Shown here piece by piece: positions 1 to 64,000 of a stretch of DNA of 64,000 nucleotides. Numbering within the stretch: the stretch's first letter is position 1; the number at the start of each line of letters is the position of its first letter. The notes under the pieces are model-generated. The model was given only the letters and a program-made list of their open reading frames with translations, was not told the origin of the DNA and searched no databases. The DNA is from Ruegeria arenilitoris. GTDB taxonomy: Bacteria; Pseudomonadota; Alphaproteobacteria; Rhodobacterales; Rhodobacteraceae. The stretch covers positions 620,001 through 684,000 of the forward strand of contig NZ_WQHX01000001.1 in assembly GCF_013035425.1 (NCBI RefSeq), given 5' to 3'. Made by a program: the position numbers and the translations under genes.

Positions 1-367
1 TTAACGGATCGATCACCCGATCTTTCACCTGATCCGCCGATCCCGTTTGCATGAGAGCATCAACAAGCGCCGCTATTTCAGCTGCGGACTTCGATCGGCC
101 CTGAACGTATCCATGACCAATCGGTCCGCTCTGCAACGCCAGCGAACATCGAGTGACCGTCATTTCACCTAGGTTGAACGGCGCACCCGTGCCTCCTGTG
201 CGCCCTTGGATCATAACACCGCCCACCTCGGGTCTGCGCAGCCACTCAAACTTTGGGCTTAGCGCAGCTTTTGTCCAAGCATCCTCTAACGCATCGTGGG
301 GCACGCGGGCCAAAAGCCCCATCCACGTACGACGCGCCTCTGCTGAAATATCCGAATTTTCCGCCAT
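1..367 (-). CDS. phnG: PhnG, C-P lyase subunit (3' end cut by window)
   Basis: The reading frame starts with ATG at 367 and is still open at base 1, so about 122 N-terminal residues are visible and the C-terminal end is missing. The protein shows the PhnG hallmarks: an RRTWMGLLAR start, WLRRPEVG, a GRTGGTGAPFNLGEMTVTRC block and a GHGYVQGR stretch. PhnG is a subunit of the PhnGHIJ complex that makes ribose-1-phosphonate triphosphate from an alkylphosphonate and ATP. It is transcribed away from phnF, so the remaining C-P lyase genes (phnHIJKL) should lie to the left of the window. The family call is firm; the extent is limited only by the edge. Confidence 0.93.
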   Translation of the reverse strand, partial: MAENSDISAEARRTWMGLLARVPHDALEDAWTKAALSPKFEWLRRPEVGGVMIQGRTGGTGAPFNLGEMTVTRCSLALQSGPIGHGYVQGRSKSAAEIAALVDALMQTGSADQVKDRVIDPL

Positions 368-385
368 CAAAGCCTCTTGGCCAGG

Positions 386-414
386 TTGTCTGCCTATACT
401 ATACAACTAGACAA
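386..414. promoter_or_regulatory. Candidate PhnF operator between phnG and phnF
   Basis: The 103-bp gap between the divergent starts of phnG (367) and phnF (471) holds the inverted repeat TTGTCT-N17-AGACAA, with a TATAC direct doublet (395-404) inside. GntR/UTRA regulators of the PhnF type normally bind such palindromes to repress the adjacent phn genes and themselves. The palindrome is seen directly; its use as an operator is inference. Confidence 0.45.
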
Positions 415-470
415 ATAATACAGTTGCGCTTTCGTGCGCGCAATCCTCTACCGTGTGAATTTTTGGTGAC

Positions 471-1181
471 ATGAAAAAAACGCCGATTTGGAAAAGCATC
501 GCCCTGAATCTGACCTCTGACATTGCAGAGGGCCGTTACGGAACCGGAGACCGCCTGCCGACCGAAGCGCAATTAGCAGCCAAGCACGGGGTCAATCGAC
601 ACACCGTAAGACGCGCGCTTTCGGATTTGGCCGAACAGGGATTGGTCCACCCTCGACGAGGTGCGGGAGTTTTTGTCGCCGCGCGACCCACGGACTACCC
701 AATCGGAAAGCGCGTCCGGTATCACAAAAGTATTTCCGCTAGCGGCAAAATTCCCGGGAAAAAGATCCTTGCACTGACTACTCGAGCTGCTGACGAAACT
801 GAAGCTGATGCACTGAATCTTACCGCTGGGGACGCGGTGCATGTATACGATGGGTTGTCCTTAGCCGATGGTCAACCAATCGCTATGTTTCAAAGCCTTT
901 TTCCGGCAGAGCGCCTGCCCGGCATTCTGGATGCCCTAACACAGACGGGTTCAGTCACGCGCGCACTACAGCTCTGCGGCGTGGACGACTACACTCGAGT
1001 GTCGACGCGATTGACGGCCAGAGCAGCCAGCGCAACGCAAGGGTTACACCTGAAGTTACCCGAAGGCGCCCCGGTTCTTCATTCACTAGGCATCAACGCG
1101 GATTCCAGCGGACAACCAGTAGAGTTCGGCAAGACAGTTTTTGCTGGCGAGCGCGTGACGTTAACGCTGAGCGAGGAATGA
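471..1181 (+). CDS. phnF: PhnF, GntR/UTRA-family phosphonate regulator
   Basis: This 236-residue protein has an N-terminal GntR winged helix-turn-helix (about residues 5-70, with the typical DRLPTEAQLAAKHGVNRHTV region) and a C-terminal UTRA ligand-binding domain (about 90-230, with the VEFGKTVFAGERVTL end). It is a likely repressor of the phosphonate uptake and C-P lyase genes, acting in the cytoplasm as a dimer. It lies divergent from phnG and convergent with the phnCDEE operon, so it sits in the middle of the phn locus. The start at 471 gives the usual PhnF length. UTRA regulators also sense sugars or amino acids, but the position makes PhnF the best name. Confidence 0.9.
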   Translation: MKKTPIWKSIALNLTSDIAEGRYGTGDRLPTEAQLAAKHGVNRHTVRRALSDLAEQGLVHPRRGAGVFVAARPTDYPIGKRVRYHKSISASGKIPGKKILALTTRAADETEADALNLTAGDAVHVYDGLSLADGQPIAMFQSLFPAERLPGILDALTQTGSVTRALQLCGVDDYTRVSTRLTARAASATQGLHLKLPEGAPVLHSLGINADSSGQPVEFGKTVFAGERVTLTLSEE

Positions 1182-1290
1182 AGACAGGCAACGGCTGAGC
1201 ACTTCGATCATCATTGAGAAGGTAAAGCAAGGACTGAACCACAGGCTCGATTTAGACGAAAGCGCTAGTCTGATGATGTGTTTTGGGGCT

Positions 1291-1905
1291 TCATTCATAC
1301 TTTTCCAGAAATGCCTCGGCTTTCAGAGTTCGGAAATCCGATAAAGCTTCTCTAAGGCGGTCATGGCTCCAATCCCACCAAGCCAACGCTGTCATACGCT
1401 CGGAAATATCCATTGAAAAACGCCGACGTATAGGTTCGGCCGTGACGCCTGCAACGATTGTATATGGTGCTACGTCCTTGGTGACTATTGCTCCGGATGC
1501 GACAACTGCCCCGTGACCGATAGTGACTTCGGGCTTGATTATCGCAGCATGTCCGATCCAGGTGTCGTGCCCAATTTCGGTCCTTCGGCTCGCGCGGTAT
1601 TCAAACCACTCCGCATCATCTTCTGCATCGTCCCAATAGCTGGTCGACCGATAATGAAAGTGGTGCAACGAGGCCTTGTCCATGGGATGATCAGTTGCAC
1701 CTATTCGCGTGAAGCTGGCGATATTCGAGAACTTGCCAATCCTCGTATTCGCGATATCACAAGTTCGGTCACAGTACGAATAGTCCCCGAACTCCGAATT
1801 TACGACCCGTGTCCCGGCTCCGATTTCTACAAAAGCCCCAAAACTACTGTTGGAAATCTGGCAATCGGGATGGAGGAAAGGTTTGTCGGAACGGAGGCGT
1901 GTCAT
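1291..1905 (-). CDS. Phosphonate-locus hexapeptide-repeat transferase
   Basis: This 204-residue left-handed beta-helix protein has repeated isoleucine/valine-rich hexapeptides in two blocks (about 10-65 and 105-165), including IGHDTWIGHAAIIKPEVTIG and GAVVASGAIVTKDV, typical of acyl/acetyltransferases of the xenobiotic acetyltransferase type. A dedicated subfamily of this fold is recurrent in alphaproteobacterial phosphonate loci. It is the last gene of the minus-strand phnC-D-E-E operon, 79 bp after the second phnE, and faces phnF tail to tail. N-acetylation of an aminoalkylphosphonate would fit the context, but the acceptor cannot be read from the sequence. Confidence 0.82.
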   Translation of the reverse strand: MTRLRSDKPFLHPDCQISNSSFGAFVEIGAGTRVVNSEFGDYSYCDRTCDIANTRIGKFSNIASFTRIGATDHPMDKASLHHFHYRSTSYWDDAEDDAEWFEYRASRRTEIGHDTWIGHAAIIKPEVTIGHGAVVASGAIVTKDVAPYTIVAGVTAEPIRRRFSMDISERMTALAWWDWSHDRLREALSDFRTLKAEAFLEKYE

Positions 1906-1984
1906 TGTCTGTTTTTCAATTCTGATATCTGAACGCGAACTAGCTGTCGCCAGCCGCGTTTTCGTTTTTGCGGTTAATGCTTTG

Positions 1985-3301
1985 TTACGTCTTACCTTGG
2001 ATCAGGCGTTTACGCAGCCAACCCGAAAACCAGTCCATCAACATCACCATCAGGATAATAAGCATTATGTAGTATGCTACTTCCTCCCAATCTTTTTGCG
2101 TGATGATTGCCTGCGTCAACAGCAAGCCAATGCCGCCGCCCGTAATTGCACCAATTACCGTGGCACTGCGGGTATTGGATTCCAGAAAATAAAGTAGCTG
2201 ACTGAGTAGAACCGGAGTTACCTGAGGGATCACGCCGAACCTGTACCGCTGGGGCGCATTTGCCCCTGTGGATTGCACACCTTCAATCTGTTTTTGATCA
2301 ACGTTCTCCAACGCTTCCGAAAAGATTTTTCCGAAGGTTCCAGTGTCCGTAATCAATATCGCCAACGCGCCGGTCAGCGGTCCCGGACCAAAAGCGCGGG
2401 CCAGCACTACTGTCCAGATCAAGGCATCCACCCCACGCACGAAATCAAAAACCCGGCGCGTAAAAAAACGTACTGATTTTAGCGGGTTAAAGTTACGCGT
2501 TGCCAGAAAGGCCAACGGAAGCGCGACCATCGCCGCACCAAATGTGCCTAAAAAGGCCATGAGAATTGTTTCGAAAATTGCCCAGGCGACGTCCTGATGC
2601 CGCCACATCTTGTTTGTCCAGAAATCGCTAAATATCTCGCCTGCTTCACCGGATACGGCCCGCCCGGCAAGCTCGGTAAAGGATTGACCATAATAAGGGC
2701 TATCCAGCGTGAACCAGAACAGCTCCCATCCGGTGAAATAACGAAAAACTTCGGACCTGTTTCGTGTTACGGTTAATCGCCCGGCATCTGTTGTTACGGC
2801 CAAACGGTTTTTGGACAAATTTATCCACTCTGGAATTTCTCCGTCAGGCAGTTCGGCTTGTACCCCTGCTGTCCGCGTCGGCGTTGCACGAACCGTTCCA
2901 TAGCCTGGAATGTCATACTCGACCGTCTCAGGGCCGAAACGTACGACGTGGCCGTCCTCAAGATCGATCACAGTCGTTTCGCCCAATGTAACCCAATCAG
3001 GTGTCATTCCTTCCGGATAGGTGCCCTTGCGTTCGCCCTCGATCGCTATCGCGATCTCGGCGTTGCGGTTATCCCTTTCAACGTGCGTTTTGTAGCTGTA
3101 GCTGTCAGAAACCAGAGTTTTACCGTTTTCCCAATCAGCGCGTGAGGTAAGGCCAGGCACATCGAACGCAAAGAACACATATGTCAGGTAAGCAAGCAAC
3201 AGTGCAGGCAGGCCGAAATTTGTCAGGCGCTTGCGATTGAATAATCGGCTCGCTTCGTTCTTCAGGTCATCGACGCTCAGATCGGTTGCAAAAGTGCTCA
3301 T
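1985..3301 (-). CDS. phnE: PhnE, phosphonate ABC permease (long form)
   Basis: This 438-residue inner-membrane protein is the second of two PhnE permeases. Residues about 25-45 form a first membrane helix, followed by an unusually long polar stretch to about residue 225. The canonical permease core comes after that, with the GANAPQRYRFGVIPQV coupling motif that contacts the PhnC ATPase. The ATG overlaps the stop of the upstream phnE by four bases (ATGA), implying translational coupling. The extra roughly 180-residue extracytoplasmic insertion distinguishes it from its 293-residue partner. Two unequal PhnE subunits per operon are common in Rhizobiales and Rhodobacterales and suggest a heterodimeric channel. 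Confidence 0.93.
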   Translation of the reverse strand: MSTFATDLSVDDLKNEASRLFNRKRLTNFGLPALLLAYLTYVFFAFDVPGLTSRADWENGKTLVSDSYSYKTHVERDNRNAEIAIAIEGERKGTYPEGMTPDWVTLGETTVIDLEDGHVVRFGPETVEYDIPGYGTVRATPTRTAGVQAELPDGEIPEWINLSKNRLAVTTDAGRLTVTRNRSEVFRYFTGWELFWFTLDSPYYGQSFTELAGRAVSGEAGEIFSDFWTNKMWRHQDVAWAIFETILMAFLGTFGAAMVALPLAFLATRNFNPLKSVRFFTRRVFDFVRGVDALIWTVVLARAFGPGPLTGALAILITDTGTFGKIFSEALENVDQKQIEGVQSTGANAPQRYRFGVIPQVTPVLLSQLLYFLESNTRSATVIGAITGGGIGLLLTQAIITQKDWEEVAYYIMLIILMVMLMDWFSGWLRKRLIQGKT

Positions 3302-4179
3302 GCCCGTGCCCCTTTATTGGAACCATGAGTCAGTCGTTCCCGCAGCAAACCCGAGAGTTGATCTACGACTACGATAGTCACGAATAGCAAAATGAAGATT
3401 GCCGCAGCTTCGTCATAGCGACCCTGCCCCCAGGACATCGCGTTGCGCAGTTCATAACCAAGTCCACCTGCACCGACGAATCCAAGAATGGCCGAAGCTC
3501 GAATGTTGATCTCAAACCGCAGCAGAGCATAACTCACGTAGTTCGGGCCCACCTGAGGAATCACGCCCAAATACATCCGCTGAGACCAATTGGCTCCGAC
3601 GGAATGCAACCCTTCGACCGGCTTAAGTGACGCGTTTTCGTTTACTTCGGAAAACAATTTTCCCAATGCACCCGCAGTGTGTATGGCAATTGCAATCATT
3701 GCCGGAACAGGACCCCCACCAAGAACAAAGATCAAAACCAAGGCGATAACGATCTCGGGTATTGCGCGGCAGATGTCCGAGATACGTCTGAAAAGCGGGA
3801 TCAGAGATGGCCAAAGCGCCATTCCACGCGTTGACATCAGCGCCAGAAATGTACCTGCGATGGTTCCGATCAAAGTTGAGGCTGCGGCTATGTTGATGGT
3901 CTCTACCAAAGCGGGGAAAAAGGCTACAAGATGCGAAGGCATCTCAGCGATTTTCTCCCATGCTTCTGAGAGCACCACAGTTGGATAATCTAATATCCGA
4001 TGCCAGCCATCGAAAAAGCTCCCGGCATTTCGATTGTCGGCAATACGAAACCCCGAAGCCATAACGGCTATGAAGACTATCAGAAGAATGCCACCATAGA
4101 CCCGTTTGCGTCGCGTCAGTGAAGTATATTCATCGCGGATTTGCGAAACGCTGAGGAACCCAGCGGTCTGGTCTGTCAT
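3298..4179 (-). CDS. phnE: PhnE, phosphonate ABC permease (short form)
   Basis: This 293-residue inner-membrane permease has a first helix near residues 25-45, several further helices, and the PhnE coupling motif GANWSQRMYLGVIPQVGPN. I chose the ATG at 4179 because GGGAG lies seven bases before it; an in-frame ATG at 4218 lacks a good ribosome site. Its stop overlaps the start of the long phnE, and phnD lies 66 bp upstream. With PhnC and PhnD it forms the phosphonate importer. Inorganic phosphite or phosphate esters are alternative substrates of this family. Confidence 0.93.
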   Translation of the reverse strand: MTDQTAGFLSVSQIRDEYTSLTRRKRVYGGILLIVFIAVMASGFRIADNRNAGSFFDGWHRILDYPTVVLSEAWEKIAEMPSHLVAFFPALVETINIAAASTLIGTIAGTFLALMSTRGMALWPSLIPLFRRISDICRAIPEIVIALVLIFVLGGGPVPAMIAIAIHTAGALGKLFSEVNENASLKPVEGLHSVGANWSQRMYLGVIPQVGPNYVSYALLRFEINIRASAILGFVGAGGLGYELRNAMSWGQGRYDEAAAIFILLFVTIVVVDQLSGLLRERLTHGSNKGARA

Positions 4180-4245
4180 GGAATGCTCCCGCGCGGAAAT
4201 CGGGGCCTGATGAGACACCAGACCCCAATATATTGAACTGCTAGC

Positions 4246-5148
4246 TTAGTTTGACTTCAGCTTGCGTGCTTCGATTATGATTTCATAAGCATCATGTGTG
4301 ATCGGCTCGAACGCTTTGGCTTCACCTGCCGCTACGCCGTAAAAGCAATCACGATCTTTCACGGCCAGCCCCGCCATCAGGGTTGTCATTTTCTCTTTGA
4401 CGTCAGCTGGAAGGGCCGTACGCAGAACAATCGGGCCTTCTGGGATCGGCTTTGATTGCCAGATCATGACCATGTCGTTCATATCGACCAAGCCCGCATC
4501 AACCGCGCGACGCAATGCGCCCGAGTTAAAGCCGTCTTCCCAATCGCCCAGACCATCGGCCCAGGTCACGCCGCCATCAACGTCCCCATTGTTGACGGCA
4601 ACGATGGTCTGCTCGTGTCCTCCTGTGAATTTAACTTCACCAAAGTAGTCACCAGAGTCCATGGTCGCGCCAGTGGCTTGAGGGATTTCAATCGACGGGA
4701 TCAAATAACCGGATGTCGAGTTCGGGTCACCGAAACCAAAGGTCTTGCCCTTCATGTCTTCCAGCGAGGTTATGCCGCTATCCTTACGGGCAAAACCGAT
4801 CGAATAATAACCATAGCCGCCATCGACATTGACTTTAACCAGTACCGGCTCGACCGCTTCGGGATCGCTCAGATACGTCTTTGCATAGCCCGACGCGCCA
4901 AGCCATGCCATGTCGATTGTACCACCCAGCAAACCCTGAATGACACCATCATAGTCCGCAGGGGCGAACAGTTTGGTTTCAACGCCCAGCTCTTCTTCGG
5001 TGTACTTACGCAAACACTCATTGTTGTTTAGGCGATCCTGCGCGTTTTCGCCGCCCAAAAGGCCGATGCGAAACTCGCTGATTTCCTGAGCAATGGCCGG
5101 TGTGGCCATAACCGTGGTCGCAACAAGGGCAGCAACTATTTTTTTCAT
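4246..5148 (-). CDS. phnD: PhnD, periplasmic phosphonate-binding protein
   Basis: This 300-residue secreted binding protein starts at the ATG at 5148, preceded by a GGAGAGAG ribosome site. A signal peptide follows (MKKIVAALVATTVMATPAIA, cleavage probably just after AIA). The mature part has PhnD features: FRIGLLGGENAQDRL near the N-terminus, MAWLGASGYA, and the FGFGDPNSTSGYLIP anion-binding loop. It captures phosphonates in the periplasm and delivers them to the PhnE pair. Its place between phnC and phnE is the standard order. Confidence 0.94.
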   Translation of the reverse strand: MKKIVAALVATTVMATPAIAQEISEFRIGLLGGENAQDRLNNNECLRKYTEEELGVETKLFAPADYDGVIQGLLGGTIDMAWLGASGYAKTYLSDPEAVEPVLVKVNVDGGYGYYSIGFARKDSGITSLEDMKGKTFGFGDPNSTSGYLIPSIEIPQATGATMDSGDYFGEVKFTGGHEQTIVAVNNGDVDGGVTWADGLGDWEDGFNSGALRRAVDAGLVDMNDMVMIWQSKPIPEGPIVLRTALPADVKEKMTTLMAGLAVKDRDCFYGVAAGEAKAFEPITHDAYEIIIEARKLKSN

Positions 5149-5214
5149 CTGTCTCTCTCCAGGTTGATGTCCCCGGCCTCTCATCAGACCAGGTGATGAA
5201 AGGTTTTTGTCGGC

Positions 5215-6036
5215 TTAAATGGTTGCTTCAGCTTCCATAAGAGCCTTTTGCGTGGCGTCGAGCGTATCGATCTCGGTTGATGTCGCTTCTTCTGAAAAGC
5301 TTGTATCGGCACCGTAGATTTCGCGTGCGACTCCTGTCGTGAGCTGCTCAGGCAACCCGTCGAATACTATGCGACCATCCCGCATTCCAACGACGCGATC
5401 ACAATACCGACGCGCGGTATCCAGTGTGTGCAGATTGGCAATTACAGTGCGACCGTCTTCCTCGTGGATACGACGCAGCGCCTGCATCACGACCTGAGCG
5501 TTCATTGGGTCCAACGAGGCAATGGGCTCATCTGCCAGAATAATCCTCGGGTCCTGCATCAGGGCGCGGGCAATGGCGACCCTTTGTTGCTGACCTCCCG
5601 AAAGGGCTTCGGCCCTTTTCGGCGCGTGCTCGGCAATACCAAGACGATCAAGAATATCGATTGCCCGATGAATTTCCTCCATAGGAAATAGATTGAACAT
5701 TGTCGCCAGCGTCGAGTGCCGATTCAGCGTTCCATGCAGCACGTTTGACACGACGTCCATGCGCGGAACCAGATTGAACTGCTGGAAGATCATTGCGCAA
5801 TCGGCTTGCCATGCCCTTTTTTCGCGGCCCTTCAATGTTGTAACATCGCGGCCTTCAAAAACAATTTTGCCATCGCTGGCATCCGTAAGTCGATTGACCA
5901 TCCGCAGAAGCGTTGATTTCCCTGCGCCTGACCGACCGATAATTCCAATCATGCAGGGCTTGTCGACGTCCAGCGTTGCAGAATCTACGGCGATATTGCC
6001 GCCAAAGCGTTTGGTCAGTTTCTCGATCCGCAGCAC
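5215..6036 (-). CDS. phnC: PhnC, phosphonate importer ATPase
   Basis: This 273-residue ABC ATPase has Walker [10 protein letters not shown] (about residues 34-42), the signature [14 protein letters not shown] and Walker [13 protein letters not shown], followed by the H-loop (NLHTLDTA). The family and length match PhnC. It begins with GTG at 6036 behind a purine-rich GGGGGTGG stretch. It is the first gene of the phnC-D-E-E-transferase operon; its promoter must lie in the 166 bp shared with the divergent rpe. A tail of about 30 residues follows the ATPase core. Confidence 0.94.
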
Positions 6037-6202
6037 GTGCCACCCCCAATTGACTTTGGAGGTCAGCTATAGACGGCGGCCAACGAATATGTGTCGGTTT
6101 GATGAAAGTTTTGTAAATGCCGGTATTGCGCCGCAAGCTCTACACTTTGTTAAAAATCGCGGATATACGCGCTGATAAATCCATGTATTGCATGAGGCCA
6201 AA

Positions 6203-6892
6203 ATGAGCTTTGACCGTAAGATCAAGATCGCCCCTTCGATCCTTTCTGCCGATTTCGCAAATTTTGGGCAGGAAATTCAGGCCATCGAAGCACAGGGGGC
6301 AGATTGGGTTCATGTTGATGTCATGGACGGTCATTTCGTTCCCAATCTCACTTTTGGACCCCCGGCAGTCAAAGCATTTCGTCCGCATGTGAAAACGGTA
6401 ATGGACGTACACCTAATGATCACGCCGGTCGATCCATACATTCAGGCCTATGCTGATGCAGGAGCGGACATCCTGACGGCGCACATCGAAGCTGGCCCGC
6501 ACATTCATCGTACATTGCAGGCGATCCGGGCGGCGGGAATGAAAGCAGGCGTTGCGCTGAACCCTGGCACGTCGGCGGAATCCGTAGAACACCTGCTGGA
6601 TTTGGCGGATTTGGTTTGCGTGATGACAGTAAACCCCGGTTTTGGTGGCCAGAAATTCATCGACATGACCGACAAAGTGCGCCGTCTGCGCGAAATGATT
6701 GGGGATCGGCCAATACACATCGAAATTGACGGCGGCGTCGATCCTAGTACCGCACCTCTGGTCGCAGAGGCAGGTGCTGATGTGCTTGTTGCGGGATCGG
6801 CAGTATTCAAAGGTGGATCAGTAGAAAACCCGAATATCTACGGAGAGAATATCCAAGCCATCCGAACCGCAGCGGAACGCGCATTGTCATAA
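6203..6892 (+). CDS. rpe: Ribulose-phosphate 3-epimerase
   Basis: This 229-residue TIM-barrel enzyme interconverts D-ribulose 5-phosphate and D-xylulose 5-phosphate in the pentose phosphate and Calvin-type pathways. Diagnostic pieces are the [15 protein letters not shown] start, [13 protein letters not shown] with a metal-binding His and Asp, the VHLMI strand, [13 protein letters not shown] and the phosphate loop [11 protein letters not shown] chose ATG 6203 because GAGG precedes it by about six bases; an upstream in-frame TTG at 6188 has no ribosome site. It is divergent from phnC. Its housekeeping role suggests that it is not part of either flanking cluster. Confidence 0.95.
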
Positions 6893-6976
6893 AGTGCACT
6901 TCTTTCTATCTGCAGCCCCGTGAAAACTGAATTTTCAGATGGGTTGATAGTAGAAACTTATCGCTCGTAGCAAGTT

Positions 6977-9070
6977 TCAGTTATGCGCGTTCAGATCCTC
7001 GAAGGTTTTCCCTTCAGATACGAGTTGTTCCAGCAACGGCGCTGGTTGCCAGGAAAACGAGTCTTCGTTCGACCATTTCCGAATGTCTTCTAGTATTCCG
7101 GGCAAACCCTGCAAGTCCGCCCATTTCAATGGCCCCCCAAAAAAACGCGGAAAACCGTAGCCAAACAGCAATGTTACGTCGACATCCAGCGGACGACTTG
7201 CGATGCCTTCGCCAACGACTTTGGCGGCTTCGTTAACCATCGAGGCCATGTAACGGCGTAAAATCTCTTCGTCTGAAAATGAGCGCGCAACGATACCCCG
7301 TGCATCACGATCTGCCTCAACCAAAGACATGACGTCAGGATTTGGCGTGCCAGTCCGTTTACCTGGTTCGTAGACGTAATACCCCCTGCCCGTCTTTTGA
7401 CCGAAATGCCCTGCCTCGCACAGCTTGTCGGCATATGAGCTGTCGCGGGCTTGAGGGTTCAGCCCTTCTGCTCTTTTCCTTTTGCGCATCGCCCAACCGA
7501 TATCCAGACCAGAAAGGTCGGACACAGCAAATGGTCCCATGGCAAAACCGAAATCAGTCAGCGCCTTGTCAATCTGATAAGGGGTCGCCCCATCCAAAAC
7601 CATATGATCGGCACAAGCTCTGTAGGTATTGAGAATGCGGTTCCCAATGAAACCGTCGCAAACGCCTGCGCGAACGGAAACTTTGCCTAATCGACGCCCC
7701 AAAGCAAACCCAGTGGCCATAACCTCCGAAGACGTCTCATCCGCCACAACGACCTCAAGCAACTTCATCACGTGGGCGGGGGAAAAGAAATGCAACCCAA
7801 TTACATCTTGGGGCCGTGAAGTGGTCGCCCCTATCTCGTTAATATCCAGATAGGACGTGTTTGTCGCCAAAACCGCACCTGGCTTACAAACCGCATCCAA
7901 TGACGAGAACACTTGCTTCTTTACCTCCATGTCCTCGAAAACGGCCTCGACCACCAGATCGACGTTGCTGAGTGCACCATAGTCTATAGCCAGAACAAGC
8001 CGGTCTTGGAGAATTTCGTCAAAATCGCTTTGGCTCAGCTTACCTCGTTTAACCGCGCCGTTTAGGTTGGAGGCAATTCGGTTCTTTGCAGCGTGGGCCG
8101 CTTCGTGCGACATCTCAAGCATCACAACTGGTAAGCCTGCCAATAGTACCGCAGATGCAATTCCGGCCCCCATCGTGCCGCCGCCGACAACACCAACCTG
8201 ATGCAGGATCCGCGGTTCGACACCTTTCAATTCGGGTAGCTTGGCAACTGCTCGCTCGGCAAAAAAGGCGTGGATCAGACCCTTGCGCTGGTCTGTGCCC
8301 ATAAGCTCCAGAAACAGCTCGCGCTCGCGTGCCAGCCCCGCCGCAAAACTATCGGCTTCGCAAGCGGCTTGCACCGCCCGCACGGCCACCGCCCCGGATA
8401 ACTGCCCCCGACCTTTTTTCAGCATTGCTTCGTAGGCTGCGTCAAAGTCGATCCCGGCAGGCGAAGGCAGCTCCGAAATTGGCCGACGCGGCGCTGATCT
8501 TTGCAAAAGGGCCTGCACGTAACTCAGACCGATCTCGCAAGGATCACCATCCTGAACTTCGTCCAAAATACCCAATTCTAATGCTTCGGGCGCAAGTACG
8601 TGGCGTCCGGATGTAATGATTTCCAACGCAGCGCTGACACCTGAGATACGCGGTAGGCGCTGACTGCCACCTGCACCTGGGATAAGCCCCAAATTGACTT
8701 CGGGGAAACCAATTCTGGTTGTGGGAATGGCTATGCGGTAGTGGCTGGATAGCGCAACTTCAAGCCCCCCGCCCAGCGCTGCGCCGTGCAGGGCGGATAC
8801 CACCAGCAACGGTGAGGATTCAATGCGGTCGCACACATCCGGCAGAAATGGCCGAACTGGTGGCTTACCGAATTCACGTATGTCTGCGCCGGAAAAATAC
8901 GTACGGCCCTTGCCATAGATCAATACTGCCTTTGCTCCATCCACCTCGGCGCTCTCTAAACCGTTGATAATCCCCTTACGTATTTCTAAGCCGAGCGCGT
9001 TGACCGGAGGATTGTTGGCAGCAAGGACGGCAACATCACCTATCTTCTCATACTCTATTGCTTGCGACAT
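6977..9070 (-). CDS. Bifunctional enoyl-CoA hydratase / 3-hydroxyacyl-CoA dehydrogenase
   Basis: This 697-residue fusion is of the FadB/FadJ/MFE-1 type. Residues about 5-190 are a crotonase domain with the oxyanion loop ALHGAALGGGLEVAL and GFPEVNLGLIPGAGG carrying catalytic acidic residues. Residues about 290-470 are an NAD-binding 3-hydroxyacyl-CoA dehydrogenase with VVGGGTMGAGI and FFSPAHVMKLLEVV, followed by two C-terminal dehydrogenase domains. It lies beside the paa genes, and no separate paaF or paaH occurs in the window. I infer that it performs the hydratase and dehydrogenase steps on 2,3-dehydroadipyl-CoA and 3-hydroxyadipyl-CoA. General fatty-acid beta-oxidation is the alternative. 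Confidence 0.85.
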   Translation of the reverse strand: MSQAIEYEKIGDVAVLAANNPPVNALGLEIRKGIINGLESAEVDGAKAVLIYGKGRTYFSGADIREFGKPPVRPFLPDVCDRIESSPLLVVSALHGAALGGGLEVALSSHYRIAIPTTRIGFPEVNLGLIPGAGGSQRLPRISGVSAALEIITSGRHVLAPEALELGILDEVQDGDPCEIGLSYVQALLQRSAPRRPISELPSPAGIDFDAAYEAMLKKGRGQLSGAVAVRAVQAACEADSFAAGLARERELFLELMGTDQRKGLIHAFFAERAVAKLPELKGVEPRILHQVGVVGGGTMGAGIASAVLLAGLPVVMLEMSHEAAHAAKNRIASNLNGAVKRGKLSQSDFDEILQDRLVLAIDYGALSNVDLVVEAVFEDMEVKKQVFSSLDAVCKPGAVLATNTSYLDINEIGATTSRPQDVIGLHFFSPAHVMKLLEVVVADETSSEVMATGFALGRRLGKVSVRAGVCDGFIGNRILNTYRACADHMVLDGATPYQIDKALTDFGFAMGPFAVSDLSGLDIGWAMRKRKRAEGLNPQARDSSYADKLCEAGHFGQKTGRGYYVYEPGKRTGTPNPDVMSLVEADRDARGIVARSFSDEEILRRYMASMVNEAAKVVGEGIASRPLDVDVTLLFGYGFPRFFGGPLKWADLQGLPGILEDIRKWSNEDSFSWQPAPLLEQLVSEGKTFEDLNAHN

Positions 9071-9421
9071 CCCACTTAGTCTCCCGTGAAAACCTGAAAT
9101 TTTCTGAAATCGACAAAAGACTGGCGCGAGCTGACGAGCTGTTCAACCCTAATTTCCAGTTTGTCATTTTGAAAACAAGAATTGACCCCTCGAAGAAGTG
9201 AAAAAAACTTCGTGTTAGTGGCACTCGATTATCCCAAAATATATAGCTGGGGGTGTTCTACTACGCTGAACCCAAAAAACCGGATGCATCTGGTTTGTAG
9301 TTCCGAAACTTCAGAAATTCTGTCCGCGCATATCGTTTATGTACAGCCTAACCCGCCTGAACGGGTAGTTATCGATTACGTTTCAAGGCGAAAAAATCCT
9401 AATCAAAAAGAGACATCGAAT
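9071..9421. other. Non-coding stretch before the DUF1127-like remnant
   Basis: This AT-rich stretch lies between the bifunctional hydratase gene and the DUF1127-like remnant. I see no convincing gene, palindrome or terminator in it. It must contain the promoter of the minus-strand gene starting at 9070. Confidence 0.4.
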
Positions 9422-9640
9422 ATGCAACCTTCAATGAAGGTCGGTACCAAGTTCAATGCCTTGTCCGCAGGTGGCTACGATCTTTAAAAGAGCGCCGCCA
9501 AAGCGCTGACTAAGTTCGAGAAGGTACACACCAAAGCCCAGAAAGTTCAGGCTTATTGGGACATGTCTGAAGCGGAAATTGCTGCGCAGGGTCTTCAGCG
9601 TCAAGCCATCCTTCGAATGGTAATACCCAGTGTGATCTGA
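9422..9640 (+). pseudogene. DUF1127-like small protein, interrupted by TAA
   Basis: From ATG 9422 the frame reads 21 residues, meets TAA at 9485-9487, then continues in the same frame for 50 residues to TGA at 9638-9640. The second part, with AYWDMSEAEIAAQGLQRQAI, resembles the YW.LSD.ELA.RGL.R..I signature of DUF1127 proteins, small basic proteins common in Rhodobacterales. One nonsense change therefore separates it from a 72-residue reading frame. The alternatives are a sequencing error, or a re-initiated short protein. The function of intact members is linked in some alphaproteobacteria to RNA and nutrient regulation, which cannot be assumed here. Confidence 0.5.
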
Positions 9641-9796
9641 TCTCGAATGTTCCGCCCACCAGAAGAAGGTGTCGAAATCCCCCAACCTGAAGCTTGCAGT
9701 CTGACGAGTTGATTTCACTTTTTATGTTACCGATTTTTGTCAATTTGGATTTTCGTGTTACATTTTTCTTGTCACGAATCGACTGGGCGAATATTA

Positions 9797-9810
9797 ACCG
9801 ACCCAACGGT
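9797..9810. promoter_or_regulatory. PaaR-like palindrome before the paaJABCDE operon
   Basis: ACCG-ACCCAA-CGGT has perfect ACCG/CGGT arms and lies 41 bp before the paaJ start. Its reverse complement shares 10 of 14 bases with the palindrome at 19319-19332 between paaG and paaZ. A TetR-type regulator is encoded in the same cluster, and TetR-type paa regulators bind ACCG...CGGT palindromes. The sequence match is direct; the binding is inference. Confidence 0.45.
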
Positions 9811-9850
9811 CACCTAATCAAATTACCACGGTTTCGGAGAAGCCCTTTAA

Positions 9851-11053
9851 ATGGAAGCATTTATCTGTGATGCACAACGTACCCCCATCGGGCGGTATGG
9901 CGGAAGTTTAAGCCAGGTGCGCACCGACGATCTGGCCGCCATTCCACTTTCCGCATTGATTGCGCGAAACCCAGAAACCGATTGGGCCAGCGTGGATGAT
10001 GTGATCTACGGCGATGCAAACCAGGCCGGGGAAAGCAATCGCAATGTCGCTCGGATGGCAGCCCTTTTAGCAGGACTGCCTGTCGATGTCCCCGGTACGA
10101 CTGTCAACAGATTGTGCGCCAGCGGCATGGACGCGGTGGGTATGGCGGCGCGGGCACTACGCTCTGGTGACTATGACCTGGTCATCGCCGGGGGCGTTGA
10201 AAGCATGACTCGCGCTCCTTTCGTTATGCCAAAAGCAACTTCACCCTTCACCCGCGACAATGCAGTTTATGACACGACTATCGGTTGGCGGTTTGTGAAC
10301 CCGAAGATGCAGCAGAAGTTTGGTATCGACTCGATGCCTCAAACAGCGGATAACGTTGCGGAAACATATGGCATCAGCCGCGAAGATCAGGATGCCTTTG
10401 CTGAACGCAGCCAGGCCCGTTGGGCCGCGGCGCACCAGACCGGGGTGTTTGAGGAGGAGATCACCCCGGTCACAATCCCTCAGCGCAAGGGTGAACCGAT
10501 TGTATTCGATACCGACGAACATCCTCGTCCAGGTACGAACGCGCAAAAACTTTCTACGTTAAAGGGGATCAACGGACCTGAAAAAACCGTGACAGCCGGG
10601 AATTCCTCGGGTGTCAACGACGGTGCCGCTGCAATATTGCTGGCCAATGAACAGACTGCAACGCGCAATGGGCTAACCCCGATAGCACGCGTCGTCGGCA
10701 TGTCGGTCGCCGGGGTAGAGCCTCGTGTTATGGGGATTGGCCCTGTTCCCGCCACTCGAAAAGTGCTGGCCCGCGCCGGATTGAGCATCAACCAGATGGA
10801 TGTGATAGAATTGAACGAGGCTTTTGCTGCACAAGGTCTGGCCACCCTGAGAGAGCTGGGCATTCCTGACGACGCGGCACATGTGAACCCAAATGGCGGA
10901 GCAATTTCCATCGGCCACCCGCTGGGCATGTCTGGTGCCAGGTTAGTGATGACCGCAGCATTTCAATTGCGTCGCGCCGGAGGCCAATATGCGCTTTGCG
11001 CTATGTGCGTCGGAGTCGGCCAAGGCGCAGCAATAATTCTCGAACGCGTCTAA
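9851..11053 (+). CDS. paaJ: PaaJ/PcaF-type 3-oxoadipyl-CoA thiolase
   Basis: This 400-residue thiolase cleaves 3-oxoadipyl-CoA (and, in PaaJ, 3-oxo-5,6-didehydrosuberyl-CoA) to acetyl-CoA and a shortened CoA ester. The acyl-accepting Cys is in NRLCASGMDAV (about residue 90), the catalytic His in GHPLGMSGAR, and the proton-donating Cys in CAMCVGVGQGAA. It begins the plus-strand paa operon, 15 bp ahead of paaA, with a PaaR-like palindrome 41 bp upstream. It could also serve 3-oxoadipate made by the hydroxyquinol genes at 39642-43378, if a CoA transferase exists elsewhere. Confidence 0.92.
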   Translation: MEAFICDAQRTPIGRYGGSLSQVRTDDLAAIPLSALIARNPETDWASVDDVIYGDANQAGESNRNVARMAALLAGLPVDVPGTTVNRLCASGMDAVGMAARALRSGDYDLVIAGGVESMTRAPFVMPKATSPFTRDNAVYDTTIGWRFVNPKMQQKFGIDSMPQTADNVAETYGISREDQDAFAERSQARWAAAHQTGVFEEEITPVTIPQRKGEPIVFDTDEHPRPGTNAQKLSTLKGINGPEKTVTAGNSSGVNDGAAAILLANEQTATRNGLTPIARVVGMSVAGVEPRVMGIGPVPATRKVLARAGLSINQMDVIELNEAFAAQGLATLRELGIPDDAAHVNPNGGAISIGHPLGMSGARLVMTAAFQLRRAGGQYALCAMCVGVGQGAAIILERV

Positions 11054-11068
11054 GGGAGGAGAGCCCGC

Positions 11069-12061
11069 ATGTACGCTCAGATGATCAAGACGGCTGGAAC
11101 CGGCGTAAAGTCCCGTGAAGAAATGACGGAACAGGAACGTAAGTTTCAGGAAAAGATCGACGCAGATATCAAGATCGAACCCAAGGACTGGATGCCCGAT
11201 GATTACCGTGCGACCCTGATCCGGCAAATTAGTCAGCATGCTCATTCCGAAATCGTTGGACAACTGCCTGAGGGTAACTGGATAACCCGCGCCCCTACGC
11301 TTGAGCGAAAAGCAATTCTGCTGGCCAAGGTACAGGACGAGGCTGGGCACGGTCTCTACCTGTATTGCGCGGCTGAGACACTAGGCGTCAGCCGCGATGA
11401 GTTAACCGAAATGCTGCTGGACGGTCGAATGAAATATTCGTCGATCTTCAACTATCCGACACTCAATTGGGCAGATATCGGAGCAGTCGGGTGGTTAGTA
11501 GATGGCGCAGCGATCATGAACCAGGTACCGCTTCAACGCACGTCCTATGGACCCTATTCGCGCGCCATGATCCGAATTTGTAAGGAAGAAAGCTTTCACC
11601 AGCGACAGGGATATGACGCGATCCGCAAGATGGCAGAAGGTACGCCCCAACAGCGTAAAATGGCGCAGGATGCATTAAACCGCTTCTGGTTCCCGTCTTT
11701 GATGATGTTTGGACCTTCCGACAAAGAGTCGGTGCACTCGGCGCAATCGATGGCTTGGAAAATCAAGATCAATACCAATGACGAACTGCGTCAGAAATTC
11801 GTGGATCAAACAGTGCCACAAGCCGATTACCTCGGACTGACAATTCCTGACCCAAATTTGAAATGGAACGATGAGCGCGGACATTACGATTTCTCGGAAC
11901 CTGACTGGTCCGAGTTCTTTGACGTCATCAAGGGCAACGGCCCATGCAATGTCGATCGGCTTGCAGCACGTAACAAGGCGTGGGACGACGGCAAATGGGT
12001 GCGCGAGGGGCTATTGGCACATGCCGGAAAGAAACGTGCAAGAAATCTGGCTGCGGAGTGA
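11069..12061 (+). CDS. paaA: PaaA, phenylacetyl-CoA epoxidase oxygenase subunit
   Basis: This 330-residue ferritin-like di-iron protein is the catalytic subunit of the PaaABCE epoxidase, which converts phenylacetyl-CoA to the ring-1,2-epoxide. Iron-ligand motifs are visible as [12 protein letters not shown] and [13 protein letters not shown], together with the conserved [12 protein letters not shown] region. It has a clear GGGAGGAG ribosome site before ATG 11069. The next gene is not paaB, as in most clusters, but a small membrane protein. Confidence 0.95.
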
Positions 12062-12065
12062 CCAT

Positions 12066-12467
12066 ATGAAGCCTCCTTCATCGCTACTTCGCATTTTGCT
12101 GCTGATTAGTGTCGCTTTTTTTCTTTGCATGGGGCTGGCGCATTTCAGCGGCCTCAAATGGCCGGTTCTGTTTGTTTACTTTGATACGCCTTACTACGCC
12201 TATCAGGACAAGATCATCTCATTCACTTTGATCACCTACGCATCCTTGTTCTTTGCGGCATCGCGCCATCTGATCGTAGTGCCCTACGCGCTGATTTCGA
12301 TTTGGGGAACTGTTTTGGGACTTTCCGCCGTAAACCTGTCTTCAGCGCTAAGTACTGTTTTAGAAAACCAAGGCACTCTTCTCTATTGGTTGCAAACAGT
12401 TAGTTTTGCGGCTTTGGCCGCAGTACTCACCCTTCTTTATCTTCGAGAAAAGGAGACAGCAGCATGA
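12066..12467 (+). CDS. Small four-helix membrane protein between paaA and paaB
   Basis: This 133-residue protein is made almost entirely of hydrophobic segments, about four membrane helices: near residues 7-28, 48-66, 70-95 and 105-128. It has no recognised catalytic motif. It starts five bases after the paaA stop, and its TGA overlaps the paaB ATG by four bases, so it is translated with the epoxidase genes. I do not recognise the family. Its placement inside the oxygenase gene set suggests a role in phenylacetate handling, for example uptake or membrane association, but nothing in the sequence proves this. The ATG at 12066 is preferred over upstream in-frame starts inside paaA. Confidence 0.8.
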   Translation: MKPPSSLLRILLLISVAFFLCMGLAHFSGLKWPVLFVYFDTPYYAYQDKIISFTLITYASLFFAASRHLIVVPYALISIWGTVLGLSAVNLSSALSTVLENQGTLLYWLQTVSFAALAAVLTLLYLREKETAA

Positions 12468-12748
12468 AAAACGAATGGCCACTATGGGAAATCTTCATTC
12501 GCGGTCAACATGGGATGAGCCACCGCCACGTCGGTTCGCTGCACGCCCCCGATTCTGAAACGGCGATCAAGAATGCGAGGGATGTTTATACACGGCGAAA
12601 CGAGGGCGTTTCGATTTGGGTAGTGGAGGCGAATAACATTTCGGCGTCATCACCTGGTGACAAAGGGCCGATGTTCGAACCCAGCGAAAGCAAGGTCTAC
12701 CGCCACCCAACTTTCTACGACATTCCAGACGACGTAGGCGCAATGTAA
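12464..12748 (+). CDS. paaB: PaaB, phenylacetyl-CoA epoxidase subunit
   Basis: This 94-residue protein is the small PaaB subunit, which bridges the epoxidase complex. WPLWEIFIRGQHGMSHRHVG at the start and YTRRNEGVSIWVVEA in the middle are typical. Its start overlaps the previous stop (ATGA), and its stop overlaps the paaC start (TAATG), so the three genes are tightly coupled. The length is standard for the family. Confidence 0.94.
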   Translation: MKNEWPLWEIFIRGQHGMSHRHVGSLHAPDSETAIKNARDVYTRRNEGVSIWVVEANNISASSPGDKGPMFEPSESKVYRHPTFYDIPDDVGAM

Positions 12749-13506
12749 TGACCCACGACGAAGCATTGGCACAGTTTCTGCTGCGGATGGGCGACAACAC
12801 CTTGATCCTTGGGCACCGTGTTAGTGAATGGTGCGGCCATGCACCCGTGCTTGAGGAGGACATTGCGCTTGCTAATATTGCGCTGGATTTGATTGGTCAG
12901 ACACAGATGTGGCTTGGGCTTGCGGGCCAGATTCAGGGCGGACAAAGCGCGGATGACTTGGCTTTTCTGCGTGACGCGTGGGATTTTCGCAATGTCCTGC
13001 TGGTCGAAGTTCCTAACGGTGATTTTGGCCGGACCATAATGCGACAATTCCTTTTCGACGCTTGGCATTCAATCGTTTTGGAACAGCTGCAATCGTCTGC
13101 GGATGACCGCGTTGCAGCCATCGCTGCCAAAGCACGCAAGGAGGTTGCATATCATCTCGAACGTTCACGAGACACTGTGGTGGGTCTTGGCGACGGAACA
13201 GAGGAAAGCCATAGCCGTATGCAAGGGGCGCTGGATTATCTTTGGCCATACGTAGGAGAGATGTTTGCTGTCGACGAAGTTGATGCGATAATGACTGATG
13301 CAGGCGTCGCTCCGAACCCATTTGATTTGCGCGCGCAATATGACGCGTTGATCGAAAAGGTTATGACCAAAGCGACGCTCACCATCCCAGAAAACAGATT
13401 TGCGCACAAGGGTGGTCGCGACGGACGGATGCATACAGAGCATCTGGGTCACTTGCTGACACAGATGCAATGGTTGCAACGCGCCTATCCCGGCGCAAGC
13501 TGGTAA
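12748..13506 (+). CDS. paaC: PaaC, phenylacetyl-CoA epoxidase structural subunit
   Basis: This 252-residue ferritin-like protein pairs with PaaA in the epoxidase. The N-terminal region ILGHRVSEWCGHAPVLEEDI and the helix IALDLIGQTQMWLGLAG are characteristic of PaaC. PaaC does not carry the active di-iron centre but is needed for PaaA stability. It starts in the TAATG overlap with paaB and is followed six bases later by paaD. Confidence 0.94.
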   Translation: MTHDEALAQFLLRMGDNTLILGHRVSEWCGHAPVLEEDIALANIALDLIGQTQMWLGLAGQIQGGQSADDLAFLRDAWDFRNVLLVEVPNGDFGRTIMRQFLFDAWHSIVLEQLQSSADDRVAAIAAKARKEVAYHLERSRDTVVGLGDGTEESHSRMQGALDYLWPYVGEMFAVDEVDAIMTDAGVAPNPFDLRAQYDALIEKVMTKATLTIPENRFAHKGGRDGRMHTEHLGHLLTQMQWLQRAYPGASW

Positions 13507-13511
13507 GACCA

Positions 13512-13970
13512 ATGCGCGTCTCAACCGATCAGGTTTGGGAATGGTTGGAAGCTGTTCCAGATCCCGAAATCCCAGTGATCTCAGTTGTGGATTTGGGCAT
13601 TGTACGGGACGTGCGGTGGGATGCAGAAACGTTAAAAGTCATCGTGACACCGACCTATTCCGGATGTCCCGCGACCTCGGTTATCAATATGGATATTGAA
13701 ACCGCGCTGCGAGACCACGGCGTTGAGCATCTGAAAATAGAGACCAGCATTTCGCCGCCATGGACGACAGAGTGGTTGAGCGAACAAGGCCGGGCAAAGC
13801 TGGAAAAGTATGGCATCGCCCCGCCGCAACCTGCGGGCGGGCCACAGCGGTGCCCACATTGCGGCAGCAAGGCCGTTCAAAAGGTAAGTCAGTTTGGGTC
13901 AACACCCTGCAAGGCCCATTGGCGTTGTACTGAGTGCATGGAACCTTTTGATTATTTCAAGTGCATCTGA
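13512..13970 (+). CDS. paaD: PaaD, maturation factor with DUF59 and zinc ribbon
   Basis: This 152-residue protein has an N-terminal MIP18/DUF59 domain (about residues 5-90, with PDPEIPVISVVDLG and the SGCPAT motif). A C-terminal cysteine ribbon follows (CPHCGS, then CTECMEPFDYFKCI). PaaD helps to mature the iron centres of the phenylacetyl-CoA epoxidase. ATG 13512 fits the family N-terminus; an earlier in-frame start at 13470 would lie inside paaC. It is in operon with paaC and paaE. Confidence 0.93.
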   Translation: MRVSTDQVWEWLEAVPDPEIPVISVVDLGIVRDVRWDAETLKVIVTPTYSGCPATSVINMDIETALRDHGVEHLKIETSISPPWTTEWLSEQGRAKLEKYGIAPPQPAGGPQRCPHCGSKAVQKVSQFGSTPCKAHWRCTECMEPFDYFKCI

Positions 13971-13983
13971 GGAGGAGCACGGC

Positions 13984-15057
13984 ATGGCTCGCTTTCACGA
14001 TCTGAAAGTCACTGACATCTACAATACCATCCGCGATGCGGTTGTCGTGACTTTGGAACCTGTGAACGAAGATGCAGAAATGTTCGACTTTGCTGCCGGA
14101 CAGTATCTGACTTTCCGACAGGAATTTGACGGAGAAGAGCTGCGGCGGTCCTATTCAATTTGTGCGGGCAAAGATGATGGCGTGTTGCAGGTAGGGATCA
14201 AGCGTGTGGACGGCGGCGCTTTTTCAAGTTGGGCAAACTCAGGCTTGAAAGTTGGTGACATTGTGCAGGCAATGGCGCCCATGGGCAGCTTTCACACGCC
14301 CTTGGATCCGGCCTCTGAACGGCATTACCTAGGCTTTGCGGGTGGGTCTGGCATAACCCCGGTTCTATCGATCTTACGCACAACTCTAGCCCGTGAGCCA
14401 AAATCACGTTTCACACTCATCTACGCAAACAAAGGCGTGAATACGATCATGTTCCGCGAGGAGCTAGAGGATCTCAAGAACCTCTACATCGGTCGAATGA
14501 ACGTAATCCATGTTCTGGAAACCGATACGCAGGAAATTGACCTTTTTACTGGTTTGGTGACGCGGGAAAAATGTGCTCAGTTGTTTGAGCACTGGATAGA
14601 CGTCGACAACGTCGACACAGCCTTTATCTGCGGGCCCGAGCCAATGATGCTGGGTATCGCGGCCGCCTTGCGCGATCATGGATTGGATGAAAGCCAAATC
14701 AAGTTCGAGCTTTTTGCCAGCGCCCAACCGGGACGCGTCAAGCGCAAGTTAGACGCAGCGAATAATCGAACTCAGGCCAATCAGACACAGGCGTCAATCA
14801 CTCTGGATGGATCGACTCAAACAATATCGTTGCTCAAGGATCAATCCATTCTGGATGGAGCCTTAGAAAACGCCATGGATGCACCTTTTGCTTGCAAGGC
14901 AGGTGTCTGTTCCACATGTCGATGCAAGGTGATCGAAGGCGAGGTCGAGATGATGTCGAACCACGCGCTTGAGGATTACGAGGTCGAGAAAGGCTATGTT
15001 CTGAGCTGTCAGGCCTATCCCCTGACTGACCGTGTCGTCGTCGACTACGACCAATAG
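13984..15057 (+). CDS. paaE: PaaE, phenylacetyl-CoA epoxidase reductase
   Basis: This 357-residue flavin/iron-sulfur reductase passes electrons from NAD(P)H to PaaA. It has, in order, an FAD-binding barrel (RRSYSICAG near residue 60), an NAD(P)-binding domain (GGSGITPVLSIL and FICGPEPMM), and a C-terminal plant-type 2Fe-2S domain with CKAGVCSTCRCKV and a distal Cys. A GAGGAGCACGGC ribosome region precedes the ATG at 13984. It is followed 13 bp later by an additional ferritin-like gene. Confidence 0.94.
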   Translation: MARFHDLKVTDIYNTIRDAVVVTLEPVNEDAEMFDFAAGQYLTFRQEFDGEELRRSYSICAGKDDGVLQVGIKRVDGGAFSSWANSGLKVGDIVQAMAPMGSFHTPLDPASERHYLGFAGGSGITPVLSILRTTLAREPKSRFTLIYANKGVNTIMFREELEDLKNLYIGRMNVIHVLETDTQEIDLFTGLVTREKCAQLFEHWIDVDNVDTAFICGPEPMMLGIAAALRDHGLDESQIKFELFASAQPGRVKRKLDAANNRTQANQTQASITLDGSTQTISLLKDQSILDGALENAMDAPFACKAGVCSTCRCKVIEGEVEMMSNHALEDYEVEKGYVLSCQAYPLTDRVVVDYDQ

Positions 15058-15070
15058 AGGGAAAAAGCCA

Positions 15071-15829
15071 ATGTCAGACGCCATGTCCATCGACAGCTAT
15101 CTCGCCGCAGGTGGCGTTTTGACGAACCCCACCAATGTCCCACCCAGATATCGCGCTGAGTTGATGAAACTGATGGCCACATTTGTTGACAGTGAACTGG
15201 CCGGTGCGGCGGGTTTTGCGGACGCAATCAATCTTGGCCCGGGGATCAAGGAACGGATCGCCGCCGCGCGTATCGTTCTGGAAAAAACGGACAGCGCCGA
15301 GCGCGTCCTGAGGATAATGGGGGAATTCGGAGTAGATACCGACAGATACGCCACGCATCACCCTTGGACGGCACGTTTGGCCCGCGGTGCTGATATTGGC
15401 GCCGTGCGCAGCGAACACGATATGCGCTTGGCTGTATTCAACTACCCGATTCAAGGTTGGACTGACGCTGTCGTAATGAACCTATTGATGAGTAACGCGG
15501 TGGTCGAACAACTGGCCGAGTTCTCATCAATCTCTTATCAACCGTTGGCCGAGGCATTCCGCGAGATTGCACCTATTGAAGAGCACCACGGTGAACTTGC
15601 TTTGGAAGGTGCCATCAAGTTGGTTGCACAAGGGGAAACCGAGACAATGCAAAACTCGGTAGACTATTGGTGGCCGCACGTGGCGGCCAGCTTTGGTTCG
15701 GGGAACGTAGAAAAAACCGAAAACCTGAGAAAAATGGGCCTTCGCCATAAATCTGGCCCCGAACTTAAACGTAGTTGGACAAAAAAGGCGTCAGACCTTC
15801 TGGATCAACTGGGCCTGACGAAACCGTAA
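15071..15829 (+). CDS. Additional PaaA/PaaC-family ferritin-like protein
   Basis: This 252-residue protein resembles the PaaA/PaaC ferritin-like superfamily but is neither of the two standard subunits, which are already present. Visible features are DSELAGAAGFADAI, a VFNYPIQGWTDAVVMNLLM helix, and IEEHHGELALEGAI, an E-E-H-H cluster that could bind metal. It starts 13 bp after paaE with its own purine-rich site and ends the operon. It may be an accessory epoxidase subunit or an oxygenase acting on a related acyl-CoA. Its exact role is unknown to me. Confidence 0.82.
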   Translation: MSDAMSIDSYLAAGGVLTNPTNVPPRYRAELMKLMATFVDSELAGAAGFADAINLGPGIKERIAAARIVLEKTDSAERVLRIMGEFGVDTDRYATHHPWTARLARGADIGAVRSEHDMRLAVFNYPIQGWTDAVVMNLLMSNAVVEQLAEFSSISYQPLAEAFREIAPIEEHHGELALEGAIKLVAQGETETMQNSVDYWWPHVAASFGSGNVEKTENLRKMGLRHKSGPELKRSWTKKASDLLDQLGLTKP

Positions 15830-15833
15830 AGAG

Positions 15834-16049
15834 TTAACTGAGGCGCTTTCGGCTAATTAGGCCGTATTTCAAGGCAAACGACCTTAGCGATTTTCGCCGG
15901 GATTTTAACGATTTCAAACCCAACTTGGCCGAAGAACCGCCTTGGCGATTGAATTCAAAAACATCGATTATTTTTTCAGCGCAGCCACATGCCTCGCCCA
16001 GTCCGACTTTGGCAAAGTAGAACTTTTCAAATCGTTCGGGGTCATTCAT
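15834..16049 (-). CDS. Small protein of unknown function after the paa operon
   Basis: A 71-codon frame begins with ATG at 16049, directly behind a strong AGGAGG site eight bases upstream. It ends four bases from the stop of the convergent paa operon. The product starts MNDPERFEKFYFAKVGLGEA and has a basic serine/leucine-rich C-terminal half with three short KSLKS-like steps. I recognise no family. The ribosome site argues for a real gene, but the size leaves doubt. Confidence 0.5.
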   Translation of the reverse strand: MNDPERFEKFYFAKVGLGEACGCAEKIIDVFEFNRQGGSSAKLGLKSLKSRRKSLRSFALKYGLISRKRLS

Positions 16050-16118
16050 TGCGGTCCTCCTGAGTTCAATTAGCACTTAATTGCTTGGGGGCCCAATCAA
16101 ACGCTTGCGAGCCAAGAT

Positions 16119-16715
16119 TTAGAGTCCGCGCACACCCTCTAGCGCCAGATCGCAAACCAACTGGGCATATTCCGTCCGCGCTTCGGCGTCCGCGTTGGTA
16201 TTCCACATATAAAACCAGTTCAGCATCCCAAATATCGACATCGTAGTAGCCCGCAATTTGGCCGGGTTGCCCCGGAAAACATCAGGAGCAATGTCGCCAA
16301 TGATGTCGCTCAGAAACTGCACCAACTCCCGCTGGTAACTTTTTAGAAGCTTTTGTTGATCTGGAGGCAACGCAGACATGCCGCTGGTTTGAACCCGGTG
16401 TTCGTCATCCACACCTTGATACGCCAGTAGGATTTCCCGCACTGCCTTGCGCAGCGTGTCGGACGCGGACAGGCCCCGCATATCCAATCCTAAAATTCCA
16501 TCGCGCAACTGCCGCAGATAGGTGTCCAGCATATCGAACAAGATTGCGTCTTTGCTTTCGTAATAATGGTAGATATTGGCTTTTGATATTCCGCATTCGG
16601 CGGCAAGTTGCGTCATCGAGGCCCGATCGAACCCTTCGCGCGCGAAAACATGCGCCGCAGATTTAAGAATACGGGTGCGTTTGTGGTCGTGGTCTTTGGC
16701 GATCGTGCGGGCCAA
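16119..16715 (-). CDS. TetR-type regulator of the paa cluster (PaaR-like)
   Basis: This 198-residue protein has an N-terminal TetR helix-turn-helix (about residues 12-58, with ILKSAAHVFAREGFDRASM and CGISKANIYHYYESKDAI) and an all-helical effector domain. It starts with TTG at 16715 behind GGAG. It is the last gene of the minus-strand operon paaG-paaI-paaK-tetR, 21 bp after paaK. TetR regulators in this position sense phenylacetyl-CoA and repress paa promoters. The palindromes at 9797 and 19319 are candidate targets. The ligand is inferred from context. Confidence 0.85.
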   Translation of the reverse strand: MARTIAKDHDHKRTRILKSAAHVFAREGFDRASMTQLAAECGISKANIYHYYESKDAILFDMLDTYLRQLRDGILGLDMRGLSASDTLRKAVREILLAYQGVDDEHRVQTSGMSALPPDQQKLLKSYQRELVQFLSDIIGDIAPDVFRGNPAKLRATTMSIFGMLNWFYMWNTNADAEARTEYAQLVCDLALEGVRGL

Positions 16716-16736
16716 TCTGTTATCTCCAGAAAAAGG

Positions 16737-18053
16737 TCAGTTGTTCCGGTTGTCGATGACACGTCGGGCCTTGCCCTGGCTTCGCTCAACAGTGCCTGGT
16801 TCCCCGACATGGATTTCAGTCGAAAGTCCAACGACGTCTTTTATTCGGCGTTCCAGCTTTTGGGATGCCTCTTTCCGGCTAGCCTCATCAGAAACAGAAA
16901 GCATGGCTTCGACGTGAACGCGCATCGCGTCCATGTGCCCGGCGCGAAAAAGTTCGATTTGGTAATAAGGCGCAAGACCGACTGTTGCCAACACCTGCTC
17001 TTCGATCTGACTGGGGAACACATTTACGCCACGCAGGATGATCATATCATCCGAACGCCCTGTGATTTTTTCCATACGTCTCATTGAGCGTGCCGTCCCC
17101 GGAAGCAGCCGTGTCAGATCGCGCGTACGATAGCGGACCATGGGCAGCCCTTCTTTCGTAAGCGTCGTAAAGACAAGCTCTCCCATTTCACCATCCGGCA
17201 ATACCTCTCCAGTCTCTGGATCGATGATCTCTGGGTAGAAGTGATCCTCCCAAATCACCGGCCCGTCCTTAGTTTCAACGCACTCATTGGCAACGCCCGG
17301 CCCCATGATCTCGGACAGTCCATATATGTCGACCGCATGCATATCGAAGGCTTGCTCGACTTCGGCTCGCATCGAATCCGTCCACGGCTCTGCCCCAAAT
17401 ACTCCCACGGCCAGCGAGCTTTGCCGAGGATCCAAACCGACCTTATGGAATTGCTCAAGAATGTTGAGCATATAAGACGGCGTCACCATTATCCCGTCTG
17501 GCTTAAAGTCGTTTATCAGGTCGACTTGTTTGGCGGTTTGGCCCCCGCTCATTGGGATGACTGTGGCGCCCAGGCGTTCAATTCCATAATGCGCGCCCAA
17601 CCCGCCGGTAAACAGACCATAACCATAGGCGCAGTGGATGATGTTCCCCTGTCGCAACCCGCTGGCACGCAAGGACCGGGCGACCAAATCGGCCCAAGTA
17701 TCGATATCGCCTTGCGTGTAACCAACGACAGTCGGCTTGCCGGTCGTTCCCGACGACGCGTGGATGCGTATGATTTGTTCGCGCGGCACGGCAAAAAGAC
17801 CGAAAGGGTAATTGTCGCGCAAGTCACTTTTGTACGTAAACGGGAATCGGCCAAGATCTCCGAGCGTCTTCAGATCGCCCGGATGAACCCCTGCATCTTC
17901 AAACCTTTTGCGATACATGGGAACATTTTCATACGCGTGTCTAAGTGACCATTTCAGGCGATCCAACTGCAACCCGCGGATTTCATCAATTGATGCGATT
18001 TCGATTGGTTCAAGGTCCGCCTTGTTCGGTGTCAAATCTTTCATCCAATCCAC
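16737..18053 (-). CDS. paaK: PaaK, phenylacetate-CoA ligase
   Basis: This 438-residue adenylate-forming enzyme activates phenylacetate to phenylacetyl-CoA with ATP, the entry step of the pathway. The P-loop-like motif is SSGTTGKPTVVGYT (about residues 93-106). AYGYGLFTGGLGAHYG, the YGLSEIMGPG adenine-binding segment and the ITGRSDDMIILRGVNVFP hinge follow in the expected order. It lies between paaI and the TetR gene in one operon. A second in-frame ATG is three codons further in; the longer start is kept. Confidence 0.94.
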   Translation of the reverse strand: MDWMKDLTPNKADLEPIEIASIDEIRGLQLDRLKWSLRHAYENVPMYRKRFEDAGVHPGDLKTLGDLGRFPFTYKSDLRDNYPFGLFAVPREQIIRIHASSGTTGKPTVVGYTQGDIDTWADLVARSLRASGLRQGNIIHCAYGYGLFTGGLGAHYGIERLGATVIPMSGGQTAKQVDLINDFKPDGIMVTPSYMLNILEQFHKVGLDPRQSSLAVGVFGAEPWTDSMRAEVEQAFDMHAVDIYGLSEIMGPGVANECVETKDGPVIWEDHFYPEIIDPETGEVLPDGEMGELVFTTLTKEGLPMVRYRTRDLTRLLPGTARSMRRMEKITGRSDDMIILRGVNVFPSQIEEQVLATVGLAPYYQIELFRAGHMDAMRVHVEAMLSVSDEASRKEASQKLERRIKDVVGLSTEIHVGEPGTVERSQGKARRVIDNRNN

Positions 18054-18059
18054 CTCATC

Positions 18060-18488
18060 TCAGGTCTCCTCGAATACCGGGTTACCGAGTGCGCGGGAAA
18101 ATCCACGAAACTCGGCAATTTTTAGGTTGTCTTGATTGATGACCGTCACATCGTAAATGCCGCTTCGCCCTGTAAGGTTCAGCTCCACAGCATGGGCTGT
18201 CAAACGATCGCCAGCTCTTGCTGGCGCGACATAACTGATAACGTTATGTTGCGCGACGGTCGAGCTGTTGCGACTGTTGCAGGCAAAGGCGAAAGCACTG
18301 TCGGCCAGCATGAACGTGACACCACCATGGCAAATCCCGTGCCCGTTACAGTGATGGCCCTCGACCAGCAAAGCGAGCGTTGCGGTCCCCTCGTCGATTT
18401 CGACGAGTTCCATTCCAACCCATTGCGAGGCTTGGTCCCGGCTCCACATAGCAGCTGCCGATTTTTCAGCACGTATTTTTGGCGTCAT
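18060..18488 (-). CDS. paaI: PaaI, hotdog-fold acyl-CoA thioesterase
   Basis: This 142-residue hotdog thioesterase has the catalytic segment HCNGHGICHGGVTFMLADSA (about residues 45-65). It hydrolyses ring-hydroxylated phenylacetyl-CoA esters and so rescues CoA from dead-end intermediates. The ATG at 18488 lies just before the paaG stop, and a longer frame upstream runs inside paaG, so this start is preferred. The gene is six bases from paaK. The length matches the family. Confidence 0.92.
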   Translation of the reverse strand: MTPKIRAEKSAAAMWSRDQASQWVGMELVEIDEGTATLALLVEGHHCNGHGICHGGVTFMLADSAFAFACNSRNSSTVAQHNVISYVAPARAGDRLTAHAVELNLTGRSGIYDVTVINQDNLKIAEFRGFSRALGNPVFEET

Positions 18489-18489
18489 C

Positions 18490-19275
18490 TCATTCACCTC
18501 GGAAAACCGGGGCACGCTTTTCAAGGAATGCCGTGACACCCTCTGCGTAATCGGCGCTTCGACCGCAAACGCGCATTGCGTCGGCCTCAACTTCTAGATG
18601 TTGGGATAGATTGTTTGTCGCTGCCGTCTGAATTACTTGTTTTGTCATAGCAAGGCCGAGGGTCGGCCCAGAAGCCAGATCTGCAGTCAACGCGCGGGCT
18701 TCTGACATCAGTACGTCGTCCGGCACAGCTTTCCAAATCAATCCCCAGTCTTCCGCCTGAGACGCCATCAAGGGTTGCCCAGTAAGAGCCAGACCCTTTG
18801 CACGAGCCTCACCCAACAATCGCGTTAGGTGCCAACTGCCACCGGTATCGGGGATTAAGCCGACCTTCGAGAAAGACTGAATGAATTTCGCTGTCTCCGC
18901 GGCCAGCACAACGTCACAAGCTAGAGCGACGTTAGCTCCTGCACCCGCCGCGACACCGTTTACTGCGCAAACAACGGGAAAATTCAAAGACCGGATCAGG
19001 CGAACCAATGGCGCATAGTAAGTTCGAACCGTGCTTCCCAGATCCGGTGGCCCATCCATCTTAGCAGGGTTTCGATCCGCTAAATCCTGCCCGGCACAAA
19101 ATCCACGCCCTGCGCCAGTGAGCAAAATTGCCCTTGCCCCACCGTCGCGGGCAACCTCAAGTGCCGTACGCAGGGCGAGATGCATTTCGTCGGTGAAACT
19201 GTTCAGACGATCAGGCCGATTCAGTGTGATTTCAACCCATTGACCATGGTTTCGCGAAAGAACTGTATAGGACAT
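18490..19275 (-). CDS. paaG: PaaG, ring-1,2-epoxyphenylacetyl-CoA isomerase
   Basis: This 261-residue crotonase-fold enzyme isomerises the epoxide to the oxepin-CoA and later moves a double bond. Diagnostic are GRGFCAGQDLADRNPAK, the oxyanion loop AVNGVAAGAGANVALACD, and GLIPDTGGSWHLTR with the catalytic Asp. It heads the minus-strand operon paaG-paaI-paaK-tetR and is divergent from paaZ across a 153-bp control region. It could be mistaken for PaaF, but the GQDLADR loop and the DTGG motif favour PaaG. Confidence 0.92.
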   Translation of the reverse strand: MSYTVLSRNHGQWVEITLNRPDRLNSFTDEMHLALRTALEVARDGGARAILLTGAGRGFCAGQDLADRNPAKMDGPPDLGSTVRTYYAPLVRLIRSLNFPVVCAVNGVAAGAGANVALACDVVLAAETAKFIQSFSKVGLIPDTGGSWHLTRLLGEARAKGLALTGQPLMASQAEDWGLIWKAVPDDVLMSEARALTADLASGPTLGLAMTKQVIQTAATNNLSQHLEVEADAMRVCGRSADYAEGVTAFLEKRAPVFRGE

Positions 19276-19318
19276 TTCCTGTTCGCCTTACAAGTGACCC
19301 AACAAAATTCTTGCATAA

Positions 19319-19332
19319 ACCGAACGGTTGGT
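19319..19332. promoter_or_regulatory. PaaR-like palindrome between paaG and paaZ
   Basis: ACCGAACGGTTGGT lies in the divergent promoter region of paaG and paaZ. It is an imperfect palindrome (ACCG arms with one mismatch) and matches the candidate site before paaJ. I infer that it is the operator of the TetR regulator encoded at 16119-16715. Confidence 0.5.
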
Positions 19333-19428
19333 CAATAAATTATGGAGCCCTGCAAGCCTGCGACCTTAAGGTTCGCACTCGTGCGTTCAACAACATCCGG
19401 CTGAAACTCAAAAAACAGGAGAATATAT

Positions 19429-21459
19429 ATGTCCCTGCATCAAATCTCCAGTTTCGCTGCGGGTTCTTGGATAAAACCCGGAAGCGGAGCACGAGTGGTA
19501 GCATCAGCCATTACAGGTGAACCTTTCGCAACAGCTGGAAGTAGCGATCTGGATATGCAGGCCATGCTGGATTATGCGCGGGAAACTGGCGGTCCGGCCC
19601 TTCGGAAAATGACCTTTCATCAACGAGCACGGATGCTCAAGGCCTTGGCGCAAGAGCTGTCTAAACACAAACAAGCTTTGTATGACCTGAGTTTTCAGAC
19701 CGGCGCGACGCAGAAGGATCATCTCATCGACATCGACGGCGGCATCGGTACGATGTTCGTCTTCGCATCGAAGGGCCGACGCGAAATGCCCGATACACAA
19801 GTCTATCTTGATGGCGAGGTTGAGCGGCTTTCTCGGGAGGGAACATTTCTGGGTCAGCACATCTGCTCTCCTTTACTGGGGGCGGCGATCCATATCAACG
19901 CATTCAATTTTCCAGTTTGGGGCATGCTGGAAAAACTGGCGCCCACCTTGCTGGCGGGAGTTCCCGCTATCGTAAAGCCAGCGACGAATAGCTGTTATGT
20001 TGCCGAGTTGGCAGTTCGCATAATGCTAGAAAGCGGCCTCTTACCGGCAGGCGCGTTGCAGCTGGTGTCGGGCGGCCTTGGCGACATGCTGAATCGGCTT
20101 GATTGTCAGGACGTAGTAAGTTTCACGGGGTCAGCTAAAACGGCACTGGAATTACGCCAAACTCATGCGCTCATCCGGAATTCTGTCCGTTTCGTCGCTG
20201 AACAGGACAGTTTGAATGCCTCGATCCTTGGTCCAGATGCCGTCGCCGGAACGCCGGAATTTGATCTTTTTGTTAAAGAGGTCAGCCGCGAGATGACTGT
20301 AAAGGCAGGGCAGAAATGTACTGCCATTCGCCGCATTATCGCACCCGAAGTACAGGTCTCGGCATTGATCGAGGCCCTGACGAAACGTCTGGCGCGCGTG
20401 ACAATAGGTGATCCCCGAATTGACGACACTCAGATGGGCCCCTTGATCTCTGGCGCGCAAAAGGCCGACGTCATGGCCAAAGCTGACTTAATCGCTACGG
20501 AGAGTGAAAAGGTTTTCGGCGAACCCGATGCATTCGAGCTTCAAGGCGAGGGTGTTTCAAACGGAGCCTTTGTTCCTCCAATGCTGTTTTATTGCGGTGT
20601 TCCGGACACAGCAACACATGTTCACGAAACCGAAGCCTTTGGGCCTGTATCAACGATAATGGGCTATAGAGACGTGGACCACGCTATTGCACTTGCTAAT
20701 CGGGGCGGCGGTTCACTTGTGACATCGCTGATCACACACGACACCAACGTCGCGCGTGAGGTTGTGATCGGCGCAGCGGCCTTCAACGGACGCATCTACA
20801 TTAATGACCGCACTTCGATGGGTGAATCGACTGGGCACGGGTCTCCGTTGCCGCATATGGTGCACGGTGGGCCCGGACGCGCGGGCGGGGGCGAGGAACT
20901 GGGCGGTGTCCGCGCGGTCAAACACTATATGCAACGAACCGCCATTCAAGGCTCGCCAGATATGCTGACCCAAATTGGGCAGAAATGGGTTCCAGGCGCA
21001 ACTGAAATCCAAAAGCCTCATCACCCGTTTACCTACAAATTCAGCGAGTTGTGCATAGGTCAGACATTGCACACAGAAGCCCGAACGATAACTCTCGAAG
21101 ACATCGAGCATTTCGCCAATTTCACTGGCGATACGTTCTATGCCCACATGGACGAAGCCGCGGCAGAGCGAAATCCTTTCTTCCCGGGGCGGGTCGCCCA
21201 CGGCTATTTAGTGCTAAGTTTTGCTGCGGGCCTTTTCGTAGAGCCGAGTGAAGGCCCTGTTCTTGCGAATTACGGACTGGACGGCTTGCGTTTTATGAAG
21301 CCGGTATCACCTGGGGATGCGATCAAGGTTCGCCTAACTGTCAAACAGAAAACACCCCGCAACGAAGATTATGGCGAAGTTCGCTGGCATGTAACGGTCG
21401 CAAATCAAGACGACGAAGCGGTCGCGGAATACGAGTTGTTGACCATGTGCGCCGATTGA
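19429..21459 (+). CDS. paaZ: PaaZ, oxepin-CoA hydrolase / semialdehyde dehydrogenase
   Basis: This 676-residue bifunctional enzyme opens the oxepin-CoA ring and oxidises the resulting aldehyde. Residues about 1-520 are an aldehyde dehydrogenase with [16 protein letters not shown], the [12 protein letters not shown] segment, and the nucleophile Cys in [13 protein letters not shown]. Residues about 545-676 are a MaoC/hotdog hydratase with [18 protein letters not shown], carrying the catalytic Asp and His, and [15 protein letters not shown]. It starts the plus-strand unit paaZ-paaX. The length and domain order match E. coli PaaZ. Confidence 0.95.
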
Positions 21460-21485
21460 TCCTGCATTATGGGGAATGTGTTTTT

Positions 21486-21503
21486 CTTATTTCTCCGAAT
21501 AAG
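21486..21503. promoter_or_regulatory. Inverted repeat directly before paaX
   Basis: CTTATT-TCTCCG-AATAAG, a perfect six-base inverted repeat, sits 13 bp before the paaX start and 26 bp after the paaZ stop. It could be an autoregulatory site or an mRNA hairpin. It does not resemble the PaaR-like palindromes. Confidence 0.35.
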
Positions 21504-21516
21504 TTAAACTGTTTTC

Positions 21517-22326
21517 ATGGTCAGTAAAGACACGTGGTTCCAATCCGCAGTCGCCGAATTGACAGACCCGCAAAATCAGCGGGTTTGGTCTATAATCGTA
21601 TCCCTGTTTGGTGATCTTGCCCAAGAACCCGGCTCTCAGATTTCTGGCGGTGCCTTAACGCGTATTATCGAGCCAATTGGCGTCAAACCCGAAGCAATTA
21701 GGGTAGCGCTGCACCGTTTGCGAAAGGACGGCTGGATCAAAAGTGACCGCATCGGGCGGGTTTCGCGGCATTTCCTGACCGACTTTGGGCGTACGCAGTC
21801 AATTGCAGTGTCGCCCAGAATCTACGCCCAAAACCCAAAGCCCATCAGTCATTGGCATTTGCTGATAGCCGAGGAAGGTTCCGGAACTCCTTTGCTGGAA
21901 GATATGATGCTCAGCCATGAATACACTCCGATCAGTCGCACTGTTGCTCTGGGTCCCGGTCCAGTACCGGAACGAACGGATGGATTGCTGGCCTTTGAGG
22001 TTACCGCCCGCTCAGTGCCCGAATGGGTTCAGCAGAGTCTTTGCTCAACAGATCTTCGCAGTTCCTGCCGCGAATTAATGGTCTCCGCGCAGCGTACGGC
22101 GCGCGCCAGGCCAGCGGCGTGGCGACCCACACCAACAGAAAGCGCCACTTTGAGATTACTTTTGGTACATCGGTGGCGGCGGGTGGTATTACGCCAACCA
22201 GATCTACCACCAGAGTTTTTCCCACCCGACTGGGCAGGCGCTGAGTGCAGGAGGGCAGTGTTTCAATTGCTCGAAGGGCTGCCTCGCCCCACTTTGGACA
22301 CCCTAAACGAAACCGAAGAACCCTGA
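21517..22326 (+). CDS. paaX: PaaX-family transcriptional regulator
   Basis: This 269-residue protein has the PaaX N-terminal winged helix (about 20-85, with IKSDRIGRVSRHFLTDFG at its end), a middle domain, and the PaaX C-terminal domain (LRLLLVHRWRRVVLRQPDLP near residue 215). In E. coli, PaaX represses paa promoters until phenylacetyl-CoA binds. Here it follows paaZ by 57 bp on the same strand. The cluster thus encodes both a PaaX and a TetR-type regulator, so the control logic cannot be taken over directly from E. coli. Confidence 0.88.
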   Translation: MVSKDTWFQSAVAELTDPQNQRVWSIIVSLFGDLAQEPGSQISGGALTRIIEPIGVKPEAIRVALHRLRKDGWIKSDRIGRVSRHFLTDFGRTQSIAVSPRIYAQNPKPISHWHLLIAEEGSGTPLLEDMMLSHEYTPISRTVALGPGPVPERTDGLLAFEVTARSVPEWVQQSLCSTDLRSSCRELMVSAQRTARARPAAWRPTPTESATLRLLLVHRWRRVVLRQPDLPPEFFPPDWAGAECRRAVFQLLEGLPRPTLDTLNETEEP

Positions 22327-22555
22327 TAGAATATCTTATCCGGTTACAAGGAATGCTCGATCGAAAGCTTGCCACCCTGCCCGAGGTCTAAAAGAAAAAA
22401 TGCACCCAATTGAACTACTACATTGCTTGAAAAACTAACTTAACTGGCCTACCGACCCAAGGTTTTTGACGCATGAACGCCATCTTTGGTCAATATGGAA
22501 ACTGGAATTTAGCTTACAGGCTTTGCCGAGTCTGGCCAAACGGGAGAGATTTGAG

Positions 22556-23503
22556 ATGACGGCTTTGCTTACAGTTGTCCTTCTTCTCATCCTTTTACTC
22601 GTGATGATGAACCTCTGGACACGTCGCCTAACTAAGGAAGGGTTAAAAACTGTTCCACAACTTGGTAAAATTATAACTGTTTCTGGAGGAAGCATCCATT
22701 TTGTTGAGCGCGGAGATCCCAACAATCAGACCATCGTCATGATACATGGACTTTCGGGTCAACTTCAGCACTTTACGTACGCATTAGTAGATGAGCTATC
22801 GAACGACTTTCACGTCTTGGCCGTGGACCGGCCAGGTTGCGGCTATTCCACTCGTGACGACCCACGGCTCGCATCTCTGCCCCAGCAGGGACGTATGATC
22901 CAAGAATTCCTGCAAAGCCAAAACATAGAAAACGCCGTTTTGGTCGGACATTCGCTGGGTGGTGCCGTTTCCCTGTCAATGGCGCTTGAATTTCCTCAGG
23001 CTACAAAAGCACTGGCCCTGCTTTCGCCGTTTACCCACGAAATGCCCGACACACCTCCGGTATTCAAACCTTTAGAAATTCGAACCGCGTGGTTGCGCAA
23101 CCTGATCGGGCACACTTTCGCTGTTCCACTGGCACGCAAAGCGGCCCCATTTGTGCTGAATGATGTGTTTGCGCCCGAGCCCGCTCCAACAGACTTTCTA
23201 GATCGCGCCGGGGGCGCATTGGGGCTGCGCCCGTCGGCCTTTATTACCGCCTCGCAAGACGTAGTGGGCGCAGAATCCAGCATAGGTTTGCTCAGCCAAA
23301 GATATGCTGATCTCACTGTTGCGGGAGGCGTGCTATTCGGCGCAGAAGACCCGGTTCTTTCTGCACATGTTCATGGAGCACCCATGACGGCTTTTGGTCT
23401 GAATTATCAAGAAATGGACAGACGTGGTCACATGATCTTAATCACAGCACCTAAAGAATGTGCCGGCTTCATTCGCTCCGTCGCTGAGGCCGCCTCCAAA
23501 TGA
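22556..23503 (+). CDS. Alpha/beta hydrolase with N-terminal membrane anchor
   Basis: This 315-residue alpha/beta-hydrolase begins with one hydrophobic helix (about residues 2-18), suggesting anchoring at the inner membrane. The hydrolase core shows the oxyanion motif MIHGLSG, VDRPGCGYS, the nucleophile elbow GHSLGG, an Asp in GAEDPVL and a terminal His in RRGHMILI, so the catalytic set is complete. ATG 22556 follows GGGAGAG; an earlier in-frame ATG at 22466 lacks such a site. It lies just after paaX but with a 229-bp gap, so membership of the paa regulon is uncertain. The substrate is unknown. Confidence 0.85.
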   Translation: MTALLTVVLLLILLLVMMNLWTRRLTKEGLKTVPQLGKIITVSGGSIHFVERGDPNNQTIVMIHGLSGQLQHFTYALVDELSNDFHVLAVDRPGCGYSTRDDPRLASLPQQGRMIQEFLQSQNIENAVLVGHSLGGAVSLSMALEFPQATKALALLSPFTHEMPDTPPVFKPLEIRTAWLRNLIGHTFAVPLARKAAPFVLNDVFAPEPAPTDFLDRAGGALGLRPSAFITASQDVVGAESSIGLLSQRYADLTVAGGVLFGAEDPVLSAHVHGAPMTAFGLNYQEMDRRGHMILITAPKECAGFIRSVAEAASK

Positions 23504-23557
23504 CATCAGTCAAGGATACCCGACAACAACAAACCCAGACGGAGCGGTTTTTTCCTC

Positions 23558-23585
23558 TTGACCCTCCCTTGCCCCTCGCTTAAAT
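23558..23585 (+). promoter_or_regulatory. Promoter of the tRNA-Met gene
   Basis: TTGACC and TTAAAT are separated by 16 bp and end 14 bp before the tRNA, a good sigma-70-type arrangement. No other promoter candidate is visible closer to the tRNA. Confidence 0.5.
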
Positions 23586-23599
23586 CGCCATTCACTCGT

Positions 23600-23676
23600 G
23601 GCGGAGTAGCTCAGGTGGTTAGAGCAGCGGAATCATAATCCGCGTGTCGGGGGTTCAAGTCCCTCCTCCGCTACCA
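23600..23676 (+). tRNA. tRNA-Met (CAT anticodon)
   Basis: The 77-base gene folds into a full cloverleaf. The acceptor arm GGCGGAG pairs with CTCCGCT (first pair G-U), the D arm contains AGCTCAGGTGGTTAGAGC, and the anticodon stem GCGGA/TCCGC encloses ATCATAA with anticodon CAT. The T arm is GGGGGTTCAAGTCCCTC, and CCA is encoded. The paired 1-72 end and the D-arm pattern point to an elongator tRNA. A CAT tRNA modified to read AUA is less likely. Confidence 0.95.
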
Positions 23677-24023
23677 AATTCCCTTAACAATATCAGAACA
23701 CTGGATGCATTCTGGCATCACTAGTAGCGATGTTTCCCTGTTCTGGGTGACAATTTGGGTGACAGCTGACGATTTTTGCACCTGATTTTCTTGTAAGCGG
23801 ACATTGATGGACACCGCAGCGAAGGACTGCTCGGAGCCCAAACCGGACGTAAGATTTATAATAACCGGCCCACCTCAAGTGTTAGATCAAAAGTATGATC
23901 CGCTACTTGATGATACTCGTTTGTCGGTCGTCCCCTTTTATTAGCCTTGTTTACATTGACGCAAATCCTTGCATACGATCCGGTTGAATTCTTCCAATCA
24001 CTTTAACGCAAGGGTTTGATGCC
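23677..24023. other. Intergenic region after tRNA-Met with repeat copy A
   Basis: No gene is visible here. TGGGTGACA occurs twice in tandem (23744-23752 and 23756-23764). A degenerate copy of the dispersed palindromic repeat lies at about 23797-23853, with the core GACTGCTCGGAGCCC then AAACCGGACGT. The last 100 bases should hold the promoter of the aspartate decarboxylase gene; I could not assign it. Confidence 0.5.
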
Positions 24024-25655
24024 ATGTCAGAAACACTGAACCTGCATAAATTCGAAAACCTCAGTCCTTTCCAGATCAAAGACGAACTTATCAAGCTGGC
24101 GCAGAGAGAGTCCCGCCAGATGGCGCTGCCCTATCTGAATGCGGGGCGCGGTAACCCAAACTGGATCGCCACCAAAGCTCGCGAGGCGTTCTTTCTTTTG
24201 GGTCAGTTCGCGATGACCGAAGCGCAGCGCCATCGTTATGAACCGAAAGTTGGGTTAGCCGGGATGCCACAAGGACCGGGCTGCTATGACCGGCTCAAGG
24301 CTTATTGTGCGAACTCAGTTGAGAAAACCGGCCCTCAGGGGGCCGATACTTTGATTACAGTGGTGGACTACGCGATTGAGAGATTTGGGTTCACGCCTGA
24401 CGAATTCGTACTCGAATTGACTGACGGCATTATTGGCGATCATTATCCGATGCCGGATAGGTGTCTGAAGCACAATGAAGTCATCGTCCATGAATACGTA
24501 ATGTGGGCCATGTGCGCTGGGCATCGGCCTGATGCAAAGTTCGAAATTTACGCGGTTGAAGGTGGTACTGCCGCGATGTGTTACATATTCAAAGCGCTCA
24601 AAAACCAGCGGTTGCTTAATGCAGGAGACACAATCGCTCTGGGTACACCGATTTTTACGCCCTATCTGGAAATGCCAGTGCTGGAAGACTATGGGTTGAG
24701 CACTGTGGACGTTTCCTCGGAAGAGGAAGACCATTTTCAACTAAACGACGAAGATTTCGAAAAACTCGCCGATCCAAAAGTCAAAGCGCTATTCTTGGTC
24801 AACCCGGGAAATCCGTCCTCTGTCGCCATTAGTCCCCAAGTAATGACCCGGCTAGTCGAATTCGTAAAGACACGCCGCCCTGACCTGATCATCCTGACAG
24901 ATGATGTCTATGGTACCTTCGTTCCAAACTTTCAGTCGGTTATGGGACACCTGCCTGAGAACACGATCGGGGTCTATTCTTATTCAAAATACTTTGGCTG
25001 CACCGGCTGGCGCCTGGGTGCAATACTGGTGGCCGAAAACAATATCTTCGATAAGATGATTGCTAATGCGCCGGAAGAGACCAAAGCCGTGGTCAACGCG
25101 CGTTATGAGTCGTTGACCCCTGATCCGTCCTCGTTCAAGTTCATCGACCGGATCGTCGCCGATAGCCGCGATGTTGCGCTTAACCATACTGCCGGTCTGT
25201 CTGTGCCGCAGCAGGTGATGATGACGCTTTTCTCGTTAGTTGAGTTGATGGACGAAACAAAAGGCTATCAGAAGTTCTGCTGGGGCATCCTTAAACATCG
25301 TTTCGACGAACTGGTCGAAGGGTTGGGGATCGAAGTGGCAGACAACCCTCTGTTCGACAAATATTACGGTATCATAGATTTTGAGTTCTGGCTGCGTAAG
25401 TACGTAGGCGAAGAAGTTGTCGATTGGATCAAGGAAAATGTTCACCCGCTGGATATATCCTTCAAACTGGCACAGGATCATGGCATCGTGCTACTTAACG
25501 GGTCTGGCTTTGATGCGCCCAATTGGTCGGCTCGGGTATCTTTCGCCAATTTGGATGACGGCGCCTATCGCCAGATCGGCCGCGCTGTGAGGGCGGTTGC
25601 GGTGGGTTATGTTCAGGCCTATCGCGCCTCTAAAGGTTTACCGCTGCACGGTTAA
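24024..25655 (+). CDS. asdA: Aspartate 4-decarboxylase (bifunctional aminotransferase)
   Basis: This 543-residue PLP enzyme of the large AsdA type converts L-aspartate to L-alanine and CO2 and has side aspartate-aminotransferase activity. The fold-type I core is clear. YAVEGGTAAMCYIFKAL and FLVNPGNPSS are followed by the PLP-binding lysine in SYSKYFGCTGWRLGA, and the C-terminal SGFDAPNWSARVSFAN holds the substrate-binding arginine. The protein is about 150 residues longer than an ordinary aminotransferase, as expected for AsdA. The AspT-type antiporter gene faces it tail to tail, which supports the pairing of decarboxylation with aspartate/alanine exchange. Confidence 0.93.
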   Translation: MSETLNLHKFENLSPFQIKDELIKLAQRESRQMALPYLNAGRGNPNWIATKAREAFFLLGQFAMTEAQRHRYEPKVGLAGMPQGPGCYDRLKAYCANSVEKTGPQGADTLITVVDYAIERFGFTPDEFVLELTDGIIGDHYPMPDRCLKHNEVIVHEYVMWAMCAGHRPDAKFEIYAVEGGTAAMCYIFKALKNQRLLNAGDTIALGTPIFTPYLEMPVLEDYGLSTVDVSSEEEDHFQLNDEDFEKLADPKVKALFLVNPGNPSSVAISPQVMTRLVEFVKTRRPDLIILTDDVYGTFVPNFQSVMGHLPENTIGVYSYSKYFGCTGWRLGAILVAENNIFDKMIANAPEETKAVVNARYESLTPDPSSFKFIDRIVADSRDVALNHTAGLSVPQQVMMTLFSLVELMDETKGYQKFCWGILKHRFDELVEGLGIEVADNPLFDKYYGIIDFEFWLRKYVGEEVVDWIKENVHPLDISFKLAQDHGIVLLNGSGFDAPNWSARVSFANLDDGAYRQIGRAVRAVAVGYVQAYRASKGLPLHG

Positions 25656-25815
25656 ATTTGGGCTCGTTGAGCGGCGCTCACCATAGAGTTGATAGGGGTG
25701 AACTTCGTCTCCAATCCTGCCTTAGTCTTGCTGATTATCGATGCTGCAGACTATGCCGTAGAAAACTTGTCGCTGGTTCTGTTAGGCTCAGTCATCGGGA
25801 TCTTTCTGTTTTGGC

Positions 25816-27516
25816 CTAAGGCACGAACGCTACAACCAACGGCCCCCAGAGCGTAAGGAAGATGTTCGCAACTGCGTAAGTCATGGTGAACGCTGGTGTA
25901 GGGGTCGAGTTTCCGGCCTTTTCCAGCAGCGTCGCAAAACCGGGGTTGCCTGAGCGAGAACCGGTCACAACCGCGCAAGCCTCTATCGGGTTTTTGATCC
26001 TTAAGGCGTAATAATTGATCGGGAATTGTACGATCATCGGCATCAGTGTGACCACGACGCCCAGCAGTAGCAGAGTAACACCATACTGTTGAATTGCCTC
26101 GAGCGCAGGCTTTCCAGCATTCAGGCCGACTACCCCGACGAAAACTGCCAGACCAAAGCTTTGCAGAAAGTTCGCCGCACCACGGTTGATACCGCCAATT
26201 TTGGGCCGTCGAATACGCAGATACCCGATGATCAACCCGGTAACCAGGCAACCCAAGCCGGAGCCAAGCGCCACTTTTGTCCCAGCAATCACAAAACTGA
26301 TTTCGCCTATCAGATAACCAATTGCCACACCTATACCCAGCGCAATGAAATTCGTGATGGAAGCCGAGGGCGGGACATATCCCGCCACCTTCGCGACCCG
26401 GTTTAGGTCGTTTTTATGGCCAACAATACTTACCTCGTCACCTGCGTGGATCTCGGTATTGTGCAGCACAGGCACGTCGTGACCCATACGGGTTATCTTT
26501 GAGATGTGAACACCGCGTCGCTGATCTGCCGTCAACGCGTCACGCAGCTCGGCAAGGGTTTTGCCTGTCAGTTTACGGTTGGTGATAACGACATTGCGGC
26601 GTTCTTCAACAACGGTCAGTTCGGGTGGGTATTCGCCAATCTCTCCGCTAGCAGTGCCCTCAAACTGGGTAAGGGTCGTGACTATGCCGGATACGACAAT
26701 TACGTCCCCCGAATTGACAATCGTATCAGGTATCGGATTCACTGGAACACCTCCGTGCAGCAGTTTTTCCACGATCAGATCACCATTATAGCCGTCTTCT
26801 ATGGCTTTAACCGATTTGCCTGCAATCGAGGCATCAGCATTTACCTGGTAAGCGCGGGCGTCAAAACGGTTCATTGGAAGAAACTCGCCTTCTTCCAGAT
26901 TGCGACCGCCACCGCTGAGTTTTTGAGCAAGCTTGATTGCCTCTTGCCGCAAGTCGACGCGCAGAATGATTGGAATAACGCTAACCGCCAATATTGGGCC
27001 AATCGAGCCGAAAATGTAAGTCACCGAGTATCCTACGGCGATGTTGGTTTTCAACTTTTCCGCCTCATCTGCGGCCAGGCCCAGCAGATCAATGGCGTTT
27101 CCTGCGGTCCCAATTATAGCGGATTGTGTCAGCCCTCCAGCTGCCAGTCCAGCTGCCAAACCTTTATCCAACCCAGCCAACCGAGCGACCACAATGACAA
27201 AGAACAGACCCCAGAGGGTCATCATAAATGCGGCTAGCAACTTCGTCAGGGCAGTTCGATTTAAGGCAGCAAAAAATTGCGGGCCGCCATTGTATCCAAC
27301 CATGAATATGAAGAGGGAAAAGAAAACATTCTGAACGTCGGTGCTGAGGTTGATACCTCCGATTTGGCCGACAAAAACCGCGACCAACAAGGTGCCGGCG
27401 ATGCCCCCCAATTCGAACTTTCCGATCCGGAATTTTCCGACACCGTACCCCAGGCCAAGACAAAGAAACAGAGCCATGATCGGGAAGGTGCGAAGTTGTT
27501 CTGCAATCAATTCCAT
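25816..27516 (-). CDS. aspT: AspT-type aspartate:alanine antiporter
   Basis: This 566-residue inner-membrane protein of the AAE family has five to six helices at each end (about 5-190 and 385-566) and a large cytoplasmic middle with two TrkA-C domains (about 215-370). The repeated membrane parts contain GGGxTxS-type loops such as LAAGGLTQSAIIGTAGNAI and TGSRSGNPGFA. Exchange of aspartate for alanine, coupled to intracellular decarboxylation by AsdA, generates proton motive force. The gene is convergent with asdA, 161 bp apart, so the two need separate promoters. Confidence 0.9.
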   Translation of the reverse strand: MELIAEQLRTFPIMALFLCLGLGYGVGKFRIGKFELGGIAGTLLVAVFVGQIGGINLSTDVQNVFFSLFIFMVGYNGGPQFFAALNRTALTKLLAAFMMTLWGLFFVIVVARLAGLDKGLAAGLAAGGLTQSAIIGTAGNAIDLLGLAADEAEKLKTNIAVGYSVTYIFGSIGPILAVSVIPIILRVDLRQEAIKLAQKLSGGGRNLEEGEFLPMNRFDARAYQVNADASIAGKSVKAIEDGYNGDLIVEKLLHGGVPVNPIPDTIVNSGDVIVVSGIVTTLTQFEGTASGEIGEYPPELTVVEERRNVVITNRKLTGKTLAELRDALTADQRRGVHISKITRMGHDVPVLHNTEIHAGDEVSIVGHKNDLNRVAKVAGYVPPSASITNFIALGIGVAIGYLIGEISFVIAGTKVALGSGLGCLVTGLIIGYLRIRRPKIGGINRGAANFLQSFGLAVFVGVVGLNAGKPALEAIQQYGVTLLLLGVVVTLMPMIVQFPINYYALRIKNPIEACAVVTGSRSGNPGFATLLEKAGNSTPTPAFTMTYAVANIFLTLWGPLVVAFVP

Positions 27517-27939
27517 TTTGAAATCTCCAGGGTCTCTCCAAGGGCCCGTTCCGTTCTAGGTACATCGCCAATTTGAACTGAACACAAGAACATTTTGACG
27601 ACCAACGCCGAGCAGACAAAAAACTCTTAGAACGAGTTCGCTTCAAGGTGCGATGAGATTGGGGAAGGGGAACTTCTATTGTCGGAAACGTTGGACAAAC
27701 CTCTCACTCTTTGTTGGGCTCAGAGGTGATTATTAGGCCATACCGAGGGATATTTCGCCGCTTCGTCTGAAGCAACGACAACTGTAACCGGCTGCACATA
27801 CGATTAATTGGGGTATTGGTTTTGGCTGCATTGCACGACAGCTTTGGGGAAAACGTGTCGCATAACCTACGGCGGTTCAAAGAGTCTTGTCAGTAGAACT
27901 TTGCTTGAGCAGAGCAGGTCGATTGCATAGCGTTTAGGA
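27517..27939. other. Non-coding stretch between aspT and the dead IS6 element
   Basis: I find no gene here. The first part must contain the aspT promoter and its ribosome site. The rest is the left flank of the IS6-family remnant; I looked for a typical IS6 terminal inverted repeat and did not find one, so the left end of the element cannot be placed. Confidence 0.4.
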
Positions 27940-28647
27940 ATGACCAAACCTTCCTCCTTCAAGTACTTCAAAACTAGCCCATAGATCATCCGCCTGTCGG
28001 TGATGCTGTACATCCGATTTCCGCTGTCGCTGCAGAATGTCGAAGATCTGTTGCACGAACGCGGGATCGATGTCAGCCATGAAACTGTTCGCTATTGGTA
28101 GAACAGGTTCGGCCCAATGTTTGCTTCTGAGATTAGACGCAAACGGGTCCAGCAACTTCGAGCCTTCTCAAAATGGAAATGGCATGTGGACGAGGTCTTT
28201 GTGAGGGTGAATGGCCAGCGACACTATCTGTGGCGGGACGTAGATCATGAGTGCGAAGTACTCGAAGCCGTTGTCAAAAAGCGCCGAAACAAAGCTGCAG
28301 CATTGAAATTCCTCAGGAAATTGATGAAGCGCCGTGGCTGTGCGGAAGAGATCGTGACGGATCGCTTCGCTTCCTACAAGGCTGCACTTAGAGAAATGGG
28401 ATCGCTCGAAAAACAAAGGACCGGCAGGTGGCTCAACAATCGCGTAGAGAACTCGCACCTGCCATTCCGACGACGAGAACGCGCCATGCTGCGGTTCAGG
28501 CGAATACGAAGTTTACAGAAATTCGCCTCCGTCCATTCTTCCGTATACAACCACTTCAATCAGGAAAGATCGCTCGCAAGCAGAGATACCTTCAAGCTGA
28601 CACGCACCGCTGCTCTTGCCGAGTGGCGCGAACTTGGCGCGGGATAA
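27940..28647 (+). pseudogene. IS6-family transposase with two in-frame TAG codons
   Basis: From ATG 27940 one frame reads through to TAA at 28647 with only two interruptions, TAG at 27982-27984 and TAG at 28099-28101. The first replaces a Glu-type codon (family pattern SPEIIRL) and the second one of the two Trp codons of RYWWNRFGP. The rest is well preserved: the zinc-finger-less N-terminal PSSFKYFKTSP, the DDE core with WHVDEVFVRV, EIVTDRFASY and the NNRVENSH region, and an EWREL end. The intact protein would have 235 residues. The element is therefore an inactivated IS6/IS240-like copy. Confidence 0.88.
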
Positions 28648-28701
28648 AGGACAGCGTCACTGGCCTAACAGAGACGAGTTCGAATTCGTCTGACAGCACC
28701 G

Positions 28702-28824
28702 CTCAAGGACCTGCCCTATGGAATGGTCTGGCAGGAATTCTGCGAAAGGCACGACGCCCCTTGCGGCCTTGCCCTCACGGGCTCGCTGGAGACCTACCAG
28801 GCGAGTGTGAGCGGACGCGGATAG
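28702..28824 (+). pseudogene. C-terminal remnant of an L-rhamnose isomerase gene
   Basis: This 40-codon open stretch reads LKDLPYGMVWQEFCERHDAP and onwards to TAG at 28822. That matches the LKDLPYGAVWD-YCE---VP C-terminal signature of the RhaI-type L-rhamnose isomerase family. No start and no upstream barrel are present, so only the tail of the gene survives, directly behind the dead transposase. The identification rests on recall of the family pattern. Confidence 0.5.
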
Positions 28825-28856
28825 GTCGTCTGGGCCCAAGGGCGGCATTGTCCGCA

Positions 28857-28905
28857 AATCAGTCGTTCACAGCGAACGACCGCTCTGAGCCCAAAACAGA
28901 CATTT
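28857..28905. repeat. Dispersed palindromic repeat, copy B
   Basis: TTGTCCGCAAATCAGTCGTTC is followed by a five-base loop and GAACGACCGCTCTGAGCCC, then AAAACAGACATT. The inner arms AGTCGTTC/GAACGACC pair. The core matches the copies at 23825, 44500, 52010, 55971, 60157 and 62394. Confidence 0.6.
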
Positions 28906-28944
28906 AAAAATCCCTACTACCAAATAGAGCTCCAACCGCGATAA

Positions 28945-29130
28945 CTATGAATTATCTTTGTTTAGGCCGCCCAAAAAGCGTGAGAGGTTTTTTCGAAAAT
29001 CCTCTCGATATAGGTCTACATCATCAAATTTTGGAGTAATAACTGCCAATTCCGCATTAGGGATCATTTTTGAAAGCGATGACGCATGTGGTAAGCAGTA
29101 TTGCCGGAAATGCAGGGCGCATATTGTCAA
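28945..29130 (-). pseudogene. C-terminal remnant of an alpha/beta hydrolase
   Basis: A 61-codon frame starts at a TTG that overlaps the BKACE stop. It reads PHASSLSKMIPNAELAVITP and ends with FRKNLSRFLGG before TAG. This looks like the last strand and helix of an alpha/beta hydrolase (H-P--S--LA--IPNAEL pattern), with the catalytic core missing. It is most likely the truncated last gene of the BKACE operon, cut off at the scar zone. A short functional protein is less likely. Confidence 0.4.
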
Positions 29131-30059
29131 AATGCGACGCGATCTCCACCCTTCAAATCCAAGATTTCTCGTGCTTCGTCCGGGCTGGCAACCTGGGACC
29201 CCAACTCCTCGACTATTCGCCGGATTTTTCCCACTTGCTGCGCGTTCGACACGGCCAATTCACCCCGTTTAATAAAAAGACTGTCCTCCAAACCAACACG
29301 AACATTGCCACCCATTTGGCTGGCGGTTGTCGCCATTGGAATCTGTGCGGCGCCAGCCGCCAAAATCGACCAGCGGTAACTGTCCCCAAAGAGCTTGTCC
29401 GCCGTCTTTTTCATAAAGACAAGGTTATCAATATCCGCGCCTATTCCGCCTAGAATGCCCATTACGAATTGGATAAACACAGGCGTTTTGAACAACCCAA
29501 TATCCATGCAGAACTTCAAGTTATACAGGTGACCCACGTCGTAACATTCATGCTCGAATTTGATGTCATGTGGTGCAAGCGACTTTGCTGCTTCTTCAAT
29601 ATCGCGAAATGTATTGCGAAAGATATTGCCGTCCGAGTTCGAAACGTAATCCTTCTCCCAGTCGTATTTCCAATCGGCGTAGCGCTTGGCGAGTGGGTGA
29701 AATGAAAAGTTCATCGAACCCATATTCATCGAACACATCTCGGCGCTGAAAGTAGCCGCTGGCTTAATTCTATCCTGGATTGAAAGCGTTAATGAACCAC
29801 CCGTAGAGATGTTCACGACCGCATCAGTAGCCTGCTTGATCCGAGATAAGAATGGAGAGAAGTCGTCCGGGTCGACCGATGGAGAACCATCTTTCGGATT
29901 CCTGGCGTGCAAGTGCAATATCGAAGCCCCTGCCTGTGACGCCTCTATCGCTTCTCGCGCGATGTCGTCGTAGGTGTAAGGCAGCGCGTCGGACATTGTC
30001 GGTGTATGGATCGCGCCGGTGATGGCGCACGTGATTATGGTCTTTTGCTGGCGCGACAT
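29127..30059 (-). CDS. BKACE-family beta-keto acid cleavage enzyme
   Basis: This 310-residue TIM-barrel enzyme of the DUF849/BKACE family condenses a beta-keto acid with acetyl-CoA and cleaves it to acetoacetate and a new CoA ester. The zinc-binding HLHAR motif is at about residues 48-52, with the ITCAITGAIHTP start, NISTGGS, and FEHECYDVGHLYN further on. It is the last complete gene of the minus-strand cluster that begins at 37705. The family has many substrates (3-keto-5-aminohexanoate, dehydrocarnitine and others), and the specificity cannot be fixed here. Confidence 0.88.
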   Translation of the reverse strand: MSRQQKTIITCAITGAIHTPTMSDALPYTYDDIAREAIEASQAGASILHLHARNPKDGSPSVDPDDFSPFLSRIKQATDAVVNISTGGSLTLSIQDRIKPAATFSAEMCSMNMGSMNFSFHPLAKRYADWKYDWEKDYVSNSDGNIFRNTFRDIEEAAKSLAPHDIKFEHECYDVGHLYNLKFCMDIGLFKTPVFIQFVMGILGGIGADIDNLVFMKKTADKLFGDSYRWSILAAGAAQIPMATTASQMGGNVRVGLEDSLFIKRGELAVSNAQQVGKIRRIVEELGSQVASPDEAREILDLKGGDRVAF

Positions 30060-30061
30060 CG

Positions 30062-31078
30062 CTAAGATCCTTCTTCGTCTTTTGGGAACCTGACCCGATA
30101 GCTGAGTGGAAAAAGCTCAAGGTCGAAACGGTCTCGGACTAATCCCCACAAACCCTTGGGCGCCTTCAACATGACTACAATGGCCACCAAACCCAGCACC
30201 ATCAGGTAAAATGTTCCGAAGTCCGCCAGAGTCTCACGCAGCGCGAAAAATACCAGCGTACCAATGATTGGGCCTTCCAGAGTCCCAATTCCGCCAATCA
30301 CGACGATGAATATTACGAAGGCGGTCCAATCGTTGACGCTGAACGCGGCGTCTGGAGAAATGCGAAGCTTTTGTAAGAAGATGAGTCCGCCAATTATTGC
30401 TGTGAATGCTGAGGCGATAACATAAACTTCCAGCTTGGTGCGCCATATATCAATGCCGAGGCCTGATGCAGCAACTTCACTGTCCCGAATTGCCGTTAAC
30501 GCAAGACCGCGGCGAGATCGAAGGAAAAAATACACGGCCAACAAGACAATGACCGCCGCACCAAGTGCGAGCCAGTAAGAGTTTGCTTCGCGAGTTGCTT
30601 TCTTGGCCCCAATTTCTTTGACAATCGCTACTGGCAGCGACGATCCTGAACCGCCCCCGAGAGACTGAATTTGCGCGAATGAAAGCCGGAAAACTTCGGC
30701 CACGACCCAGGTGCCGATGGCGAAATAGGCGCCTTTCAGACGGAATATCAGGGTTGCGATCGGGATGGACAAAGCAGCGGCCAAGAAGCCACCGACAATA
30801 ATGGCCGGCACCGGATGAAGTCCGCCGAATATCGTTAGCGCAAACAGCATATAACCGCCAAAACCGACGAAAGCCTGTTGGCCAACGCTAACAAGGCCCG
30901 CGTAACCAGCCATCAAGTTCCAAATACACGCCAACGCAAGGTAGAGGAAAATTTCGGACATGAGCCGCATGTCCGCGCGGCCTGCCCAATAAGGACCAAG
31001 CGCAAGGACGACGAGGACGACCAAACCGATGAAAAGTGCCGCTCGGGAAGCCGGGGTCGCTCGAGTTACTGAAGGCAT
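30062..31078 (-). CDS. livM: LivM-type branched-chain ABC permease
   Basis: This 338-residue inner-membrane permease has about nine to ten helices and the LivM hallmark near the N-terminus (CIWNLMAGYAGLVSVGQQAF), plus the coupling region with TAIRDSEVAASGLGID. ATG 31078 gives the expected N-terminus; the longer upstream frame lies inside livH. It starts two bases after livH. With LivH, LivF, LivG and the binding protein it forms a HAAT-type importer. Many such systems import aromatic or amide compounds instead of leucine. Confidence 0.9.
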   Translation of the reverse strand: MPSVTRATPASRAALFIGLVVLVVLALGPYWAGRADMRLMSEIFLYLALACIWNLMAGYAGLVSVGQQAFVGFGGYMLFALTIFGGLHPVPAIIVGGFLAAALSIPIATLIFRLKGAYFAIGTWVVAEVFRLSFAQIQSLGGGSGSSLPVAIVKEIGAKKATREANSYWLALGAAVIVLLAVYFFLRSRRGLALTAIRDSEVAASGLGIDIWRTKLEVYVIASAFTAIIGGLIFLQKLRISPDAAFSVNDWTAFVIFIVVIGGIGTLEGPIIGTLVFFALRETLADFGTFYLMVLGLVAIVVMLKAPKGLWGLVRDRFDLELFPLSYRVRFPKDEEGS

Positions 31079-31080
31079 GC

Positions 31081-31947
31081 TCAATGTTCTACCCTCGGGA
31101 AAAGCCCGTTGGGGCGCAGCGCCAAAACAACAAGAAACGCGATGTGCCCCGCGAGAAGCTGCCAACCGGGGTCTATCTTTGCGCCGATCGTTTGTGCCAC
31201 TCCTAAAATAACGCCGCCGGCCAACGTCCCCCAAAGATTTCCCAATCCGCCAATTATCACGGCTTCAAATCCAAATATGAGACGGCCAGCACCGATTGAC
31301 GGATCAAAACTCGTCCGCATACCGAGAAGGATTCCAGCAATTGCAACGACGCCAAGCGCCAAGGCCATAGCGAGCCCATAAACATGCGCCTTGTTCAGCC
31401 CCATTAATTGCGCGATGTCCTGATTGTCGGACACTGCGCGAAACCCGCGTCCAATCGCGGTTGCGTAAAAAACCCATTGCAACCCCGCTATCACGACAAT
31501 CGCTATTGCAAAGGTTACCAAAGGAAGAATGCCAATAGCTAGGCCGCCGACTGGGATCGAAGCCGTCTCGATCAACCCGCCGTTTAACTTTTGTGGGTCG
31601 GCTGTATATATCTCCAGCAGCGCATTTTGGATAATTACCGACAGACCGAAGGTCACCAAAAGTGGCGGTAGAATGTCGTCGCCGAGCGTTTGGTTGAGAA
31701 GCCCACGTTGAAGCACGTAGCCAAAACCTGCCATCAGCGGGATCACGATAAGAAGCGCCACAAATGGATGCACGCCCAGCATCACAATCGTTGTAAGACC
31801 CATATAAGCCGCTAGTATGATCAGATCACCGTGCGCAATATTTACCAGCCTCATAACGCCAAAGATCAAACTAAGCCCTGCTGCAAACAGCGCATAAAGA
31901 CCGCCAAGCAATATCCCTTGTACAATTGAATTAACCCATTCGATCAT
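31081..31947 (-). CDS. livH: LivH-type branched-chain ABC permease
   Basis: This 288-residue inner-membrane permease shows the LivH signature LLGGLYALFAAGLSLIFGVM near the N-terminus, GRGFRAVSDNQDIAQLMGLN as the coupling loop, and the C-terminal GGLGNLWGTLAGG. ATG 31947 overlaps the livF stop by four bases (ATGA). It is part of the importer that serves the catabolic operon at 29127-37705. Confidence 0.9.
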   Translation of the reverse strand: MIEWVNSIVQGILLGGLYALFAAGLSLIFGVMRLVNIAHGDLIILAAYMGLTTIVMLGVHPFVALLIVIPLMAGFGYVLQRGLLNQTLGDDILPPLLVTFGLSVIIQNALLEIYTADPQKLNGGLIETASIPVGGLAIGILPLVTFAIAIVVIAGLQWVFYATAIGRGFRAVSDNQDIAQLMGLNKAHVYGLAMALALGVVAIAGILLGMRTSFDPSIGAGRLIFGFEAVIIGGLGNLWGTLAGGVILGVAQTIGAKIDPGWQLLAGHIAFLVVLALRPNGLFPRVEH

Positions 31948-32654
31948 GCAGCAACTCCGAAGTAGGCAGCGGTTATGTCTTCCCGGCTGACCTCGCCAAC
32001 TTTGCCGGTCAAAGAAACCCGCCCCTCTTGCAGACAATAGACCCTGGAAGAAACCTCCAGCGCTTTGGATATGTCCTGCTCAACAATCATTGCGGTCATC
32101 CCTTCGCCAACGATGTTCGGCAGCGCCTCGTAGATGCCCTTGATTACAATTGGTGCCAGTCCCAAGCTGATCTCGTCGAACAGGATTAGTTCCGGGTTCG
32201 ACATCAGGGCACGTCCAATGGCCGCCATTTGCTGTTGACCGCCGGAAAGCGAAGTTGACGGCTGGTTGCGCCTATCCGACAGAACTGGAAATAACTCGTA
32301 AATCCTTTTCAAGCTCCATGGTCCGCTTCGCCCAACAGTACCGCCGAGGAGGAGGTTCTCCTCTACAGACAGTGATGGGAATAACTGCCTGCCTTCAGGG
32401 ACTAAAGCGATGCCCATATAAGCGACTTGATCAGCCCTTTTTGAACCGATCGAGGCACCTTTAAAAGCAATCTGTCCGGATTCGTTTCTCAACAGTCCGG
32501 AGATCGAGCGCATTAATGTCGATTTGCCGGCTCCATTCGCGCCAATAATAGCAATGACTTCGCCCAGCTCTAGTGACATGTCGATATCGTAGAGGGCTTG
32601 AAAGTCGTCGTAAAACGCGTCCAGCGAATTAATGGACAAAAGAGCGTCAGACAT
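31944..32654 (-). CDS. livF: LivF-type ABC ATPase
   Basis: This 236-residue ABC ATPase has Walker A GANGAGKST, signature LSGGQQQMAAIGRA and Walker B LILFDEISLGLAP, a set typical of LivF. It overlaps livG by eight bases and livH by four, which indicates strict translational coupling. It energises the HAAT importer from the cytoplasmic side. Confidence 0.92.
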   Translation of the reverse strand: MSDALLSINSLDAFYDDFQALYDIDMSLELGEVIAIIGANGAGKSTLMRSISGLLRNESGQIAFKGASIGSKRADQVAYMGIALVPEGRQLFPSLSVEENLLLGGTVGRSGPWSLKRIYELFPVLSDRRNQPSTSLSGGQQQMAAIGRALMSNPELILFDEISLGLAPIVIKGIYEALPNIVGEGMTAMIVEQDISKALEVSSRVYCLQEGRVSLTGKVGEVSREDITAAYFGVAA

Positions 32655-33408
32655 CTGGATCGACCCCGAGATAGATTTCTTTTACTTCAGCGCTCTCCAT
32701 GATCTTCTTGGGTTCGCCTTCAGATATTTTCTTACCGAAGTCGATAACGATGAGATGGTCGACCACCGCTAACAGAGCGTGAACAACGTGCTCAATCCAA
32801 ACAATCGTTGTACCGCTTTCATTTACTGCCTGAATTGTCTGGATCAGTTCGCCGCATTCGGCCTCTGTAAGCCCACCGGCAATCTCGTCCAACAAAAGCA
32901 GTTTTGGCTTTGCCGCCAGTGCCCGAGCCATCTCTAACCTTTTTCGCTCCAATAGCGTCAATGCACCTGCTCTGACGTTAGCTTTTGGTAGAAGCCCCGT
33001 CTGCTCAAGTACGCCAATAACGTGGTTTTCGGCATCGTGACCGCGCAAACTGGCACCTTCTGTGGCTGCTACAAGCGCATTCTCGAAAACGGTCATACCA
33101 ACAAACGGATGAGGAACTTGATAGCTGCGCGCAATGCCGAGTTTGCATCGTCCTGCTGCTCCTACGCTCGTGATCTCCTGCCCGTCGAAATGAATACTTC
33201 CAGCATCTGAACGAAGCACTCCAGTGATCAAATTGAAAAGTGAAGTCTTGCCTGCCCCGTTGGGTCCGAGGATGCCGATCGCGGCACCCTCGTTAACCTC
33301 AAAGCTAGTCTTATCGGCAACGACAATTGCGCCGAACGATTTGCTGAGACCGTCAACCTTTAGCAATGCAGACAACAGTCTTGCCCTATCCGAGGAGGAA
33401 GGTTTCAC
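32647..33408 (-). CDS. livG: LivG-type ABC ATPase
   Basis: This 253-residue ABC ATPase has Walker A GPNGAGKTS, the LivG-type signature segment LTLLERKRLEMARALA and Walker B LLLLDEIAGGL. The frame opens with GTG at 33408 inside the end of the binding-protein gene (23-base overlap). A TTG start about 12 to 15 codons further in is also possible, so the exact N-terminus is uncertain. It partners with LivF. Confidence 0.9.
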   Translation of the reverse strand: MKPSSSDRARLLSALLKVDGLSKSFGAIVVADKTSFEVNEGAAIGILGPNGAGKTSLFNLITGVLRSDAGSIHFDGQEITSVGAAGRCKLGIARSYQVPHPFVGMTVFENALVAATEGASLRGHDAENHVIGVLEQTGLLPKANVRAGALTLLERKRLEMARALAAKPKLLLLDEIAGGLTEAECGELIQTIQAVNESGTTIVWIEHVVHALLAVVDHLIVIDFGKKISEGEPKKIMESAEVKEIYLGVDPDV

Positions 33409-34654
33409 CGCCGGTCGGAATTTGCGGCGCGTGTTTGTTGTTGGTTATGACAAGCTCGAGACCATTGCCGTTGTCTTGCCATTGGCCACCGACGAGCGGC
33501 GTCTTTGAGACGTTAGGAACAGGGCCATTTGACCAATTCACATCACCAACAATCGTCGACAAATTGGTCGCTCGGATTGCAGCAACATTGGCTTCGGCAT
33601 CTTCGATGTCTTCCGACCGACGAACGACGTCTGCGATGACCTCTGACAAAGCGTGCTTGAACCCGATGGGTTGTGTCCACGGGCGCCCTGTTGCCGTTGT
33701 GTAACCGTTGGCCAGATCACCAGCGGATTGACCAGTAAGCGACGATGAAAATGGATGACTGGCTGACCACCAAACCTCTGTCGTCAATCCAACCCCGCGG
33801 GGACCCAATGACTCAACCACGGACGGGAACAGCAGCGCTTTGCCCACGGTCGCAATCTTTGGCTGGAAGCCCTGCTGTGCAGCTTGCGACCAGAATGTCC
33901 CAAAATCTGGCGGGATCATCACTCCAGTCAAAATCTCGCAACCAGCTTCTTTGAACGCGGCAATATAGTTAGAAAAATCGTCGTTCAGAGGTTGATATCT
34001 GCCGGGATCAGTCAGCTCAAAGCCTTGCGCGGCAAGCGGAGTCGGCAAGCCTAGTTCGGGGTGGCCCCAAGCGTTTCCATCGGAGTCGTTGGGGAAGAGT
34101 CCTCCAACTTTCTTCGGCACACCGCTATCGTTCCAGATGTTAGTGAAGTTCGCAATGACGTCTTCGAGACCCCAGAAGAAGTGATAGGTATACTGGAAAC
34201 CCTCGGCGGGATTGCCGTTGCGGCCAAAGAAATAAGGTTGCCAAGGCGCATCTGACGTGACGCAAGGTATTTCGTTGATTTCAGCTTGGTCAGCCACAGG
34301 ATTTGTTGTATCCGGCGTCCCGGCTGCCGTTATGAAATCGACTTCATCATCGAGGATCAACTGAGCGGCAACTTCTGCCGCTCGGTTCGGATTTGACTGA
34401 CTATCCTTTTTGATGATCTCAATCGCGTATGTTTTGCCATTGTTTTCAACACCTGCGAGCGCAGCCTGCAAGCCTTCAATGACATAGTCGTCGGGTTCGG
34501 CAAATCCGGCCAATGGACCTGTTGAAGGCGTCACGAAGCCGACTTTGATCGTCGGGTTTTGCGCATATGCTCGGGTTGCTGTCAGAATTCCCGGAGCGGC
34601 GACGGAAGCTGCCAGCCCACCCAGCACTTGGCGGCGGTTCGTTCTGAGTTTCAT
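33386..34654 (-). CDS. LivK-like periplasmic binding protein
   Basis: This 422-residue type I periplasmic binding protein has a twin-arginine-type leader (NRRQVLGGLAASVAAPG, cleavage after RAYA near residue 31) and the mature start IKVGFVTPSTGPLAGFAEPD. A strong GGGAGGAG site precedes the ATG. It is larger than amino-acid LivK proteins and resembles those that bind amides, urea or aromatic acids. It is 146 bp after the dehydrogenase gene and runs directly into livG. Its ligand is probably the substrate of the neighbouring enzymes. Confidence 0.88.
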   Translation of the reverse strand: MKLRTNRRQVLGGLAASVAAPGILTATRAYAQNPTIKVGFVTPSTGPLAGFAEPDDYVIEGLQAALAGVENNGKTYAIEIIKKDSQSNPNRAAEVAAQLILDDEVDFITAAGTPDTTNPVADQAEINEIPCVTSDAPWQPYFFGRNGNPAEGFQYTYHFFWGLEDVIANFTNIWNDSGVPKKVGGLFPNDSDGNAWGHPELGLPTPLAAQGFELTDPGRYQPLNDDFSNYIAAFKEAGCEILTGVMIPPDFGTFWSQAAQQGFQPKIATVGKALLFPSVVESLGPRGVGLTTEVWWSASHPFSSSLTGQSAGDLANGYTTATGRPWTQPIGFKHALSEVIADVVRRSEDIEDAEANVAAIRATNLSTIVGDVNWSNGPVPNVSKTPLVGGQWQDNGNGLELVITNNKHAPQIPTGGETFLLG

Positions 34655-34800
34655 AGATCTCCTCCCTTCGAAATAGATTAGCTTCTAGCGTTGAAGCCAG
34701 TGTAGTCGTTGTGAGTTTTGCTAATATCTCAAAATGCTCCACTCACATAACATTGGGTTATACATTGGATTAACTTTCCAAAGCTGATTTGCGTTTGTCT

Positions 34801-35727
34801 TCATCGTGGCAGAATGCGCTCCAACTTTGCGAGATGCTCAGATACTCGCGCCTTTGTTGACTCCAGATCTTCTTTCGCCCATTCGCGAAATCCTCTGCCT
34901 GCCGCCATTCCTGTGCGACCCTTGTCTTGCAGTTCCTGCAGATAAGGTGACGGCTCCGGAGACGCCTCGAGGTCAAACAGCACTTGCCGATGTATATCCT
35001 GCGTCAGTTCAATTCCGACCAAGTCCGCGTTTTCAAGTGGCCCCAAGACAGCAAGTCTACGACCAAAACTTGCCTTCACGACGTTATCGACGCCTTCGGC
35101 TGAGCATATCCCGTTGGCGACCAGCGATATCGCCTCGCGCCACAATGCATGCTGGAGTCGGTTACCAATGAACCCGGGCACATCTTTTTCGACCATCACC
35201 GGGTCTTTTCCCGAAGCCTCCAACAAAGCGAACATCTTCTCAGCCACGTCGGAATTGGTTCGCTCTGTTTTCACGACTTCGACAAGGGGGATCATGTGCG
35301 GTGGGTTCCACCAGTGCGTGCCCAACGCTCGCTCTCTGCGCTTCAAGTGAGATGTGATTTTCGTGATCGGAATAACGGACGTATTTGATGCCAATATCGC
35401 GTCTGCAGGCGCGTGGCTCTCCACCTCTGAGAATATACTTCTCTTGAGATCAAGCTTCTCGGGTGCCGCTTCAATAACAAAATCCGCGCTAGTTACGGTA
35501 TTCTTGACATCGTCATGCAGTTTCAGGTTGGCAAGGGCGGAATCAACTTCAGCGTCGTGCGCGCCGAGCAGCCTCATACTGTTTGCGACGCGGTTTGGCG
35601 TGTCTGCAAGGGTGGGGCCGTCCGGGTCGTATATCGACACCCTGTGCCCGACGCGCACGAACGTCAGAGCAATCCCATGCCCCATAAGGCCCGCACCGAT
35701 AACCGATATGTTCAAACTTTCGACCAT
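34801..35727 (-). CDS. 3-hydroxyacyl-CoA dehydrogenase-family enzyme
   Basis: This 308-residue NAD-dependent dehydrogenase has an N-terminal Rossmann domain (VIGAGLMGHGIALTF at about residues 9-23; LASNTSVIPI; GTHWWNPPHMIPLVEVV at about 135-152) and a C-terminal helical domain with VPGFIGNRLQHAL. The single-domain size and the HWWNPPH motif are closer to beta-hydroxy-acid or carnitine dehydrogenase-like members than to the fatty-acid enzyme. With a BKACE gene in the same operon, oxidation of a 3-hydroxy acid to a beta-keto acid is the likely role. It is three bases from the SDR gene. Confidence 0.82.
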   Translation of the reverse strand: MVESLNISVIGAGLMGHGIALTFVRVGHRVSIYDPDGPTLADTPNRVANSMRLLGAHDAEVDSALANLKLHDDVKNTVTSADFVIEAAPEKLDLKRSIFSEVESHAPADAILASNTSVIPITKITSHLKRRERALGTHWWNPPHMIPLVEVVKTERTNSDVAEKMFALLEASGKDPVMVEKDVPGFIGNRLQHALWREAISLVANGICSAEGVDNVVKASFGRRLAVLGPLENADLVGIELTQDIHRQVLFDLEASPEPSPYLQELQDKGRTGMAAGRGFREWAKEDLESTKARVSEHLAKLERILPR

Positions 35728-35730
35728 CCG

Positions 35731-36516
35731 TTAGCCCGCAGTGTATCCGCCGTCGGCGTAAAGGATATGTCCAGTATAGAAATCCGACGCGCGCGACGCC
35801 AAGAAAAGCAAAGGTCCGGCGAGATCTTCCGGTTCACCCAATCGGCCCTTCGGCACGCGAGTTAGAAATCCGGTTCGGACAGTCTCGGCCTCCGCGGTAT
35901 CTTCGAACATCCAGGCCGTTAGTGGAGAACGGAATACAGTCGGCGCGATTGCGTTGACAGTGATACCGGTTGGGCCAAGCTCACATCCCAGAGCTTTGGT
36001 AATGCCGTCAACAGCTGCTTTTGATGCACAGTATGCCGTGTAACCCGCTGGGTGGCCAAGCAGACCTCTAGCCGAGGACATCAGGACGACTTTTCCGCCG
36101 TCACCTTGCGACTTCATTTGACGAATCGCCGCGCGAGACATCATCCAGCTTTGGGTGACATTCGCATTCATTACGGCTTCGAACGTAGCGGGTTCCATAT
36201 CGTCGATCTTGGCGACTTTGTTCATTCCTGATGCAACAACAAGAATGTCCAGCCTTCCAAATGCATCGACCGTTTTGGCGACCAAATCGTTACAGGCCTG
36301 TTCGCTGTCCGGGCGACCCGTAATCTGAATTGTCTCCGTATTGCATCGACCGGCCACTTCACTGACGGCCTTGGAATTGCCCCCAGCAAGGGCAACCTTG
36401 CAGCCTGCAGCTGCAAGGCTTTCGGCCGCGACAGTGCCAAACGCACCTGAAGCGCCGGTGATTAATGCGACTTTCCCCTTCACATCAAACAACGAAATTG
36501 GGTCCGACAGGCTCAT
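35731..36516 (-). CDS. Short-chain dehydrogenase/reductase (SDR)
   Basis: This 261-residue classical SDR has the cofactor motif TGASGAFG (near residue 19), a SSARG catalytic-serine segment and the YCASK catalytic Tyr and Lys, ending with the YADGGYTAG tail. ATG 36516 overlaps the cupin stop by four bases, so an upstream in-frame ATG at 36564 is not preferred. It is part of the operon from 37705. The substrate is unknown. Confidence 0.87.
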   Translation of the reverse strand: MSLSDPISLFDVKGKVALITGASGAFGTVAAESLAAAGCKVALAGGNSKAVSEVAGRCNTETIQITGRPDSEQACNDLVAKTVDAFGRLDILVVASGMNKVAKIDDMEPATFEAVMNANVTQSWMMSRAAIRQMKSQGDGGKVVLMSSARGLLGHPAGYTAYCASKAAVDGITKALGCELGPTGITVNAIAPTVFRSPLTAWMFEDTAEAETVRTGFLTRVPKGRLGEPEDLAGPLLFLASRASDFYTGHILYADGGYTAG

Positions 36517-36866
36517 TTGGGACGACCTCCTTCCGGGTAAGGAATGACAACGAGCATTTTGCAAACGTGGTTCGATTTATTCTCGATGCGCCGCACTTGG
36601 TCCGGGGGAACAGTGCAACTGTCCATTGGGCCAATGACTGCGGTTTGACCATCCCATTCTATAGTCATTTCACCCTCAAGAACTACGTACACCTTCTCAA
36701 ATGGTGTGGAATCCGGTCCCGCCCCGCCTCCGGGAAGGAATTGAGAGAAACCAACCCATTGGTTTTCTGGCCCACCTTCTTCGAATCCTTGTAGCCGGAG
36801 ACCGGTGACTCCCCAATGATTGGGCGCCTCGTAAACTTCTGCTTCATTAAAACGCTTGATCAGCAT
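36513..36866 (-). CDS. Cupin-domain protein
   Basis: This 117-residue single-domain cupin contains EKVYVVLEGEMTIEWDGQ (motif 1 without the usual His pair) and a weak motif 2 around SCTVPPDQVRRIENKSN. The missing histidines mean that metal binding is doubtful. Its start overlaps the cyclase stop by one base (TGATG) and its stop overlaps the SDR start. It could be a small isomerase or an effector-binding protein; nothing in the sequence decides. Confidence 0.8.
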   Translation of the reverse strand: MLIKRFNEAEVYEAPNHWGVTGLRLQGFEEGGPENQWVGFSQFLPGGGAGPDSTPFEKVYVVLEGEMTIEWDGQTAVIGPMDSCTVPPDQVRRIENKSNHVCKMLVVIPYPEGGRPK

Positions 36867-37705
36867 CAGAAGTTCTCACCGGCCTCGATGCGATAGTTCT
36901 GAGACTGATCCATCATTGCGACCAGGCGAATGATGCATCCATCTCCGCGATCCCAGTTCCATGGGAAGAAGGCGAACGTCACCCGTTTACCCGTGATCCG
37001 GTCCAAATCGCCACCGACGTTTTCTATTCCAAGGATACCGTTAGAGAAAAGTGTGTTGTGCACCGGCTCCCACTCAGGGAAATCCACTTCCCAAGGTGTC
37101 CCTCCCGACCATTCCAGATACTCCTTTTCGAGGTGCGGTAGAATCGGTCCGTTACGCTGTGGGCCGATTGCGGTGGCAAGAGGGTGATCGTTTGCTTGGG
37201 TATCGTGCCCAACGACCTTCACTTGCTTGTCGACCATCCATTCTGCTGCGGAAGGCACCAAGCCCGGGCAATACGCAAAGTAATCGCCGTCCTCATACTT
37301 CTTGTGCCAACCTGTATTTATGATCAACACATCATGTGGACGGATCGCATGACCGCAAGCCTTTTCCAGATCGTCCGCAGTAATCTGTTCCCACTTTTCC
37401 TTGGGTATTGAGACGCAGATGCCTGACCCAAAGAAGTGCGGCAGAGGAACCTCATCGATAAATGGAGTGCCCTGTACCACGTGTGCCGGCGCGTCGATAT
37501 GCGTGGTCACGTGCATCGTCGTCGTGATGGTCTGGCTTAGCACGCCGGACTTGGCCATGTAATGCTTGCGGTCGATCTGAACATCCTTGAAGTACGGCCA
37601 GTTCGGGCATTGAAACCCGTAGCGGTGACTGAGATTCACGAACTCAAGACCCATTGCGTTGTTGTCGTTCGCTTGAAATTCGATGCCGCGGATCGTGACG
37701 CTCAT
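36866..37705 (-). CDS. Cyclase-family metal-dependent hydrolase (279 aa)
   Basis: This 279-residue protein belongs to the putative-cyclase/kynurenine-formamidase superfamily. The metal motif HVTTHIDAPAHV (form H-x-x-T-H-x-D-x-P-x-H) is at about residues 65-76, with DVLIINTGWHKKY and the downstream VVGHDTQANDHP. These enzymes hydrolyse amides or lactones through a metal centre. It is the first gene of the minus-strand operon and is divergent from an IclR regulator. A second, shorter member of the same family lies at 43540-44316. Confidence 0.85.
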   Translation of the reverse strand: MSVTIRGIEFQANDNNAMGLEFVNLSHRYGFQCPNWPYFKDVQIDRKHYMAKSGVLSQTITTTMHVTTHIDAPAHVVQGTPFIDEVPLPHFFGSGICVSIPKEKWEQITADDLEKACGHAIRPHDVLIINTGWHKKYEDGDYFAYCPGLVPSAAEWMVDKQVKVVGHDTQANDHPLATAIGPQRNGPILPHLEKEYLEWSGGTPWEVDFPEWEPVHNTLFSNGILGIENVGGDLDRITGKRVTFAFFPWNWDRGDGCIIRLVAMMDQSQNYRIEAGENF

Positions 37706-37718
37706 TTATTCCTCCCTA

Positions 37719-37735
37719 TGGAATCATATGTTCCG
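37719..37735. promoter_or_regulatory. IclR-type operator candidate
   Basis: TGGAATCATATGTTCCG, an interrupted palindrome (GGAA ... TTCC around CATATG), lies 14 bp upstream of the cyclase start, in the gap shared with the divergent iclR gene. It resembles the GGAAA...TTTCC pattern of IclR-family sites. Function is inferred from position. Confidence 0.4.
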
Positions 37736-37860
37736 TATTATGGTGCGATTGTACTGTATTTCGGTCAAGAACTTGATTGAATTTGTGCGTCTATTTAGAT
37801 TAGATACAAATCGCCCACGTGCTACACGACACTGAAAACGAAGTGCAGAGGATCAAAAAA

Positions 37861-38592
37861 ATGCCTCAAAATCATAGCATTCAAGTTATTTCACGCGCAG
37901 CAGAAATCATGCGCGCTCTGGCCGAGAACTCAGACGGACAGAGTCTGGGGCAGATTTCCAAACAGGTAAAACTGCCCCGCTCTACGGTACAGAGAATTGT
38001 TGCCGCTCTAATAACCGAAGGGTTTATTTCCACTAACGGAAGTAGTGGAGGAATCATGTTGGGACCGGAAATTCAGTCTCTTGCGCAAGCTGTGACAGCG
38101 GGTTTTAAAGACCGGATTCGTCCGATGATGAAGTCAATTTCCAAAGAAACCGGAGAGACGGTAGATCTTGCAATCTTGGAAGGCAATCGGATGAGATTCA
38201 TTGATCAAATTGTAGGCGGTCAGCGCCTCCGTACGGTTTCACGCATTGGCGATACGTTCCCATTGACCAATACAGCCAACGGCAAGGCGGCTCTGGCATC
38301 TTTGCCCGTTACCGAAGCGACAAAATTGATTATCAACGAGTTCGAAGACTGGCCAGACTTCGCACGCCCTCTTCCCGACCTGTTGGTTGAACTTGAGGGT
38401 ATCCAAGGCGGTGCTCTAGCAAGGGACGATAACGAACATACCGAGGGGGTCAGCGCACTGGGTTTTGCTATTTCCGATCCCGCTGGCGAAATCTACGCAG
38501 TTTCGGTACCGGTCCCATCTTCCCGTTTTGCGCGCATTCACGGCGCACTGACCAAAACACTTGAGGCGCATCAAAAGCAAAGTGGGTTTTGA
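37861..38592 (+). CDS. IclR-family transcriptional regulator
   Basis: This 243-residue protein has an N-terminal winged helix (about residues 8-70, with LGQISKQVKLPRSTVQRIVA) and a C-terminal effector domain (about 85-240, with LAILEGNRMRFIDQI and ALGFAISDP). I chose ATG 37861 because GAGG precedes it by ten bases; a longer frame begins at 37819. It is divergent from the cyclase-cupin-SDR operon and is its probable regulator. Confidence 0.88.
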   Translation: MPQNHSIQVISRAAEIMRALAENSDGQSLGQISKQVKLPRSTVQRIVAALITEGFISTNGSSGGIMLGPEIQSLAQAVTAGFKDRIRPMMKSISKETGETVDLAILEGNRMRFIDQIVGGQRLRTVSRIGDTFPLTNTANGKAALASLPVTEATKLIINEFEDWPDFARPLPDLLVELEGIQGGALARDDNEHTEGVSALGFAISDPAGEIYAVSVPVPSSRFARIHGALTKTLEAHQKQSGF

Positions 38593-38607
38593 TGCCGCTG
38601 GATAAGA

Positions 38608-39558
38608 TCATGACCTCCAAACAACGTTTTGCTCGTGGCGGTCGATCAAAAGGTTGAAGGAAGCGAACTCGGATTCAACGAAACTGGCCAATCGGCGGGT
38701 CGCGGGCGACGGGACCTCGTTTCGCCTGGAGACTATGCACAAGTGGCGATCGGGATCACCTATTCGAATTGACAAAGCATCAACCGTCTTTTTTCTCCGA
38801 AGCATAAAGACGACAGAGTAAGGCAATACCGTCAAGGCGTCCGATCCCTCAAGTATGTTGATGACTGCACTCAATGAAGCGCCTGTGAAGCCAACCTTGA
38901 TGTCACTGACGCCAATACTTTCCAGTGCCGTTCGCAGATCGTGAAAAAGCGGACTATCCGCTGGCGGCGCAATCCAAGGAAACTGCGCAATTTCCGCCAA
39001 CCGCACTGCTTGCTTGCGTGCGATTGGATGCCCAACCCGGCAAGCAACGACATTTCTTCCCTTAAGGATTTGTTTAGCGATCAAACTGTCCGGCACCTCT
39101 GAAGCACGAACAGGAACAATCCCCAAGTCGAGTGCATCACTTTCAATTCGGGCAAAAACTTCTGCGGCGTAGCAGTAGCTTTGATCAATTCGGATGTCCG
39201 GAAAGCTACTTTGAAAGGAAGCCAGCATACCCGAGACCACTCCTTCCATAAAAATTGGAGGCCCAGCCAGCCGAACCGCTCCATTCGTTCCGCGCTGATA
39301 GTGTAGAACAACTCCGGACGCAGCTTCACCGGCCTGAAGAATTTTTCGCCCCTCGTGGGCTAAAAGCAGGCAGGTTTGAGTGGGCTGAAGTGGACGCCGG
39401 CCTGGCTGGAATAGGTTTATACCCAAACGCCGCTCCAGCATGGAAAGCGATCGCGATACACTAGGCTGGGACTTTCCAAGCAATGTAGCACCCTCGGTGA
39501 GCCCTCCTTGATCGACTACCGCCGCAATAATCTCAAGATGCCGAGGATCTATCTTCAT
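38608..39558 (-). CDS. LysR-family regulator of the hydroxyquinol cluster
   Basis: This 316-residue LysR protein has the N-terminal HTH (IIAAVVDQGGLTEGATLLGK and SQPSVSRSLSMLERRLGI at residues 9-50) and a substrate-binding C-terminal domain. It is divergent from the maleylacetate reductase gene across an 83-bp gap that contains an interrupted palindrome. This is the standard layout for LysR activators of aromatic pathways. It also ends just after the IclR gene, tail to tail. Confidence 0.87.
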   Translation of the reverse strand: MKIDPRHLEIIAAVVDQGGLTEGATLLGKSQPSVSRSLSMLERRLGINLFQPGRRPLQPTQTCLLLAHEGRKILQAGEAASGVVLHYQRGTNGAVRLAGPPIFMEGVVSGMLASFQSSFPDIRIDQSYCYAAEVFARIESDALDLGIVPVRASEVPDSLIAKQILKGRNVVACRVGHPIARKQAVRLAEIAQFPWIAPPADSPLFHDLRTALESIGVSDIKVGFTGASLSAVINILEGSDALTVLPYSVVFMLRRKKTVDALSIRIGDPDRHLCIVSRRNEVPSPATRRLASFVESEFASFNLLIDRHEQNVVWRS

Positions 39559-39565
39559 ATCATTA

Positions 39566-39580
39566 GGTTATGCAATAGCC
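39566..39580. promoter_or_regulatory. Candidate LysR-binding palindrome
   Basis: GGTTAT-GCA-ATAGCC, one mismatch from a perfect interrupted palindrome, sits eight bases upstream of the lysR start and 62 bp before the reductase start. LysR regulators typically bind such sites between divergent genes. Binding is inferred. Confidence 0.4.
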
Positions 39581-39641
39581 GCGAGATTCGATCAAGTTGC
39601 TGTCTTGTTCTGCTAAATTCGGGCCGAGGCGGTAAAACAAA

Positions 39642-40703
39642 TTGAACGCATTTGACACATCGATATCAAATCAGAGAGTCCGCGTCGGACGTGGCATTCG
39701 ACACGAGTTGTGCGACGAACTCATTAATATGGGGTGTGCGCGGGCGCTTATTCTCTCTACACCGGGGCAGGCTCAACTTGCGCTAGATGTCGCATCAACA
39801 CTAGGGGGACTCGCTGCTGGCGTTTGCTCTAGCGCTACGATGCATACGCCTGTGGAGGTCACCGAGGACGTTCTATCATATGCTAGATTGATTGAGGCGG
39901 ATTGCTTTGTGGCGATCGGTGGAGGCTCGACGATTGGGTTGAGCAAGGCTTTGGCTCTGCGCACGAAATGCCCACAACTCGTCTTGCCCACAACCTACTC
40001 CGGTAGCGAAGCGACTCCGATATTGGGCCAGACGAAGGAAGGTCGAAAGGAAACGCTCACAGACCCCAAAGTTCTTCCGGAAGTCGTTCTTTACGACCCG
40101 GAACTAGCGGTCTCGTTGCCGGAACTAGTTTCCATCACGTCTGGCTTGAACGCAATGGCGCACGCCGTTGAAGGGCTCTATGCAAAAGACAAAACACCGC
40201 AAACAACGCAGTTGGCATGGCAGGGTTTAGAGGCATTCTCGAAAGCCTTGCCGTTGGTCGTTTCCAATCCAAACGATCTTGAGGCGCGTGAGACGACTCT
40301 TAAGGCTTCTTGGGCTTGCGGCGCGATTTTAGGGTCAGTCGGGATGGCCCTTCATCATAAACTTTGCCACACGCTTGGCGGCTCCTTCGGGCTGCCGCAC
40401 GCTGAAACCCATTCAATAGTATTGCCCCACTCAGTAACGTTTAACGAAATTGTAGTCGCCGAGCAGTTGGCGCCGGTTCGGTACGCCCTGGGCGGTGACC
40501 ATGCCGGGCAAGCAATTTGGAAATTTGCGCGACATTTGGGTGCACCGATGACACTAAAGGGTTTGGGACTACGCGAAGCTGACCTCGATCACGCCGCTGA
40601 AATTGCAGTTCAGAACCCCTATTGGAATCCTCGCGAGGTAACGCGCGAAGGCATTCGTGCGCTCCTGCAGAACGCGTGGGCTGGAAATGCCCCGACAATC
40701 TGA
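39642..40703 (+). CDS. Maleylacetate reductase
   Basis: This 353-residue iron-type alcohol dehydrogenase-like enzyme reduces maleylacetate to 3-oxoadipate with NAD(P)H. The nucleotide motif GGGSTIGLSKALAL (about residue 90), PTTYSGSEATPILGQT and the C-terminal HHKLCHTLGGSFGLPHAETH are typical for the family. The frame starts with TTG at 39642 behind GAGGCGG, and no ATG matches the family N-terminus. It heads a plus-strand unit with the flavin hydroxylase and hydroxyquinol dioxygenase, so the three form a hydroxyquinol-to-3-oxoadipate pathway. Confidence 0.92.
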   Translation: MNAFDTSISNQRVRVGRGIRHELCDELINMGCARALILSTPGQAQLALDVASTLGGLAAGVCSSATMHTPVEVTEDVLSYARLIEADCFVAIGGGSTIGLSKALALRTKCPQLVLPTTYSGSEATPILGQTKEGRKETLTDPKVLPEVVLYDPELAVSLPELVSITSGLNAMAHAVEGLYAKDKTPQTTQLAWQGLEAFSKALPLVVSNPNDLEARETTLKASWACGAILGSVGMALHHKLCHTLGGSFGLPHAETHSIVLPHSVTFNEIVVAEQLAPVRYALGGDHAGQAIWKFARHLGAPMTLKGLGLREADLDHAAEIAVQNPYWNPREVTREGIRALLQNAWAGNAPTI

Positions 40704-40716
40704 GGAAGGATCAAAC

Positions 40717-42474
40717 ATGGCCGAAATCTCTACTGATGTTCTAATTATTGGCACTGGGCCGGCCGGCTCTGCGACGGCGGCACTTTTGGCGACCTATGGG
40801 ATCGAGAACATGGTGGTCAACCGTTACCGCTGGTTGGCTAACACACCGCGCGCGCACATTACGAACCAACGTACGATGGAGGTTCTCAGAGACCTTGGTC
40901 ATGACGTCGAGGCCGAAGCGTACATGCACGCAACCGAGCAGGATTTGATGGGTGAGAATGTGTTTTGTGAAAGCCTTGCAGGCGAAGAAATTGGGCGAAT
41001 GAAATCGTGGGGTAAGCACCCACTTTCGCGGGCAGAACATATGCTGTCCTCCCCCAGCCTCATGAACGATCTTCCTCAGACATTTATGGAGCCTCTGCTT
41101 TATTCCACAGCGTGCAAACGCGGCACACAAGGGCGGATGTCGACAGAATACTTGTCGCACTTGCAGGATGCCGACGGCGTAACGACTACGCTCCGCGATC
41201 GACTGTCTGGGCGCGAGTTTCAGGTGCGGTCGAAGTATCTTGTTGGTGCTGACGGAGGGAATTCACTAGTGGCTGAACACATCGACGCGCCGATAGAAGG
41301 AAAAATGGGCGTTGGTGGATCGATGAACATTTTGTTCAAAGCAGATTTGAGCAAATACGTCGCTCATCGGCCTTCGGTACTTTATTGGGTCATGCAGCCC
41401 GGCGCCGACGTGGGTGGCATTGGGATGGGGCTAGTGCGAATGATACGCCCCTGGAACGAGTGGCTGATCGTCTGGGGTTACGACATTAACGAGCCAGCCC
41501 CGGTGGTAGACGAAGAATTCGCGACAAATGTAGCCCGACAACTTGTAGGCGATCCGGAACTTGAAATTGAACTGACCTCAGCCAACATTTGGACAGTCAA
41601 TGACGCCTACGCCACGCATATGCAGAAGGGGCGCGTCTTTATTATGGGAGACGCGGCTCATCGTCACCCTCCATCAAACGGCTTAGGTTCGAATACGTCG
41701 ATTCAAGACTCTTTTAACCTAGCTTGGAAATTGGCGGCAGTTCTAAAGGGACAAGCAGGCACACAGCTTTTGGATACTTACTCTGTCGAGCGCGCGCCGG
41801 TTGCCAAGCAAATAGTGACGCGCGCTAACAAATCAATCGGCGAATTTGGTCCGATCTTTGAGGCTCTGGGTATGACTGGTGGCGACGATGTCGAGAAAAT
41901 AAAAGCCAGTATGGATGCGCGCACAGACCCGGGGGATGCCGGGGAAAAGCAGCGCGAGGCACTACGGCAAGCCATTGCATTCAAGAAGTATGAGTTTGAC
42001 GCGCACGGCGTGGAGATGAACCAGCGCTACAGATCAGATGCCATCGTAACTGACGGCCAGATGGAACCGGCATTCGACTTGGACGCTGAACTTCACTATC
42101 AGCCCACGACTTGGCCCGGTGCACGTCTTCCCCACGTTTGGGTTTTCGACCACGATTCCGGCGCGCAGGTCTCGACGCTGGACTTGTGCGGACAGGGGCG
42201 GTTCACCATTCTATCCGGTATTGGGGGTGAACCTTGGGGGGACGCAGCCAGGGAAGTTGAAAGTGAACTGGGAATAGAAATCAAAACCCACGTAATAGGA
42301 CCAAGGCAAAACTACGTCGACCATGTCGGGGACTGGGCGAGAGTATCGGAGATCTCGGACACGGGCTGCATTCTGGTTCGCCCTGATCAACACGTGGCGT
42401 GGCGGATCGAAGAATTGGCCGCCGACCCCAAGGGAGAGCTTGCCCGGGTATTGAAATCAATCCTCGCGAGGTAG
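40717..42474 (+). CDS. FAD-dependent aromatic hydroxylase (TfdB/phenol hydroxylase type)
   Basis: This 585-residue flavin monooxygenase has the FAD motif IIGTGPAGSATAALLA at the N-terminus, the YLVGADGG segment near residue 190, and GRVFIMGDAAHRHPPSNGLG near residue 305, then a thioredoxin-like C-terminal domain. It resembles 2,4-dichlorophenol 6-monooxygenase and resorcinol 4-hydroxylase. The downstream hydroxyquinol dioxygenase makes a resorcinol-type substrate likely. ATG 40717 follows GAGGAAGGA, 13 bp after the reductase. The substrate is inference. Confidence 0.87.
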   Translation: MAEISTDVLIIGTGPAGSATAALLATYGIENMVVNRYRWLANTPRAHITNQRTMEVLRDLGHDVEAEAYMHATEQDLMGENVFCESLAGEEIGRMKSWGKHPLSRAEHMLSSPSLMNDLPQTFMEPLLYSTACKRGTQGRMSTEYLSHLQDADGVTTTLRDRLSGREFQVRSKYLVGADGGNSLVAEHIDAPIEGKMGVGGSMNILFKADLSKYVAHRPSVLYWVMQPGADVGGIGMGLVRMIRPWNEWLIVWGYDINEPAPVVDEEFATNVARQLVGDPELEIELTSANIWTVNDAYATHMQKGRVFIMGDAAHRHPPSNGLGSNTSIQDSFNLAWKLAAVLKGQAGTQLLDTYSVERAPVAKQIVTRANKSIGEFGPIFEALGMTGGDDVEKIKASMDARTDPGDAGEKQREALRQAIAFKKYEFDAHGVEMNQRYRSDAIVTDGQMEPAFDLDAELHYQPTTWPGARLPHVWVFDHDSGAQVSTLDLCGQGRFTILSGIGGEPWGDAAREVESELGIEIKTHVIGPRQNYVDHVGDWARVSEISDTGCILVRPDQHVAWRIEELAADPKGELARVLKSILAR

Positions 42475-42481
42475 GAAGAAA

Positions 42482-43378
42482 ATGAGCTTCAAAAAACCAA
42501 AGGCCTACTTCACAGAGGCGAACTCGGCGGACGTTGTCACGGGCCAGAACATCCACGCAAAGAACAAGCGTCTTGAAGAGGTTATGGGGTCAATAACGCG
42601 ACATCTGCATGCAGCTGTAAAAGAAATTGAGCCAACCCAGGAAGAGTGGATGCAAGCCATTGAATTCCTGACAAAGACTGGTCAGATGTGCGATGACTGG
42701 CGGCAGGAGTACATACTTTTGTCAGACATTCTCGGCGTTTCAATGTTGGTTGATGCAATCAATTCAAGACGGCCTGTTGGAGCGTCAGAAAACACGGTAC
42801 TCGGGCCATTTCATATTGGCGGAACGCCTGAATACGAAATGGGAACTAACATTTGCCTCGATGGTAAAGGAGAAGACCTTGTTGTTCGGGGACGCGTATT
42901 TGATACAGAAGGCAATCCGCTGGAAGGTGTGAAGATCGACGTTTGGCAAGCCAACGACGAAGGGTTTTACGACGTTCAGCAAAAGGGTATTCAACCGGAC
43001 TTCAACCTCAGGGGTGTTTTCCGCACTGGTTCAGACGGAAGTTACTGGTTTAAGGCGGTTAAGCCAAAGCATTACTCCATCCCCACGGACGGTCCGGTCG
43101 GTAAGCTGCTAGAAGACCTTGGCCGACACCCTTACCGACCAGCTCATCTGCATTACATTCTTTCGAAAGACGGGTTCGATGACGTAACGACCCATATCTT
43201 TGATCCCAATGACCCTTACATCGACAGTGACTCGGTTTTCGGGGTCAAAGAAAGCCTAATTGCAGATTTTAGAAAAATCGACGATCCCCAAAAACTAAAC
43301 GAGTTGGAGTTCACCGGTTCATTCTACTGGGATGTTGAGTTTGATTTTGTCCTCGCGAAGAAGAGGGACTCTGTTTGA
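42482..43378 (+). CDS. Hydroxyquinol 1,2-dioxygenase (intradiol)
   Basis: This 298-residue intradiol dioxygenase has the N-terminal helical dimerisation domain (about 20-100) and a catalytic beta-sandwich. The motif ENTVLGPFHIGG (about residue 101) is characteristic of hydroxyquinol dioxygenases. The iron ligands fall in GFYDVQ (Tyr), HYSIP (Tyr) and RPAHLHYI (His), and a later His is present. It cleaves hydroxyquinol to maleylacetate, the substrate of the reductase two genes upstream. It starts seven bases after the hydroxylase stop. Catechol or chlorocatechol dioxygenase is a less likely alternative. Confidence 0.9.
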   Translation: MSFKKPKAYFTEANSADVVTGQNIHAKNKRLEEVMGSITRHLHAAVKEIEPTQEEWMQAIEFLTKTGQMCDDWRQEYILLSDILGVSMLVDAINSRRPVGASENTVLGPFHIGGTPEYEMGTNICLDGKGEDLVVRGRVFDTEGNPLEGVKIDVWQANDEGFYDVQQKGIQPDFNLRGVFRTGSDGSYWFKAVKPKHYSIPTDGPVGKLLEDLGRHPYRPAHLHYILSKDGFDDVTTHIFDPNDPYIDSDSVFGVKESLIADFRKIDDPQKLNELEFTGSFYWDVEFDFVLAKKRDSV

Positions 43379-43539
43379 TAGCATGTCCGAGAAATCTGAA
43401 TTAGGTGCGCGGTGGCCGACCTTAGTCTTGGCGAACAGTAAGAACGACCCGGCCGAGCACACCTAGATAAGCCCCGTGATGATCCGCCAGCGCTGACGCT
43501 CTGCATTCAGTTTGCTGCAATGGGTCAAAACAGTAGAGC

Positions 43540-44316
43540 CTAGGTCTCCAAAATAGCCACTGCGCGCGTAAAACCCGCCGACGCCGACTTGATTTTGAAA
43601 GGAAAGGCCGAAATCAAGAAACCATTACTAGGCAACAACTCCAAGTTGGTCATTTTCTCAATCTGGCAATATCCTTGATCCATTCCCGCCCGATGTCCTT
43701 CCCAAATAATGGAAGGATCTCCCGTTCTTGAAAACTCCTTCGCTGTGTAGGTAAACGGCGCGTCCCAGCTCCAGGCGTCCGTACCAACCATTCGCACACC
43801 CTGTTCGGTCAGAAAGTTTGTAGCAGCTCGGCCAATTCCGCATCCCTTCTCGAGATAATCTTCTTTGCCGTAACGGGATCCTGCCGACGTATTTACCAAG
43901 ACAATATCCAAAGGCTTTAATGTATGCCCAATTCGAGCCAGCTCCTTTTTAATATCGTCTGGATTTACAACATATCCGTCCGACAAGGTTCGGAAGTCGA
44001 GTTTTACGCCGTTACCAAAACACCACTCAAGAGGAACTTCATCAATGGTTATTGCTCGCTTCCCGTTGTTCATCGTGGAATGGTAATGGTACGGCGCATC
44101 AACATGGGTGCCGTTGTGCGTCGCCACTTGAAGCCGCTCTAACGCCCAACCCTCGCCACCCGGGAGGTCTTCCTTGGTAAGGCCGGGAAAAAACTGCATA
44201 ACTTGCTCTGCAGTTTGGTGATGATTCAAATACTCGATGTCAGGTAGCATCATTGGCGGATCTGACGTAACGCCTACTTCTAATTGAACAGAAAGATCAA
44301 CGAATTGCCTGGCCAT
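43540..44316 (-). CDS. Cyclase-family metal-dependent hydrolase (258 aa)
   Basis: This 258-residue member of the cyclase/kynurenine-formamidase superfamily has the metal motif THNGTHVDAPYHYHSTMN (about residues 66-83), followed by PLDIVLVNTSAGSRYGK. It therefore carries the H-x-G-T-H-x-D-x-P-x-H pattern completely. It is tail to tail with the dioxygenase gene and lies 271 bp downstream of an SDR gene on the same strand; that gap contains a palindromic repeat. It is a paralogue of the product at 36866-37705. Confidence 0.85.
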   Translation of the reverse strand: MARQFVDLSVQLEVGVTSDPPMMLPDIEYLNHHQTAEQVMQFFPGLTKEDLPGGEGWALERLQVATHNGTHVDAPYHYHSTMNNGKRAITIDEVPLEWCFGNGVKLDFRTLSDGYVVNPDDIKKELARIGHTLKPLDIVLVNTSAGSRYGKEDYLEKGCGIGRAATNFLTEQGVRMVGTDAWSWDAPFTYTAKEFSRTGDPSIIWEGHRAGMDQGYCQIEKMTNLELLPSNGFLISAFPFKIKSASAGFTRAVAILET

Positions 44317-44459
44317 TCCGTAGTCCCGCTTGTTTTGATGAATATACCGTAACTTATATTTCGATTGAGATATTTACCAATTCGAACTCGACACCAATCA
44401 CCCAGGTTTCTAAGTGGGCAGGACCTACTCCGGCACACCCGTTCGAAACTAATGACAAC

Positions 44460-44526
44460 TTTGTCCGCATAGCAGTCATTCATGACAAGTGCAGCGTATG
44501 ACCGCTTTGAGCCCAAAGCGGACTGA
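44460..44526. repeat. Dispersed palindromic repeat, copy C (best preserved)
   Basis: TTGTCCGCATAGCAGTCATT is followed by a loop, then ATGACCGCTTTGAGCCC and AAAGCGGACTG. The outer arms GTCCGC/GCGGAC and inner arms AGCAGTCAT/ATGACCGCT pair, forming a long hairpin. It lies between the SDR gene and the cyclase gene in the same transcription direction. Confidence 0.7.
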
Positions 44527-44587
44527 AATGTGCTCGCCAAAAATGAAGTGCGGCGATAGATATTCTCTTGAGCGGTCTAACCCATCA

Positions 44588-45346
44588 CTAAATGCATTCA
44601 CCGCCATCGATAACCAAGGCTTGCCCCGTCATAAAAGCGGATTCATCTGAAGCTAAATAGACGATCCCATGGCCAATCTCTTCAACTGTCGCCCACCGAC
44701 TCATAGGGATCGCCTGCTCGATGTAGCTTTCCAGTTTGGCACGGCCACCCATCTGCTTTTCGAAGCCTGCATTGAAAGGGGTGTCTACAAATCCTGGACA
44801 AAGGGCATTGAAACGGATTGCATGGACAGCGTAGTCGGCTGCCATCTGCCGGACCATCGCAACAGCTGCGTGCTTTGTAGTCGCATAGGCGATCATACCC
44901 CGGTCGTATTGAACCCCAGAATTGGAGGCCGTGACGATCACGCTGCCTCCACCTTGTGATTTCATATGGGGGACGGCTGCGCGCGCGGCAATGAAGTGAG
45001 CGCGGACATTCAATGCCCAAGAAGCATCCATTCCATCTGGTTCCACTTCTTCCAGCGTTCCTTCGATCTGCAACCCAGCATGAGAGTGCAACACGTCAAG
45101 CCGACCGAAGTTTTTTACTGCTTCGTCTATGGCTTTGGTAAGGGCATCGTCATCGGTCACATCAAGCTGTATGGCAGATGCTTGATCCCCCTGCGCAACG
45201 ATCGCGGCCACAGTGGCTTCAGCAAGTGTTGCATCGCGATCCGTTACCACAACATGCGCACCCTCTTGTGCCATTGCCATTGAACCCGCCCGACCAATTC
45301 CTGATCCCGCGCCCGTCACGAGCGCGACTTTACCTGCAAGCCGCAT
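44588..45346 (-). CDS. Short-chain dehydrogenase/reductase (SDR)
   Basis: This 252-residue classical SDR has the cofactor motif TGAGSGIGRAG, NFGRLDVLHSHAG, the catalytic Ser in VTASNSG, YATTK with the catalytic Tyr and Lys, and the MTGQALVIDGGECI tail. It starts 18 bp after the PotC-like permease gene, so it is probably co-transcribed with the ABC importer. Its substrate is unknown. This pairing of an SDR with a cyclase-family hydrolase repeats the pairing at 35731-37705. Confidence 0.87.
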   Translation of the reverse strand: MRLAGKVALVTGAGSGIGRAGSMAMAQEGAHVVVTDRDATLAEATVAAIVAQGDQASAIQLDVTDDDALTKAIDEAVKNFGRLDVLHSHAGLQIEGTLEEVEPDGMDASWALNVRAHFIAARAAVPHMKSQGGGSVIVTASNSGVQYDRGMIAYATTKHAAVAMVRQMAADYAVHAIRFNALCPGFVDTPFNAGFEKQMGGRAKLESYIEQAIPMSRWATVEEIGHGIVYLASDESAFMTGQALVIDGGECI

Positions 45347-45364
45347 TTCACTTGGCTCCTTTAT

Positions 45365-46186
45365 TTAACTATTCGATTTTGAGGCGCCTCGGCGCAAAAG
45401 CAGTTGCGCTGCAACGAGCAACAAGAGCGACGCGCCCATAACCATAGTGCCGATGGCATTGATCTCGGGCGTTACGCCGCGCCGGATGGATGAGAATATG
45501 TAGATAGGCAGGGTTGTTTCTGAGCCAGCTACGAAGAACGCTATGATGAAATCATCAAATGAGAAAGTGAAGCTGAGCAGGAAGCCCGCCAAAATTGCCG
45601 GTGCTATCAACGGCAGGGTCACCTGCCGAAAGGTGCCCCAGGGCGTCGCAAAGAGGTCAGCCGAAGCTTCCATGAGGGCACGGTCCATACCCGATAGCCT
45701 TGCACGTACGATGATTATGACCAGCGACATTGTGAACATGGTGTGTGCGGCGACGAGCGTGGGCATCCCCATGGAAAGTTGCGGGGGATTTGCTCCATCG
45801 GGCCATAGGCTCGCAAGAAGCGGGTTTAGCCAGCCGAATACGGTGACCAAGGCAATGAGTGTCGCGATACCGATGACGATACCTGGTATCATTATCGCAA
45901 TATAAATCATCGCATCGAACAAAGTTCGGAGCCATCCCTTAACCCCTTGTAAAGCGATGGCCGCCATGGTTCCGAGTGTGGATGCGAGGCAAGCAGTTAT
46001 GAATGCCGCAAGCAGACTGGTCTCGAGCGCGTCCATAACAAATGGGTTGTTGAGCGCTTTGCCATACCATTGGGTCGAGAACCCCATGAACTGGCTTGCG
46101 TGTCGTCCGGCATTGAAGCTGAAAAGCGCGATGATGCCGATTGGAATATAGAGAAAAAGGTAGACGCAAATCGCGTATAAGCGCAT
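45365..46186 (-). CDS. PotC-like ABC permease
   Basis: This 273-residue inner-membrane permease of the spermidine/putrescine type has about six helices. It has the coupling loop EASADLFATPWGTFRQVTLP and the C-terminal region FDDFIIAFFVAGSETTLPI typical of PotC/PotI proteins. It is seven bases after the PotB-like gene. Such importers also carry other cationic or organic solutes, so polyamine transport is only one option. Confidence 0.9.
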   Translation of the reverse strand: MRLYAICVYLFLYIPIGIIALFSFNAGRHASQFMGFSTQWYGKALNNPFVMDALETSLLAAFITACLASTLGTMAAIALQGVKGWLRTLFDAMIYIAIMIPGIVIGIATLIALVTVFGWLNPLLASLWPDGANPPQLSMGMPTLVAAHTMFTMSLVIIIVRARLSGMDRALMEASADLFATPWGTFRQVTLPLIAPAILAGFLLSFTFSFDDFIIAFFVAGSETTLPIYIFSSIRRGVTPEINAIGTMVMGASLLLLVAAQLLLRRGASKSNS

Positions 46187-46193
46187 CGGACCC

Positions 46194-47045
46194 TCACATC
46201 AGCGAGACATCTTCGCGCTGGCCACCCAGGCGCGAGATGAATTTCATGTAAATTGAGACAGTGACAAGCATTACGACAACCAGCGTCATTGCGACCGCCG
46301 ATCCGTACGCCCAGTTTCGAGACTGCAAGAACAGGTCCACCAGCGCATTTCCGACGAAAAACACTTTTCCGCCACCTAAGATCGCTGGGATCAGAAATTC
46401 GCCCATGAGTAGGATGAAGACCAGCATGCAGCCAGTTGCGATACCTGGTACCGACAGAGGAAGTGTTACCTGACGGAACGTACGCCACGGAGTAGAGCCG
46501 AGATCCGCTGAGGCTTCCAGAAGGCGTTTATCCAGTTTGTCCAAGCTTACAAAAATTGGGAAAACCATCAAAGGTAGATACCCATAGACAATCCCCACAA
46601 GCACAGCGAACGGCGTATTTATCAGGCGGACATCATCGATGCCGATCGACTCCAGTAAAGCGGGCAAGCCACGCCCCCCAAGGATGAAAATCCATGCGTA
46701 TGACCGGATCAGGATCGATGTCCAGAACGGCACGATCACCAGGATCAACAGCGAAGTTTTCCACTTTGGTGAACAACGCACCGCAAGAAAGTAGGCGAGC
46801 GGGTAGGCAATTACCAACGCAGCGATAGTCCCCAGAGGTGCAAGGATCAAGGTGTTCTTAAACGCCGTCCATCGCGCAGGAAGGTTGGCATATTGTTCCA
46901 AAGTGAACGCTGGAACATAGCCTCCGGCGGCACCCCGTTCGCCAAAGGAAAAGACGAAGACGACCAGTAGTGGAAGTGCAAGCATTACCAAAAGCCATAT
47001 TCCTGCCGGTGCCAGCAACAGTGCTTTTCTGCCTCGTTCGGTCAT
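46194..47045 (-). CDS. PotB-like ABC permease
   Basis: This 283-residue permease has about six helices, an IRSYAWIFILGG segment and the coupling loop EASADLGSTPWRTFRQVTLP. ATG 47045 gives the usual PotB N-terminus; a longer upstream frame overlaps the end of the binding-protein gene. Together with PotC-like, PotD-like and PotA-like proteins it makes a complete importer. Confidence 0.9.
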   Translation of the reverse strand: MTERGRKALLLAPAGIWLLVMLALPLLVVFVFSFGERGAAGGYVPAFTLEQYANLPARWTAFKNTLILAPLGTIAALVIAYPLAYFLAVRCSPKWKTSLLILVIVPFWTSILIRSYAWIFILGGRGLPALLESIGIDDVRLINTPFAVLVGIVYGYLPLMVFPIFVSLDKLDKRLLEASADLGSTPWRTFRQVTLPLSVPGIATGCMLVFILLMGEFLIPAILGGGKVFFVGNALVDLFLQSRNWAYGSAVAMTLVVVMLVTVSIYMKFISRLGGQREDVSLM

Positions 47046-47082
47046 ATTGTCCTCGTCTTTTCCGATATTGCGGCCTTGCCGC

Positions 47083-48246
47083 TTAGGCCGACTTGAAGCG
47101 GGCGAGCAACTCGGCACGGTTTGGATCGGTTAGCGTAGCCGCCGCGCCAAACTCGAGCGCATTCAGAAGGTCAGCTGCCGGATAAAGGATCGGATCTTCC
47201 AGCAATTCCTTCGGCAGCAACGCATTGGTGCGAGCATCAGCCGATGGATAGCCATGAGCGAGAACTTCTTTCGCATTAACTTCCGGGTTCAGCAGGAAGT
47301 CGATCAAGGCATAAGCGGCATCCATATGAGGTGCGCCCTTAGGAATAGCGTAGTAGTCGGACCAGAGTTCACCGCCCTCGGCTCCCAGAACGTAGGCGAT
47401 TTCAGGCATGTCGACATTCATCTGCTTGCCGTCACCTGTCCAGCACATCGTCATCCACGCGTCACCGTTACGCATCGGTGGCTGATAATCCGACGAGATT
47501 GCAAACAGATGCGGTTTAGCATCCAGCAACAATTTCTCGGCATCCGCCAGTTCCTTCTCATCGACCGAGTTGAAGGAGTAGCCGAAGTATTTCAGGGCAT
47601 TACCGATGGTGGTGAGTTGGTAATCATGCACCATTGTCCGACCTGAGTAACCTTCCATAGTAAGGTCCCAGAACTCTTTCCATGTGGTTGGAGTCGGAGC
47701 GCCGTCAAGCTTACTAGTATTCACTGCAAAGCCGGTCGTGCCCCAGTTTTTCGGCACCGCGTAAAGCTGGCCATCGACAGAGCCGGCATCTGAAAAGCGC
47801 TGTTCGAATGAACCTGCGTCGTAGTTTGGCAGTTTGGACGTATCGAGCGGGATGATCAGATCTTCGCCCACATACGTAGTGATCGTGTAATTGGTTGGAA
47901 CGAACACGTCCCAGCCAGACCCTCCGGCTTGCAGTTTTGCCAACATCTCTTCGTTCGAGCCAAAAACATTGACCTGAACGTACGCGCCAGTGGCTTCCGT
48001 GAAGGCTTCGAAGTTCATCTCGTCATGGTAGTTCGGCCACGTGGCGAGGATCACTCGGTCGCCAATGTCTCCGGCAGCAAATGCCGGGCGTGGACGCAAC
48101 CCAGGCATAGCCGTGCCCAGAACGGCCGTTGCCATCCCAAGACCTGTCACGCCCAAAAAATGTCGCCGTGTGACCGAACCCTTTTGGTACCGGCGAAGCT
48201 CTTCCATGAACTTTTGCTTGGAAATAGTCCCATTATCCTTGGTCAT
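47083..48246 (-). CDS. PotD-like periplasmic binding protein
   Basis: This 387-residue binding protein has a twin-arginine leader (TRRHFLGVTGLGMATAVLG, with cleavage expected after AFA near residue 58) and a mature start VILATWPNYHDEMNFEAFTE. The YAVPKNWGTTGFAVN and MCWTGDGKQMN regions are typical of PotD-like proteins. GAGAGG precedes the ATG. The residues that would show polyamine binding cannot be judged by eye. It may bind another amine or aromatic-linked compound, given its neighbours. Confidence 0.88.
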   Translation of the reverse strand: MTKDNGTISKQKFMEELRRYQKGSVTRRHFLGVTGLGMATAVLGTAMPGLRPRPAFAAGDIGDRVILATWPNYHDEMNFEAFTEATGAYVQVNVFGSNEEMLAKLQAGGSGWDVFVPTNYTITTYVGEDLIIPLDTSKLPNYDAGSFEQRFSDAGSVDGQLYAVPKNWGTTGFAVNTSKLDGAPTPTTWKEFWDLTMEGYSGRTMVHDYQLTTIGNALKYFGYSFNSVDEKELADAEKLLLDAKPHLFAISSDYQPPMRNGDAWMTMCWTGDGKQMNVDMPEIAYVLGAEGGELWSDYYAIPKGAPHMDAAYALIDFLLNPEVNAKEVLAHGYPSADARTNALLPKELLEDPILYPAADLLNALEFGAAATLTDPNRAELLARFKSA

Positions 48247-48280
48247 TGTGAACCTCTCTGTTGTTGGACTGCGGGATTTG

Positions 48281-49393
48281 TTAATTTTCCAGGATCAGCA
48301 GTGCGCCTTCGCCCCATGAAACAAAGGCCTGTTCTCCTGCATTGAACGTCCCCTCGTTCAATTCCGCTTGCCTTGGCACAAGTACGTGGAAATCACCCAG
48401 TGCTTCGTTGCGCGCAAGGTATTCTGTGTGCTCCCCAAGGAAGATCCGATTTTGAATGGTAACTGGCAGAGCAATTTCAGCTGCGGGCAGCGCGCGGGTC
48501 AGCGTGATCTGTTCAGGACGGATACTGACGCACACTTCCTGCCCTGCATCTATTGGAATCTCCGGAGTTCCGTGCACCTTTTGGCCACTCGCTAAACGCA
48601 CAGTGATTTGGTCGGCTACTGCGTCAGTTACAGTTGCATCAAAGAAATTCGAGGTGCCTACAAATCCAGCTACGTAACGGCTGCGGGGCATGTCATAGAG
48701 TTCGCGTGGGCTGCCTACCTGCACAATACTGCCGCCTTCCATCACACAAATTCGGTCGGACATTGAAAGCGCTTCTTCTTGGTCGTGCGTGACGAGGACA
48801 AAAGTTATTCCCAGTTGTCGTTGCAGGTTCTGCAGTTCAAACTGCATTTCTTTTCGAAGCTTTCGATCCAGAGCAGCCATTGGTTCATCGAGCAGCAAAA
48901 GCTTGGGCTCATTTACGATCGCACGCGCCAAAGCTACGCGTTGCTGCTGACCACCAGACATCTCCCAGATGCGACGTGGGCCAAACCCACCAAGACGGAC
49001 AGTTTCCAGCGCCTGCTTAACCTTTGTCACGATTGTTTGTTTGTCTACGCGTGGTCGTTGTTGGCGCAGGCCGTACGCGATGTTGTCGAACACGCTCAGG
49101 TGAGGAAAAAGAGCGTAGTGCTGAAACACCATGTTGACTGGGCGATGGTGCGCATCCAAGTCGTTGACGACTTCGCCATCGAGCAACACCTGACCTTCGG
49201 TTGGTTTCTCGAAACCCGCCAGCATCCTAAGTGCAGTGGTTTTGCCGCAACCAGATGGGCCTAAGAACGACAGGAACTCTCCTTTCCCAATGGAAAGATT
49301 CAGGTCTTTGGCAGCGACCACATTCCCGAAGGTCTTAGTCACTCCGCGGAGTTCCGCAATCGTCTGCATGGTGACGCTCATGTCAAAGCTCAT
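48281..49393 (-). CDS. PotA-like ABC ATPase
   Basis: This 370-residue ATPase has Walker A GPSGCGKTT, signature [14 protein letters not shown], Walker B LLLLDEPMAALD, and a C-terminal TOBE domain (about 285-365). It is the first gene of the importer operon. The start at 49393 follows a purine-rich AAGGCAG; an in-frame ATG at 49429 is less likely. The gene is divergent from a LuxR-type regulator across a 141-bp gap with a 20-bp palindrome. Confidence 0.9.
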   Translation of the reverse strand: MSFDMSVTMQTIAELRGVTKTFGNVVAAKDLNLSIGKGEFLSFLGPSGCGKTTALRMLAGFEKPTEGQVLLDGEVVNDLDAHHRPVNMVFQHYALFPHLSVFDNIAYGLRQQRPRVDKQTIVTKVKQALETVRLGGFGPRRIWEMSGGQQQRVALARAIVNEPKLLLLDEPMAALDRKLRKEMQFELQNLQRQLGITFVLVTHDQEEALSMSDRICVMEGGSIVQVGSPRELYDMPRSRYVAGFVGTSNFFDATVTDAVADQITVRLASGQKVHGTPEIPIDAGQEVCVSIRPEQITLTRALPAAEIALPVTIQNRIFLGEHTEYLARNEALGDFHVLVPRQAELNEGTFNAGEQAFVSWGEGALLILEN

Positions 49394-49484
49394 ATACTGC
49401 CTTTTTCCTTTTGCTTGATTTTTTGGCATTTACTGGCATACCACTCAAACAGGGAAAAAGTAACAATAGCTCCGATTAGCTGTA

Positions 49485-49504
49485 TATACCACAATTGGGG
49501 TATA
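49485..49504. promoter_or_regulatory. 20-bp palindrome between potA-like and luxR-type genes
   Basis: TATACC-A-CAATTG-G-GGTATA is symmetrical except for one base pair and is centred in the divergent promoter region. LuxR-type regulators bind dyads of about 20 bp at such positions. It is the most regular palindrome I found in the window. Its recognition by the adjacent LuxR-type protein is inferred. Confidence 0.6.
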
Positions 49505-49534
49505 GAGCTGCTTTTCGAAAATCTGGAGCAGCGT

Positions 49535-50302
49535 GTGTACGATTGGATGGAAGAGGCCGGCAGGGTCGTGGAGAAGATCGGAACCCAAGAATTTCCATGT
49601 GCTTTGGCAGATGGCTTGCGGCAGGTCGCACCATTCGATTTTACAGTGGTGTTTGGCCATGTCGGAACCGAAGCACCTATAGACCTTCACGACGATTTTC
49701 CCAAAAGCAAACGGCGTATTTTTGTTGAGGATTACCAAGCAGGGCCCTACGTACTTGATCCGTTTTTTTTGGCCGCGACAAAACCGATAACACCGAGTCT
49801 GTACCGCATGCGCGATATCGCACCAGACAGGTTCTATCAGGGCGAATACTATCGCAGCTATTACAAAAGGACTGGGTTAGCAGAGGAGATTGGCTACTTT
49901 ATCGATATCCCAAGCACTGGGATGGTTGTGGTCTCGCTTATGCGATCAGTGAAGCCTTTTTCAGCCAAGGAAATTCGTGATTTGCACGCTCTATGGCCGC
50001 TCGTTCGGGCAGCCTGTTGCAAACATTGGAGTGACTTTCCAACGATGACCCGCGGCGCCGCAGCGAATGGCGTTAGTCGTCGCGTCGATCTTGCTTTCCA
50101 GGCATTTGGCGATGGCGTTCTGACGCCACGAGAAAGAGAAGTCGTTGAGTTCACGTTGAAGGGCCATTCGGCAGAAGCTGTCGGCACAATTCTCGGCATC
50201 TCTCCAGGCACAGTCCGCATCCACAGACGCAACATTTACGCGAAACTTAGGATCAATTCGCAGGGTGAGCTTTTTTCAAAGTTCATTGAAAAGGCACTTT
50301 AA
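49535..50302 (+). CDS. LuxR-family regulator
   Basis: This regulator of about 255 residues has an N-terminal ligand-type domain with no typical acyl-homoserine-lactone signature, and a C-terminal LuxR HTH (about residues 185-250: LTPREREVVEFTLKGHSAEA, LGISPGTVRIHRRNIYAKL). The frame is open further upstream, but only to a TTG at 49415. GTG 49535 has GGAG before it, and ATG 49547 is another option. It is divergent from the potA-like gene and is probably its regulator. The inducer is unknown. Confidence 0.8.
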   Translation: MYDWMEEAGRVVEKIGTQEFPCALADGLRQVAPFDFTVVFGHVGTEAPIDLHDDFPKSKRRIFVEDYQAGPYVLDPFFLAATKPITPSLYRMRDIAPDRFYQGEYYRSYYKRTGLAEEIGYFIDIPSTGMVVVSLMRSVKPFSAKEIRDLHALWPLVRAACCKHWSDFPTMTRGAAANGVSRRVDLAFQAFGDGVLTPREREVVEFTLKGHSAEAVGTILGISPGTVRIHRRNIYAKLRINSQGELFSKFIEKAL

Positions 50303-50422
50303 AAGGTTCCTTGAACACCCACTTTGTCCGTATTGCCGACCTTGCTACCGTGTGATCCGGAACGCCCCAACCATTGGCACGACACCGTCTGATATTTACG
50401 CTCAAGGTCGGGCCCGAACTAG

Positions 50423-50653
50423 TCAGTACCTGCCGGGATACATACTCATCATACTTTGGACATCGGCATCGCTGGAGAAGGCGTCCGGGTTGCGGGAAAG
50501 AACCTCCCAGATGAATTCCCGCCGGGCCCGGGCGTCATCGGGCTGTGTTTCCTCAGAGCGGGGGCGCGGTGCGAAGTTGAATACACGCTGGATGAAGCCA
50601 AGAGCCTTTTGAAGCGGCGGGACTGTGCGGGCGCTGGTCATGAATGCGTTCAT
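50423..50653 (-). CDS. Small acidic/basic protein of unknown function
   Basis: This 76-residue protein has a variable N-terminal part and a conserved-looking end: DDARARREFIWEVLSRNPDA, then DVQSMMSMYPGRY. I recall similar short proteins ending ARREFI-E-L-RNPEAF-SE-DVQ-MM--YP in Rhodobacterales, without a known function. It is divergent from a LysR gene across 94 bp. The pattern supports a real gene. Confidence 0.65.
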   Translation of the reverse strand: MNAFMTSARTVPPLQKALGFIQRVFNFAPRPRSEETQPDDARARREFIWEVLSRNPDAFSSDADVQSMMSMYPGRY

Positions 50654-50747
50654 CTCTCGGGCCTTTTCTGCTGCTGCGAAGGTTCTCCCACTGTAGTGGA
50701 TGCGGGATTTTCGGGTATCGGCCGCGGCGATGTGCTATTCTACAAAA

Positions 50748-51635
50748 ATGAAGAGCGCATTCCGGAGCTGGTCAGAAATTAGGGTCTTTCTTGCCGTCGT
50801 GCGCGCGGGGTCCACCTTGGCTGCCTCGCCCCAGCTCGGCATGGCCCAGCCAACTGTTGCGCGCCGCATTGAGGCGCTTGAGCATGAGCTTGGCGTAACC
50901 TTGTTCGAGCGGGACACGCGCGGCTTCCGGCCGACCGAAACAGCACGAGCGATCCTGCAGAAGGCGGAAGAAATCGAAGCGGCGGCGATCTGTCTGGCCG
51001 AGACAGTCGAAACGTTGCGCAGCACCAGGCCGATCCGGATCACGGCCTATTCCGGCAACTTCTCACCCCGGGTCGCAACGATCTTCAACGAGTTCTCTTT
51101 GCTCCGCCCCGATGTCAGATTCGAATTCCTGCCCAGCGTCGAAGTCCTGGATCTATCGGCTGGCGAAGCGGATATAGCAATGCGCGTGACAAGAAGCCCT
51201 CCCCATCCAGACCTCATCTGCCGCAAGATCAGCACCGCGCGTTACGCGCTTTTCGGATCCCATTCATACGCCGAAAAACACGGGTTGCCGACCTCGGTCG
51301 AAGATTTGTTCAACCATACGTTTGTCAGCTTCCTACGTGAAGGCGTGCCGTCAGCCTTTCACGATTGGCTGATCCGCTATGCGGAACCTGATCAGATCAG
51401 GCAAACCTATTCCGAGCTGGATCTGATGCATGCCGCCATCCGGTCGGGTCATGGCCTTGGCATCATAAACGTGAAACTTGCCGAAAGCGATGACACGCTC
51501 ATTCAATGCTTTGCGCCGCTCGAGGAGATGAACTCGGAGCATTTGATGCTGATTGCGCCAGAGGCTTATCGTCGCCCCGAAGTAAAGGCCTTCGCGAAGT
51601 TCTTCGCGCCCCGCTATGCTGCCATTTTCAGGTAG
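50748..51635 (+). CDS. LysR-family regulator
   Basis: This 295-residue LysR protein has the N-terminal HTH (IRVFLAVVRAGSTLAASPQL and QPTVARRIEALEHELGVTLF) and a C-terminal effector-binding domain. ATG 50748 fits the usual N-terminus. It is divergent from the small gene at 50423-50653; no enzyme gene is adjacent, so the target is not evident. The region after it is a repeat-rich gap. Confidence 0.87.
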   Translation: MKSAFRSWSEIRVFLAVVRAGSTLAASPQLGMAQPTVARRIEALEHELGVTLFERDTRGFRPTETARAILQKAEEIEAAAICLAETVETLRSTRPIRITAYSGNFSPRVATIFNEFSLLRPDVRFEFLPSVEVLDLSAGEADIAMRVTRSPPHPDLICRKISTARYALFGSHSYAEKHGLPTSVEDLFNHTFVSFLREGVPSAFHDWLIRYAEPDQIRQTYSELDLMHAAIRSGHGLGIINVKLAESDDTLIQCFAPLEEMNSEHLMLIAPEAYRRPEVKAFAKFFAPRYAAIFR

Positions 51636-52063
51636 AAGCTTCCCGTGAACCGGAATAATGAATTGCGGTCAGTCACTTTGATTGCGTTTTCATCCGCACA
51701 CCGACTGTCTATGAATTGCGCCCCGAGCGACCGCTCTCCGGCTAACCTGCCTACGCTCCCTCAAACGGAAATTCCCGTTGGTCACGTCCGCTTCCGACTA
51801 ACTGCGGTTATAAACTCACCCGAGGCAGACGACCGCTCCGCCCGCAGACCAGACGTTCAAATGGTCTTTTGGCGCCGCGGTGCAGCTAATGGCAACTTTG
51901 TCCGCGACTCTGCCGTTCAATGCAGACCTTCAGGCGAAATTTCTCGGAATGACCACCAACAATGACCGCTATCCGTTCCTAAGCCGTCGTCTGACGAAAA
52001 GACTCAGATGACTGCCTTGAGCCCGAAACGGTCAGTGGGATTGCTGATCCGAGCCAACGTCTA
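51636..52063. other. Repeat-rich intergenic gap with repeat copy D
   Basis: There is no gene here. The dispersed repeat core lies at 52010-52034 (GACTGCCTTGAGCCC, then GAAACGGTCA), and weaker fragments of it occur at about 51828-51860 and 51895-51935 (TTTGTCCGCG, ACGACCGCTCC). Several partial copies in one gap suggest repeated insertion or decay. Confidence 0.5.
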
Positions 52064-53077
52064 TCAGGAAAATTTAGCGAACCTGGACTGGCCGAACATT
52101 TTGCGGTGTTCAACTGGTGTCAGTCCGGTCTTTCGCTTGAACAATCTCCTGAACGACGGGGTATCAACATAGCCAACAGCTTCTCCGACCTCCGCAACCG
52201 AGCACTCGGTAGTTTCAAGCAATTGCCGGGCCTCTTCAATCCGAAGCGCCAAAATGTAGGCTTGCGGTGACTTGCTCGTGGCTTTGCGGAACCGTCGTGC
52301 AAACGTAGTTGGCGGCAACCCGGAACGTTTTGTCATATCAGCCACCGGGTTATCGATGGCATAATTTTGGGCAATCCACACCTGAGCCTGCGCAATAACC
52401 GCGTCAGCATGAGGTGTCGTGGTGATCATTGAGCTGAAGGGTGACTGAAGTTCTCCGCGGTTGGCCATAAGCCAGATTTTTGCCGCCCGCACCGCCCTTT
52501 GCGTACCGCCGTAGTGCGCAATCAAGAACGTGGCGAGTTCCTGCCACCCAGTTGTCCCGCCCGACGTAACAGGTCCGCGAGACGCATCAGCAAAGCAAAG
52601 GCCTCGGTCGGTGCGAAGCCGCACTTTTGGATAAAACCTTTGAAACAGGCCTTCCCAAGCCCAATGCGTCGTCGCTTCGACCCCATCCAAAATACCAAGT
52701 TCCGCCAAATAGACCGCACCCGTACAGGCTGACACTATCCGGGTCTTGGACAGATCGCGATTGGCGAGCCAGGTCAAACAAGGGTGTTGCTCGGGATCAG
52801 GGCGGTCGTGCGGTGAAATCGTCAATCCCGGTACAACAACAATATCGGCATCGTCGGCGTCATCAAATGTTTGGTCCGGCGCGATCCAAACGCCACTTCC
52901 GCAACGATATCCCTCAATTTCCGGGCCAATGAGGCTGACTTTGAACACTGGCTCGGGCTCATCGCCGCTCACCAAGTGTTCCCAGTCCCGTCCTGCAGCC
53001 ACCAAAGTGTCATACAAACCAAACACGCTGGACGCGCTGGTTTCTGGAGTAGCAACGATATGAACTGACACTGGCAT
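52064..53077 (-). CDS. GlxA-type transcriptional regulator (DJ-1 + AraC)
   Basis: This 337-residue regulator has an N-terminal DJ-1/PfpI-like domain (about residues 5-190, with DIVVVPGLTISPHD and VSACTGAVYLAELGIL containing the Cys elbow). A C-terminal AraC double HTH follows (about 230-330, with MTKRSGLPPTTFARRFRKA and VAEVGEAVGYVDTPSFRRLF). ATG 53077 is chosen as the DJ-1 start; a longer frame begins at 53179. GlxA-type regulators often control methylated-amine or choline metabolism, and a homocysteine methyltransferase lies across the IS110 element. Confidence 0.86.
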   Translation of the reverse strand: MPVSVHIVATPETSASSVFGLYDTLVAAGRDWEHLVSGDEPEPVFKVSLIGPEIEGYRCGSGVWIAPDQTFDDADDADIVVVPGLTISPHDRPDPEQHPCLTWLANRDLSKTRIVSACTGAVYLAELGILDGVEATTHWAWEGLFQRFYPKVRLRTDRGLCFADASRGPVTSGGTTGWQELATFLIAHYGGTQRAVRAAKIWLMANRGELQSPFSSMITTTPHADAVIAQAQVWIAQNYAIDNPVADMTKRSGLPPTTFARRFRKATSKSPQAYILALRIEEARQLLETTECSVAEVGEAVGYVDTPSFRRLFKRKTGLTPVEHRKMFGQSRFAKFS

Positions 53078-53190
53078 CGCCAAAAAATCCAGAATTGGTG
53101 AATTTGCCCCCTTTTTAACCTCTCTGCCACTCACGCCCAACGAAAAGTGTCGCGCATTCTGCAAGCGTCCCCAACCCACAGGAGGTTTAA

Positions 53191-53382
53191 GTGAAGATGA
53201 ACGCAGTTTGGGAGCTATTCAACGGCAGTCAATGGCAGATCTTTGCAAGGAAGCCTGCCACAACGGGACTCAGCCGAGCAGGTGAACAAGAAAGAACATT
53301 CGACAACTGTAGAGTAACGGAAGAGGTATGGAATTCGGCGGTCTACCTTGGACCAGGCGGCCCGATGATGAGAGATCGCTAG
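53191..53382 (+). CDS. Short open frame with strong ribosome site, function unknown
   Basis: GTG at 53191 (ATG two codons later) follows GGAGG by five bases, and the frame runs 63 codons to TAG, ending about 25 bp before the insertion element. The product starts MNAVWELFNGSQWQIFARKP and shows no motif I recognise. It is divergent from the GlxA-type gene, where a target gene would be expected. It may be the surviving 5' piece of a gene truncated near the insertion. Confidence 0.3.
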   Translation: MKMNAVWELFNGSQWQIFARKPATTGLSRAGEQERTFDNCRVTEEVWNSAVYLGPGGPMMRDR

Positions 53383-53413
53383 TTTGAGCATTTTTGATGC
53401 CCGCTCTGTCCTG

Positions 53414-53429
53414 TGTGGATGGCTCCTGC
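53414..53429 (+). repeat. Left subterminal inverted repeat of the IS110 element
   Basis: TGTGGATGGCTCCTGC is the exact reverse complement of 54736-54751. It lies about 225 bp downstream of the transposase stop. Confidence 0.85.
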
Positions 53430-53653
53430 AAAGCAAGACTTTTTCCGTGAGGGGTGTTTGGTCAGAAGCGGCCTTGTGTCCGGCCTGTTTGCGCGCTGCG
53501 TCTGACCGCTGGCCCTGATGGGTTCCGCAGACAGGGTCCCATTCTGCAGAGCGGACACGTGAGGTCCGGGACAAGGCACGGTGTGTCTTGATCGTTGGGC
53601 TGACCATGTCCATCACATCCTGCGTCTTGTTATTTGGTTGATCCTTTCAGTCG

Positions 53654-54673
53654 TTACGCGGTTCTGACCTTGTAGTCCTGCTCGCGCGTCAGCACCGCCC
53701 TGATGATCCGCGCCGTTTTGTTGGCCATTGCGACGGCTGCCAGCTTTGCGGGCTTACGTTCAAGGATTTCGGAGAACCAAGGATCGAATTGATCAGGTCG
53801 GTGTCTGATCTGCTTGATCCGGGACGTCATGCCGAGCACCAACAATCGGCGGATGTAGCGGTCTCCCATCTTCGAGATGCGTCCCAAACGTTCCTTACCG
53901 CCACTCGATCGGTTGAGCGGTGTGAGGCCGAGCCAGGCCGCGAGGCTGCGCCCGTTTGAGAACTGACGCCCGTCCCCGATCGAGGCGACGATGGCGGAGG
54001 CGGTGATCGGTCCGACGCCGGGGATCGTCCGCAGGCGGGCGACGCGCGCATCAAGGGGTGCAGCCCGGTTCAACTGACGACCGTACCAGAGTACCCGGCG
54101 GTGCAGAGCCACGAGCTGGTGGCTGAGATTGGTCACGATATCCCGGGCCGGGTCCGGCAAGTCCTGTTCAACGCCTTCAAAACAATGCTTCGCAAAGGCT
54201 ATGGCGTGGCCGGCGCCTTGCCGAACAACAATCCCAAATTCGGCCAGCACACCGCGGAGCATGTTCACGATCTGCGTCCGCTGACGGACAATCAGGTCCC
54301 GTACACGGTGCAGCGCGAGGACCGCTTGCTGGTCCGGCGTCTTGATCGCCACGAACCGCATAGACGGCCGTGTCACCGCCTCGCAGATCGCTGCGGCATC
54401 GATCGCATCCGACTTGCCACGCTTCACATAGGGCTTCACATAGGCCGGCGGGATCAGGCGCACCTCGTGTCCGAGCGTTGCAATCTCCCGCGCCCAGTAA
54501 TGGCTCGTCCCACACGCTTCGATTCCGACCAGGCAAGGCGGCAGGCTCTCAAAGAAACGATGCATTTGCGCGCGCCGAAGCGAACGGTTGAAGACGATCT
54601 CGCCCACCTCAGTGACGCCGTGAACCTGAAAGACATTCTTGGCCAGATCCAGGCCAATGGTGGTAACTTGCAT
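53654..54673 (-). CDS. IS110-family transposase
   Basis: This 339-residue transposase of the DEDD type has a RuvC-like N-terminal domain with GLDLAKNVFQVHG, the acidic GIEACGTSHYW and KSDAIDAAAICEA motifs. A C-terminal Transposase_20 domain follows, with RLRTIPGVGPITASAIVASI and the SSGGKERLGRISKMGD serine region. The frame is full length and uninterrupted, so the element may still be active. It starts with ATG at 54673. It differs from the dead IS6 copy at 27940 in family and condition. Confidence 0.94.
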   Translation of the reverse strand: MQVTTIGLDLAKNVFQVHGVTEVGEIVFNRSLRRAQMHRFFESLPPCLVGIEACGTSHYWAREIATLGHEVRLIPPAYVKPYVKRGKSDAIDAAAICEAVTRPSMRFVAIKTPDQQAVLALHRVRDLIVRQRTQIVNMLRGVLAEFGIVVRQGAGHAIAFAKHCFEGVEQDLPDPARDIVTNLSHQLVALHRRVLWYGRQLNRAAPLDARVARLRTIPGVGPITASAIVASIGDGRQFSNGRSLAAWLGLTPLNRSSGGKERLGRISKMGDRYIRRLLVLGMTSRIKQIRHRPDQFDPWFSEILERKPAKLAAVAMANKTARIIRAVLTREQDYKVRTA

Positions 54674-54735
54674 GGGGTGGCTCCTCTCTCGCTGATGACA
54701 TCACCTGCACTATGGCGCATCGCGACGCCGATGGA

Positions 54736-54751
54736 GCAGGAGCCATCCACA
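54736..54751 (-). repeat. Right subterminal inverted repeat of the IS110 element
   Basis: GCAGGAGCCATCCACA is the exact reverse complement of 53414-53429. It lies about 60 bp upstream of the transposase start. Confidence 0.85.
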
Positions 54752-54950
54752 CCATCTGCACAGCGCTCGATGACGATGTGAGCAGCTGGAGGCAGTTTTC
54801 ACCGCAAGCGGCTGTTCATGCTATGCGCAGCGAAATACGGTTTCGAGCCCAGTGCGGTTGATCGCTTCGTAGCTGAACCCCCATTTCTCCGTGCGCGACA
54901 AATTTTAAGTTCTTTGTTAGATTGGCGGTTATTGGGTCAGGAGGGTTTTG

Positions 54951-55910
54951 ATGGCTGCAAACGAAATACTTCCACAACTGCAAGGTCGAAATATGACCTG
55001 TGGCGGTGGATTTGAGACTTGGCTTCAGTATGTCGATGGTTTCACGCTCAGGCACTTCTGCGCATTCGAACTCTTAAATGATAAACGAGGTGTTTCGTGC
55101 CTGACTGACTATCACCGTAAGTTGGTTGAGGCGGCTGTAGAGAACGGCTTTGGTGTAATCAACGAAGGCCTACACTATCGCGCCAGCCGAGATTGGGGAG
55201 AGCTGATCGGTTTTTCCAAAGAAGCGTTAGAAGAAATCAATATCCGTGGAATCGAGTTCTACAAGGATTTTGCGAAAGAGTACGAAAGCCCGGAAACGCC
55301 TATGATTGTCGGCGGCGTGATTGGCCCGCGCGGTGACGCCTATAATGTAGGTCTTACGCCAGATGCGGTCGAAGCCGAGGAGTACCACTCCGAACAAATC
55401 TTAACTTTCAAGAAAGCGGGAGCCGATGTCGTAACCGCAGCAACGTTTTCGAGCATCGAGGAGGCGACAGGCATTGCCAGAGCCGCGAAATCGGCAGACA
55501 TACCGGTAGTAATTTCGTTCTTTGTGGCGAGAGGTGGCAAGCTCAAAGGCGGAGAGACACTGGAACAGGCAATCACCGCCGTCGATGCCGCAACCGAATT
55601 CGCGCCAGCTTACTACATGATCAATTGCACGCACCCGACCGAGTTTACGCCGGGATTGACGGACGGGAACTGGACCCGCCGGTTGGGTGGTTTCATGCCT
55701 AATGCCGTCGCGATGGAAACACTTGACTTATGCAAGCTCGGCCATCTTGAAGACGGCGACCCTGAAGAACTTGGCGGCCAAATGGCTGATCTGGCACGAC
55801 GCTTTCTACATGTAAACGTCTGGGGCGGGTGTTGCGGTACTGATGGTCGACATATTGGTCAGATCACTCGTCAAGTTGGCGAGGTCCGTAGAGAGATGGC
55901 AGCTGAGTAA
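54951..55910 (+). CDS. Homocysteine S-methyltransferase-family protein
   Basis: This 319-residue TIM-barrel enzyme transfers a methyl group to homocysteine to make methionine. The zinc-binding cysteines appear in YYMINCTHP (about residue 222) and in NVWGGCCGTDGRH near residue 292. ATG 54951 follows a CAGGAGGG site. Members of this size use betaine or S-methylmethionine, among other methyl donors. The nearby GlxA-type regulator makes a betaine-related role plausible. The donor is inference. Confidence 0.87.
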   Translation: MAANEILPQLQGRNMTCGGGFETWLQYVDGFTLRHFCAFELLNDKRGVSCLTDYHRKLVEAAVENGFGVINEGLHYRASRDWGELIGFSKEALEEINIRGIEFYKDFAKEYESPETPMIVGGVIGPRGDAYNVGLTPDAVEAEEYHSEQILTFKKAGADVVTAATFSSIEEATGIARAAKSADIPVVISFFVARGGKLKGGETLEQAITAVDAATEFAPAYYMINCTHPTEFTPGLTDGNWTRRLGGFMPNAVAMETLDLCKLGHLEDGDPEELGGQMADLARRFLHVNVWGGCCGTDGRHIGQITRQVGEVRREMAAE

Positions 55911-56238
55911 CGCAAGCACTCAGAATGACGGTTTAGTCCGCCCAGCGGTCGTTCTGCGGAACGGGTCTAACGTCCGCTCCGAGCCCAAACCGGTTATCAA
56001 GTTTCCTCGCGATGCCCTCGGATTTGCAACCCGCAAGTATCTCATCTGTTTGTATTTTTTCCGGTTTGCAGTGAACTCGGTTGACCGGGTTCGAACGGCC
56101 TGCTGCGACGGATTTCGCCGGTTGGGAGGAATGAGTTTCTGGTAGACTTGATTACTGCGCTTCAATTGTCGTTAATTGGTTGTGCTATCATCATTTTTTT
56201 GTGATCGGTTCGGCCGCAGGGTTCTTGGAGCAAATCGC
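55911..56238. other. Gap with repeat copy E and the promoter of the sensor operon
   Basis: The first part holds repeat copy E, starting about 17 bp after the methyltransferase stop. The second part must contain the promoter of the sensor operon, but I could not identify clear -35 and -10 boxes. A GGAG ribosome site precedes ATG 56239. Confidence 0.45.
55927..55998. repeat. Dispersed palindromic repeat, copy E
   Basis: TTTAGTCCGCCCAGCGGTCG leads into a loop and CGTCCGCTCCGAGCCC, then AAACCGGTTA. It is more diverged than copy C but has the same order of arms and core. Confidence 0.55.
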
Positions 56239-57030
56239 ATGGGGCTAGTGGGTAGAATACTGACGGTTGTCGCTTCCGCGAACCTGGTTGTCCTGTTCGT
56301 ATTTGTCGGTCTGGCAACCCTGCAGTTTGAGGCCATACTTTCCAATATGGTGCGGGAACGTTTGGTCGTTTTGGCAACGCGCACAGCTGTTCCGTTCAAC
56401 TCTGTCGTAGATTTGGGGTTGCCTGTCTCGTCTGTTCGAAACGCGCTTGCTGTATTGGAAGCCGCCAAACAAAGCGACCCAGCAATTGACGACATAACCC
56501 TGTTTTCATTGGGTGGTGAAATCGTCCACTCCACATCCGATCAAAACACTCAGGTTGTTCCAATTGCATGGGTTTCCGCCGTAAGCGATCCAGAGGCCGG
56601 AGGCGTCTTTCAGATTGATGAACGGGCAAGCTTTGTGACCGGAATAGACGTAGGCGAGCTAAGTGCACCCTCAGCTCGGCTAGCAATTAAGTACTCTAAC
56701 GCGCAGGCGATGGATCAGATGCGGGCTATGGTAGCAAAACTATCGTTTGTGGCCGGGTTGCTTATGATAGTGACAATCTTGATTGGAGCGTTGGTTCTAC
56801 GTCTTGCATTGGCTGAGCACGTTCGAATTATCGATGGCATACTAGCAGCCTACAATCTGTTCGAGCGATCATTCTGGCGGGCATCCAACCCTGACACGGA
56901 CAAGCCAAAAGACGTAGATGGGCTTGGAATCTCCAGCGCTTACTTTTGGGATCAGCTGTGGAAATCCGAGCGGATGTACGAGTCGGAACGAAAGAGTGTC
57001 TGCCCCTCGGATAAAGGGGGCGACTCTTGA
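56239..57030 (+). CDS. Two-helix membrane sensor-like protein
   Basis: This 263-residue protein has membrane helices at about residues 6-28 and 166-191. A periplasmic domain lies between them (about 30-165), and a cytoplasmic tail of about 70 residues has no kinase or cyclase domain. The periplasmic part includes TAVPFNSVVDLGLPVSSVRN and ITLFSLGGEIVHST. This pattern recurs in the sensor half of the next protein (ERAIDFGVPLEAIGG and LRSNSGRLIASS), so the two are paralogous modules. The stop overlaps the next start by three bases. It likely senses a periplasmic signal together with its neighbour. I recognise no named family. Confidence 0.78.
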   Translation: MGLVGRILTVVASANLVVLFVFVGLATLQFEAILSNMVRERLVVLATRTAVPFNSVVDLGLPVSSVRNALAVLEAAKQSDPAIDDITLFSLGGEIVHSTSDQNTQVVPIAWVSAVSDPEAGGVFQIDERASFVTGIDVGELSAPSARLAIKYSNAQAMDQMRAMVAKLSFVAGLLMIVTILIGALVLRLALAEHVRIIDGILAAYNLFERSFWRASNPDTDKPKDVDGLGISSAYFWDQLWKSERMYESERKSVCPSDKGGDS

Positions 57031-58967
57031 ACACGCAAAAACAACACGGAAGACTGGCTGCAGGTAGAGTCGTGGGATGGGTCGCGGCAATTGTATTGTT
57101 GTCGTTGACGCTGATGGCCTTTGCGGCTGTGCGCACATTTGAGGCCTCGCTTGAACCGGAAATGAACAAGCGGACTGCACTGATAGCGGCTACGGTTCGA
57201 GAAGAGATTGAACGAGCGATTGACTTCGGTGTTCCGCTGGAAGCCATCGGAGGCGCATCTGAGTATCTGGATGAACTCTTGAAAGAGTTTCCAGAGCTGG
57301 AAAAAATCATGTTGCGGTCCAATTCGGGGAGATTGATAGCCTCAAGCAGCAGGGGCGATTCAACGGGTACAGATGCACCCAATGAAATTAACACTTCACC
57401 GAATACTGTTACGCTATCTATTCTTCGACGAAACACCATCGTCGGTGAGCTTACAATCGAAGCAGACCCTCGTTTTGTCAGATCAAGGCTTCAGGAAGTA
57501 ATGCTAGACATTATCGTCGTCGGACTGGTTGCAATCCTATTAGCATTTGAAATCGTGCTGCTCGTTTCGGCAAATATGCTCGGGAAGCCATTGGATCGGA
57601 TATTTACACTGATGGATGAACAGGCGGCAGCAAGCTTTCGGCATGTTTTGCCGGCACGGGATGCTGGTGAGTTACGCAGAGTTGCGAGGAGGTTATCTGA
57701 TCGCGCATTGCACGTTGCGAGGCTTAGAGGAGCTCAGGATAAGCTTTCAGCTTTGCCGCAAGCCTATTTCGTGGATATCCGATTGCCGGTGTTTATCTTT
57801 TCAACTGCCACAGAAATCAGCGGCGCATTTCTTCCGCTCTATGCGCGGGATGCTGGTGGACCGGATTGGCTGACCTCGGAAATGGCGGCAACTGCACCAC
57901 TAATTGCCTATCTTGTTGCGATGGCTTTGATGGCCCCTTTCGGTGGAGCGATTGCGCGTCGTTTTAGCCCACAACGCCTTTTCTTGTCAGCTATTCCTGT
58001 TACGGCTTTGACCATGGTTGGAGTTGGTTTGGGGCAGAACGCTTTGGTAATTGCGTTTTGGCACGGTTTTATGGCCATCGTTTATGCCTTAGCGACGATT
58101 TCGTGTCAGGAATACGCGATCAAGACCGCTCCTAGGGACGAACTCACCCAAGCAATCGGTGGATTCTTGTTCGTAATCATCGGCGGAGCATTCTGTGGGT
58201 CTGCACTCGGCGGTGTTCTTGCGGACCGCATCGGAGCTTCGGGAACCTTTTTCTTTGGAGCAGGTTTGGCGGTGTTGTCAGGACTAATTGGTGCGAGGGT
58301 TATTTCTGGCCACGTTTCCTTGGATCAGGAAGTTACAACCACGCAATCAGACAAGAGCATTTGGACAGTGCTTACCAATCGCAGGTTTTTTGCGTTGACG
58401 CTTGGTGTGTCCGTACCAATCAATATCGGTATGTCCGTCTTCATCTGGTATCTAACACCGGTTGTTCTTGAGGGCCAAGGTGTCGGAGTGGCTGACATTG
58501 GCCGGATCGTGATGTTGTACTATCTTGCCCAACTTCTTTTGGGCCCAACCGTAGCGAGGTTTGCCGACGGGAAAGTTGGGCAGGTGCCGTTTTTGATCTT
58601 TGGCATCTTTATTTCCGGTGTTGCGATCTCATCCCTATACTTCTGGTCCGGGATTATGCCCATGATTATTGTCGTGACGCTGTTCGGCTTGGGGTATGCG
58701 ATGTGCGACGCGACCCAATATGCCCAAGCCATCCAAATTGGCGAACAGACCTGTGGAGCCGGTGGGGGTGAAAAAGCCTTAGGTGCCTTGCGTCTGATTG
58801 AACGTTTGGCGGCAATCACAGGTTTGATTGCGAGTGTAATCTTGATACCCCGGCTCGGGTATTTGACCATCATCGGCGGCATTGGCGGGCTGATGTTATG
58901 TGGTACGCTATTCATGCTTGGTGGCGGAACTAGTCACAGGAAAACACCGGAACACGTCTCTGAATAA
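57027..58967 (+). CDS. Sensor-HAMP-MFS transporter fusion protein
   Basis: This 646-residue protein starts with TTG behind AAAGGGGGC. Residues about 15-35 and 160-185 are membrane helices around a periplasmic sensor domain, and residues about 186-240 resemble a HAMP linker (KPLDRIF, then AGELRRVARRLSDRALHV). Residues about 250-640 form a twelve-helix major facilitator domain with FGGAIARRFSPQRLF and GSALGGVLADRIGASG loops. Coupling of a chemoreceptor-like input to an MFS carrier is unusual. It may be a transporter gated by the sensed ligand, or a receptor that uses the MFS fold. Transport substrate and direction are unknown. Confidence 0.85.
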   Translation: MNTQKQHGRLAAGRVVGWVAAIVLLSLTLMAFAAVRTFEASLEPEMNKRTALIAATVREEIERAIDFGVPLEAIGGASEYLDELLKEFPELEKIMLRSNSGRLIASSSRGDSTGTDAPNEINTSPNTVTLSILRRNTIVGELTIEADPRFVRSRLQEVMLDIIVVGLVAILLAFEIVLLVSANMLGKPLDRIFTLMDEQAAASFRHVLPARDAGELRRVARRLSDRALHVARLRGAQDKLSALPQAYFVDIRLPVFIFSTATEISGAFLPLYARDAGGPDWLTSEMAATAPLIAYLVAMALMAPFGGAIARRFSPQRLFLSAIPVTALTMVGVGLGQNALVIAFWHGFMAIVYALATISCQEYAIKTAPRDELTQAIGGFLFVIIGGAFCGSALGGVLADRIGASGTFFFGAGLAVLSGLIGARVISGHVSLDQEVTTTQSDKSIWTVLTNRRFFALTLGVSVPINIGMSVFIWYLTPVVLEGQGVGVADIGRIVMLYYLAQLLLGPTVARFADGKVGQVPFLIFGIFISGVAISSLYFWSGIMPMIIVVTLFGLGYAMCDATQYAQAIQIGEQTCGAGGGEKALGALRLIERLAAITGLIASVILIPRLGYLTIIGGIGGLMLCGTLFMLGGGTSHRKTPEHVSE

Positions 58968-59014
58968 ATTGATTGAGGCAACCAGTCCAAATGGACTCTG
59001 GCGATGAGGCTGAA

Positions 59015-60013
59015 ATGAAAAAACTCCACTATTTTGCATCCGCCCTTGCTGTATCGTTGTTGGCCTGTGGTTGGGTGCAAGCCGGCGAAAAAACAATATT
59101 CGGAATTTTCTGGGAGGGTTGCGAGCACGGCTGCCAGGGATTTATCGACACAATAAAAGACAGTGAATTTGATGCTAAAGTTTTGATCAGGGATGCAATG
59201 CAAGATCGTGACAAACTACCCGAGTTCATTATTGAAGCCCGCGAAATAGATGCTGATCTGGTCCTTACATACGGGACCAGCGTTACCTTGGGTGTGGCCG
59301 GTCACATCAACAATAGCGAACCAGAAAATTTCATATCAAAGCGTCCGCTTGTTTTCATGTACGTTTCAGACCCTTTTGGGAGCGGCATCGCTGAAAGTTT
59401 TGAAGGCAGCGGTCGACCTCATGTAGCCGGAACATTTAATCGCGTTCCCGAAGCAGTAAACATCAAAACTATTCGAACGATTCAACCCGACTTTGACCAT
59501 CTTGGAATACTCTTTAACATGAACGAGAGGAACTCTGCATTAAAGGTTAAGGAAATGGAGGAGCTGTCAAAAGAAATGGGTTTCGAATTGACAGCACTTG
59601 AAATTGATCCGGGAAATCAGAATGTCCCTGACTCGGCTCTGATCCCAGGCAAGGTGGCCGAACTGGCCGACGCTGGCGTGGATTTCATTTATCTTGGGTC
59701 GAGTTCTTTCCTCAGGCTGAATGCAGATGTGTTCACAGGCGCCGCCGTTCAAAACGGATTGCCAATCCTCAGCCCCTATGAGGAAGTCGTCAGGGAGCAG
59801 GATGCGCTTCTTTCTGTGGCTGCGCGAGCGGCAGATGTCGGAGCACTTGCAGCGCAACAGGCATTGAAAATCCTGAGGGATGGCAAAGAGCCGGGGGATC
59901 TGCCAATCGCACGCGTGACCGACTTTGCATACGTGGTGAATATGGACGTTGCAAAAAAGCTGGGTATGTACCCTCCTATCGAATTACTGCAAATCGCAGA
60001 AGTTGTCGAATAA
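59015..60013 (+). CDS. ABC_sub_bind-type periplasmic binding protein
   Basis: This 332-residue secreted protein has a signal peptide (ATG 59015; cleavage near LACGWVQA, about residue 22). The mature part is of the ABC transporter substrate-binding type found in TrpX-like proteins, with VLTYGTSVTLGVAGHI, PLVFMYVSDPFGSGIAESF and GVDFIYLGSSSFLRLN. No ABC permease or ATPase gene is nearby. It follows the sensor-MFS fusion by 47 bp, so it probably presents a ligand to the two membrane sensors. The ligand is unknown; aromatic amino acids are bound by some relatives. Confidence 0.85.
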   Translation: MKKLHYFASALAVSLLACGWVQAGEKTIFGIFWEGCEHGCQGFIDTIKDSEFDAKVLIRDAMQDRDKLPEFIIEAREIDADLVLTYGTSVTLGVAGHINNSEPENFISKRPLVFMYVSDPFGSGIAESFEGSGRPHVAGTFNRVPEAVNIKTIRTIQPDFDHLGILFNMNERNSALKVKEMEELSKEMGFELTALEIDPGNQNVPDSALIPGKVAELADAGVDFIYLGSSSFLRLNADVFTGAAVQNGLPILSPYEEVVREQDALLSVAARAADVGALAAQQALKILRDGKEPGDLPIARVTDFAYVVNMDVAKKLGMYPPIELLQIAEVVE

Positions 60014-60398
60014 CGCCAGCGTATATCACTCTTTGATTACTGGACTATTCCTCCCTAAATCGGCAGACACTGACTGCGCAGTTTTAGGCGTCTTTCGCGC
60101 GAAAGTGGGACGACCGCTTAGTCCGCATTGCGGTCGCTCGCGGCATTTCAGCGAATGACTGCATCGAGCCCAAAGCGGACGTTCAAACAAACTTTGGATA
60201 TGGGTGTAACTGTCGTAACCTTCAGCGAACGTTGCGTTCGGCTGAAGCCAATGTCGGCGTTGGGCCTTAAGATAAATAGCCGGTATCGGTGGAAACAACG
60301 TGTTTCAAAGTGAATAATAGCACTCCGAATGCGTTTCTGGGCGCTGTCCGTGATCATTTCGGTGATAAGCTCGAATTAATCGGAGATGAAGAGAACCA
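60014..60398. other. Gap with repeat copy F before the cyclase gene
   Basis: The region holds repeat copy F and, in its last 150 bp, the presumed promoter of the cyclase-TPR gene. I see no other gene. A GAGATGAAGAG region precedes ATG 60399. Confidence 0.45.
60112..60190. repeat. Dispersed palindromic repeat, copy F
   Basis: TTAGTCCGCATTGCGGTCG leads into a loop and GAATGACTGCATCGAGCCC, then AAAGCGGACGTTCA. Outer arms GTCCGC/GCGGAC pair. It starts about 100 bp after the binding-protein stop. Confidence 0.65.
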
Positions 60399-62243
60399 AT
60401 GGAAAGACGCCTAGCTGCCATACTCGCCGCGGACGTAGTCGGCTACAGCCGTTTGATGGGCGCAAACGAAGTCGCCACCTTGGCTGAGATGCAAGAAATT
60501 CTCGCCAAAGTATTCGATGAAGAAATCGACAAAGCTGGCGGCCGCATCGTAAAGCTTATGGGGGACGGCATTCTTGCGGAGTTCGCAAGCGTTGTAAGCG
60601 CGTTGGAATCCGCGCTCGTCATTCAAGAGGCAATGGCCAAAAGAAACATAGGCGTTCCAGAAGATCGGCAGATCCATTTCCGTATCGGCATCAACATGGG
60701 CGACGTGCTCTTTGAGGGCGGAGATATATTCGGCGACGGCGTCAATATCGCGGCCCGCATCGAAGCGCTGGCTCAACCCGGCTGCATTGCCGTTTCTGGG
60801 ATCGTTCGCGATCAGGTAGGTAACAAGATCGGTATCACTTTTGATGCCGCAGGCGAACAGCTGCTGAAGAACATCGATAACGCAGTTCCAGTTTTTCACG
60901 TTCGCCCTCAAACTGGTGATGTTCAGCCTGCAATAGTAAGTGCTTCTAGCCATCCCACAATCGCGGTTCTTCCCTTTGAGAACATGAGTGGTGACCTCGA
61001 ACAAGAGTATTTTGCTGACGGTATCACTGAAGATTTGATCACGGATCTTTCAAAGCTTTCGGGTCTCTTTGTAGTTAGTCGAAACTCAGCTTTTGTATAC
61101 AAAGGCCGACCGTCGAAACTGCAGGATGTCGCTCGAGACTTGGGCGTACGCAATATTCTTGAAGGCAGTGTTCGAAAATCTGGTAACCGCCTCCGCATTA
61201 CAGCGCAATTAATCGACGGTGTAACTGGCGGGCACCTTTGGGCAGAACGCTATGACCGTGACCTATCTGACATTTTTGCCCTACAGGACGAGATAACAAA
61301 TATAATAATTGATCAATTGCAGGTTCGGCTTTTTGACTCTGATATCGCTGAAAGTGCACCTACGGAAAGTGTGGATGCCTACAATCTTTATTTAAAGGGG
61401 CGACGCTACTTTCATATGCGTGCCAGAAATTATCTTGAAAAGGCACGTACGCTTTTTCTTGAAGCAGTGCAGCACGACCCTGACTACGCCCGCGCTTACG
61501 TGGGGTTGGCTGAATGCGAAGCAAGGCTCAACGATTGGCACGGCACGAATTTCCCCTCTGAAGATATTGTCAGCATGGCTCAACGCGCCATTAAGCTAGA
61601 TCCAAACTTGGCAGAAGCACACGCCTCCCTCGGACTGGCTTCGCAGATTGTCGGAAAGAATGAGGCCGCGGTCACAGCCTATCGCAGGGCGCTGTCGCTT
61701 GATCCACTTTGTTATGATGCGCACCATAATTTTGCCCGCTATCATCGCGGTCAACTGGATCATAAGCAGAGCGCCTATCATTTTACACGAGCCCTTGAAA
61801 TCAAGCCTGACGATTATCGGTCACCACTTCTACTTCTTGCCGACCTCACCGAACTCGGACGGTTCGACGAACGTGACCTTTACCTCAACATGGGTCTTAA
61901 ACGGGCTGAAGAAGCGGTAGAACGAAATCCCGACAACCCTGATCCACTCGAATTATCAGCGTCCGTTTTGGCTAGCCTTGGAAGGATTGATGAGGCACGC
62001 GCGTGGTTGAGTCGAGCTCTTTCAATGGAATCCCACAGCTATTCGACAGATGGATACAACGTGGCCTGCGTTTATGCTTTGATCGGTGAAACCGAAGAAG
62101 CATTAGATTGCCTTGAGAAGGTTTATCCGAGTCTTGGCCCCGTTCAACGAGACTGGATGCGAAATGATCCAGATTTCCTCTCTCTTCGCAGTCATCCTCG
62201 GTTCCAATTGTTGTTGGACACCGCACCAAAGACGGACGCCTAG
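60399..62243 (+). CDS. Class III adenylate/guanylate cyclase with TPR repeats
   Basis: This 614-residue protein has an N-terminal class III cyclase domain (about residues 1-170). The metal aspartates are Asp12 in AADVVGYSRLM and Asp56 in LMGDGILAEF, and the FGDGVNIAARIEAL region follows. The domain is apparently complete and probably active. Residues about 185-300 form a TolB/FlgO-like domain (IAVLPFENMSGDLEQEYFAD), and residues about 320-600 hold several tetratricopeptide repeats. No membrane helix is evident, so it is likely cytoplasmic. The architecture is common in alphaproteobacteria. Its signal and partners are not known. Confidence 0.9.
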   Translation: MERRLAAILAADVVGYSRLMGANEVATLAEMQEILAKVFDEEIDKAGGRIVKLMGDGILAEFASVVSALESALVIQEAMAKRNIGVPEDRQIHFRIGINMGDVLFEGGDIFGDGVNIAARIEALAQPGCIAVSGIVRDQVGNKIGITFDAAGEQLLKNIDNAVPVFHVRPQTGDVQPAIVSASSHPTIAVLPFENMSGDLEQEYFADGITEDLITDLSKLSGLFVVSRNSAFVYKGRPSKLQDVARDLGVRNILEGSVRKSGNRLRITAQLIDGVTGGHLWAERYDRDLSDIFALQDEITNIIIDQLQVRLFDSDIAESAPTESVDAYNLYLKGRRYFHMRARNYLEKARTLFLEAVQHDPDYARAYVGLAECEARLNDWHGTNFPSEDIVSMAQRAIKLDPNLAEAHASLGLASQIVGKNEAAVTAYRRALSLDPLCYDAHHNFARYHRGQLDHKQSAYHFTRALEIKPDDYRSPLLLLADLTELGRFDERDLYLNMGLKRAEEAVERNPDNPDPLELSASVLASLGRIDEARAWLSRALSMESHSYSTDGYNVACVYALIGETEEALDCLEKVYPSLGPVQRDWMRNDPDFLSLRSHPRFQLLLDTAPKTDA

Positions 62244-62349
62244 GCTTTCGGTAAGTCCATTATCAATTCATGGCACTTAACCCCACCATGCTGTGATGCC
62301 GAAGGCATTGCGAGCCTGTAGCAGACCTTAGCGCATTGCAACGTTGGGT

Positions 62350-62420
62350 CTGCTATCTGATCCTTTGCGGGCATCTGACAAAATCACTCAGATGACCGCG
62401 TTTAGCCCAAGTCGGACCTG
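62350..62420. repeat. Dispersed palindromic repeat, copy G
   Basis: The core is at 62394-62417 (GACCGCGTTTAGCCC, then AAGTCGGAC), with weak upstream arms. It lies between the convergent cyclase and caspase-fold genes. Confidence 0.5.
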
Positions 62421-62430
62421 ATGTCGCATT

Positions 62431-64000
62431 CTATTCAATCTCGACAATGAATGCGGTGTGGGAGCCGCGACCATCGTTCCAATAATTTGGGTCGCGTGTG
62501 TGCTCGGGAACGCCGAAAAAGTGGGCATATCCTTCGTTGCCTTTGTAATTGTTGGGTTCGCCCTTTGACCACCGCGTATATGTCAGTGGTTCACCTGTTA
62601 TCCAAACCCAACCGCCAGATGGCTCGTTGCTGCCAGGTAGTTGATAAAGCCCGAAAGCTGGGCCCTGTATATTTCCACTGCTACCTTTGCGAAAATAGCG
62701 TTTATCATTCTTAATAAGGTTGTAAATGAACTGGTTTTCTCTGGCGTTGCCGATTGTTGCCAAGTGTCCTCCCATCTCATTTGCGAACTCGCTTGAAGTA
62801 AAAAAATCCTTTCTGGACGACCGCACTGCCAGGTACAGGTGCCCTTCGAAATATCCAAAAACGACTTCGCTGCGACCAAGGATTTTGAGTGCCCTCTGTA
62901 ACCTTTCCTCCATGGCCTCCGGCATCTCTTCCTGCTTATAAGCACGCGCGGTGTCGCTCTGAAGCGCCTTGATCGCGGGTACGTCCGGCAGCAAGCGCAA
63001 GAATGCAATATCGACTCGGGTTCCCGGATAAAGACCGTTGGCAACCCGAACCGTAGAGATCGCATTGCGGGTTCTGGGACCGAAGGCGCCGTCCACGCTG
63101 CCGACGTTCTGCCCCATCATGTTCAATGCTTCTTGCACCAGTTTTCGTTGTTCCAGCGTCAGATCAGCTTCGAGCTTGCCGTCCGGAAAGCTCGCTTTCA
63201 GCCAAGGCTCTCTGTTTCGCTTTCTTCGTTTCGCTTCGGCTTCGGATTGCAGCACTTCCAGCTTGTCCTTCGCAAAAGCAACAAGGTAGTGCTCTGAGTG
63301 CGCCTCGTATTTTTCCAGGAATTTTTTCCAGGAATAAACTGTTCCGCGGCTTTCAGCCTGGGTATAATCCGAGGCAAGTTCGTTATTAATCTGCGCTGCT
63401 GCCATGGCGATTTCAGCCTCCGACATCTGCTTTTTCGGGTCGGGTGGCAGAGGTTCCTTCAGGAAGAGATCAGATCCCGGTAGCGATCCGTATGTGAAAG
63501 GCTCTTGATACCCTTCGGTCGCCTGGAACACACTGTCTCGCACTTTGCGGAACATCTTGCCCACTTCAAGCCCGGGTTCTTCGAGATGCGTTAGCAAGGC
63601 GGAGGCGTAAGGGCTGTTACGACCGTCACCATCGAGGGCCAGCGTCCCGCCCCGTGCCGAGTATCCGACAAGAACACCGCCCGGATCAATTCGGGCCAAT
63701 CCTTGTCCAATGCTGCGCGTAGAACTTGTTCTGATCATGTCAGTCACAAACGGGTTGTTACGGCACGCGTCAACAAGCACGATTTTCAATCCGGGAGATT
63801 GGGCGATTGAGTTCACTACAGTATCCAGGCGTATGGCCTCAAAGTCGACATCTATGTCGCTGCGCAGTTCAGCGTTTATCGGGATGAGATAGTTATTGTT
63901 TTCGATTTCGATGCCGTGCCCGGCATAATAGATCATGACCTTGTCAGCGGTGCGGGAGGCATCGGCAAAATCACGAAGGGCAAGGCGCATTTCACGGTAA
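62431..64000 (-). CDS. Caspase-fold / PG-binding / C-type lectin protein (N-terminus cut)
   Basis: The frame is open at base 64000, so the N-terminus lies outside the window; 522 residues are visible. First is a caspase p20-like peptidase domain with the catalytic His in MIYYAGHGIEIENN (codon 63918-63916) and Cys in LVDACRNNPF (codon 63765-63763). A peptidoglycan_binding_1-like helical domain follows (LTLEQRKLVQEALNMMGQNV). The C-terminal 140 residues form a C-type lectin-like domain with EMGGHLATI, a WITGEPLTYTRW strand, the Ca/sugar motif EPNN and a WND near the end. Both catalytic residues are present. Its substrate and localisation are unknown. Confidence 0.88.
   Translation of the reverse strand, partial: YREMRLALRDFADASRTADKVMIYYAGHGIEIENNNYLIPINAELRSDIDVDFEAIRLDTVVNSIAQSPGLKIVLVDACRNNPFVTDMIRTSSTRSIGQGLARIDPGGVLVGYSARGGTLALDGDGRNSPYASALLTHLEEPGLEVGKMFRKVRDSVFQATEGYQEPFTYGSLPGSDLFLKEPLPPDPKKQMSEAEIAMAAAQINNELASDYTQAESRGTVYSWKKFLEKYEAHSEHYLVAFAKDKLEVLQSEAEAKRRKRNREPWLKASFPDGKLEADLTLEQRKLVQEALNMMGQNVGSVDGAFGPRTRNAISTVRVANGLYPGTRVDIAFLRLLPDVPAIKALQSDTARAYKQEEMPEAMEERLQRALKILGRSEVVFGYFEGHLYLAVRSSRKDFFTSSEFANEMGGHLATIGNARENQFIYNLIKNDKRYFRKGSSGNIQGPAFGLYQLPGSNEPSGGWVWITGEPLTYTRWSKGEPNNYKGNEGYAHFFGVPEHTRDPNYWNDGRGSHTAFIVEIE

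Follow-up and report, generated by a model that had tools for sequence, protein, structure and literature searches.

The three genes described here occupy positions 56239 to 60013 of a 64,000-nucleotide stretch of the Ruegeria arenilitoris genome (contig NZ_WQHX01000001.1, positions 620,001 to 684,000), which is referred to below as the window. The genes, designated g1, g2, and g3, and their predicted parts are as follows.

56239..57030, + strand: g1, the stand-alone sensor half, an open-reading frame of 263 aa with TM1, a predicted periplasmic single Cache domain, TM2, and a helix-connector-helix tail that is HAMP-like by layout only
56356..56697, + strand: predicted Cache domain of g1 on the periplasmic side (approximate limits aa 40-153), containing DLGLPVSSV and GEIVHS; the model has strands between aa 83 and 153
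57027..58967, + strand: g2, the sensor-MFS fusion, 646 aa, with a TTG start
57156..57491, + strand: sensor domain of g2 on the periplasmic side (approximate limits aa 44-155), containing DFGVPLEAI and GRLIAS, Cache-like by homology
57507..57551, + strand: TM2 of the g2 sensor with D161 and E175, from residue conservation among g2-type sensors
57588..57737, + strand: HAMP-like linker of g2 (about aa 188-237), with P188, Q199, and F204 conserved
57774..58946, + strand: 12-helix MFS domain of g2 (about aa 250-640), matching MFS_1 and closest to drug/H+ exporters
59015..60013, + strand: g3, a secreted ABC_sub_bind (PF04392) protein of 332 aa, with its ATG at 59015 and a GCExxC motif

The g1 stop and the g2 TTG start overlap by four bases, and the sequence GGGGG lies upstream of the TTG. 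Gene order is no proof of contact between g1, g2, and g3. The GC content of the trio is only mildly low, at 50.6% compared to 52.7% for the window, with 6 of 121 overlapping windows lower, and a compositional island was rejected on this basis.

Pfam identified g3 as ABC_sub_bind (E 2e-21); its signal peptide was judged by eye, and its nearest solved structures were 6hni, 3lkv, and 3lft. Both cysteines of the GCExxC motif, C36 and C40 counted from the ATG, were kept in all 51 aligned rows. The original prediction described g3 as a secreted protein of this family without an ABC permease or ATPase, and the analysis agrees, since neither component was found among seven proteins examined from the flanks (49.4 to 64 kb of the window). 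An ABC system with missing parts was rejected on the basis of these neighbors.

Recurrence of the gene set

The set is patchily scattered over many proteobacteria, including distant taxa; among its carriers are Azospirillum brasilense Sp7 (locus L155) and Pseudomonas sp. GM21 (locus L048, with a natural g1-g2 fusion). A scan seeded with g3 alone returned 80 loci, in which all three genes were present in 69, 8 were cut by contig ends, and 3 were exceptions; the order g1-g2-g3 was found in 67 of the 69 complete loci. At least the carrier gene accompanied g3 in 77 of the 80, while in one locus (L088) an intact g3 stood alone. Searches seeded with g2 yielded 43 loci with available DNA, of which 41 (5/5, 27/29, and 9/9 new ones by search) had a g3-type gene no more than about 3 kb away, and the other two loci reach contig ends. 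In view of this recurrence, a rare local accident was rejected.

The genes for the two membrane proteins formed one continuous frame in 28 of the 80 loci, a count that leaves out L027, where the frame is split. A quick tree of 68 rows, prepared without the broken frames of L061 and L079, indicated at least six switches between the fused and split states. Among 35 unfused loci, g1 and g2 overlapped in 26 when starts were chosen by our own rule. Repeated fusion fits a 1:1 pair of sensors on one carrier.

The original prediction treated the three genes as a joint system, an idea that depended on their occurring together elsewhere. The neighborhood searches recovered them together from either end, with g1 and g2 joined in a third or so of loci, and on these sequence comparisons the membership of all three in one system is strongly supported. 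Beyond the trio, no general partner gene was found; the largest family in the flanks occurs in 6 of the 80 loci and in the window, and by neighborhood comparison the trio is the smallest conserved unit. A family that we read from its sequence as ABC-ATPase-like was present at scattered places in the flanks of 6 of the 80 related loci.

Sensor halves and linker

Pfam gave no match for g1. Its AlphaFold2 model (pLDDT 90.3, pTM 0.73) has a single Cache fold, for which Foldseek placed the WalK integrative model first (TMq 0.67), followed by the WalK and KinD crystal structures, with DctB and CitA lower; the TMt against the WalK crystal domain was 0.68. According to this model, the stand-alone sensor is a Cache fold.

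The same sensor module had been proposed for both adjacent membrane proteins, and the two proved homologous over about 200 columns. BLASTP aligned g1 with the first 258 aa of g2 at 26% over 96 aa (E 1e-6), and comparison of a profile of 33 g1 sequences with one of 43 unfused g2 sequences cut to their N-terminal half gave a probability of 98.1% and a score of 97.9 over 202 columns, as opposed to scores of at most 16.3 with 20 column-shuffled control profiles. An N-terminus of g2 without similarity to g1, the case that would have spoken against the prediction, was not what was found, and an ordinary N-terminal MFS extension is ruled out by this homology together with the Cache fold of g1. The sensor domain of g2 was delimited from the same profile comparison and from the secondary structure that a model of L059, a natural g1-g2 fusion, shows in the homologous region. 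A periplasmic ligand-binding domain between two TM helices, a feature of binding-protein-activated receptors, is present in g1 as the Cache fold and in g2 as its homologous half.

The two halves differ in TM2. The E175 position holds glutamate in 46 of 50 g2-type (carrier-linked) sensors and glutamine in the other 4, while the aligned position of g1 (aa 180) is acidic in none of 33. D161 is conserved in all 50, but its g1 counterpart (aa 167) is acidic in 15 of 33, and D161 is therefore not peculiar to carrier-linked sensors. In two genomes (L158 and L165), relatives of both sensor halves adjoin each other in the company of a SpoIIE-ended protein, and E175 is absent from both SpoIIE-ended proteins. 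In these genomes the shared sensor is separated from SpoIIE by another stretch of two helices, which indicates a shared sensor rather than a clean exchange of outputs.

The HAMP-like linker of the original prediction received a mixed answer. Direct testing gave only weak Pfam HAMP matches, in 2 of 50 carrier-linked proteins with a best E of 0.05, whereas the homologous sensor L165X has a clear Pfam HAMP at aa 199-249 (E 1e-11), inside the segment aligned with the g2 sensor profile (aa 9-269).

Carrier half and candidate mechanism

As had been predicted, the g2 sensor is fused to an MFS transporter with twelve helices. Pfam matched MFS_1 to aa 256-568 of g2 (E 2e-20) and to the carrier in all 50 members searched, and we counted twelve transporter helices after the second sensor among the elements listed for the AlphaFold2 model of L059 (911 aa, pLDDT 90.4, pTM 0.90, with pTM alone as the basis for relative domain placement). 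The helix count and the exporter-like fold come from relatives and this natural fusion, not from the window's own g2. A PDB profile search with the carrier placed NorA first, VMAT and EmrB next, and MdfA lower, and a fold search with the carrier half of the L059 model had VMAT2, NorA, MdfA, and SotB within the first 20 matches. The antiporter motif C is GPxxGG; at its place the window's g2 reads GSALGG (aa 391-396), with the glycines conserved and the proline absent. Residues E263, R589, E592, and R593 of the carrier are conserved. The carrier appears nearest to drug/H+ exporters in sequence and modeled fold, and its direction is probably export.

Comparison shows that the set is conserved, that its two sensors are homologous, that g1 and g2 are naturally fused at some loci, and that the carrier resembles exporters. 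We interpret this with moderate confidence as a self-contained, patchily spread receptor-transporter in which g3 would dock on a Cache heterodimer that gates the carrier, probably an exporter. The g3 protein would bind a small ligand in the periplasm, and g1 would pair with the N-terminal part of g2 to make up a split receptor of the single-Cache type; should the carrier act as a single chain, g1 would provide the partner half without a second carrier. Docking of ligand-loaded g3 on the heterodimer would shift the signaling helices and the HAMP-like linker and so gate the attached carrier of the drug/H+ antiporter type, which would most likely export a small molecule; in related clades, a neighboring amino-acid ligase may make that molecule. 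The proposed docking and gating agree with the observations, and a binding protein with a two-part sensor joined to a drug-pump-like carrier suggests a pump switched by an outside signal.

It is unlikely, if conceivable, that the system is instead a binding-protein-dependent MFS importer, in which the carrier would receive the ligand from g3 and the sensor domains would do no more than provide a docking platform. The close company of g3 and the carrier from both ends of the search (77/80 and 41/43 loci) favors such an importer, as do the matches of the carrier to some importer-type models, among them one for aromatic acid/H+ symport that fits 23 of 50 members, and the existence of ABC, TRAP, and TTT carriers fed by binding proteins, described in PMC9602780. 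Against it, the nearest solved relatives of the carrier are exporters, docking needs less than two receptor halves with signaling helices, and a SpoIIE-ended protein is found with relatives of the two halves.

We consider it improbable that the carrier is a transceptor that senses while the true output lies elsewhere, as in neighboring SpoIIE phosphatases, cyclases, or a type VI secretion system. Such neighbors do occur: SpoIIE genes in the neighborhoods of eight genomes (L141, L144, L146, L154, L158, L163, L164, and L165) with a weak match in that of L150, similar cyclases near 6 of the 80 loci and in the window, and VgrG and DUF6931 genes near 10 loci. None of them is general, however, the trio being the smallest conserved unit, and the core charges of the carrier are conserved as in a working carrier. 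Finally, three neighbors without joint function held together by co-transfer would be a most improbable account of complete sets in 69 of 80 loci across distant taxa, with repeated g1-g2 fusion and overlapping starts, even given the patchy spread, an IS110-type transposase near the set in the window, and transposase-like genes recognized by sight in L012 and L023.

Returning to the gated exporter, we propose tentatively that it may represent a new class, in which an extracytoplasmic binding protein and a split Cache/HAMP-like receptor directly control a fused MFS exporter without a kinase or second messenger, and the intramembrane TM2 glutamate of the carrier-linked sensor couples sensor to carrier.

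Relation to known systems

LuxP-LuxQ, TorT-TorS, and NspS-MbaA are examples of transmembrane receptors activated by binding proteins. This class, which according to PMC9602780 includes sensor kinases, chemoreceptors, diguanylate cyclases/phosphodiesterases, and Ser/Thr kinases, resembles the present locus in that a periplasmic binding protein accompanies a receptor that has a Cache-type periplasmic ligand-binding domain and, putatively in the present case, a HAMP-like linker. Here, however, an MFS carrier (MFS_1) stands at the place of the kinase, chemoreceptor, or cyclase, and the receptor is divided between two unequal genes. In the window's own genome, a PF04392 protein also adjoins a dCache-HAMP-cyclase receptor, which speaks for the proposed receptor-transporter. 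The fold of g1 is like that of the WalK sensor kinase, but the kinase domain is absent here. The DgcN/YfiN diguanylate cyclase model NF007423 matches g2 at aa 21-219 (E 4e-6), although at 25.8 bits compared to a cut-off of 325, and, unlike DgcN/YfiN, g2 and the members searched gave no GGDEF domain in Pfam.

Among transporters, TRAP and TTT systems likewise combine a binding protein with a secondary carrier, but theirs is DctM or TctA, while the carrier here is MFS (MFS_1 in 50/50) and comes with a split Cache-type receptor. ABC importers whose binding protein, such as TrpX, belongs to PF04392 have this family in common with g3, which the TrpX model NF041285 matches at E 1e-24, yet with 86.8 bits against a 390-bit cut-off; unlike them, the trio has no permease or ATPase among the neighbors tested. 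DHA1-type drug/H+ exporters (NorA, MdfA, SotB, VMAT2) are alike in fold and sequence to the carrier of g2, which differs in its N-terminal sensor and in coming with g1 and g3. CbrA is a transporter-kinase fusion and, as in g2, fusions of this type hold a carrier and a signaling module in a single chain, but in g2 the sensor comes before the carrier, and a kinase is absent.

The original prediction knew of no named system with this set, and no name or description was found in the literature covered, which takes in a minority of subscription journals, or in two family libraries. Every part comes from a known family or fold, while the assembly fits no described kind that we found; on a stricter view, it could be a binding-protein receptor with a new output. 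If the proposed mechanism is true, a receptor joined directly to a carrier unites the receptor and transport roles of binding proteins and allows one-step switching of transport by an outside signal. This idea is directly testable, given that g1 and g2 are fused in nature, that each carrier comes with two sensor halves, and that TM2 holds a glutamate.

The gene trio and its paired sensors

Three genes, all read in one direction, occupy positions 56239-60013 and encode a stand-alone sensor (g1), a sensor-MFS fusion (g2), and a secreted binding protein (g3).

Features of the trio and its surroundings
53654-54673: IS110-type transposase, 1.6 kb before g1
56239-60013, first gene: g1, 263 aa, no Pfam match
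56239-60013, second gene: g2, 646 aa, TTG start, 4-base overlap with the g1 stop, Pfam MFS_1
59015-60013: g3, ATG at 59015, 332 aa, Pfam ABC_sub_bind (PF04392)
60399-62243, same strand as the trio, downstream: cyclase-TPR protein
62431-63990: caspase-like protein (Peptidase_C14) that also carries peptidoglycan-binding and C-type lectin domains

The seven flanking proteins tested were regulators, the transposase, a homocysteine S-methyltransferase, and the cyclase-TPR and caspase-like proteins; no ABC permease or ATPase was among them, in agreement with the original observation of a binding protein that lacks such components. Proteins similar to the cyclase-TPR protein lie near 6 of the 80 loci (the best of 109 relatives) from the g3-seeded scan. 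In the window's own genome, locus L017 (3602-6449) holds a second PF04392 gene, followed after 43 bases by one for a dCache-HAMP-guanylate cyclase receptor. Near the N-terminus of g3, both cysteines of a GCExxC motif are invariant in 51/51 aligned relatives, although one of the scan patterns favoured this very motif; they possibly form a disulfide or a ligand site.

The prediction that both membrane proteins carry the same kind of sensor was borne out, as the start of g2 matches g1 by BLASTP (E 1e-6) and a profile of 33 g1 proteins aligned over 202 columns with one built from the N-terminal halves of 43 g2 proteins not fused to g1, scoring 97.9 versus at most 16.3 for 20 shuffled controls. An AlphaFold2 model of g1 (pLDDT 90.3, pTM 0.73) places a single alpha/beta domain between two long helices. 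Its best PDB match by Foldseek was an integrative model of WalK (E 4e-9). Sensor domains of WalK and KinD came next, at about E 1e-5, with DctB and CitA lower and some Roadblock/LC7 proteins among the matches. Because Pfam Cache models match g1 weakly (dCache_1 in 6/33, best E 0.0022), its sensor looks like an unassigned Cache subfamily. Two acids in the second transmembrane helix of the g2 sensor were compared: D161 is present in 50/50 carrier-linked sensors, with an acidic counterpart in 15/33 g1, while E175 is glutamate in 46/50 and glutamine in the other four, its counterpart being acidic in 0/33 g1 and also non-acidic in the two SpoIIE-ended sensor proteins of loci L158 and L165.

Distribution and natural fusions

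At E 1e-30 or better, g2 was found in 6/292 genomes of the order, the window's genome included, and all five relatives hold g1, g2, and g3 in identical order. None of the 16 other same-genus genomes in this sample contains g2 at this threshold, so the set is accessory in this genus. Named genomes were scanned once, seeded only by two short g3 patterns, and the best 80 of 109 relatives were analyzed; this seeding partly builds in conservation of those g3 motifs and does not build in the presence of g1 and g2. By our own profiles, 69 of these 80 loci are complete, 67 of them in the window's gene order (g3 is in opposite orientation in L036 and L078); this total includes L058, L061, and L079, whose frames are broken. 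Contig ends cut another eight, all of which hold carrier and g3, and the three exceptions have a short carrier piece before g3 (L022), a shortened g3 alone (L023), or g3 alone (L088). By title, most of these best 80 come from alpha-, beta-, and gammaproteobacteria; Desulfobacterales and Geobacteraceae also appear, as do single MAGs under the labels Thermoanaerobaculales and Acidimicrobiia. The binding-protein gene occurs in two copies in L031 and L038, and in L095 (3147-9005) a single binding-protein gene is flanked by two sensor-MFS genes.

A g2-seeded search (E 1e-40, the window's own genome counted in each sample) matched 32/385 genomes of the class and 12/398 of the phylum, several matches spanning the carrier only. 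Sequence was available for 43 such loci outside the window, a count that leaves aside two further matches from the class. A g3-type gene lies within about 3 kb in 41 of the 43, and the remaining two (L110, L118) stop at contig ends; the three genes recur together elsewhere from either seed. Clean sensor profiles detected no sensor in five of the 41 (L119, whose carrier is short, L122, L123, L126, and L127).

In 28 of the best 80 of 109 loci, g1 and g2 form one uninterrupted frame of 797-1007 aa, and in one MAG (L044) g2 and g3 share a frame. A quick tree built from the carrier and g3 of 68 rows, which carried long-branch warnings, requires at least six changes between fused and split states, all forced by starred branches; one of them, L027, is split within a fused clade and could be a sequence error. 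The model of the natural fusion L059 (AlphaFold2, 88 aligned rows) reached pLDDT 90.4 and pTM 0.90 over 911 aa, and the sensors and carrier therefore seem, in this prediction, to hold fixed relative places. In the same model, both sensor halves close with a long helix that a connector joins to a second one, an arrangement like that of half a HAMP domain.

Carrier, neighbours, and other outputs

A PDB profile search with the carrier ranked NorA first, VMAT and EmrB next, and MdfA further down, and Foldseek placed VMAT2, NorA, MdfA, and SotB within the first 20 matches. NCBIfam models for multidrug transport (2_A_01_02), rhizoferrin export (FslB), and aromatic acid/H+ symport matched 45, 35, and 23 of 50 carrier members, respectively. 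Conservation of E263 in TM1 (40/50) and of R589 (48/49), E592 (48/49), and R593 (49/50) in TM11 argues for a working carrier.

In eight genomes of one divergent clade (L122, L123, L124, L126, L127, L138, L139, L140; wider loci L142, L143, L145, L147-L149), the gene immediately before that of the carrier encodes, by similarity, a D-Ala-D-Ala-ligase-like ATP-grasp protein. Three of the eight were Pfam-tested and match Dala_Dala_lig_C; our profiles gave a weak sensor match in four of these genomes and no sensor in the other four. Another ATP-grasp gene adjoins g1 in L112 and L114 (one Pfam-tested), and a GCS2 gene (glutamate-cysteine-ligase-like; one Pfam-tested) directly follows the carrier gene in L120/L141, L125/L144, and L128/L146. 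For these ATP-grasp and GCS2 clades only, we would guess that the carrier exports a ligase-made amino-acid conjugate. Type VI secretion genes encoding VgrG and DUF6931 (families checked in L092) lie near the set in ten loci (L015, L077, L079, L083, L086, L092, L094, L141, L151, L152), VgrG following g3 on the same strand in L086, L092, L094, L151, and L152; other type VI neighbours are presumably TssA, TssB, TssC, and Hcp.

Two related genomes hold a second g1-type and g2-type sensor pair near the set (L158 13221-16900, L165 6640-10326), whose g2-type sensor begins a protein of 971-985 aa with a SpoIIE end, so the sensor pair is not tied to the carrier. This is not a clean output swap, since a second two-helix stretch intervenes before SpoIIE. 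In L154 (2122-4392), L163 (5034-7208), and L164 (10086-12164), with SpoIIE genes nearby, g2-type sensors are joined to multi-helix domains that match no Pfam family and are possibly degenerate carriers.

Proposed mechanism and comparison with known systems

In the best model, which we place slightly on the probable side, g3 would bind a ligand, ligand-loaded g3 would dock onto the g1-g2 pair, and the pair would gate the carrier, with contact, transport, its direction, and ligand all putative. That the trio is a binding-protein-dependent importer appears rather unlikely, and that it is a transceptor somewhat more so; three genes without joint function would be very surprising.

Against the NCBIfam models that they match, the window's g2 and g3 fall far short of the cut-offs, g1 matched no NCBIfam model, and literature searches, judged from listings, returned nothing on such a system. 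Binding proteins are listed in PMC9602780 as partners of carriers (ABC, TRAP, and TTT) and of receptors (sensor kinases, chemoreceptors, diguanylate cyclases/phosphodiesterases, and Ser/Thr kinases); the g1-g2-g3 assembly stands outside the carrier list and the receptor list alike.
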